From: a virus
Direction: 5' to 3' (one strand)
Length of the DNA stretch: 28,172 bases
Virus record (IMG/VR): IMGVR_UViG_3300030616_000067
Coordinates: 1-28,172 of that record
The notes beneath the pieces are model-generated. The model saw only the letters and a list, made by a program, of their open reading frames with translations. It made no database searches and was not told the origin of the DNA. Of this stretch, positions 1-28,172 are shown in pieces (position 1 is the stretch's first letter; every line of letters begins with the position of its first letter). The translations under genes and the position numbers were made by a program.

Positions 1-424
1 CTTGAGCTCCATCAGTTCCTTGAGAACCTGTTGTTCCTTGAGAACCTGTTATTCCTTGAGAACCTTGAATACCTTGAATACCTTGAATTCCTTGAATACC
101 TTGTATACCTTGAGCTCCATCAGTTCCTTGAGAACCTGTTATTCCTTGAGAACCTTGAATACCTTGAGCTCCATCAGTTCCTTGAGAACCTGTTGTTCCT
201 TGAGAACCTGTTATTCCTTGAGAACCTTGAATACCTTGAGCTCCATCAGTTCCTTGAGAACCTGTTGTTCCTTGAGAACCTGTTATTCCTTGAATACCTT
301 GAGAACCACTAATACCTTGTATACCTTGAATTCCTTGAGTTCCTTGAGTTCCTTCACCTGTTCCTACTATAATAGAACCTGTTAAATTTGAACTATTTAT
401 AGAACCTGTTAATTCTGTACTCAT
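1..424 (-). CDS. Collagen-like tail fibre, N-terminal part (runs off the left edge)
   Basis: Starts at an ATG at 424 and reads through to base 1 without a stop. After about 23 residues of Ser/Thr/Asn-rich leader (MSTELTGSINSS...), the protein is a run of Gly-X-Y triplets of types GTQ, GIQ, GSQ, GIT, GTT and GTD. A longer unit, roughly GSQGTTGSQGTDGAQGIQG with internal variation, recurs. Collagen-like Gly-X-Y tracts form trimeric rods in phage tail fibres, so a host-binding fibre shaft is likely. The frame at base 1 is the same as that of the partial gene at 27463-28172, and the 27 terminal bases are identical, so the two are probably one gene of about 368 codons. Repeat copy number may have been altered by assembly. 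The start follows an A/T leader with no Shine-Dalgarno sequence. Confidence 0.8.
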   Translation of the reverse strand, partial: MSTELTGSINSSNLTGSIIVGTGEGTQGTQGIQGIQGISGSQGIQGITGSQGTTGSQGTDGAQGIQGSQGITGSQGTTGSQGTDGAQGIQGSQGITGSQGTDGAQGIQGIQGIQGIQGIQGSQGITGSQGTTGSQGTDGAQ

Positions 425-456
425 ATTTATTCTTTATTTTATTTATATATTCATTA

Positions 457-987
457 TTATAATGAATTAGTAGTACTAAAAGTATTAGGACTATTAACAG
501 TAATACTTCCACTCCCACTATCAAATGTTCCATTTATTAATAATGCTGTAGTTGTTACAGAATCACCCAATCCCGATATTTCAGATTCACATCTAATATC
601 TACAGTATCATTATAATCTATATTAGGTACCTGCTCATTAGTTCCAGTATTTGTACTTGTAAATTGAGCAACCTGTTGCCAAGCTCCACCATTTTTTCTA
701 TAATATACTGTTGCAGTACAATTTCCGGTAATTACACAAGAAGCTTGAAAATTAAGGTCAATTACATCACCTTCTTGTCTTCCAGTAATTATTACATTTC
801 TAAATCCATCATCAGGATTAGAACCTTCGCCATAATCTGTAGTTCCTTCAAATTCTATATCAATATCTGAAGGAGAAGTTGTTATAATAGGAATATGATT
901 AAAAGATACAGCATTACCTTTTAATATATGATTAAATGTAACTATCTTTTCAAGAGGTATATGATTAAAGGATTGTAATGTTCCCAT
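457..987 (-). CDS. Small beta-rich tail-associated protein, unknown function
   Basis: A 176-residue protein, not recognised as a named family. The first 35 residues hold three spaced copies of a FNHI(P/L) motif (residues 8-12, 18-22 and 29-33). The rest is rich in Thr, Ser, Gly, Asn and Val, with alternating hydrophobic residues as in a beta-sandwich, and two Cys near the middle (CVITGNC). It lies between the tail-tip/collagen protein (stop at 1004, 16 bases upstream on the minus strand) and the second collagen fibre (start at 424), in the same late transcript. The context suggests a small virion protein of the tail tip, perhaps a fibre-attachment or receptor-contact domain. That role is inferred from position and composition only. 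Confidence 0.65.
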   Translation of the reverse strand: MGTLQSFNHIPLEKIVTFNHILKGNAVSFNHIPIITTSPSDIDIEFEGTTDYGEGSNPDDGFRNVIITGRQEGDVIDLNFQASCVITGNCTATVYYRKNGGAWQQVAQFTSTNTGTNEQVPNIDYNDTVDIRCESEISGLGDSVTTTALLINGTFDSGSGSITVNSPNTFSTTNSL

Positions 988-1003
988 TTATAATTATTTA
1001 TTT

Positions 1004-4000
1004 TTATCCTATTATTACAAAATCTGGTGAAGGATTAAATATTAAACTATTTGTACCTGTTGCAGTTCCTAATACTTGTACACAAGTTCCATCAGTAGAA
1101 GGTTCTGCTGATTGAATTTCACCTGCAACATTACTTGCATAAACAGGATATCCGATTTCATTAAAATTATATACTGCAGAATTTTTATGAATACCATAAA
1201 TTAAAAATGAATATTCTATATCAGCACTTAAAGTACCTGAACTTGCATTAATTGCTATTACAGGCATATATGTTGAATTATCTGCATCTGCCATATAAAC
1301 TTTACCATCAGATTTCATATAAACTGTATCTCCTATACCTATACTTTCTCCAGCTATGAAATAACTAAATATTCCTTCTGCATCAGTATTTGGAAGTGTA
1401 ATAGATGAATCTACTAATATTGATAATAAACCTTGTGTACCTTGAGAACCTTGAGCACCTTGTGTTCCTTGTCTTCCTTGAGTTCCTTGAGCACCTTGTG
1501 TACCTTGTCTTCCTTGAATACCTTGTCTTCCTTGTATACCTTGTCTTCCTTGAATACCTTGTCTTCCTTGTGTACCTTGAGCACCTTGAGCACCTTGTGT
1601 ACCTTGTCTTCCTTGTATACCTTGAGCACCTTGAGCTCCATTAGGTCCTGTTAGGCCTGTTAAACCTTGAATTCCTTGAATTCCTTGTGAACCGATAGTT
1701 CCTTGTGCACCTCCAATATTTGCTTGAAGTTCCCAAGTAGTAGGACCTGTTTTCTCAAATAAATCATCATTACTTATATTAATATATAAATCTCCAATTT
1801 CTCCTAATTCACCATCAGGAGTTCCTTCACCTTGATGAATACTTGAACCTGTAGCACCTGTAGTTCCTTGAGTACCTGTTATTCCTTGAATACCTGTAAT
1901 ACCTTGAATACCTTGAGAACCAGCTCCTGTTAAACCTTGAATACCTTGAAGACCTTGAATACCTGTAATACCTTGAGTTCCTTGAGCTCCATTAGGTCCT
2001 GTCATACCTGTTAAACCTTGAATACCTTGAGTACCTTGAGAACCAATAATACCTTGTGTACCTTGAATATTACCTTGATTTTCCCAAGTAGTAGGACCTG
2101 TTTTTTCAAATAAATCCCAATTAGATTCGTTTATATAAAGGTCTCCTATTTCACCATCACCTCCATCAGGTACACCAGCATCCAATGTTATACTTGAACC
2201 TGTAGCACCTGTATCTCCTGTAATACCTTGAATACCTTGAATACCTTGAATACCTGTAATACCTTGAATACCTTGAGAACCAGTTCCTGTTAAACCTTGA
2301 ATACCTTGAAGACCTTGAATACCTGTAATACCTTGAGTTCCTTGAGCTCCATTAGGTCCTGTCATACCTGTTAAACCTTGAATTCCTTGAGTACCTTGAG
2401 AACCAATAATACCTTGTGTGCCTTGAATATTACCTTGATTTTCCCAAGTAACAGGACCCGTTTTTTCAAATAAATCCCAATTAGATTCGTTTATATAAAG
2501 GTCTCCAATTTCACCATAGCCTTCTGAAGGCACACCAGCATCCAATGTTATACTTGTACCTTGAGGACCTGTATCTCCTGTAATACCTTGAATACCTTGA
2601 ATACCTTGAATACCTGTAATACCTTGAGTTCCTTGAGCTCCATTAGGTCCTGTCATACCTCTAATTCCTTGAATTCCTTGAATACCTTGAGAACCTAAAA
2701 TACCTTGTGTACCTTGAATATTACCTTGATTTTCCCAAGTAACAGGACCTGTTTTTTCAAATAAATCCCAATTAGATTCATTAATGTACAAATCTCCTAT
2801 TTCGCCATAGCCTTCTGAAGGCACACCTGCATCCAATGTTATACTTGTACCTTGAGGACCTGTATCTCCTGTAGTTCCTTGAATACCTTGAATACCGCCT
2901 CCAGAAATATCTATAACAACAAAGTTCCCATCAAATCCTAATGAAATATCTTTTCCTTCTTTAACACCAAAATTTTCATTTGGTGCTATCTTAGTAACTG
3001 AACCACCACCTTCATAATTTTCATATCCCCAATTCATTACAGTATCTACTGAAACATCTATAACAACAAAGTTTCCATCAAATCCTATTGATGTATCTAC
3101 ACCTTGTTTAATACCAAAATTTTCATTTGGAGCTACCTTAGTAACTGAACCACCACCTCCAATATTCTCATATCCCCAATTCATTATAGTATCTACTGAA
3201 ACATCTATAACAATAAAGTTTCCACTAAATCCTATTGATGTATCAAAACCTTGTTTAATACCAAAATTTTCACCAGGTGTTATAGATGTAAATGAACCTC
3301 CACTACTTGCATTTTGATATCCCCAATTTAATCCATAAAATGCAGCATTTAATGAAGTATCAATTCCTAATTCTAAATTATCTATATATGTTCTATTATA
3401 ATAAATAGCACTATGATCATCATCACTAAGACCAGTTAATTGTCCGTGATCACCTGCAGATGCTGGAACTACATTATTAGATATTACAGTACTATGTCCA
3501 TCTATTGATGATAATTGATATTCACAAAAACAAAAATATGATGTATTAGTACTTACTAATTCTTCTAAACTTAATTTTACAAAACCTGATCTATAATTTC
3601 TATCATAATCAATAATCTTAAATACTTTTCCAGTTTCTAATTTGATTATAGAATTAGGTTCTATATTTAAATCATTATCATATATTTCTAACTGTACATA
3701 ATCTCTAAAATATTGACTATTATTTAATGTTATTCTTGAATATAATTCTTGTAATAATCCTGATGCATCTCCATTATCTAACATCCATACAGATGATAAA
3801 TCATCAATACCACCAATTGTAATAGATGATAATTCATTTATTGCACCTCCATCACCAAAGTATAATTCTTCTTCTAAAGTATCTTGATTAATTGATATAT
3901 CACCAATATATAATTTATCATATACAACATCTGTTGTTTCTTCACCATCTACAACACAAATTTTAGTTAAATGAAAGTTTCTCATATAAATATTCATATT

Positions 4001-5317
4001 ACTAAATACTTCCGGAGCAAGAAACTCTATATATAATTCATAATCTTGTGTTGATGTAATCTTCCAACCTGATGTTAATAAACTTTCAAATGAAACCCAA
4101 GTATTGGTTGTTGTTCTTGGATAATAATAATGGTCTGTTGCAACACCCCAATTACCATCTGCAGGTTTAATCCATATATTAAAAAATAATGCTGTATCAG
4201 GTTCTGCAGGAGGATCGCCAGGAATTTCATCACATCTTATATCAAATGAACATCTCATATATTCATTTCCATTTTGATATGTTGCACCAAACGGATCTGT
4301 GATAGCTATTGAACAATCTAATGATGCATTATCATTAAATAAATTAATAGTTCCTTCAGGACTTTCATTACTTGAAGGAAAATTAAGTGTCCAAGGTGAC
4401 CCAACACCTTCCCAATTATTAAGATCATTTACTAATTCATCACCTGTTTCTTTATTATGTAAAGTGATTTTATGCTTTCTAAGAGGTCTAATTTTAGAGT
4501 AATTAGAAGACCATTTAACATTATAATTTGATACATCTAATGTAATATTTGAAGCACCTGATGAAGATAATGAAAGGTCTGACCAATTATATGTAAATCT
4601 ATAACTATCTCCTTCATTATAATTTGTTATACAATATTCTCCTTCATTTTGTTTTAATACACATTTAAAAGGTCTTAATAATTTTTCTATTACTTTATAA
4701 CAATTATCAAATGTTTTATATCCATCTTTAATTTCATATAATCTTCGACTATCAACATATGATTCTTTTAATGCACATTCAGTACTGAGCATATAATCCA
4801 TTTCATATGTTCCTAATTGAACTTTAATAGGTAATTCTATTCCAGTTTCATTAAGTGCAGTTTTAATTATTTCTAAAATTGTATATCTATTGTCTGTTAT
4901 TCCAAACTCAATATCTTTTAAATCTGCTAATCCATCAATAGCTTCTAAATTGATAAATCTTTTCTTATGAATATATTCTCTTGTAAGATTTTCAGGCTTA
5001 ACATATCCTTCCCATATTAATTCACTTGTATCATCATTATAGAATCTTAATTTATAGTCTTTATAATCACTATCAAAAATATCACTATAATCATCTCCAA
5101 CATCTGCATTCTCTAAAAAACTAAATGTTAATGAACTACCTATAACAGGATTATACTTTCCTTTAGTTCCGGATGATGAAATAATAACAGGATAAGGGTT
5201 CTTTTTAGTAATGGTAGTTACTCCTCCTGAATAATCTTCTTTAAGTAATTGTATTTTATAAGTCCTTGCTGCTTTTGTATCATCAAAATAAGCATCATAT
5301 TTAACACCATATGCCAT
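1004..5317 (-). CDS. Tail tip / receptor-binding protein with collagen-like shaft
   Basis: A 1437-residue protein directly after the tape measure gene, where phage tail-tip (Dit/Tal-like) proteins are encoded. Residues 1 to about 650 are a globular, Tyr/Asp/Asn-rich region ending in HGQLTGLSDDDHS, a linker type often seen in phage fibres. Three copies of a repeat of about 50 residues (NWGYEN..GGGS.TK.AP.ENFG...) follow, around residues 655-805. From about 808 to 1296 there is a collagen-like Gly-X-Y region, mostly GIQ, GTQ, GAQ and GRQ, broken by four copies of a globular insert with the pattern GEIGDLYIN..N.DLFEKTGP.TWE. The last 140 residues are non-repetitive and probably form the distal head. 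It likely joins baseplate hub and fibre functions in one chain. The DNA is highly repetitive at 1430-2900. Confidence 0.85.
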   Translation of the reverse strand: MAYGVKYDAYFDDTKAARTYKIQLLKEDYSGGVTTITKKNPYPVIISSSGTKGKYNPVIGSSLTFSFLENADVGDDYSDIFDSDYKDYKLRFYNDDTSELIWEGYVKPENLTREYIHKKRFINLEAIDGLADLKDIEFGITDNRYTILEIIKTALNETGIELPIKVQLGTYEMDYMLSTECALKESYVDSRRLYEIKDGYKTFDNCYKVIEKLLRPFKCVLKQNEGEYCITNYNEGDSYRFTYNWSDLSLSSSGASNITLDVSNYNVKWSSNYSKIRPLRKHKITLHNKETGDELVNDLNNWEGVGSPWTLNFPSSNESPEGTINLFNDNASLDCSIAITDPFGATYQNGNEYMRCSFDIRCDEIPGDPPAEPDTALFFNIWIKPADGNWGVATDHYYYPRTTTNTWVSFESLLTSGWKITSTQDYELYIEFLAPEVFSNMNIYMRNFHLTKICVVDGEETTDVVYDKLYIGDISINQDTLEEELYFGDGGAINELSSITIGGIDDLSSVWMLDNGDASGLLQELYSRITLNNSQYFRDYVQLEIYDNDLNIEPNSIIKLETGKVFKIIDYDRNYRSGFVKLSLEELVSTNTSYFCFCEYQLSSIDGHSTVISNNVVPASAGDHGQLTGLSDDDHSAIYYNRTYIDNLELGIDTSLNAAFYGLNWGYQNASSGGSFTSITPGENFGIKQGFDTSIGFSGNFIVIDVSVDTIMNWGYENIGGGGSVTKVAPNENFGIKQGVDTSIGFDGNFVVIDVSVDTVMNWGYENYEGGGSVTKIAPNENFGVKEGKDISLGFDGNFVVIDISGGGIQGIQGTTGDTGPQGTSITLDAGVPSEGYGEIGDLYINESNWDLFEKTGPVTWENQGNIQGTQGILGSQGIQGIQGIRGMTGPNGAQGTQGITGIQGIQGIQGITGDTGPQGTSITLDAGVPSEGYGEIGDLYINESNWDLFEKTGPVTWENQGNIQGTQGIIGSQGTQGIQGLTGMTGPNGAQGTQGITGIQGLQGIQGLTGTGSQGIQGITGIQGIQGIQGITGDTGATGSSITLDAGVPDGGDGEIGDLYINESNWDLFEKTGPTTWENQGNIQGTQGIIGSQGTQGIQGLTGMTGPNGAQGTQGITGIQGLQGIQGLTGAGSQGIQGITGIQGITGTQGTTGATGSSIHQGEGTPDGELGEIGDLYINISNDDLFEKTGPTTWELQANIGGAQGTIGSQGIQGIQGLTGLTGPNGAQGAQGIQGRQGTQGAQGAQGTQGRQGIQGRQGIQGRQGIQGRQGTQGAQGTQGRQGTQGAQGSQGTQGLLSILVDSSITLPNTDAEGIFSYFIAGESIGIGDTVYMKSDGKVYMADADNSTYMPVIAINASSGTLSADIEYSFLIYGIHKNSAVYNFNEIGYPVYASNVAGEIQSAEPSTDGTCVQVLGTATGTNSLIFNPSPDFVIIG

Positions 5318-5319
5318 AT

Positions 5320-6954
5320 TTAATAACTATTATTTTTTGTTCTTTCTGCTTCATCTAAAATGAATAATAAATCTCTACCAGCAACTCTTGCTACTAATTG
5401 TTGTGTATTATTTTTTGAAGCTAAAATAGATTCTAATTTATCTAATGGAGCTATAATTTCAGGATTTGAACTTGCACCAGCATATTCACCAACTAAACCA
5501 AGCGTAGGTCCATAAGCTATTGCTCCTGTTGCAAACTCAGGAATTAAAGTATTAAATGCTGTTGAAGCCAAACCTGCTGCTAATGCTGCAAATACAGGTA
5601 TAAGAAAAGGTGCTATTTTTATTGCAGGATTCTGTAATGCTGCGGTAATAGCTCCTGCCACACCTTCTGCAATTAATCCAGATATAACTTCTCTAATTGT
5701 ATTTAATGCTTGTTTACCATAATCTTTAAATGATTTAGCACCTTTTGATAAACCATTAGATAAATTACTTAATGCATTTGCAATTGTATCTGTAAGATAT
5801 GCGAATAACTCTTGAGAACTTATTGCTGTATTTTCTAATAATTCTCTAACATTCTTAATTGCTTCAGTCCATACATTTTCAAATAATGTCGCTCCTGTAG
5901 TCATTGGACCAGCTTCAATTGTAGGTGCAAAAGTCATTGGTACTAATTGTGATGTATCTACACCTTCAACTTCAGTACCTACTTTTATTTTTTGTATTTC
6001 ATTAGCTTTTTTAAGTGCTTCAAGAGCCTTTTCTCTTGCTGCAGCTTCTCTTTCAGTAGTTCCAGCAATTTCTTCTTGTCTATTCTTTAATTCTCTTACT
6101 TTATCTAATTCATCTTTTCTAACATCAAGAATATGAGCTCTTGCTTCAGCTTCTGCTTTATCATCTTCATATGTATTATCACCAAGTGCATTCTTTTCTT
6201 GTAATATTCTTGCTTCTTCTTCAGCTATAGCTAACTTTTCAGCACTTAATTCTTTTTGCATTTCTATTGCTTTTGCAGTTGCTTCTGCTCTTTCTTGTGT
6301 TGTTAATGTTTTATCAGAACTTATTTCTACAAGTCGTGCAATTTCGTGTCTTAATTCAGCTTCTCTTTCTATAAATGCAATTTGTCTCTTTTTAAGTTCA
6401 TTTTCAGCATCTGCTAAAGCTCTTCCTTCCTTATAATTATTCTTTATTTCTTCACCAATCTTTGAAAAAGCTTCTTTTGCCTTTTTTGCAGCGGCTGCAA
6501 AATTTCCTTGCATTAATAAAGTTAAAGCCTCTCCTAATAGATTTATCCGATGCATAACAGTAGAAATAACTGCCTTTATTCCTCCTAATGCTTTATTAAA
6601 TATATCTGCTCCTTTTTTAGTATTCTTAAAAAATGATATTAGTGAACCTAATGCTACCACAAGTGCTCCAATACCAGTAGAAATTAAGGCTATTTTCATT
6701 ATTTTTAATGACCCCGAAAATCCTGTAACAGCACCTGCAGCCTTTCCAATTCCTGCTGTAAATTTTGAAAATCCAGGTATAACTTTATCTATTGATCTTG
6801 ATGCTTCTTGAAAAGTACTTGAAATTGTTTTTCCTAATTTCTTAGATTCTTTTCCTGCCTTTCCCATAGCAGCTTTTGACTTATCAAGTCCTTTTTGTAA
6901 CTCCGCACTATTAGCACGTAATCGGAGCATTAAATCTGCCATTACTTTACCCAT
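5320..6954 (-). CDS. Tape measure protein
   Basis: A 544-residue protein between the tail assembly chaperones and the tail-tip gene, the standard place for the tape measure of a long-tailed phage. The N terminus (LMLRLRANSAELQKGLDKSKAAMGKAGKESKKLGKT, quoted here only as its opening LMLRLRANSAELQK) is typical of the family. A hydrophobic Gly/Ala/Ile/Leu segment lies near residues 75-112. A long charged coiled coil spans about residues 150-320 (runs of Glu, Lys, Ala and Arg), and a second Ala/Gly-rich hydrophobic stretch lies around residues 425-480. The protein sets tail length and runs through the tail tube. At the usual ratio of about 0.15 nm per residue it would fit a tail of roughly 80 nm. 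The stop is 3 bases before the next ATG, so translation is probably coupled. A TAAAATAAA leader precedes its ATG. Confidence 0.9.
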   Translation of the reverse strand: MGKVMADLMLRLRANSAELQKGLDKSKAAMGKAGKESKKLGKTISSTFQEASRSIDKVIPGFSKFTAGIGKAAGAVTGFSGSLKIMKIALISTGIGALVVALGSLISFFKNTKKGADIFNKALGGIKAVISTVMHRINLLGEALTLLMQGNFAAAAKKAKEAFSKIGEEIKNNYKEGRALADAENELKKRQIAFIEREAELRHEIARLVEISSDKTLTTQERAEATAKAIEMQKELSAEKLAIAEEEARILQEKNALGDNTYEDDKAEAEARAHILDVRKDELDKVRELKNRQEEIAGTTEREAAAREKALEALKKANEIQKIKVGTEVEGVDTSQLVPMTFAPTIEAGPMTTGATLFENVWTEAIKNVRELLENTAISSQELFAYLTDTIANALSNLSNGLSKGAKSFKDYGKQALNTIREVISGLIAEGVAGAITAALQNPAIKIAPFLIPVFAALAAGLASTAFNTLIPEFATGAIAYGPTLGLVGEYAGASSNPEIIAPLDKLESILASKNNTQQLVARVAGRDLLFILDEAERTKNNSY

Positions 6955-6983
6955 AAACTTATATTTATTTTAATATATATTCT

Positions 6984-7696
6984 TTATAAATTGATATTTG
7001 TATTACCATTTAATTTCTTTTGAGATATAATAGGTTTGTTAATAATATTCTGCCATTCTTCATAAGACATAGTTATATCTTTATCAGACTTTTGTTTCTT
7101 TTCCCAAAAGAATGGCCATACATCTTTTTTAAATCTATCATATGTAATTTTATCTTTCTTTGCTAATTGAATATTTATAAGGAGATATGCTTGAATTCTT
7201 GAACGTTCCCAATCAGCTCTAAATTTTGAATCTTCACTCTGTATATAATAATATAAAACGCCAGATAATTCTTGAGGTGTATATTCTAAGAATTGATCTG
7301 GCGTAAGATTTATGCGTGATGCAGCAATAACGAAAATATCGCTAATTGTTTCTATTTTTTTTTATTATCCTTACTTTTATTATCCTTACTTTTATTTTCA
7401 CTCAATATTTCTTCTTGCATATCTACTAAAGATTTACCAAAATGAAATAATGCTCTTTGAAACTCAAAATAACATTCATCAAGAATCCATACAGCATCAT
7501 CCTTTTTAAGTGTAAGTTCCTTTTTTGCCATTTTATGACCTGCTACTAAAGAATACCAAAGTATTAATTGTTGACTTTCAATATTTGTATCAAGCTCTTC
7601 AAGAGATAATCCTGTTTCCTTTTGTGCCATCATAAGCACATAATAAGATATTCTTATAGGATATTTTTCCCCTTGATAGGTAATATATTCTACCAT
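6984..7696 (-). CDS. Tail assembly chaperone, long form made by -1 frameshift
   Basis: The region between the tape measure and the short chaperone has no ATG-started gene, yet an open frame of 123 codons runs from the end of the short gene to a stop at 6984-6986. It opens as IETISDIFVIAASRINLTPDQFLEYTPQELSG (opening IETISDIFVIAASRINLTPD), and the LTPDxFxxxTPxEL pattern is typical of the second chaperone frame in tailed phages. It is in the -1 frame relative to the short gene and meets it at a run of nine A (minus strand) just before the TAG at 7352-7354. A -1 slip there gives a product of about 237 residues, matching the gpG/gpGT arrangement of lambda and many siphophages. The long form links the tape measure to the major tail protein during tail assembly. 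The frame analysis is direct; slippage itself is inferred. Confidence 0.8.
7352..7696 (-). CDS. Tail assembly chaperone, short form (gpG-like)
   Basis: A 114-residue product of the unshifted frame, between the major tail protein and the tape measure. The body is mostly helical (LEELDTNIESQQLILWYSL, AVWILDECYFEFQRALFHFG). The C terminus is a hydrophilic Lys/Asp/Asn tail with a tandem NKSKD repeat, ending in three Lys codons that form the slippery A run. By analogy with lambda gpG, the short form coats the tape measure and is made in excess over the frameshifted long form. The ATG at 7696 follows an AGAACT-type leader seen before many genes here. Confidence 0.82.
   Translation of the reverse strand: MVEYITYQGEKYPIRISYYVLMMAQKETGLSLEELDTNIESQQLILWYSLVAGHKMAKKELTLKKDDAVWILDECYFEFQRALFHFGKSLVDMQEEILSENKSKDNKSKDNKKK
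7355..7363 (-). promoter_or_regulatory. Slippery run of nine A for -1 frameshifting
   Basis: On the minus strand the sequence reads GAT AAT AAA AAA AAA TAG. The nine A allow a tandem -1 slip of two Lys-tRNAs, after which translation avoids the TAG and continues ATA GAA ACA in the 123-codon extension. No strong downstream pseudoknot was obvious by eye. A long A run can be slippery on its own. Confidence 0.75.
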
Positions 7697-7713
7697 AGTT
7701 CTATTTTATTTTT

Positions 7714-8133
7714 TTAAGCAGATGCTGTTTGCTCTGTAAGTGCACCATCACCACTAATTTCTCCTGAAAATGTTACACCTGCACCAGTTCCACCATCCAT
7801 AGATACACTTGCCAAATAACCACCACCTGACCAATACTTATTTGAAGCCACATCAGGAAGAACATAAACAGAAACAGATGCATCAGACATTATAGATGAC
7901 ATTAAATCTTCTATTCCTTTAGTACCTGCAGCTTTAGCGGTTGTTTTAATTACCATACCTGAAAAGGAAATACTCCAATTATATAAATCAGGAATCTTTT
8001 CTTTTGATGATGATGTCATACAAGCTATTTCAATTATGTCTTTATTAACGCTAAGACTAAAATCCGTAGCACATCCTAATGTTGAACCGTCAATAACTAT
8101 TGACATTTGTTTTGATAATAAATAATTACTCAT
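7714..8133 (-). CDS. Major tail protein (tube subunit)
   Basis: A 139-residue protein of the size and position of TP901-1-type major tail proteins, directly upstream of the chaperone pair. Features that fit include an N-terminal beta segment (MSIVIDGSTLGCATDFSLSV), a middle part with NWSISFSGMV, and the C-terminal pattern GGYLASVSMDGGTGAGVTFSGEI, where the tube-forming sandwich usually ends with strands alternating Ser/Gly and hydrophobics followed by a Gly/Ala-rich tail. It would polymerise into the non-contractile tail tube. No sheath gene is present, which supports a siphovirus. Confidence 0.82.
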   Translation of the reverse strand: MSNYLLSKQMSIVIDGSTLGCATDFSLSVNKDIIEIACMTSSSKEKIPDLYNWSISFSGMVIKTTAKAAGTKGIEDLMSSIMSDASVSVYVLPDVASNKYWSGGGYLASVSMDGGTGAGVTFSGEISGDGALTEQTASA

Positions 8134-8142
8134 ATTATTAAA

Positions 8143-8406
8143 TTATTTTTTGTTTACTTTATTTATATATTCATCTTCTGAAATATAAGTCTTTACACTT
8201 AATGTAATTCTCATTCTATCTTCACATTTTCTTATACTTTCTGAAATTTCTTCTTCTTTAATATTTAAGGTTTTCCAATTTATTTTACATTTCTTCTTTT
8301 TAGCTTCAAGAATTGCTAAATCTTTAAGATATTGAATAGTTTCATCTTTAATATTTTGTACTCTTCTATATTGTATAGCATTTATATATATTTCCTTTAT
8401 TATCAT
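8143..8406 (-). CDS. Small protein of unknown function between tail terminator and tail tube genes
   Basis: An 87-residue protein, rich in Lys, Glu and Ile, with a charged helical middle (AILEAKKKKCKINWKTLNIKEEE, of which AILEAKKKKCKINW is the core) flanked by beta-like ends. Not recognised as a family. It sits 10 bases before the major tail protein start and 15 bases after the tail terminator stop, in a slot where most siphophages have no gene. Its basic, helical character is unlike the virion proteins around it. It may be an assembly factor or a small insertion gene. Confidence 0.65.
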   Translation of the reverse strand: MIIKEIYINAIQYRRVQNIKDETIQYLKDLAILEAKKKKCKINWKTLNIKEEEISESIRKCEDRMRITLSVKTYISEDEYINKVNKK

Positions 8407-8421
8407 CTGTTTTTTACTTAT

Positions 8422-8805
8422 TTATGTAGAATATATACAATCAAAATTTAATGTATTCATATATATTCTTTTCTCTAAATCAAGAGTATGACTATCACCA
8501 GAAAATATTATATCAATAATTCCACCATATTCATTTCCGTGTAAATAGTCTACTAATCTATCGCTTATTGTTTCTAAATCTTCTGTACTGGTTGATATAA
8601 TTTTTACAGAAAAAGCATAATTAGTAAATGCAATATCTCCATCCATACAAGATATTGCAGACGTTTTATTAAAAGAGTATACTATCCAATCTAAATCCAA
8701 ATCAAAATTTTCAGGAAGATATTCATACTTAATACCACCATCACAATATGTATTTAATGAAGTATCATTAGTCATTAAGTGTAATATATCTGTAGCAAAA
8801 CTCAT
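8422..8805 (-). CDS. Tail terminator / tail completion protein
   Basis: A 127-residue protein after the gp10-like gene and before the tail tube, the usual slot of the tail terminator (DUF3168-like). The layout fits: an N-terminal helix with DILHLMTNDTSLNTYC, then DWIVYSFNKTSA and a strand with FSVKIISTSTEDLETISDRLVDYL (core FSVKIISTSTEDLETISDRL), in which a strand is followed by a long helix as in gpU-type folds. It would stop tail tube growth and form the interface to the head. The ATG shares a base with the stop of the upstream gene (ATAATGAG), so the two are probably coupled. Confidence 0.7.
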   Translation of the reverse strand: MSFATDILHLMTNDTSLNTYCDGGIKYEYLPENFDLDLDWIVYSFNKTSAISCMDGDIAFTNYAFSVKIISTSTEDLETISDRLVDYLHGNEYGGIIDIIFSGDSHTLDLEKRIYMNTLNFDCIYST

Positions 8806-9296
8806 TATGTTACTTTATTTAATCTTTTAAGTCTTCTTTTTAAAATCTTTTCAACTTCAGAACCAAAATCTTCATTGAAAAATTCTATTATATCATCTAT
8901 ATTATCTAACATTGTAGGAATAGCGATATTTTTTCCTATAATTTGTCCTAATGTCTGTCCTTCTTTAAATGTTCTAAATTCTCCATTTATAGGTACAATC
9001 TTAGTTTCTTTTACAGTTCTAATCTTAGTTCCTTTTTCAGCAAATCTTAACCAATAAGAATCTGTAGTAATACCTGCATAAAATCCTAACTTATCTTCTT
9101 TATCACCTACTACTTTAATATTCTTCTCAGACTCTGCGCTATATGGTAATGCAGCTTTAAGAGGTTTTACAATATTTTGTGTTAATGACTTTCTTTCTAC
9201 ACCTTTTATAACAGCCACTAATAATTTAGGATCTAATGCTTCTAAAGCATCAATAACTTCACTTACGCCTTCTAATTCAAATGTTTCTTTATTCAT
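8805..9296 (-). CDS. HK97 gp10-like head-tail/tail completion protein
   Basis: About 163 residues from the ATG at 9296 (MNKETFELEG). A TTG two codons upstream is possible but less likely. The helix LDPKLLVAVIKGVERKSLTQNIVKPLKAALPYS (core DPKLLVAVIKGVERKS) and the following YWLRFAEKGTKIRT segment fit the HK97_gp10 family, in which a W.RF.E.GT motif is typical. The family acts in tail completion and head-tail joining. The start overlaps the last 8 bases of the head closure gene, and its own stop touches the next ATG, so the cluster is tightly coupled. Confidence 0.78.
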   Translation of the reverse strand: MNKETFELEGVSEVIDALEALDPKLLVAVIKGVERKSLTQNIVKPLKAALPYSAESEKNIKVVGDKEDKLGFYAGITTDSYWLRFAEKGTKIRTVKETKIVPINGEFRTFKEGQTLGQIIGKNIAIPTMLDNIDDIIEFFNEDFGSEVEKILKRRLKRLNKVT

Positions 9297-9615
9297 CTTC
9301 AAACATTACTGTTATTAGTTTCAATCCTTCTTTATTACCAATCTCACTTATCTGATTAATTTTGTAATAATCACCATCATAGTATATCCTAAACTTATTT
9401 GTAATTTCTTTTGTAACACTATTATATCTAATTGTAAATTCTGTTGTATATTCAAGAAGTTCACCATCACTATACTGAACATTTCTATAAGGTGAATACA
9501 TTGAAGCCCAAGTTTTAAGATAATCACTCCACGTAATAGTAGGAGAACCAACCGTATTTGTAGATTGAGCTCCTTGTTGAATTATTATTTGCTTATTTAA
9601 TACTGAACTAATCAT
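9289..9615 (-). CDS. Head closure protein (SPP1 gp16 / head-tail joining family)
   Basis: A 108-residue beta-rich protein. Family-like elements are the N-terminal VLNKQIIIQQ strand, the TITWSDYLKTWASMYSPYRN segment (W.D...tWA...P), and the strands TEFTIRYNS and FRIYYDGDYYKINQIS, which match the R....I.p.dRI.y.G..Y.I..i pattern of head-tail adaptors. It would form the stopper ring under the connector. It lies one base after the gp6-like connector gene stop. Confidence 0.8.
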   Translation of the reverse strand: MISSVLNKQIIIQQGAQSTNTVGSPTITWSDYLKTWASMYSPYRNVQYSDGELLEYTTEFTIRYNSVTKEITNKFRIYYDGDYYKINQISEIGNKEGLKLITVMFEDE

Positions 9616-9616
9616 A

Positions 9617-10153
9617 TTACCATCTTATAGCTTTAAAAGGCATTAAAATTCTTTCTACTACATCACTCTTTTTAATAGAACCTAAGGTATATGAGCTTCT
9701 TTCCATATCATATAAATTTCCACATTGTATTAAAATAGCCTGTTTTATTTCTTCAGGACATTCATTAGCATTATATCCTGTTATAAAATGAGTGGTAAAT
9801 GTATAATCATTGCCACCTAAATATATGTCCCATTCTAATTCAAAATAATCATCATAAGTTTTCAATTCATAATCAGTATATAATGTTCCATTTATTGAAA
9901 CATCAGTAATAGAAATTAAATTACCTTCATCAATTTGAACATAACTATTATAAAAGTCATATATGGTATAAGTATTCGTTGTATATGCTATATCTTTATC
10001 AATAAAATTTTCACAAAATCTTGTAGCAGCGGGTATTATCGCATCCTCAATATATTCATCATCATCAAAATTATTAGTATCAATTCTTAAATGTGATTTA
10101 ACTTCTCTTAATGATACAGGATATGTTGATTTTGTTTTTGAAATATTATACAT
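9617..10153 (-). CDS. Head-tail connector (HK97 gp6-like)
   Basis: A 178-residue protein following the capsid gene. The N-terminal part has the connector signature: V.L.EVK.HLRID....DD.YIE..I.AA..FCE.FI (residues about 12-55), then a central region of strands (TNTYTIYDF), and a C-terminal helix with CPEEIKQAILIQCGNLYDMERSS (core EEIKQAILIQCGNLYDMERS). This helix, ending in L(Y/W)..R, is usual for gp6-like connectors that attach to the portal ring. The 73-base gap to the capsid gene holds a hairpin. Confidence 0.85.
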   Translation of the reverse strand: MYNISKTKSTYPVSLREVKSHLRIDTNNFDDDEYIEDAIIPAATRFCENFIDKDIAYTTNTYTIYDFYNSYVQIDEGNLISITDVSINGTLYTDYELKTYDDYFELEWDIYLGGNDYTFTTHFITGYNANECPEEIKQAILIQCGNLYDMERSSYTLGSIKKSDVVERILMPFKAIRW

Positions 10154-10177
10154 AGAAATGACATAATTTTAAATAGA

Positions 10178-10197
10178 GAGGAGTATTAAAACTCCTC
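10178..10197 (-). terminator. Hairpin after the capsid gene, likely partial terminator
   Basis: A perfect 7-bp stem (GAGGAGT / ACTCCTC) with a 6-base loop between the capsid gene and the connector gene. On the minus strand it is followed by TCTATTT, a weak U tract. It probably lets most transcripts stop after the capsid gene, giving more capsid than connector mRNA, or protects the 3' end of the capsid message. Confidence 0.5.
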
Positions 10198-10226
10198 CCT
10201 ATGAATTTATATGAGAATAGTAAAGA

Positions 10227-11345
10227 TTACCATCCAGCAGATACATCATCCAACCAAGCAAAAGCTCTTGAATTTGTGCATCCTGTATCAAACATTGCTA
10301 CTGCAGTAATTTGAATTCTTCCTTGCTTAGCATAAGTATAAGGGTCAACTATAAGTTCAATTCCACCCCATTGACCAATAGCCATTCTTGAGAAATCTCC
10401 GAAGTAAACTGAATTAGCATTTGCAGCAGGAACTCCATAAGCAGAATAACCATTCATTTCATTGCCATTCCAAGCAAATCTAATTCCAGCATCATCAATA
10501 TCTAATCCTTTAAGATATGCTTTAACAGAAGGTGTAGTAACATAAGCACCAGCACCTATATTAAGTCCACCAATTGAAGCTTCTAATCCAAGAATATCAG
10601 CATATGCTAAACCTGTAGCTGTTGAACCAGTTACGGCAGTTGCAGCATCACTTTCTAATGTGTCGAAGACATCATAAGTTACAGCTTTATAAATTCCATT
10701 CACAAGATTTTGAAGAATTGAATTATAAATTGCAGGATTTGTTTGTACAAGTGTTTCCTTAGTAATTGACTGGAATGCAGATACTCTTCTTGGAGCAAGA
10801 GTTAATGCTTCGTGAGCCATATCTGAAGTACTTGCATCACCAGCCTCAGATACAAATTCAGCTGTATCTTCTGCTAATGCAGGAACTACAAATTGTCCAT
10901 TTAATCCAGTAAAAAATTGTACACCAATACTTCTTAAGAAAGCTTCACCAGGTGATGTTAAAATATCAACTTTATTAGCAACAGTTTTATTAATTATTGC
11001 AGATTGTGTTGATGTTATAATAGGATCGGCACGAAATTCAAATTTCTTTGATGCTCTTCCTTCCACTGCTTCCTGAAGCCAATCTCTAAATTCCTCTGCT
11101 AAAGGTTTTTCTTCATCCCTTTTTACAGGTTCTTCATCTTCAACTTCTCTTTTATTGAGAGTTTCAAGTTCTTCGTATTCACGAATTTGAGATTCAAGAG
11201 TTTTGACTTCACTATTTAAATCAGTATATCTCTTTTGTTCATCCTCATTCTTTGTACGATTTTCCTCGATAGCTTTTTCTACTATAGCTCTCATTTCATC
11301 AAGCTTTTCATTAAGCTTAATTTTTAAATCATTTATTTTTTTCAT
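10227..11345 (-). CDS. Major capsid protein (HK97 fold, with N-terminal delta/scaffold domain)
   Basis: A 372-residue protein of the phage_capsid family. Residues 1 to about 85 are a charged coiled coil (Lys/Glu-rich, e.g. LNEKLDEMRAIVEKAIEENR), the built-in scaffold that the prohead protease removes in HK97-type phages. The mature part starts somewhere near residue 100-110. Typical elements are FLRSIGVQFFTGLNGQFVVP, FVSEAGDASTSDMAHEALTL (core FVSEAGDASTSD) and the C-terminal GRIQITAVAMFDTGCTNSRAFAWL (core RIQITAVAMFDTG). It builds the icosahedral shell. The protease gene directly upstream is consistent with scaffold cleavage during maturation. Confidence 0.93.
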   Translation of the reverse strand: MKKINDLKIKLNEKLDEMRAIVEKAIEENRTKNEDEQKRYTDLNSEVKTLESQIREYEELETLNKREVEDEEPVKRDEEKPLAEEFRDWLQEAVEGRASKKFEFRADPIITSTQSAIINKTVANKVDILTSPGEAFLRSIGVQFFTGLNGQFVVPALAEDTAEFVSEAGDASTSDMAHEALTLAPRRVSAFQSITKETLVQTNPAIYNSILQNLVNGIYKAVTYDVFDTLESDAATAVTGSTATGLAYADILGLEASIGGLNIGAGAYVTTPSVKAYLKGLDIDDAGIRFAWNGNEMNGYSAYGVPAANANSVYFGDFSRMAIGQWGGIELIVDPYTYAKQGRIQITAVAMFDTGCTNSRAFAWLDDVSAGW

Positions 11346-11354
11346 AAGAATAAT

Positions 11355-11975
11355 TTATTTTTTTAATTTCTTTAATATTATACATTCAAGTTCGCTATGC
11401 TCTCGAACGTTTGTTTCTTGAGGTTTTTCTTCTTCTTCATTATCAAGAAATTCATCTAATCCTCTTACCACTGAAACTTCTGTTTCAGGATAAGCTGGAT
11501 GCGTAACTGTTGAAATGTCATACAATCTGTTAATTCTCGATATCTCTCTAATGGGATCTCCATCAGGAGTTCGGCTCCAGCGTTGTCCTTCATCATCAAC
11601 TGTAAAGGCAAATGAATTTTCGAAGACATCACCTCTTTCTATCATATTATATAAATCGTTTGCACCTGAAGTATTATTTAGTTCAGCAGTAAATCTTAAG
11701 CCAATTTCATCTTGCTCTAATTTTAAAGTATTGTTTATAGTTCTTGCAAATACTTTATCTCTATCGTGATTAAATGTCATATAAACATCATTATCTAAAA
11801 CATCAGAGAATGCACCCGGTAAAACTCTTTCAGTAAATACTTTTCCGCCTTCAGCAATAAGTTTACTATCAACATTAAATTTAGCTGCATATCCTTCAAT
11901 AATTTTCTTATTATCTTCATCAGTATATGCTCTAATTTCTTGTTCTTCAGGTCTATAAATTCGTTTTTCAACCAT
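11355..11975 (-). CDS. Prohead protease (peptidase S78 / HK97 gp4 family)
   Basis: A 206-residue protein between the portal and the capsid genes. The N terminus IEGYAAKFNVDSKLI is typical of the family. The likely catalytic His is H70 in TFNHDRDKVFART and the likely catalytic Ser is S121 in GDVFENSFAFTV, both in the expected sequence contexts. The closing RLYDISTVTHPAYPETEV is also family-like (L.EISlVt.PAYp). It should cut the scaffold domain off the capsid protein and then itself. The last 35 residues are a charged tail (EEEEKPQETN) that is probably removed. Confidence 0.92.
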   Translation of the reverse strand: MVEKRIYRPEEQEIRAYTDEDNKKIIEGYAAKFNVDSKLIAEGGKVFTERVLPGAFSDVLDNDVYMTFNHDRDKVFARTINNTLKLEQDEIGLRFTAELNNTSGANDLYNMIERGDVFENSFAFTVDDEGQRWSRTPDGDPIREISRINRLYDISTVTHPAYPETEVSVVRGLDEFLDNEEEEKPQETNVREHSELECIILKKLKK

Positions 11976-12003
11976 AACTATTTATTATTTTTATATATAT
12001 TCA

Positions 12004-13236
12004 TTACTCTATAGGTGTTGACTTATTTTTCTTATTGTATTGTTCGACAGACATTAATTGTGTAAGTAAAAAATGTTCATCACCACCTTCATATGCAGGA
12101 AAACCTTCCATTTTACATATTTGATTAGGAGTCATACTACCCATTCCGAATAGATTTTTCATATTATCAATTCTTGTTTTTGCATCTGTTTCAACAAGTG
12201 CATTAGTATTAAATTCTATACTAATTCCTTTTATTCTTTCTTCCGTTGTAAGAAGTTTAGATTCCATTTCTTGACGATACATTCTAAGAATTGGTCTTAT
12301 AGTATTAATTTTATAATTCAATTGAAGTTGTTCAAGGTTATTAAACTTTGAACTTTCAAAGTTTCCTACTAAATGCGGAGGAACTCTATATAATGAAGCT
12401 ATTTGGTCAGCATTAAATCTTATTGTTGCAATAAACTCTGCATCAGCAAAATTTAAGGTAATATCCTGTAATTCTGTAAAAGGAGGTAATGTAACTACCT
12501 TTCCCGCATTATTAAAACCACCATATTTTGCTGTAAAATCAGCTACTTTATTTTGCCATTCCTTAGGATTTATACCTTCAGGAACTATAGTTCTTAACGC
12601 TTTAGGAGAAGTTGCATTATTATCATAAAATTTATCTATAGTTGTGAATGCTTTATAAGTCGTAGATAGGTTCATTCTCAACTTTTCGATAGGATTTATG
12701 CCCCATATTCCATCATTACTTAATGATTTAAAATGTAATATATCATTTGCATTAATTATAATCTCTTTAGAATTCTCATTTTCCTGATATTTATAATATA
12801 ATTCATTATTTTTAATATTAAATCCTACAATATGAGATGGATGTAGAATCTCTAAATTAGTTACTAATCCTTTTTTATTCCTATGAATAAAAGCAAAAGA
12901 ATTTCCTTTAAGATTACGGATATATTCTAATGTTGAAAAAAATGTATTTGATGATGTATATGCATTAGGATTATAGTGTAATAAGCTATATCTATAATCA
13001 TCTTTAACAACTACTTTACCACCATCATCTGTATTTTCATAAATATTTAAAGGAAAACTTCCTACATCTTCAGCTAAAATTTTACAACTTGTATATACAG
13101 TAGAAATATTTTCGGCTAAACTTAAATTAAAATTGTTTGATGTAAATTTTAAATAATCAGTAAATCTATCTAATTCTGTAGTTGTCTCTCCTTGTGTTAT
13201 TTTGAACTTAGATATTAAGTTTGAAAATATTGACAT
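12004..13236 (-). CDS. Portal protein (HK97 type)
   Basis: A 410-residue protein of the phage_portal family. Recognisable elements, in order, are VYTSCKILAEDVGSFPLNIY (residues about 47-66), YRYSLLHYNPNAYTSSNTFF, LEILHPSHIVGF, DILHFKSLSNDGIWGINPIE (the typical H.k..s.dGi.G.sPi), QIASLYRVPPHLVGNFESSK (the typical ia..f.VPp.llG) and a C-terminal MTPNQICKMEGFPAYEGGDE (n..R...glpp...gd). It forms the twelvefold ring through which DNA enters and to which the terminase and connector bind. It lies between the large terminase and the protease, as expected. Confidence 0.93.
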   Translation of the reverse strand: MSIFSNLISKFKITQGETTTELDRFTDYLKFTSNNFNLSLAENISTVYTSCKILAEDVGSFPLNIYENTDDGGKVVVKDDYRYSLLHYNPNAYTSSNTFFSTLEYIRNLKGNSFAFIHRNKKGLVTNLEILHPSHIVGFNIKNNELYYKYQENENSKEIIINANDILHFKSLSNDGIWGINPIEKLRMNLSTTYKAFTTIDKFYDNNATSPKALRTIVPEGINPKEWQNKVADFTAKYGGFNNAGKVVTLPPFTELQDITLNFADAEFIATIRFNADQIASLYRVPPHLVGNFESSKFNNLEQLQLNYKINTIRPILRMYRQEMESKLLTTEERIKGISIEFNTNALVETDAKTRIDNMKNLFGMGSMTPNQICKMEGFPAYEGGDEHFLLTQLMSVEQYNKKNKSTPIE

Positions 13237-13266
13237 ATGAGTATTATTATTTTAATATATATTCTT

Positions 13267-14946
13267 TTATTCTTCTAATGATTTAAAGAATAGTGTATTT
13301 GCATTTGTATTCTGTCGTAGATATCCACATACTGCATTTAATAAAGATATAACACCATCAATAGCATCATTACTTTTATTCTTATTAGGTTTCATATTGC
13401 CATTCATATCTTTAAATAAAACGACATTTCGAAAATTCCAAATCATACATTTATTTGTATATATATTCATCTTCCTTTCATAAAATACTCCTTCTATAAA
13501 TCTTAAAGCATTATCAAAATTCCTCACTCCTGGAGGAATAGAAACACACCATACTCCTTCCTGTTTCATTTCATTTAATAATCTATCAAAGTGCCAAGGA
13601 TCATAATATAATCCTATCACATTATAGTCTTTATTAATCTGAAGTAAATGTTGTTTAACAAGATCATAATCGATGGTTTGAGTTTCACAAGGAATAATAT
13701 CACCATCTCTAATCCAAGTATTTATATCAATGTTTCCTTTTCTTAAAACATTGTCATCTCGTTTCACAAAAAAGAACGTTGCCTTAGCATAAAACCTATC
13801 TCCACCATCCCATAAACATACAATTGAAGTTAAATCTCTTGTAGCTGATAGGTCAACACCAATATAACAAGGTAATTCCTTAACATCTTCATCCGAAAAT
13901 GTTCCAAATGCCTCTAATAATGTGTTATTTTGAATCCATTGGGAGTTCTCTTCAAGGAATATATTAAACCTTTTCGTAACAAAATCATCAAATAATGATG
14001 GAATTGTCTTATTTGTGTTGAATTGGTCTTTAAATAATTTCATATCAAGGATAGTTCCTAAGGCTGGATTTGCTTTAATCCATATACTTTCATCCTCAAT
14101 ATCATCTCCTTCTTCCAATTCATATAATAAGTAGAAAAATCTATCATCAGATGATACACCTCTTAATACATTTCTTCCTGTTTCTACAAGTTGAGCACAA
14201 AAAGATTCTTTTCCATAACCTGCTGTAGAAATTAGAAATAGCATAGGATTCTCTTTAGTTCCTAAAGCATTCTTAATTACATTAAATTTTTGAGGGTCTT
14301 TATATGTATGTAACTCATCACATATTGCTGATGTAGGATTTAATCCTTCAAGTCTTTCAGAAATTGCAGGTACTGTTTTACACCAACCAAATCTTGAACG
14401 GTCTTTGAATATAATTTTATTAGAACGCATTGCTTCTAATCTTTTCGAAAGAACAGGAGAACAACTTATTATTTCTTGTAATGCTCTAAATGATGTATCA
14501 TTTGCTTGATTTTGTGAACCTGCAATCAATATAGATGAAGGAAAATTAACTCCATCTGCCAACATAAAGTACAATTGTAATGCAGCACAAAATGTTGTCT
14601 TTCCATTTTTTCTTCCAACAAAAAGAAAAGCATATAAATACTTCCTTGTATTTGTACCTTTGTAGTATAATCCAAATAATGCTAAAATGATAAATGCCTG
14701 AAATGGCTCAAGAATAAAACGTTTATCTTTATCAACGTATAAATAACTAAAGAACTTATAAACATTTTCTACTGCTTCAGGTCTCCATTCTAAATCTTTT
14801 CGTTGAATATCATTTACGTGTCTTTTTATAGCAAGTTTTATATTATCATTTGTTATAATAGAACCATCTTCTACTCCTTCACAATAATCACTTGCTGTTT
14901 GCCAACATTGTTTAATATATTCTTCTTTAGTTAAAATCTTGGTCAA
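13267..14946 (-). CDS. terL: Terminase large subunit (HK97/lambda-type ATPase-nuclease)
   Basis: A 559-residue protein. The Walker A motif is GRKNGKT (residues 111-117), Walker B is ICDE (208-211) and the coupling-type motif TAGYGKE is at 241-247. The RuvC/RNase H-like nuclease shows D365 in YIGVDLSATRD, D449 in YYDPWHF and D527/D530 in NKSNDAIDGVIS, the three expected acidic positions. It pumps DNA into the prohead and cuts the concatemer. The best start is a TTG at 14946, because no ATG occurs in frame before the Walker A region. It overlaps the small terminase by 20 bases, so translation is probably coupled to it. Confidence 0.93.
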   Translation of the reverse strand: MTKILTKEEYIKQCWQTASDYCEGVEDGSIITNDNIKLAIKRHVNDIQRKDLEWRPEAVENVYKFFSYLYVDKDKRFILEPFQAFIILALFGLYYKGTNTRKYLYAFLFVGRKNGKTTFCAALQLYFMLADGVNFPSSILIAGSQNQANDTSFRALQEIISCSPVLSKRLEAMRSNKIIFKDRSRFGWCKTVPAISERLEGLNPTSAICDELHTYKDPQKFNVIKNALGTKENPMLFLISTAGYGKESFCAQLVETGRNVLRGVSSDDRFFYLLYELEEGDDIEDESIWIKANPALGTILDMKLFKDQFNTNKTIPSLFDDFVTKRFNIFLEENSQWIQNNTLLEAFGTFSDEDVKELPCYIGVDLSATRDLTSIVCLWDGGDRFYAKATFFFVKRDDNVLRKGNIDINTWIRDGDIIPCETQTIDYDLVKQHLLQINKDYNVIGLYYDPWHFDRLLNEMKQEGVWCVSIPPGVRNFDNALRFIEGVFYERKMNIYTNKCMIWNFRNVVLFKDMNGNMKPNKNKSNDAIDGVISLLNAVCGYLRQNTNANTLFFKSLEE

Positions 14947-15265
14947 ATTCGTCTTTGTTCTTTTCTTCTATAAGTTTTAATGCAATACGGTCTTTTCGAT
15001 TTATACCTAATTTTATTGAACATTGAGCAACTATACTTATACATCTATCATAGGTTCCAAATGCGGGGTTCTGTTTTGTTGTAGGAATTCCATTACCATT
15101 AGGTATTGTAACTATTAGTCCTTCTTCCTTTATTTGGTTTTTAAGTATTTGTGCAAACTCAAGATTATCTAATAAAATATCTATTTGAATATCATCTACA
15201 TTAGGGTCGTAATTTCCTTTTTGATTTAAATGCTCTATAATATTATCTCGAAGACTTCTATTCAT
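14927..15265 (-). CDS. terS: Terminase small subunit (P27-like)
   Basis: A 112-residue protein directly before the large subunit, overlapping it by 20 bases. The sequence contains a helix with NLEFAQILKNQIKEEGLIVT, the linker PTTKQNPAFGTYDRCISIVAQCSIKLG (core KQNPAFGTYDRCISIVAQ) and the end IKLGINRKDRIAL, which fits the P27-type pattern NPa....r......k....LGL.P..R. It should recognise the packaging site, form a ring and deliver DNA to the large subunit. The ATG follows an A/T leader with GAATATATA. Confidence 0.85.
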   Translation of the reverse strand: MNRSLRDNIIEHLNQKGNYDPNVDDIQIDILLDNLEFAQILKNQIKEEGLIVTIPNGNGIPTTKQNPAFGTYDRCISIVAQCSIKLGINRKDRIALKLIEEKNKDEFDQDFN

Positions 15266-15474
15266 ATTACTTTAATTATTTAGTATATATATTCATTAGT
15301 ACTAATAATACAGGAGATGGTTCCAGATGAATCGAGTAGGGTATAATAATGAATAAGTTAAAAACCCCTACCTCATAAAAAAGCACTGGTTGTGTGAAAA
15401 AAATAGAGTGGTGTATATAGATACCTGGGACCCCTATCATTTCAACTACCCCCTCTTTTAAAAATAAAAAACAA
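15266..15474. other. Non-coding region before the terminase genes; candidate packaging site
   Basis: About 210 bases without a credible gene, between the accessory-block terminator and the small terminase. It holds a perfect 12-bp palindrome ATTAGTACTAAT (15295-15306) and the only clearly C/G-rich patch in the area (CCTGGGACCCC at 15424-15434 and CCCCC near 15450). The position next to the small terminase is where cos or pac sites commonly lie. It should also contain the promoter of the late operon, but no good TAnnTTTG box was found on the minus strand. Confidence 0.4.
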
Positions 15475-15507
15475 AAGAGCTCAGCTACTATTCTTCACTA
15501 AGCTCTT
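15475..15507 (-). terminator. Terminator of the minus-strand accessory block
   Basis: A stem AAGAGCT / AGCTCTT, extended by two further pairs (AG/CT) after one mismatch, with a loop of 13 bases. On the minus strand it is followed by TTGTTTTTTATTTTT. It lies just past the stop of the thymidylate synthase-like gene and separates the accessory block from the late operon. Confidence 0.7.
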
Positions 15508-15552
15508 CCGATTGGAAAAAATATTAAAATCAAAAAACTTCAATATATATAT

Positions 15553-16017
15553 TCATACATTATTTAAATACTTTTTATTATGTAACTCTTGGTTTGTTTG
15601 TCTTCCATCTGTATATCCTTTGTTGATATGATAATTACCTACATTACAATATATCTTAAATCTTTTAAGACCTAAAGATTCTTGTACCTTAGTAGCCCAA
15701 TATGATAACATCATCTTATCAATTGGTCTTCCATTTATTTTACATTCAGACCTGAAGTTAGCTATCATTATTAATTTCTTTTTGTGTATAAGAAACTGTA
15801 TGCTCAAAAGACAGGCATAGTTCTCATTATTATGAGTCATTATAACTTCTTGTCTTGAATCTGGATTATTCTTTAAGTTCTCTATAAGCTTAGGAAGTCT
15901 ATGCTCTACTCTTCCTTTATAACAGGTTTCATCTACAATATCATTATATTGAATATACTTAAATGTATGTATTGGATTATAGGATATAGTATAATGATAA
16001 TTAATCTTAGGCTTCAT
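15553..16017 (-). CDS. Short thymidylate synthase-fold protein, possible cytidylate (hydroxy)methylase
   Basis: A 154-residue protein that aligns with the core of thymidylate synthase. LKNNPDSRQEVIM matches the LK.DPDSRR phosphate-binding segment. C69 sits exactly 20 residues before R89-S90, as C146 does before R166-S167 in E. coli ThyA. The motif RSECKINGRPID aligns with RSCDVFLGLPFN, keeping Gly and Pro but with D100 in place of Asn177. H130 lies 41 residues after R89, as His207 after Arg166. Asn-to-Asp at this place is the known difference in dCMP hydroxymethylases. It lacks the N-terminal 100 residues and the C-terminal end of full enzymes, and Tyr209 is Asn. It may modify dCMP, have another nucleotide role, or be inactive. 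Its ATG overlaps the stop of the lipoprotein gene. Confidence 0.75.
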   Translation of the reverse strand: MKPKINYHYTISYNPIHTFKYIQYNDIVDETCYKGRVEHRLPKLIENLKNNPDSRQEVIMTHNNENYACLLSIQFLIHKKKLIMIANFRSECKINGRPIDKMMLSYWATKVQESLGLKRFKIYCNVGNYHINKGYTDGRQTNQELHNKKYLNNV

Positions 16018-16451
16018 TATTGTATATTACATATTATTTTTCCTATAGATGTTATATCTACTTCAAAATATGGAATATCATTATAATATATAGGTTTATA
16101 CTTTCCATTAGATAAAGAGCTATATATTGTTGTATATTCCCATCCTTTTTCTAATTCAAATTCTGGTATTAAAACATTAAGCTCATAATCTGTATAATTA
16201 CAAAATGTCTCAAATAATGTTACATTTAAAGTATCTATATAATAAGTATATTCAAAATACCAAGGAGCAGAAGTTGGATCATTAGAATTATCTGTTATTG
16301 CTCTTACTTTTTCTATTTCATATAAGTAACAATCAATACAATATTCTTTAAATTCTATAGGTTCTTTTTCACAAGAAGTAAAAGCTAATACCACACCTAA
16401 TATTATAATCAGGTATATAATCCATAATGTTCGTTCTTTAATTGTTTTCAT
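16017..16451 (-). CDS. Phage-encoded lipoprotein
   Basis: A 144-residue protein with a clear lipoprotein signal peptide: basic start (MKTIKER), a hydrophobic core of about 15 residues (LWIIYLIIILGVVLAF) and a lipobox ending in LAFTSC with C27 as the lipidated residue. The next residues, EKEPIE, are acidic, as in the surface-export signal of Bacteroidota lipoproteins. The mature part is Tyr/Glu/Thr-rich with a CIDC pair and no recognised domain. Lipoproteins carried by temperate phages often block infection by related phages or alter the host surface. That role is inferred. It is preceded by the AGAACTATG-type leader. Confidence 0.75.
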   Translation of the reverse strand: MKTIKERTLWIIYLIIILGVVLAFTSCEKEPIEFKEYCIDCYLYEIEKVRAITDNSNDPTSAPWYFEYTYYIDTLNVTLFETFCNYTDYELNVLIPEFELEKGWEYTTIYSSLSNGKYKPIYYNDIPYFEVDITSIGKIICNIQ

Positions 16452-16455
16452 AGTT

Positions 16456-16545
16456 CTATTTTTTATATTTTATTATGAATTCATATAAAATACCTTCAAT
16501 TTTAGTAATATATGGTGCTCCAAATTCTTTATTAATTTTTTTCAT
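16456..16545 (-). pseudogene. 29-codon remnant: duplicated 3' end of the gene at 17054-17311
   Basis: A short frame starting at the ATG at 16545, overlapping the end of the 65-residue gene by 14 bases. From its fifth codon it reads NKEFGAPYITKIEGILYEF, almost the same as the last residues of the 85-residue protein encoded at 17054-17311. The DNA match is 69 of 70 bases. It is either a recombination scar or a tiny coupled peptide; the first is more likely. Confidence 0.6.
16466..16535. repeat. 70-bp direct repeat, copy 1
   Basis: Matches 17055-17124 with a single mismatch and in the same orientation. It covers the 3' end of the 85-residue gene plus the A/T leader of the following gene, so each copy ends just before a start codon region. 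The two copies flank the genes at 16532-16729 and 16729-17046, which could have entered or could be lost by recombination between them. Confidence 0.85.
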
Positions 16546-16729
16546 TATTCCTCAATAGTTTTTTAATAACGTTTACAACAGTATATTCACTATAATATAT
16601 GTCATATTCATTAAAGTGAATATGTTCAGTCATTAATTCATTACGAATCCATTCTGGAAATTTTTCAAATTCACAAAAAGCTTTTTCACGCTTTTTATAG
16701 TCATTATTTTTAGGCTTATTCTTTTTCAT
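16532..16729 (-). CDS. Small hypothetical protein
   Basis: A 65-residue protein, very basic at the start (MKKNKPKNNDYKKREK) and then acidic/aromatic (EFEKFPEWIRNELMTEHIHF), ending in a basic helix. No family recognised. Its ATG shares bases with the stop of the upstream gene (TAATG), so translation is probably coupled. It lies in the cassette bounded by the 70-bp direct repeats. Confidence 0.55.
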   Translation of the reverse strand: MKKNKPKNNDYKKREKAFCEFEKFPEWIRNELMTEHIHFNEYDIYYSEYTVVNVIKKLLRNNEKN

Positions 16730-17046
16730 TATTCTTCAGCTATATAGATAGTTGTAGGTCTTTTATAAATTACACATTCTTTTTTTGCTATAGTACTCCA
16801 ATCTTCTACATCATTTATATTAGGTTTATTCTCACATTTTATGGCATAATGAATTTGACATCCAGCAATTATAATATACTTTTTATCATCACCTACTTTA
16901 GCAAACCAATTTGTGCTTACTCTATTTGTTTTAATTCCAAGAATATTATCTTCTACTATTTCTACTTCACCCCAAGCAGCTCTATATTGTTTGCCATCAG
17001 GTGCATAAAACCAGTTATCTGTTGTTATTAAATATTTGCCTTCCAT
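16729..17046 (-). CDS. Small hypothetical protein with Trp-rich beta segments
   Basis: A 105-residue protein opening MEGKYLITTDNWFYAPDGKQ, then YRAAWGEVEIV, LGIKTNRVSTNWFAKVG and KKYIIIAGCQIHYAIKC. The alternating hydrophobic pattern and the Trp and Tyr residues suggest a small beta barrel. The DNWFYAPDGKQY and STNW segments look like a conserved family seen in other phages, but I cannot name a function. It is the upstream half of a coupled pair (stop overlaps the next ATG) within the direct-repeat cassette. Two Cys (in AGCQIH and IKCENK) could bind metal or be chance. Confidence 0.65.
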   Translation of the reverse strand: MEGKYLITTDNWFYAPDGKQYRAAWGEVEIVEDNILGIKTNRVSTNWFAKVGDDKKYIIIAGCQIHYAIKCENKPNINDVEDWSTIAKKECVIYKRPTTIYIAEE

Positions 17047-17053
17047 AATTCTT

Positions 17054-17311
17054 TTATTTTATTATGAATTCATATAAAATACCTTCAATTTTTGTAATAT
17101 ATGGTGCTCCAAATTCTTTATTAAGTTTTATTTTTATAGGATTATCATAAAATTCTATATACACTTTAGGTGAGATTGTGTTATACTCAAAGTCTATAAC
17201 AAGCTTACATATATTAGGTATTTCTTGTTTTGATCCATCATCATATATTAAATAAACTTTAGTGTTTATTCCATATAATTTTTCATTTGTTTCAATTCTT
17301 ATTTTTATCAT
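17054..17311 (-). CDS. Small hypothetical protein, beta-rich
   Basis: An 85-residue protein made of alternating strand-like segments (KIRIETNEKLYGINTKVYLI, CKLVIDFEYNTISPKVYIEF) and ending with KEFGAPYITKIEGILYEFII. No family recognised. It is the first gene after a 240-base gap, has the TAAAATAAA plus AGAACTATG leader, and its 3' end is duplicated at 16466-16535. Confidence 0.6.
   Translation of the reverse strand: MIKIRIETNEKLYGINTKVYLIYDDGSKQEIPNICKLVIDFEYNTISPKVYIEFYDNPIKIKLNKEFGAPYITKIEGILYEFIIK
17055..17124. repeat. 70-bp direct repeat, copy 2
   Basis: The intact source copy, encoding the C-terminal end of the 85-residue protein plus 3' flank. It differs from 16466-16535 at one base (T for A in the run after CAATTTT). 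Confidence 0.85.
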
Positions 17312-17551
17312 AGTTCTTTTATTTTATATATTCTTTTCATTTAAGTGAAAATTGCCACTTAATGTAAGATATAATTAAATATAATCAATATCGATGACCT
17401 GTGGAATAGCTTGATTGTTAAGTAATTGTTAAAATTTAGATGCTTCGAGAGGGCCCTGAGTGCCCTTAAATGATTAAAAATTCTTATGTGTATATATAAT
17501 TAAGAATGAATAAATTAATGAAAAGTGTACCACATATAGGGATATTATTAC
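17312..17551. other. Non-coding gap downstream of the polymerase-like gene
   Basis: A 240-base stretch without a credible gene. It holds a copy of a leader element (17318-17360) shared with 19111-19153; two ATTGTTAA direct repeats one helical turn apart (17414-17421 and 17425-17432), which could be a protein-binding site; a hairpin AGGGC/GCCCT at 17450-17466 without a U tract on either strand; and a weak hairpin TATAGG/CCTATA near 17535-17556. It probably carries a promoter for the genes below 17.3 kb. Confidence 0.5.
17318..17360 (-). repeat. Leader element, copy 1
   Basis: 43 bases with 39 identical to 19111-19153, and related to 22169-22213. On the minus strand it reads AAGTGGCAATTTTCAC, a spacer, then GAATATATAAAATAAA, directly before the ATG at 17311. 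The first part can be read as KWQFS.K-stop, the same ending as the HNH endonuclease, so it may be the remnant of an HNH gene end. Confidence 0.75.
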
Positions 17552-18703
17552 CTATAGGCTATATTTAGTTAATTTAAATTTATGAAAATTCTCTCTCAAA
17601 GCCCGCTCGATATCTCCTCGAAATTCTTTCGGAAAATATAAACTATCGTGAACTGATAAGCACCCGTTCTCCACGAATTCATTACAAACCGGTATAAATA
17701 TCGAAGCTTCTAATTTTTGAAGAGATAACCAGATTTCCTCAGTACTTTTCTTAATCTTTATTAGTTCATATACTTCAGGAAATTCCTTTGAAATGAGTTG
17801 TTGAGCTGAATTAGTTCCTTGATTTTTTTTGTATAGATAGTTGAAGAATAGCTTTTTTGCTAATGTTCTTGATTCATCGTAAGAAAAGATATCAGTAAAT
17901 CCCCAGTTTTCTATAAGCCAATCGTATAAATCACTATCAGTAACTAATTCATAAAATCTTTGTACTTCTTTATTATTAGGATATTCTTGAAGTAAAAGAG
18001 ATGAAAGGAGATAAGGTTGAGAGGACTTAAGGTCAAGAGAATCAAGCGGCTCACCTTGGTATAAACAATATTCTCGTAGTTCTTTCTTCATTAAATTAAA
18101 AGAAGTGAATATTCTTCCGGTTCTTTCATCCTCTGTAACAATGATATTCTCTTTATTATGTATTGTAATAATATCTCGAACTACTCGTAAGAACTTTTCA
18201 TTAGAAAATTGTTTAGCAAAAGAAATAGCTTTATTCATATCAATTTCTAATGATTTGATTGTATTATAATGTTTAAGTAGAATAGGGTCTTCAGGTATTT
18301 TTGAGTATTTGTAAATTATGTTATAAGTTTTTTCAGAAATCTCACAAAAAATAAGTTCAAATTCTTTATCAATTACTTTAGAAGTAAACTCATTTGTATA
18401 TCCATAAGATTTACAGTAAGGTTTATGCTTATAATTAGAATAAGATGTAGAAGTAATAATATTTAAGTACTCTAAAATATCAATCATTTTCTTAAATTTC
18501 CATTGACCATTAGACCTACCAAAATTGTTTCGTATATCTCTTGGTAAAGGGACTAAATTATTCTCTTCATTTGATTTTTCAAGAACATAAAAAAGGTGAA
18601 GAAAGTCTTCTTTTTTTAATGACTTATCATAATAATCTTGAAGTAATTCATCAATAAGTAGTATAAATCCTTTTGTAAAATAAATGCCATATTGTTTTTG
18701 CAT
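17552..18703 (-). CDS. Minimal family A DNA polymerase-like protein
   Basis: A 383-residue protein whose second half carries the family A polymerase signatures in order. They are TGRIFTSFNL at 195-204 (E. coli Pol I has TGRLSS.DPNLQN); motif A LDLKSSQP with D224; motif B R279-xxx-K283-xxx-F287-xxx-Y291, the exact spacing of R754/K758/F762/Y766 of the O helix; and motif C VHDS with D353. The N-terminal 190 residues do not resemble a 3'-5' exonuclease, and the fingers and palm are very compact. It probably copies DNA, perhaps for origin priming, repair or whole-genome replication. The HDS form of motif C also occurs in single-subunit RNA polymerases, so an RNA-primer role cannot be ruled out. 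Two large hairpins lie directly upstream. Confidence 0.8.
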   Translation of the reverse strand: MQKQYGIYFTKGFILLIDELLQDYYDKSLKKEDFLHLFYVLEKSNEENNLVPLPRDIRNNFGRSNGQWKFKKMIDILEYLNIITSTSYSNYKHKPYCKSYGYTNEFTSKVIDKEFELIFCEISEKTYNIIYKYSKIPEDPILLKHYNTIKSLEIDMNKAISFAKQFSNEKFLRVVRDIITIHNKENIIVTEDERTGRIFTSFNLMKKELREYCLYQGEPLDSLDLKSSQPYLLSSLLLQEYPNNKEVQRFYELVTDSDLYDWLIENWGFTDIFSYDESRTLAKKLFFNYLYKKNQGTNSAQQLISKEFPEVYELIKIKKSTEEIWLSLQKLEASIFIPVCNEFVENGCLSVHDSLYFPKEFRGDIERALRENFHKFKLTKYSL

Positions 18704-18723
18704 TAATTAATAATTATTTTAAT

Positions 18724-18777
18724 AAAAATCCTTATTAAATACTCCTACGTACCAAAGTTTCTTTAATAAGGATTTTT
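18724..18777. repeat. Large hairpin 1 upstream of the polymerase-like gene
   Basis: A perfect inverted repeat with arms AAAAATCCTTATTAAA (18724-18739) and its complement (18762-18777), and a 22-base loop. The arm sequence is almost the same as that of the neighbouring hairpin at 18801-18901. It could be part of an origin or a two-way terminator with a long loop. Confidence 0.8.
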
Positions 18778-18800
18778 TGAAACACTAAACGAATATTTTT

Positions 18801-18901
18801 ATAAAAATCCGTAGTAAAAAGAATAAAAGAATAAAAAAAAACTATATAATGAAATAATGCAGTATCTACGAAATGTATATTCTCTTACTACGGATTTTTA
18901 T
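18801..18901. repeat. Large hairpin 2 with matching arms
   Basis: A perfect 17-bp inverted repeat: ATAAAAATCCGTAGTAA (18801-18817) and its complement (18885-18901), with a 67-base A-rich loop. Compared with hairpin 1 the arms differ at two sites (T to G on one arm, A to C on the other), so pairing is kept. The A-rich loop could be an easily melted region. Confidence 0.8.
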
Positions 18902-18923
18902 TATATATTATTTTATTATTAAG

Positions 18924-19097
18924 CTAATTAAAAACATTATCATATTCTTCACCCCAATCATTAAGTTTATTTATTAAAGAACCATAATATTCTATTTCAT
19001 CTTCATTTAAATTATCATCATAATTAATAGGATCTTTTTTCCACATTTCTATGATATCTTTTCCTGAATATCTAATTGTAGGACTGATATCTTCCAT
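18924..19097 (-). CDS. Small acidic hypothetical protein
   Basis: A 57-residue frame from the ATG at 19097 to a TAG at 18924. The protein starts MEDISPTIRYSGKDIIEMWK and is strongly acidic (DDNLNEDEIEYYG, WGEEYDNVF). It has the same kind of A/T leader as its neighbours, including the element at 19111-19153. No family recognised. Its stop lies 23 bases from the second hairpin. Confidence 0.55.
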   Translation of the reverse strand: MEDISPTIRYSGKDIIEMWKKDPINYDDNLNEDEIEYYGSLINKLNDWGEEYDNVFN

Positions 19098-19110
19098 AAT
19101 TCTATGATAT

Positions 19111-19153
19111 TTTATTTTATATATTCATATCATTTTTGTGAAAATTGCCACTT
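19111..19153 (-). repeat. Leader element, copy 2, overlapping the HNH gene end
   Basis: 39 of 43 bases match 17318-17360. Here the AAGTGGCAATTTTCAC part is the coding end of the HNH endonuclease (KWQFSQK-stop), and the GAATATATAAAATAAA part is the leader of the 57-residue gene. Confidence 0.75.
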
Positions 19154-19459
19154 TTTGTTAACCTGAGTATATGTAGGTTTTATGTATCTATGTTTATCAA
19201 ATGTTTTTTTAGCGTGACACTTCTTACAAAGACCTTGAAGATTATCTGTCTCAAGTATTCTTTCAGGAGCATCTTTAATGTCCTCTATATGGTCAACTTC
19301 TGTAGCCAATATATTAATACCATTCTTTTTACATTCAACACAAAAAGGATTTCTTTGTAATACTATTAATCTAATAGTTTTCCATTCTTTAGTTTGATAG
19401 AACTTTTGTCTTCCTTCAACAGTTTTTAAGTCAATATATCCTTTACTCTTTTTTCCCAT
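19130..19459 (-). CDS. HNH endonuclease
   Basis: A 109-residue protein of the free-standing HNH type. C40xxC43 and C78xxC81 form the zinc site, VDHIE (55-59) carries the DH pair of the first strand, N73 in TDNLQGLCKKCH is the central Asn, and H82 completes the motif. The N terminus (GYIDLKTVEGRQKFYQTKEW) is common in phage HNH proteins. Such enzymes nick or cut DNA, either as homing elements or as packaging helpers beside terminase. Here it is more than 4 kb from the terminase, so a homing or replication role is more likely. Its stop lies within a repeated leader element. The ATG touches the stop of the glycosyltransferase gene. Confidence 0.9.
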   Translation of the reverse strand: MGKKSKGYIDLKTVEGRQKFYQTKEWKTIRLIVLQRNPFCVECKKNGINILATEVDHIEDIKDAPERILETDNLQGLCKKCHAKKTFDKHRYIKPTYTQVNKKWQFSQK

Positions 19460-20172
19460 TATATTTCTTCATAATTTTCATTAATAACTCTATCTATAAA
19501 TAATGGTCTATTCGGTATTCTATCATACATTTTTATCATTTCTTTATAATGCTGCCTATTACCTGAATTAAAGTTTGTATTTAGATTTGCACATAAACTT
19601 TCATTATGTATTCTTCTTAAAAAAAGTATCTCATTTAAATAAAGAATTTTAAAATGGTCTTTAACTCTATGTAGAAATTCAGTATCTGCTGCCATATACC
19701 AAGGCATATATCCTCCTGATTTTTCAATAACATTATGCCTCATCATTAGTGTACCATCAGGATATTTAGGAATTTCTCTATCAGTTGTATTTGTAGCAGT
19801 ATAATATTTTTTGCACATAAATCTTATTATATCATAAGAAGTTATTTTTTTTAATACTTCTATCATATTCGGAAGCATAATATCATCAGCATCGAATTTT
19901 AAAATATAATCATAAGAGACCTTATCTAAAAGAGTATTATGAGTTATATAAGCACCTTTATTTTTATGCATATAAAATACTCTTAAATTGGAGTAATTAT
20001 CTTTAATTTCTTTAACCTTATTTAATGTAGATTCGCAACTATCAATACCTATAATAATTTCATAATTCTTATGGTCTTTAAAATATGTTTGATTTTGTAT
20101 AGAAGTTAAACATTCTTCGATATAATCCTGAGCATTATAAGCTGCTATTAATATTGATATTCCTTCTTTCAT
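19459..20172 (-). CDS. GT2 family glycosyltransferase
   Basis: A 237-residue protein with the GT-A fold start ISILIAAYNAQDYIEECLTS (residues 5-24), the nucleotide-sugar segment IIIGIDSCES, and the metal-binding DADD at 94-97 (KFDADDIMLPNM). A later segment, WYMAADTEFLHRV, fits the acceptor/base region. It transfers a sugar from a nucleotide-sugar donor; the acceptor is unknown. In the phage context this could be host surface glycan, a virion protein, or modified DNA. The methyltransferase gene nearby resembles sugar-linked ones, so a glycan target is favoured. The start overlaps the previous gene by 4 bases (ATGA). Confidence 0.88.
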   Translation of the reverse strand: MKEGISILIAAYNAQDYIEECLTSIQNQTYFKDHKNYEIIIGIDSCESTLNKVKEIKDNYSNLRVFYMHKNKGAYITHNTLLDKVSYDYILKFDADDIMLPNMIEVLKKITSYDIIRFMCKKYYTATNTTDREIPKYPDGTLMMRHNVIEKSGGYMPWYMAADTEFLHRVKDHFKILYLNEILFLRRIHNESLCANLNTNFNSGNRQHYKEMIKMYDRIPNRPLFIDRVINENYEEI

Positions 20173-20468
20173 TTTGCTTTTCCTGCTTTTATTTTAAGTT
20201 TATGTAATTCAGTAATTGGAATACCTTTTTTTGATTCTGATATTTTTTTCTTTGTTTCTTCTGAATGTTTAAATCCTTTCTGTCTTTTTCGAGTTTTATA
20301 TTTTTTAAAAGTACTATTGTAATTTTTAATTGGTTCGTGTTCATAATCTTCATAAATAATGACTGTTTCCTTTCCAATTTTAAATATTTCTACTGCATAA
20401 GGATTATTTTCATCTTTTAATGATTCTATAAATTCATTAAGTCTTTTAGATACAGAATATTTGTACAT
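20169..20468 (-). CDS. Small protein with C-terminal NUMOD3 DNA-binding motif
   Basis: A 99-residue protein. Residues 65-83, GFKHSEETKKKISESKKG, fit the NUMOD3 motif (G..hSeEtk.kiSeskkG), a short helix that binds DNA in homing endonucleases. The N-terminal 60 residues are not a GIY-YIG or HNH nuclease. They read as a small alpha/beta region (EIFKIGKETVIIYEDYEHEP). It is probably either a remnant of a homing endonuclease or an independent DNA-binding protein that acquired the motif. It is coupled to both neighbours by overlapping start and stop codons. Confidence 0.75.
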   Translation of the reverse strand: MYKYSVSKRLNEFIESLKDENNPYAVEIFKIGKETVIIYEDYEHEPIKNYNSTFKKYKTRKRQKGFKHSEETKKKISESKKGIPITELHKLKIKAGKAK

Positions 20469-20662
20469 TAGTTATCTATTATTTGTGATTTATTTTCTTT
20501 AGTTCCATAAGGATCATTAACTATTTTTCGATATTTTTTTGCTATATCGATAAATGCATCCCTCGCATTTTCATAATATTTTTTATAACGCAACATATTA
20601 TATGTTGTAAGTATTAAGGTTATTAATACCAGAAGTAATGCTATTATAAATATTGTTTCCAT
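20468..20662 (-). CDS. Small membrane protein, N-terminal anchor
   Basis: A 64-residue protein with one clear membrane segment near the N terminus (FIIALLLVLITLILTTYNML, residues 4-23), followed by a charged helical tail (Arg/Lys/Tyr then acidic/basic) that would face the cytoplasm. The family is unknown. It could be a spanin-like, holin-like or exclusion factor, but it sits in the accessory block, not the late operon, so lysis is less likely. A TAAAATAAA leader precedes the ATG. Confidence 0.65.
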   Translation of the reverse strand: METIFIIALLLVLITLILTTYNMLRYKKYYENARDAFIDIAKKYRKIVNDPYGTKENKSQIIDN

Positions 20663-20684
20663 AGTTCTATATTTATTTTATTTA

Positions 20685-21341
20685 TTAAGCCTTTTCAAAA
20701 ACAAGTGTATTATATCTATAATATGTAGGTAAATATTTTAGTGTCTTAAAAATATTCATCTTATTTTCATTCACATTATATCCATAATGCATAAATTGAT
20801 CTATAACATATTGTAAAGGCTTACAATTATGATGTCTTCTTCCAATTTGTCCAGGTGCAGCTACAGATAGTATAATATATTTTGGGTTAAATGATAATAT
20901 ATTTTTTACAAATATTTCTTCAAATTTCTTAGGTATATGTTCATATGTCTCTAATGATAATACAATATCAACTTCTTTATTTAAGTTAAGAGGATTAGTT
21001 AAATCAAAATGTAAAAAATTTTCATTTTTAAGTTGATGATTATTCTTTGACCCAACAGAAAAATCAATACCTAATACTTTCTTTTTATCTTCAAGAGGTT
21101 TTATTATATCACCTACACCACATCCTAAATCTACAATACTTTCAAATTCAAAATTTTCTAAAATATAGTTTGATATATTTCTTCTATATTTAAAAGCATT
21201 TCGTTGATTTAAATCTCTTTCATAAAAAAAATCATCATAAACTGATGCTTCATAATTTGCATCATATATACCATTTAATCTTCTTCTTTTGTGATTATAT
21301 GATGTGCTATTTAATCTTTTTCCTTTCTGTTGTTTTATCAT
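20685..21341 (-). CDS. Class I SAM-dependent methyltransferase
   Basis: A 218-residue protein. Motif I is VDLGCGVGD (residues 70-78), followed by the acidic strand end VLGIDFS and motif IV-like VLSLETYEHIPKKFEE (core LSLETYEHIP). Further on, ILSVAAPGQIGRRHHNCKPL matches a pattern (APGQ.G..H.NC.p) common in methyltransferases linked to sugar and surface-glycan clusters. It has no DPPY or PC motif of DNA adenine or cytosine methylases. With the GT2 gene 0.5 kb downstream, it probably acts on a glycan or small molecule. The N terminus is very basic (KQQKGKRLNSTSYNHKRRRL). Confidence 0.85.
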   Translation of the reverse strand: MIKQQKGKRLNSTSYNHKRRRLNGIYDANYEASVYDDFFYERDLNQRNAFKYRRNISNYILENFEFESIVDLGCGVGDIIKPLEDKKKVLGIDFSVGSKNNHQLKNENFLHFDLTNPLNLNKEVDIVLSLETYEHIPKKFEEIFVKNILSFNPKYIILSVAAPGQIGRRHHNCKPLQYVIDQFMHYGYNVNENKMNIFKTLKYLPTYYRYNTLVFEKA

Positions 21342-21362
21342 AGTTCTTTATTTATTTTATTC

Positions 21363-21854
21363 TTAATTTAATGATAAGTTTCCCTTAGCATCAATTTTTT
21401 CATCATATTTTAGAAGTATAACATCTTTATATACTTTAATTTTATTACTTCTAAACGTTTCCGCATTCATTAACATTGAATGAATTTTAGGTTTTGTCTT
21501 ATACCATATTTTAATTCGTTCTGATAAATTAAAAATGATGAAATCCTTTTGAGATTTTTCTTTAGTTTTAAAAAAGTTTATATAATATATTATATCATAA
21601 TTATATTTTTCTGCACGTTTTATAAGATTATGTAATTTATCAACTTGTAGTATATAATCTGGATATTTATCAATATTATTATTTCTCACCTTTATTTCAC
21701 CAATTATTATTTTATCCGTTTCTGTAGTTACTATAAAGTCATAACATATATGCCCTTCTGTGAAAGAATATTCTTTAATTCCTTTCATATTATTAAATAG
21801 TATAGAGGCTAAATATCTTTCTTTTTTCTCGTATTCTTTTAATCTTGAAATCAC
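21363..21854 (-). CDS. PD-(D/E)XK nuclease-like protein
   Basis: A 163-residue protein. The sequence YDFIVTTETDKIIIGEIKVR has D39 and E53-x-K55 on adjacent strands, the core of the PD-(D/E)XK fold found in Holliday-junction resolvases, restriction enzymes and phage recombination nucleases. A helix with QVDKLHNLIKRAEKYNYDIIYYI (core VDKLHNLIKRAEKYNYD) follows, as in that fold. The role could be in replication, recombination or DNA processing. The start is probably the GTG at 21854, since the nearby ATG at 21858 is out of frame. Confidence 0.6.
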   Translation of the reverse strand: MISRLKEYEKKERYLASILFNNMKGIKEYSFTEGHICYDFIVTTETDKIIIGEIKVRNNNIDKYPDYILQVDKLHNLIKRAEKYNYDIIYYINFFKTKEKSQKDFIIFNLSERIKIWYKTKPKIHSMLMNAETFRSNKIKVYKDVILLKYDEKIDAKGNLSLN

Positions 21855-21920
21855 CCATTTTGAGTAATTTTAATTTGCCTGACACAAGCCAGTTAATTTT
21901 AATTTTCATATCAATAAATT

Positions 21921-22160
21921 TTATTGTTCATCATATCTATAAAGTAAATTTTCAAGTCCATATTTATCAGGTCTTTTTTCTACTTTAGGTTTTGAGTCTC
22001 CTTCAAAATAAATAGTGATTTTACCCATCATATCTATATCAACATCAACATCTCCGTTGGTTACTTCTTCCATTAATTCTATAAAGTCATTGATTACCTT
22101 AATAAGGTCACCACTTTTTTCATATCGTAAATGGACTGGAATTTTCTTTGATTTGCTCAT
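21921..22160 (-). CDS. Small acidic hypothetical protein, first gene of the early block
   Basis: A 79-residue protein with a helical centre (LIKVINDFIELMEEVTN) and an acidic, Asp-rich strand (GDVDVDIDMMGKITIYFEGD). The family is unknown. It is the first clearly expressed minus-strand gene next to the divergent control region, so it is likely made early. The C terminus YGLENLLYRYDEQ might contact a partner. Its leader contains TAAAATAAA and the third copy of the repeated leader element. Confidence 0.6.
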   Translation of the reverse strand: MSKSKKIPVHLRYEKSGDLIKVINDFIELMEEVTNGDVDVDIDMMGKITIYFEGDSKPKVEKRPDKYGLENLLYRYDEQ

Positions 22161-22287
22161 AGTCTATCTTTATTTTAATTATATATTCTGATAGAAAATG
22201 AGGAAAATGCCACTTAATGCACACACCAAATGAATATATATTATGTAACGCAATTAGCCATATTGCATCTTTTCCTGGATAAATCAT
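22120..22287 (-). CDS. Possible 55-codon leader ORF overlapping the first early gene
   Basis: From the ATG at 22287 an open frame reads MIYPGKDAIWLIALHNIYSF... and ends inside the 79-residue gene. The ATG has the ATAGAACT leader that many genes here share. The start codon lies inside a hairpin (CCTGGA/TCCAGG around an inner ATAGTC/GACTAT). It may be a regulatory leader peptide or a chance frame. The approximate end was read by eye. Confidence 0.3.
   Translation of the reverse strand: MIYPGKDAIWLIALHNIYSFGVCIKWHFPHFLSEYIIKIKIDYEQIKENSSPFTI
22169..22213 (-). repeat. Leader element, copy 3 (diverged)
   Basis: On the minus strand AAGTGGCATTTTCC, a spacer and GAATATATAATTAAAATAAA before the ATG at 22160. 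It shares CATTAAGTGGCA with copy 1. Confidence 0.6.
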
Positions 22288-22315
22288 AGTTCTATAGTCA
22301 ATCGACTATTTCCAG
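22275..22315. promoter_or_regulatory. Nested palindrome in the divergent region, candidate operator
   Basis: An inner 16-base palindrome ATAGTCAATCGACTAT (22293-22308) and outer arms CCTGGA/TCCAGG flank each other in the control region between the minus-strand early block and the plus-strand genes. It could bind a dimeric repressor or fold as RNA. Coordinates of the outer arms are approximate to a few bases. Confidence 0.5.
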
Positions 22316-22321
22316 GTTTTT

Positions 22322-22351
22322 AGAAAGGGCCTCAGGGGCCCTTTCTTTTTT
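22322..22351 (+). terminator. Strong terminator with no upstream gene on its strand
   Basis: A 10-bp stem AGAAAGGGCC / GGCCCTTTCT with a 5-base loop, followed by a run of T on the plus strand. No plus-strand protein gene ends here, so it may end a small RNA from the divergent region or insulate the downstream genes. Confidence 0.75.
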
Positions 22352-22388
22352 AAATGTCTGTAAATCAGAGACTTTTTTCATTTTTTAT

Positions 22389-22419
22389 TTTATCGAGTCA
22401 TAGATTAATATTAGATTTA
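22389..22419 (+). promoter_or_regulatory. Weak candidate promoter for the 96-residue gene
   Basis: TTTA at 22389-22392, a 19-base spacer, then TAGATTTA at 22412-22419. Both boxes lack the final G of the Bacteroidota TTTG / TAnnTTTG pattern. It is about 40 bases before the ATG at 22461. Confidence 0.3.
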
Positions 22420-22460
22420 TATCACACTGATTTATAGATGTTTAACTAAATTTTACAAAA

Positions 22461-22751
22461 ATGAAAAAATTTAAAACAATTGAAGAATGGCTAAAGACAA
22501 ATCCTTCAGAAAAAGAAATGGAAAAAGTACTTAACCTTATCCATAGAGGTGAAACTAATAGAGCTCGTAAAGAGGTTTATGAAAAAGAGGCCTATTTAAG
22601 AAAGCTCAAAAGGACCGGAGATTATTTGGTTAAAATTGACTTTCCAATTCCTGAAGAAATAGCTCAAGAAATTAAAAGAACCAAAACTGAAATTGAAAGT
22701 CTTAAAAAAGACCTTCCAATACCTGCAGCTCGTGCTAAAGTTGAGAAATAG
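22461..22751 (+). CDS. Small coiled-coil protein, unknown function
   Basis: A 96-residue protein, highly charged and almost entirely helical by composition (Lys, Glu, Arg, Leu). It starts MKKFKTIEEWLKTNPSEKEM and has a middle with RGETNRARKEVYEKEAYLRK and a C-terminal helix EIKRTKTEIESLKKDLPIP. The IEEWL.TNPSE opening looks conserved-family-like, but I cannot name it. It is a single-gene unit, with its own terminator 20 bases downstream, in the control region. A regulatory or DNA-binding role is possible but not shown. Confidence 0.65.
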   Translation: MKKFKTIEEWLKTNPSEKEMEKVLNLIHRGETNRARKEVYEKEAYLRKLKRTGDYLVKIDFPIPEEIAQEIKRTKTEIESLKKDLPIPAARAKVEK

Positions 22752-22770
22752 TTCTTATTTCTCTTAACTT

Positions 22771-22804
22771 AAGGGTCTCAAGTAATTGAGGCCCTTTCTT
22801 TTTT
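22771..22804 (+). terminator. Rho-independent terminator after the 96-residue gene
   Basis: An 11-bp stem AAGGGTCTCAA / TTGAGGCCCTT (one G-T pair), GTAA loop, then TCTTTTTT. It is a textbook terminator that separates this gene from the next unit. Confidence 0.88.
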
Positions 22805-22827
22805 AACAACATTTTAACAACGAAATA

Positions 22828-22859
22828 TTTGGTAGTTTCAGTTATTTTTACTATATTCA
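22828..22859 (+). promoter_or_regulatory. Bacteroidota-type promoter for the three-gene plus-strand operon
   Basis: TTTG at 22828-22831, a 20-base spacer, then TATATTCA at 22852-22859, a good partial fit to TTTG / TAnnTTTG. It lies about 50 bases before the first small gene and directly follows a terminator, which is the right place for a promoter. Confidence 0.55.
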
Positions 22860-22906
22860 TAGTAGAAAGTTAGAAAAAGAGTTCTTAAATTTTTCCTAAA
22901 AATTTA

Positions 22907-23002
22907 ATGGGTAAAATGCGTCAAAATTTAGAAATGAATTTTAAGGGAGAATCCTTTGTGTCTAACCTAAGTGAATTATTAATTAAAAACTATGAAAAAT
23001 GA
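22907..23002 (+). CDS. 31-residue peptide, coupled to the next gene
   Basis: ATG at 22907, stop TGA at 23000-23002 overlapping the ATG of the next gene (ATGA). The peptide starts MGKMRQNLEMNFKGES and ends with a helix-like SNLSELLIKNYEK. The exact overlap, repeated between the next two genes, supports real translation. It could be a small regulator or simply a leader that couples translation. Confidence 0.5.
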   Translation: MGKMRQNLEMNFKGESFVSNLSELLIKNYEK

Positions 23003-23403
23003 AAACAGTAACTGATGAAGAACAAAAAGACTTTTTTATTAAATTAAGTAATTACATTATTAATGAATTAGATTCCATAGCGAATAGTTCCATTGAAAAC
23101 AAAAAACGTTTTATTGAAACTATAAAAAACTATGGAAACAATCTTGATAATGGTGTTTATTCTTATTTGAGAGTTAAAGAAGATGATAAACTTAATAATA
23201 ATGTTGCCTTTGGTATGATTGCTATGACAATAGGAAAGGTAATGTCAGTTTCCGATTATTCAAATGATGATTATTTTACAAATTATATTAAGTATATCGA
23301 CAACATTTTAATAGTTACTGATAACCATAAAAAAGAGTCACCATATATACAAACTATCATTATTTATTTGACAAATGAATTTTATAAAAACTATAAGAAA
23401 TGA
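22999..23403 (+). CDS. Hypothetical helical protein of the control region
   Basis: A 134-residue protein, mostly helical, with alternating charged and hydrophobic residues (DFFIKLSNYIINELDSIANS). A segment IAMTIGKVMSVSDYSNDDYF resembles LHTIGRMMSMQDDAYDEQF of the 98-residue protein at 25527-25823. The family is unknown. It overlaps both neighbours by 4 bases. Its place beside the recombinase and its own promoter suggest expression in the lysogen, possibly as a control, immunity or defence protein; this is inference. Confidence 0.6.
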   Translation: MKTVTDEEQKDFFIKLSNYIINELDSIANSSIENKKRFIETIKNYGNNLDNGVYSYLRVKEDDKLNNNVAFGMIAMTIGKVMSVSDYSNDDYFTNYIKYIDNILIVTDNHKKESPYIQTIIIYLTNEFYKNYKK

Positions 23404-23633
23404 AAAAAACAAAACAAGTAGATTACAGTACAGTTATATTTGATATAATTGAGTCTATTCCTGAATTGGAAACTAAAGAAGATGTTTATTTATATTTGGA
23501 AGATTTAATTCAGGAATTTATTTATAGAATTAGTGAGTCATATGACCATCAAGGTCCTAAGGAAGAAATACCTGAGTTTAAGAAGTTTTTAGATGTTATA
23601 GAAAAAAGAAGAAACGAAGAATTTTATTATTAA
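23400..23633 (+). CDS. Small acidic hypothetical protein
   Basis: A 77-residue, acidic, helical protein (IPELETKEDVYLYLEDLIQE and YRISESYDHQGPKEEIPEF). No recognised motif. It is the last gene of the coupled plus-strand operon, ending 40 bases before a terminator. It could be the partner of the 134-residue protein. Confidence 0.6.
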   Translation: MKKTKQVDYSTVIFDIIESIPELETKEDVYLYLEDLIQEFIYRISESYDHQGPKEEIPEFKKFLDVIEKRRNEEFYY

Positions 23634-23670
23634 AATGAAAAGTTTATCAAAATCAAAATTAAGAGCAATA

Positions 23671-23699
23671 AAAAAGAGGGCCTCTAAGACCCTCTTTTT
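23671..23699. terminator. Two-way terminator between the plus-strand operon and the recombinase
   Basis: Stem AAAAAGAGGG / CCCTCTTTTT with a 9-base loop. A-run on one side and T-run on the other give U tracts in both directions, so it can end the plus-strand operon and the convergent recombinase transcript. Confidence 0.85.
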
Positions 23700-23754
23700 T
23701 TATGAAATATATTATCTTAAATCTAATATTAAAGTTTATCTCGTATTCTTAGAT

Positions 23755-25332
23755 TTATCCACGTGTTAAATATTGGAATTCCTTAAAGTAGCTTAAATTT
23801 CTATCAACAATTACATTCTTTGAATAAACTGAAAATACAATTCTTAATGGTTCAGGATTTCCAAAGGCAAATACTTCAGCATAAATAACCTTTTCATTTT
23901 TTCTTAAAGGATATTCAAATTTAAGATTTGAATTTTTAACTCTGTATAAGAATATCCCATTTACATATTTTTCTATAAATTCTCTTTTTATATTATATTC
24001 TTCACTATAATAATATTCTATTAATGTATCTGCCATACTTAAGTCTTGTAATGATTGTAATGAATTTTTTAGAAGTTCTATATTATTTTTAAATTCAATT
24101 TTATTCTTAGTAATTTCTTCCATATTACTTTGAAGCTCTACATCTTCAATATATTCTTCTGCATAAAGTTTAAGAATTCTTTTACGTTTTGATTCTAACT
24201 TCTGAATTTCATTCTCATAATATGTAATTTGTTGTTTTTTATTTTCAATATTACTATTACTTATTACATCTTTATGAACTTGTATCATACTATCTTTATG
24301 AAAGAATAATTGTTTATAGATAACTTCATCTACTAATTCTATTTTTAAATAACCAATTGATTTACATTTCTTATATCGATCTCTATCTCCTAAATCTAAA
24401 TAATATGAATATTTATCTATTGTATTAGTTTGTGTAACAAATGAATATCCACAATGACCACATTTCATCATTGACTTAAATAAATATTCATATTTTGTTC
24501 TATTAATATATCCTATATTATCTTCAAATCTTTTTTGTGCTTTATCCCAGGTTTCTTTATCTACAATTGCAGGTATTGAAATTACAACATCTCTATATTT
24601 TCTTTCTCCTTTATAAATTGGTCTTTTAACCATTCTTCCAATAACAGATGCTTTCCAAGTAATATCAACCTCTTCACCTGTATAAAGTTTTCTTGTGATT
24701 CCTTGTATCTTTTTTCTTGTAGGAATATTTAGACTATTAAGTTCTCTGGCTATTCGATTAAGTGCCCATCCTTTAATAATCCAATCATAAATTTGTCTTA
24801 TAATTTTAGATTCTTTATCATCTATTTTTAGATATCCTTTATCATCTTTTGTATATCCATAAGGAAGAGTGCTATATCCTATCGCTTTCCCTTTTTTAAC
24901 TGCAGCCATTCTACCTCTAACACCTCTTTCAATAAATGTATTTCTTTCCATTTCTGCCATACTGGATAAAATAGAAAGTAACATTGTGTTTGCTGCATTA
25001 TCAGAAATAGATGAAAGGTTTTCTTTTTTAAAATGAATATTGACATTATGTTTATTAAAGAAGTCAATTTCATTTATTGTCTTTACCATAGATCTTCCAA
25101 GTCGAGAGATTTCCCAAATACCTATATTCTTAATATCATTATCAAGGACATATTGCTTCATTGCATCATACTCCTTGCGTTCAGCATTCAGATCATATCC
25201 TGAAACTTTTTCTCCAAAAACTCCAACAACCTCAAATTTATTTAAGGTTGCCCATTTTTTTAAGTCTTCAAATTGGGACTCATAATCTTGGTCCTGTGTT
25301 GAGACTCTACTGTAAAGGACTATTTTTTCCAT
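23755..25332 (-). CDS. Large serine recombinase (phage integrase type)
   Basis: A 525-residue protein. The N-terminal resolvase domain has the nucleophile S11 in YSRVSTQDQD, the arginine motif EISRLGRS (75-81) and the helix MAEMERNTFIERGVRGRMAA (125-144). The recombinase domain follows (PYGYTKDDKGYLKI, ALNRIARELNSLNIPTRKK). A zinc-ribbon region has C291, C294 and C323, one Cys fewer than usual. A long coiled coil spans about 360-430. This architecture is that of integrases that join attP and attB without high-energy cofactors, so the phage is probably temperate. A DNA invertase role is a less likely alternative, since no inverted fibre segments were seen. It ends near the two-way terminator. 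Confidence 0.92.
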   Translation of the reverse strand: MEKIVLYSRVSTQDQDYESQFEDLKKWATLNKFEVVGVFGEKVSGYDLNAERKEYDAMKQYVLDNDIKNIGIWEISRLGRSMVKTINEIDFFNKHNVNIHFKKENLSSISDNAANTMLLSILSSMAEMERNTFIERGVRGRMAAVKKGKAIGYSTLPYGYTKDDKGYLKIDDKESKIIRQIYDWIIKGWALNRIARELNSLNIPTRKKIQGITRKLYTGEEVDITWKASVIGRMVKRPIYKGERKYRDVVISIPAIVDKETWDKAQKRFEDNIGYINRTKYEYLFKSMMKCGHCGYSFVTQTNTIDKYSYYLDLGDRDRYKKCKSIGYLKIELVDEVIYKQLFFHKDSMIQVHKDVISNSNIENKKQQITYYENEIQKLESKRKRILKLYAEEYIEDVELQSNMEEITKNKIEFKNNIELLKNSLQSLQDLSMADTLIEYYYSEEYNIKREFIEKYVNGIFLYRVKNSNLKFEYPLRKNEKVIYAEVFAFGNPEPLRIVFSVYSKNVIVDRNLSYFKEFQYLTRG

Positions 25333-25391
25333 AACTTTAATATTAAATTATGGAATAAATATATACAAAATTTTTGTTAGTATAAACAAAA
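25333..25391. other. Non-coding region upstream of the recombinase; candidate attP
   Basis: The gap upstream of a serine integrase is a common place for attP. It contains an imperfect palindrome with arms TATAC/GTATA at 25362-25384. No direct evidence for recombination is present, and an operator or promoter for the recombinase is equally possible. Confidence 0.3.
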
Positions 25392-25415
25392 AAACTACCA
25401 TTAATATAGTAGTTT
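25388..25415 (-). terminator. Terminator at the end of the late operon
   Basis: Stem AAACTAC / GTAGTTT (25392-25398 and 25409-25415) with a 10-base loop. On the minus strand it runs into seven T. It lies between the 98-residue gene (stop at 25527) and the recombinase, so it separates late genes from integration. Confidence 0.7.
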
Positions 25416-25526
25416 CTTTAATTATATTATATAATTGATTGAATATGAATAAAATATAAGAATATATTTTATAATTTATTATTAAATATTTTTATTTTTT
25501 GCCTTTATATTTATTAAATGTATATA
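25416..25526. other. AT-only spacer after the last late gene
   Basis: About 110 bases of almost pure A/T downstream of the 98-residue gene. Nothing else was identified. Confidence 0.5.
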
Positions 25527-25823
25527 CTATACTACATTACTTTGTAATTCTTCAACATCACTCTTAGTAATATTAAGTTCATTTTTAAGTTCAGTAATAC
25601 AATCATTTAATACATCTATTTTATTAATTATTTCATTAAGATATTTAAAAACATTATCAAATTGTTCATCATATGCATCATCTTGCATAGACATCATACG
25701 TCCTATTGTATGTAATAAATCTATAGCAGCTATATCGGATGTTTTTTTACTTTTAATACGTTTTTTAACATCATTACATATAGGTATTTTTTCTAATTCA
25801 TATTTATTTTTTTTATTATCCAT
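25527..25823 (-). CDS. Helical hypothetical protein, last gene of the late operon
   Basis: A 98-residue protein, basic at the start (MDNKKNKYELEKIPICNDVKK) and then a coiled coil (KYLNEIINKIDVLNDCITEL, ELNITKSDVEELQ). No membrane segment and no catalytic motif. It follows the membrane protein gene by 24 bases and precedes the late terminator. The middle segment resembles part of the 134-residue plus-strand protein. It may work with the membrane protein upstream, but the function is unknown. Confidence 0.6.
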   Translation of the reverse strand: MDNKKNKYELEKIPICNDVKKRIKSKKTSDIAAIDLLHTIGRMMSMQDDAYDEQFDNVFKYLNEIINKIDVLNDCITELKNELNITKSDVEELQSNVV

Positions 25824-25847
25824 TCATTATATATTATTTTAAATATT

Positions 25848-26183
25848 TTATATTATTGAAAATATAAATTGAGCTATAAAAAGTAATCCTATTAAGCTTC
25901 CAAGTATAAAAAATAATTTAGGATATTTTTTAAACATTTTATATTCTAATAAATTATTTTGAATTTCTTTAACTTCTGTTGTATTAGGACATTTATTATA
26001 TCTTTCTTTTTCATTTAATTCTAATTTTGTAACTCTATCATTTGTTTTCGTTGTTTGTCCCTCTATTCTATCTAATTTTATACTAATATTCTTAAATTCT
26101 TTATAATTTATATTAGCATTTGCTTCTATTGCTGCATATATTCCTCTTATTTTTTCATTAAATAATTTTTCCTCATTATTCAT
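25848..26183 (-). CDS. Coiled-coil protein with C-terminal membrane anchor (XhlA/holin-like)
   Basis: A 111-residue protein. Residues 1 to about 85 are helical and charged (FKNISIKLDRIEGQTTKTND, VTKLELNEKERYN). Residues 89-110 form a strong membrane segment (KLFFILGSLIGLLFIAQFIF). This layout, coiled coil plus C-terminal anchor at the end of the late operon after the tail genes, resembles the XhlA-type haemolysin/holin helper. A holin or lysis-helper role is therefore plausible, though no endolysin gene was found beside it. Confidence 0.6.
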   Translation of the reverse strand: MNNEEKLFNEKIRGIYAAIEANANINYKEFKNISIKLDRIEGQTTKTNDRVTKLELNEKERYNKCPNTTEVKEIQNNLLEYKMFKKYPKLFFILGSLIGLLFIAQFIFSII

Positions 26184-26197
26184 ATTACATAATTATT

Positions 26198-26509
26198 TTA
26201 ATATTTAACAGCTTCTAATACTATAAATGAGTCTTTAACTACAGTATAAATAGTAGTTCCATTTTCAATTGTTATATCATATACATAATTTCCTGGGTCA
26301 ACACTCGTATCTGTTGATGATAAACTAAAAGATAATGTTGAAGCATCTGTTACACTGCCTGTTGAGGTTATTATGGATGTAGAACCTGAAGCCCTTGATT
26401 TGACAGTAAAATAAGGTATATATGTGCTTAAATCTGCAGGCCCTCCACCTATAACACAACCAATTGACCTTGTATTATGTTGATATATTTCTATTCTATT
26501 TGTTGCCAT
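26198..26509 (-). CDS. Ig-like small tail protein (BppU-N-like)
   Basis: A 103-residue beta-rich protein. The order of strands, including DLSTYIPYFTVKSRASGS, TLSFSLSSTDTSVDPGNYVY and TTIYTVVKDSFIVLEAVKY, fits the pattern of small baseplate/fibre domains in which G..Y.YDI.I...G..YTVV.G.F.V follows a strand-rich half. Residues GGPADLSTYIPYF match the (G.P.DLTGY) turn. It is probably a virion accessory protein attached near the tail tip. Confidence 0.7.
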   Translation of the reverse strand: MATNRIEIYQHNTRSIGCVIGGGPADLSTYIPYFTVKSRASGSTSIITSTGSVTDASTLSFSLSSTDTSVDPGNYVYDITIENGTTIYTVVKDSFIVLEAVKY

Positions 26510-26525
26510 AATTTATATATTTATT

Positions 26526-27458
26526 TTATGTATTTATATTAGCTGAAAATGTACGACCTGCACCTGTAAAAATTGATGTTAAACTAACAATATCAGCATT
26601 AGAAGCTCCATCCGTTGGAGGCATATTAGTACCTCCGTGAACATCAACAGCTAAATTTGCAGTAGGACTATTTGAACTAAAATATGTATTCATTTTAGAA
26701 AAGATAGCATCAACAGATGTTTGAGATAATGAACAATCATCAGCATCAAAACCTGTAAATTGTTGTGTTAATACATCAGGTAAAATAATTTCACATAAAT
26801 TTGAATTATTTTGAATATTAAATACACCACTAATTCCAGTATAACAAGATACATCAAATGTTCCTGTCAAATCACAGTTTGATACCCAAAAATTATTCAT
26901 TGAACTCGTATGACTATTATCACCATCAAATAATATATTAGTTAAATTAGGACATAGATATGCATAGAAATAATTCTCTGGAAGAGTTGAAAATCCTCTC
27001 ATATCTAAAACTCCTTCAATACCTGCTTTTGTAGCATTAAAATTACTACAACCGCAATTTGAACCTTGCGGTGGAAGTAATACTGTAGTAAGTTCTGGAG
27101 TATTATCAAACCATAATATTCCAGTTAAACTAGTAAAATCACTAAGATCCAATGTACCATAAACTGAAGTATCACCAATATCTATAGATGATATAGCATC
27201 TGCACCTGAAGTAGTTCCTTTAGTTACAGTCACTATTTTATTTCCAGGTGATGAATATGTATGATCTACATCATTTGCAGAAATTGATGTGTCATCTCCA
27301 AAATCCCAATCTAAAGTACCTCCACCAGTAATTCCAAATGCAGCAACAAAATTTTCATCGTAAGCGTTAGTATAAATTTTAACAATATAATCTTTTTCTG
27401 CTCCTACTGGTAATTCAATTTTATAATCTAATATTCCGTGTCTTAATATAGTACTCAT
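26526..27458 (-). CDS. PKD domain and leucine-rich-type tail/adhesin protein
   Basis: A 310-residue protein. Residues 46-81 contain WDFGDDTSISANDVDHTYSS followed by PGNKIVTVT, the PKD signature (WDFGDG...HTY..PG...VT.T). Then follows a leucine-rich-like run, with repeats such as SIDIGDTSVYGTLDLSDFTS and LTGILWFDNTPELTTVLLP, as in BspA-type surface proteins. The last 70 residues (SQTSVDAIFSKMNTYF, VDVHGGTNMPPTDGASNADI) match a tail domain common to such phage proteins. It likely binds host surface carbohydrate or protein. Its ATG lies 5 bases after the stop of the collagen fibre gene. Confidence 0.8.
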   Translation of the reverse strand: MSTILRHGILDYKIELPVGAEKDYIVKIYTNAYDENFVAAFGITGGGTLDWDFGDDTSISANDVDHTYSSPGNKIVTVTKGTTSGADAISSIDIGDTSVYGTLDLSDFTSLTGILWFDNTPELTTVLLPPQGSNCGCSNFNATKAGIEGVLDMRGFSTLPENYFYAYLCPNLTNILFDGDNSHTSSMNNFWVSNCDLTGTFDVSCYTGISGVFNIQNNSNLCEIILPDVLTQQFTGFDADDCSLSQTSVDAIFSKMNTYFSSNSPTANLAVDVHGGTNMPPTDGASNADIVSLTSIFTGAGRTFSANINT

Positions 27459-27462
27459 ATTA

Positions 27463-28172
27463 TTATTTTAAATTTCCGAAGGCATACCATATATTACTAC
27501 CTTTATGAATAACTGATGCTGCAGCATATTGGTCTCGAATTACTACTGAACCATCTGTTGTATATAAAGTTGTTGTTGCAGATAATGTAATATCTCCTAA
27601 TCCAGAATTAACAATTGTAGTTTGATATCCTGTATTTAAAGAATCAGGTAATGTAATTGTAAATGTACCTGATGCATCAATTAAATTATTTGCATTTAAT
27701 GCAGCTACAGTATAAGCTCCTGTAATTCCTTGAACTGTTGCGTCACCTTCTCCTTGAGTTCCTTGAGAACCTGTAATACCTTGAATTCCCTGTATACCTT
27801 GAATTCCCTGTATACCTTGAATTCCTTGAGTACCTTGTGCTCCTTGAGAACCTGTTATTCCTTGAATTCCTTGAGAACCTGTAATACCCTGAATACCCTG
27901 AATACCTTGAGCTCCATCAGTTCCTTGAGAACCTGTTGCTCCTTGAGAACCGGTGATACCTTGTATACCTTGAATACCTTGTATTCCTTGTGTACCTTGA
28001 GTTCCTTCACCTGTTATTCCTTGAATACCTTGTATACCTTGAGCTCCATCAGTTCCTTGAGAACCTGTTGTTCCTTGAGAACCTGTTGTTCCTTGAGAAC
28101 CTGTGATACCTTGTATACCTTGAATACCTTGAATACCTTGAATACCTTGAGCTCCATCAGTTCCTTGAGAAC
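27463..28172 (-). CDS. Collagen-like tail fibre, C-terminal part (runs in from the right edge)
   Basis: Open to the right edge. On the minus strand the first 150 or so codons are Gly-X-Y triplets of the same types as at 1-424, including the GTDGAQGIQG unit. The last 88 residues are a globular end, GAYTVAALNANNLIDASGTF, then TITLPDSLNTGYQTTIVNSG, TLYTTDGSVVIRDQYAAASV and a closing WYAFGNLK. This end is typical of phage fibre tips after a collagen shaft. The codon phase at the right edge is the same as at base 1, so this is very likely the second half of the gene starting at 424. Confidence 0.82.
   Translation of the reverse strand, partial: SQGTDGAQGIQGIQGIQGIQGITGSQGTTGSQGTTGSQGTDGAQGIQGIQGITGEGTQGTQGIQGIQGIQGITGSQGATGSQGTDGAQGIQGIQGITGSQGIQGITGSQGAQGTQGIQGIQGIQGIQGIQGITGSQGTQGEGDATVQGITGAYTVAALNANNLIDASGTFTITLPDSLNTGYQTTIVNSGLGDITLSATTTLYTTDGSVVIRDQYAAASVIHKGSNIWYAFGNLK

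Follow-up and report, generated by a model that had tools for sequence, protein, structure and literature searches.

A predicted exonuclease-less family A-type polymerase of a temperate siphophage and its relatives in Bacteroidota integrative elements

Described systems and the polymerase gene of the window phage

Family A DNA polymerases such as E. coli Pol I, Taq and apicoplast PolA are covered by the Pfam family PF00476, and the text of a 2026 survey of bacterial polymerases lists only the groups PolA1, PolA2, PolA3 and PolA1-like (Timinskas et al., PMC12926913). The T7-type RNA polymerases, especially the small, split RNAP II of phage N4 (gp15/gp16; PMC4496689), have in common with the protein reported here the palm/fingers superfamily, the R..K of motif B and the HDS of motif C. 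Among mobile elements, pipolins are integrative elements with a primer-independent PolB (PMC7385651), and the self-synthesizing elements named in the literature that we compared (polintons, casposons and pipolins) have B-family polymerases.

The DNA analysed here, called the window, comprises the 28,172 bases of an IMG/VR virus record. An open reading frame occupying exactly positions 17552-18703 of its minus strand begins with ATG and encodes a protein of 383 aa (P0001), and the plus strand of the same interval has stops throughout. From the translation, family alignments, an AlphaFold2 model and Foldseek matches, P0001 appears to be a minimal family A-type polymerase. The original prediction had placed the core motifs of such an enzyme in order along the protein, and each was found at its predicted residue number within residues 195-354. 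These are, all on the minus strand, the TGR motif T195-G196-R197 (18113-18121), motif A D224-L-K-S-S-Q229-P with the catalytic Asp and a Gln at the steric-gate position (18014-18034), motif B or O-helix R279-K283-F287-Y291 (17831-17869) and motif C H352-D353-S354 (17642-17650). The region Q329..E332 (17708-17719) aligns to PIQGSAAD of Pol I and is equivalent to Q849.

The window genome is that of an HK97-type siphophage, with Pfam matches to capsid, prohead protease, portal and terminase large subunit and nearly all genes on the minus strand. Pfam also identified a serine recombinase (23755-25332) and an HNH endonuclease, along with a glycosyltransferase, a methyltransferase and a short protein like thymidylate synthase. 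The last (15553-16017, 154 aa) is much shorter than a normal ThyA, and an equivalent-looking ORF occurs in the sister contig L097. No replication gene was found among the window proteins scanned, PF00476 (PolA) and PF00136 (PolB) were absent from the window and six sister phage contigs, and the window had no tRNA and no Rfam match. L097 opens inside a host gene of the magnesium chelatase/YifB-like kind and continues with the recombinase, and is thus an integrated prophage; the window phage, a temperate siphophage, has a serine recombinase and is not a tRNA element. The record is likely complete, and 27 bases are common to its ends (1-60 and 28113-28172), inside the collagen-like repeat of a long tail gene. 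This repeat may have led the assembly to close the record into a circle. Upstream of the polymerase gene, the intergenic stretch 18704-19130 is AT-rich and almost identical in a sister phage (425/427 columns). It contains a perfect 17-bp inverted repeat (18801-18817 and 18885-18901; no strand assigned) with a related repeat nearby, a candidate origin/operator or terminator pair.

A divergent family with a predicted Pol I-like core

Searched as a single sequence, P0001 had no credible counterpart in Pfam, PHROGs, NCBIfam or PDB, and PF00476 matched neither P0001 nor the three relatives scanned. Matches of residues 248-295 to Pfam DUF1374 (E 3e-4) and NCBIfam AcrID1 (E 3e-4) were rejected as chance, being confined to one sequence, absent from the three relatives scanned and overlapping the conserved O-helix. 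Using tblastn, we retrieved two giant phages and one Hymenobacter plasmid (E 0.003-0.07), which we take as genuine relatives because the four-way alignment with P0001 has the blocks GR, D-x-x-x-S-Q-P, R..K, Q..E and HDS in common. An iterated scan then recovered 99 relatives from GTDB genomes and 83 from IMG/VR, mostly about 20% identical to P0001 overall. The nearest were phage contigs, mostly of 20-32 kb, with 98%, 65% and about 30-55% identity, and together with P0001 and a further 31.7-kb contig they formed a well supported clade (100/98), the deep forks of the family tree being without resolution. Genome and virus labels changed 9 and 8 times on this tree against 36 and 32 times with shuffled labels, so the gene has clustered by element type, with some exchange.

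On this sequence evidence, the P0001 family is a large, divergent and real family, a group of its own outside PF00476, and no group like it is described in the text of the polymerase survey (PMC12926913). The distinct polymerase group anticipated by the original prediction was thereby borne out, but P0001 is one of its many members rather than a founder. The idea that the group is used by small phages is not supported, as most of the relatives found reside in Bacteroidota chromosomes and integrative elements or in large phages. A search of the open-access literature, with subscription papers and most preprints outside its scope, gave no description of the family or of A-type self-replicating integrative elements, and an earlier description is possible.

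Conservation was counted in an alignment of 113 non-redundant members, and a 111-row alignment (A4) served for AlphaFold2 and pattern counts. R197, D224 and K283 were each kept in 112 of the 113, Q329 in 110, E332 in 113, H352 in 110, D353 in 111 and S354 in 104, and D[ILV]K[NS]SQP was the motif A pattern in every row of A4 (111/111). R197 and D224 lay 24-30 residues apart (median 27). In motif B, for which exact Pol I spacing had been noted, R279 and K283 were separated by 4 in every member and K283 and Y291 by 7-9 (median 8). Motifs so nearly invariant across 113 relatives, with such rigid spacings, are not chance occurrences, and their conservation strongly suggests that P0001 is an active polymerase.

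With the 111-row alignment, AlphaFold2 modelled P0001 at pLDDT 94.3 and pTM 0.90, compared to a pLDDT of 36 from the single sequence. In this model the motif A strand (218-224) ends at D224, one helix (275-291) holds R279 to Y291, and the hairpin of motif C (349-358) has H352-D353 at its turn, which does not contradict the palm that had been expected for D224 and D353. Foldseek against the PDB placed Pol I-type DNA polymerases at ranks 1-14, mostly at probability 0.99-1.00, with apicoplast PolA the sole match at E<=0.001 (best E 1e-3); against a viral library, the top named match was 'Putative DNA polymerase I'. TM-scores to whole Pol I structures were low (0.25-0.39 of the query) because P0001 is a short core. 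Profile comparison with hhalign covered 110 columns against host Pol I, in register (P 0.0017), and 30 columns against T7-type RNA polymerases (P 0.011). In the former, R279/K283 fell on R754/K758 of Pol I, Q329 on Q849 and the HDS on its HDE. The similarity to Pol I is weak, with a probability of 5-16% in local mode, and hence the assignment to Pol I rests on predicted fold and motifs. The model supports P0001 as a Pol I-like polymerase with a family A-type core and predicted palm and fingers.

The P0001 family thus resembles family A DNA polymerases in its predicted palm and fingers, TGR, motif A Asp, R-x3-K-x3-F-x3-Y O-helix, HD of motif C and Q849-equivalent, with motifs A, B and C in Pol I order and spacing. 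It differs in having no 5'-3' or 3'-5' exonuclease domain, a thumb remnant of about 45 residues and a putative winged helix in front. The absence of an exonuclease had been foreseen, and the roughly 185 residues before TGR were unmatched by any family model or PDB profile. The length of 383 aa, which had been considered far shorter than usual, is so only in comparison with the ~880-aa host Pol I and is normal within the family (360-626 aa, median 448). The N-terminal ~130 residues (18314-18703, minus strand) have helices 31-43, 55-59 and 69-79 and strands 83-85/99-102 in the model, a helix-helix-helix-wing pattern with weak Foldseek matches to the DNA-binding domains of CodY and Phr. Profile searches of this domain gave no credible DNA-binding match, the top one being a 34-residue ribosomal-protein stretch (E 0.0026) with no stretch passing alone. 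The predicted structure is consistent with a winged helix that may bind DNA, possibly at an origin.

Relatives in large phages and tRNA-bounded elements

Family members also occur in large and giant phages of up to 735 kb (some above 700 kb), the virus records carrying them being possibly incomplete. A B-family polymerase was also encoded in 6 of the 9 large phage or element records with a family member, and in the one giant phage whose gene order was inspected, a PolA gene lay directly downstream. As giant phages thus also have PolB, or an adjoining PolA, the family member is not the sole replicase there. On the Hymenobacter plasmid a protein of its own is annotated for replication initiation, which together with PolB in giant phages rules out that the family acts as sole replicase everywhere.

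The chromosomal relatives were nearly all from Bacteroidota; in a sample of this phylum, matches at E<=0.001, several of them weak, came from 22 of 297 genomes. A tyrosine integrase, belonging to one cluster, was present within 3 kb of the polymerase in 33 of 63 representative genome loci. At eight loci the polymerase gene lies between a tRNA gene and a perfect 40-99 bp repeat of that tRNA sequence, which bound complete elements of 5.3, 6.0, 8.1, 8.8, 9.3, 10.8, 12.2 and 13.5 kb that usually contain a tyrosine integrase (L036:5915-11301, L054:6235-12338, L072:5830-13975, L044:2965-11832, L053:4971-14316, L042:4418-15300, L016:3363-15613 and L079:1571-15101), and a ninth locus had only a 20-bp repeat. 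A related genome of the genus Pedobacter has the flanks of the 8.8-kb element joined, with a single copy of the repeat, a clean empty site. In the two smallest elements (5.3 and 6.0 kb), integrase and polymerase are accompanied by just two other sizeable ORFs. These elements are apparently undescribed as a class.

In their recombinase, tRNA-overlapping att direct repeats, restriction-modification cargo and own DNA polymerase as a core gene, the elements of the relatives are similar to pipolins (PMC7385651). The pipolin polymerase is of the B family and self-priming, whereas the P0001 family is A-type and its self-priming would be a guess. The window's own element, a temperate siphophage, also differs from pipolins in its serine recombinase and its lack of a piPolB gene (no PF00136 in the window or sister phages), and tRNA-overlapping att repeats with a recombinase were found only in the relatives of P0001 (the eight elements).

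Proposed function and competing explanations

We propose, at a probability of roughly 0.6, that P0001 is the element's own replication protein, a competent polymerase devoid of exonuclease with family A palm and fingers behind a winged-helix-like N-terminal domain; for the family as a whole, we infer a replicase or initiator function. The N-terminal part might, as a guess, bind the element's origin or fork, the palm would copy DNA by two-metal catalysis through D224 and D353, K283 and R279 on the O-helix would bind the incoming nucleotide and Q229 would act as sugar gate. Lacking proofreading and having little or no thumb, the enzyme may start synthesis (possibly by self-priming, again a guess) or copy short stretches, and the host replisome would take over after it. 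A replication role is supported by the absence of any other recognised polymerase from the window and six sister contigs, the association with integrases and tRNA elements and the minimal gene content of the smallest elements, and the PolB of giant phages leaves room for a role in priming or repair. We consider it possible, though on balance doubtful, that the family forms a deep branch of family A-like polymerases which start DNA synthesis at an origin, defining a class of self-replicating tRNA-targeted Bacteroidota integrative elements that would be the A-type counterparts of pipolins and casposons, with the gene exchanged with temperate and giant phages.

Motif A (DLKSSQP) and HDS had been noted to be unlike ordinary Pol I, and the family indeed has Q and not E at the gate and S and not E after the HD of motif C. 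The gate position (D+5 in motif A) is E in 7/7 Pol I sequences (the E710 steric gate), G in 5/5 RNA polymerases and Q in 112 of the 113 family members; the Y766/Y639 position is F in 82 members and Y in 31, and the Q849/H784 position is Q. In T7 RNA polymerase, an R-G-R motif lies about 110 residues upstream of motif A. A minimal single-subunit RNA polymerase serving transcription would explain the S of motif C, and the likeness of HDS to these enzymes, pointed out from the letters, is true (HDS in 3/5 RNA polymerases in alignment A6, S354 in 104 of 113 members). The best PDB profile match of the family was moreover phage N4 RNAP2, at a non-significant E of 1.1, and mitochondrial POLRMT was the first RNA polymerase in Foldseek (rank 15, E 0.018). 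This explanation is nevertheless very improbable, as the gate Gly, M635, Y639 and H784 of T7-type enzymes are not the norm in the family, TGR precedes motif A by 27 residues as in Pol I, hhalign covers just 30 columns and there is no promoter-recognition domain. A Gln rather than Gly at the gate together with the Pol I-like positions favours a DNA product, and we favour a DNA polymerase with an altered gate over an RNA polymerase. An inactive polymerase-like protein acting as a DNA-binding regulator would suit the short chain and an N-terminal domain that may bind DNA, yet it is scarcely credible when about 97-99% of members, despite their great divergence, retain both catalytic Asp, the Lys of motif B and the His/Gln set.

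A stronger competitor, though unlikely, is a primase or primer-making initiator that would synthesize a short primer of RNA or DNA at the origin and leave elongation to host Pol III, similar to a ColE2-type Rep or an AEP primase-polymerase but with a Pol I-like fold. The short, thumb-poor core with a putative DNA-binding domain and the lack of DnaB in the six sister phage contigs agree with it, and it would explain the presence beside PolB in giant phages; Pol I-type enzymes are, however, normally primer-dependent. It also overlaps with the replication-protein reading, and sequence cannot cleanly separate the two. Slightly less probable still is an accessory DNA polymerase for repair, gap filling or translesion synthesis, which would account for the co-occurring PolB, the adjoining PolA gene and the missing proofreading and full thumb. 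Against it, the polymerase is the sole candidate DNA-metabolism gene besides the integrase in the 5.3- and 6.0-kb elements, where a pure repair enzyme is unlikely to be a conserved core gene, and the small phages have no other recognised polymerase.

If P0001 is indeed a replication protein, small integrative elements and temperate phages with a widespread A-type polymerase of ~400 residues as their core gene would represent a separate replication strategy and offer a very small polymerase for biochemistry. The family also bears on the divergence of DNA and RNA polymerases within the superfamily, because it mixes features of both, and it would explain how Bacteroidota islands with restriction-modification and other defence genes may replicate. 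At other loci, genes near the polymerase encode type I, Eco57I-type and N6/N4 methylases, GmrSD and a sacsin/NOV protein, which suggests that the tRNA/integrase elements carry defence cargo; those at L074, L090, L019 and L050 (HsdM among them) mostly lie together with an integrase. An AAA_24 ATPase and a DUF3871 protein form a pair beside the polymerase in about ten loci (e.g. L019:5245-7087) and may be a replication or recombination module. In a Dysgonomonas element (L013:3165-5345), a protein of 726 aa that is helicase-like by eye and has no Pfam match is encoded directly upstream of the polymerase.
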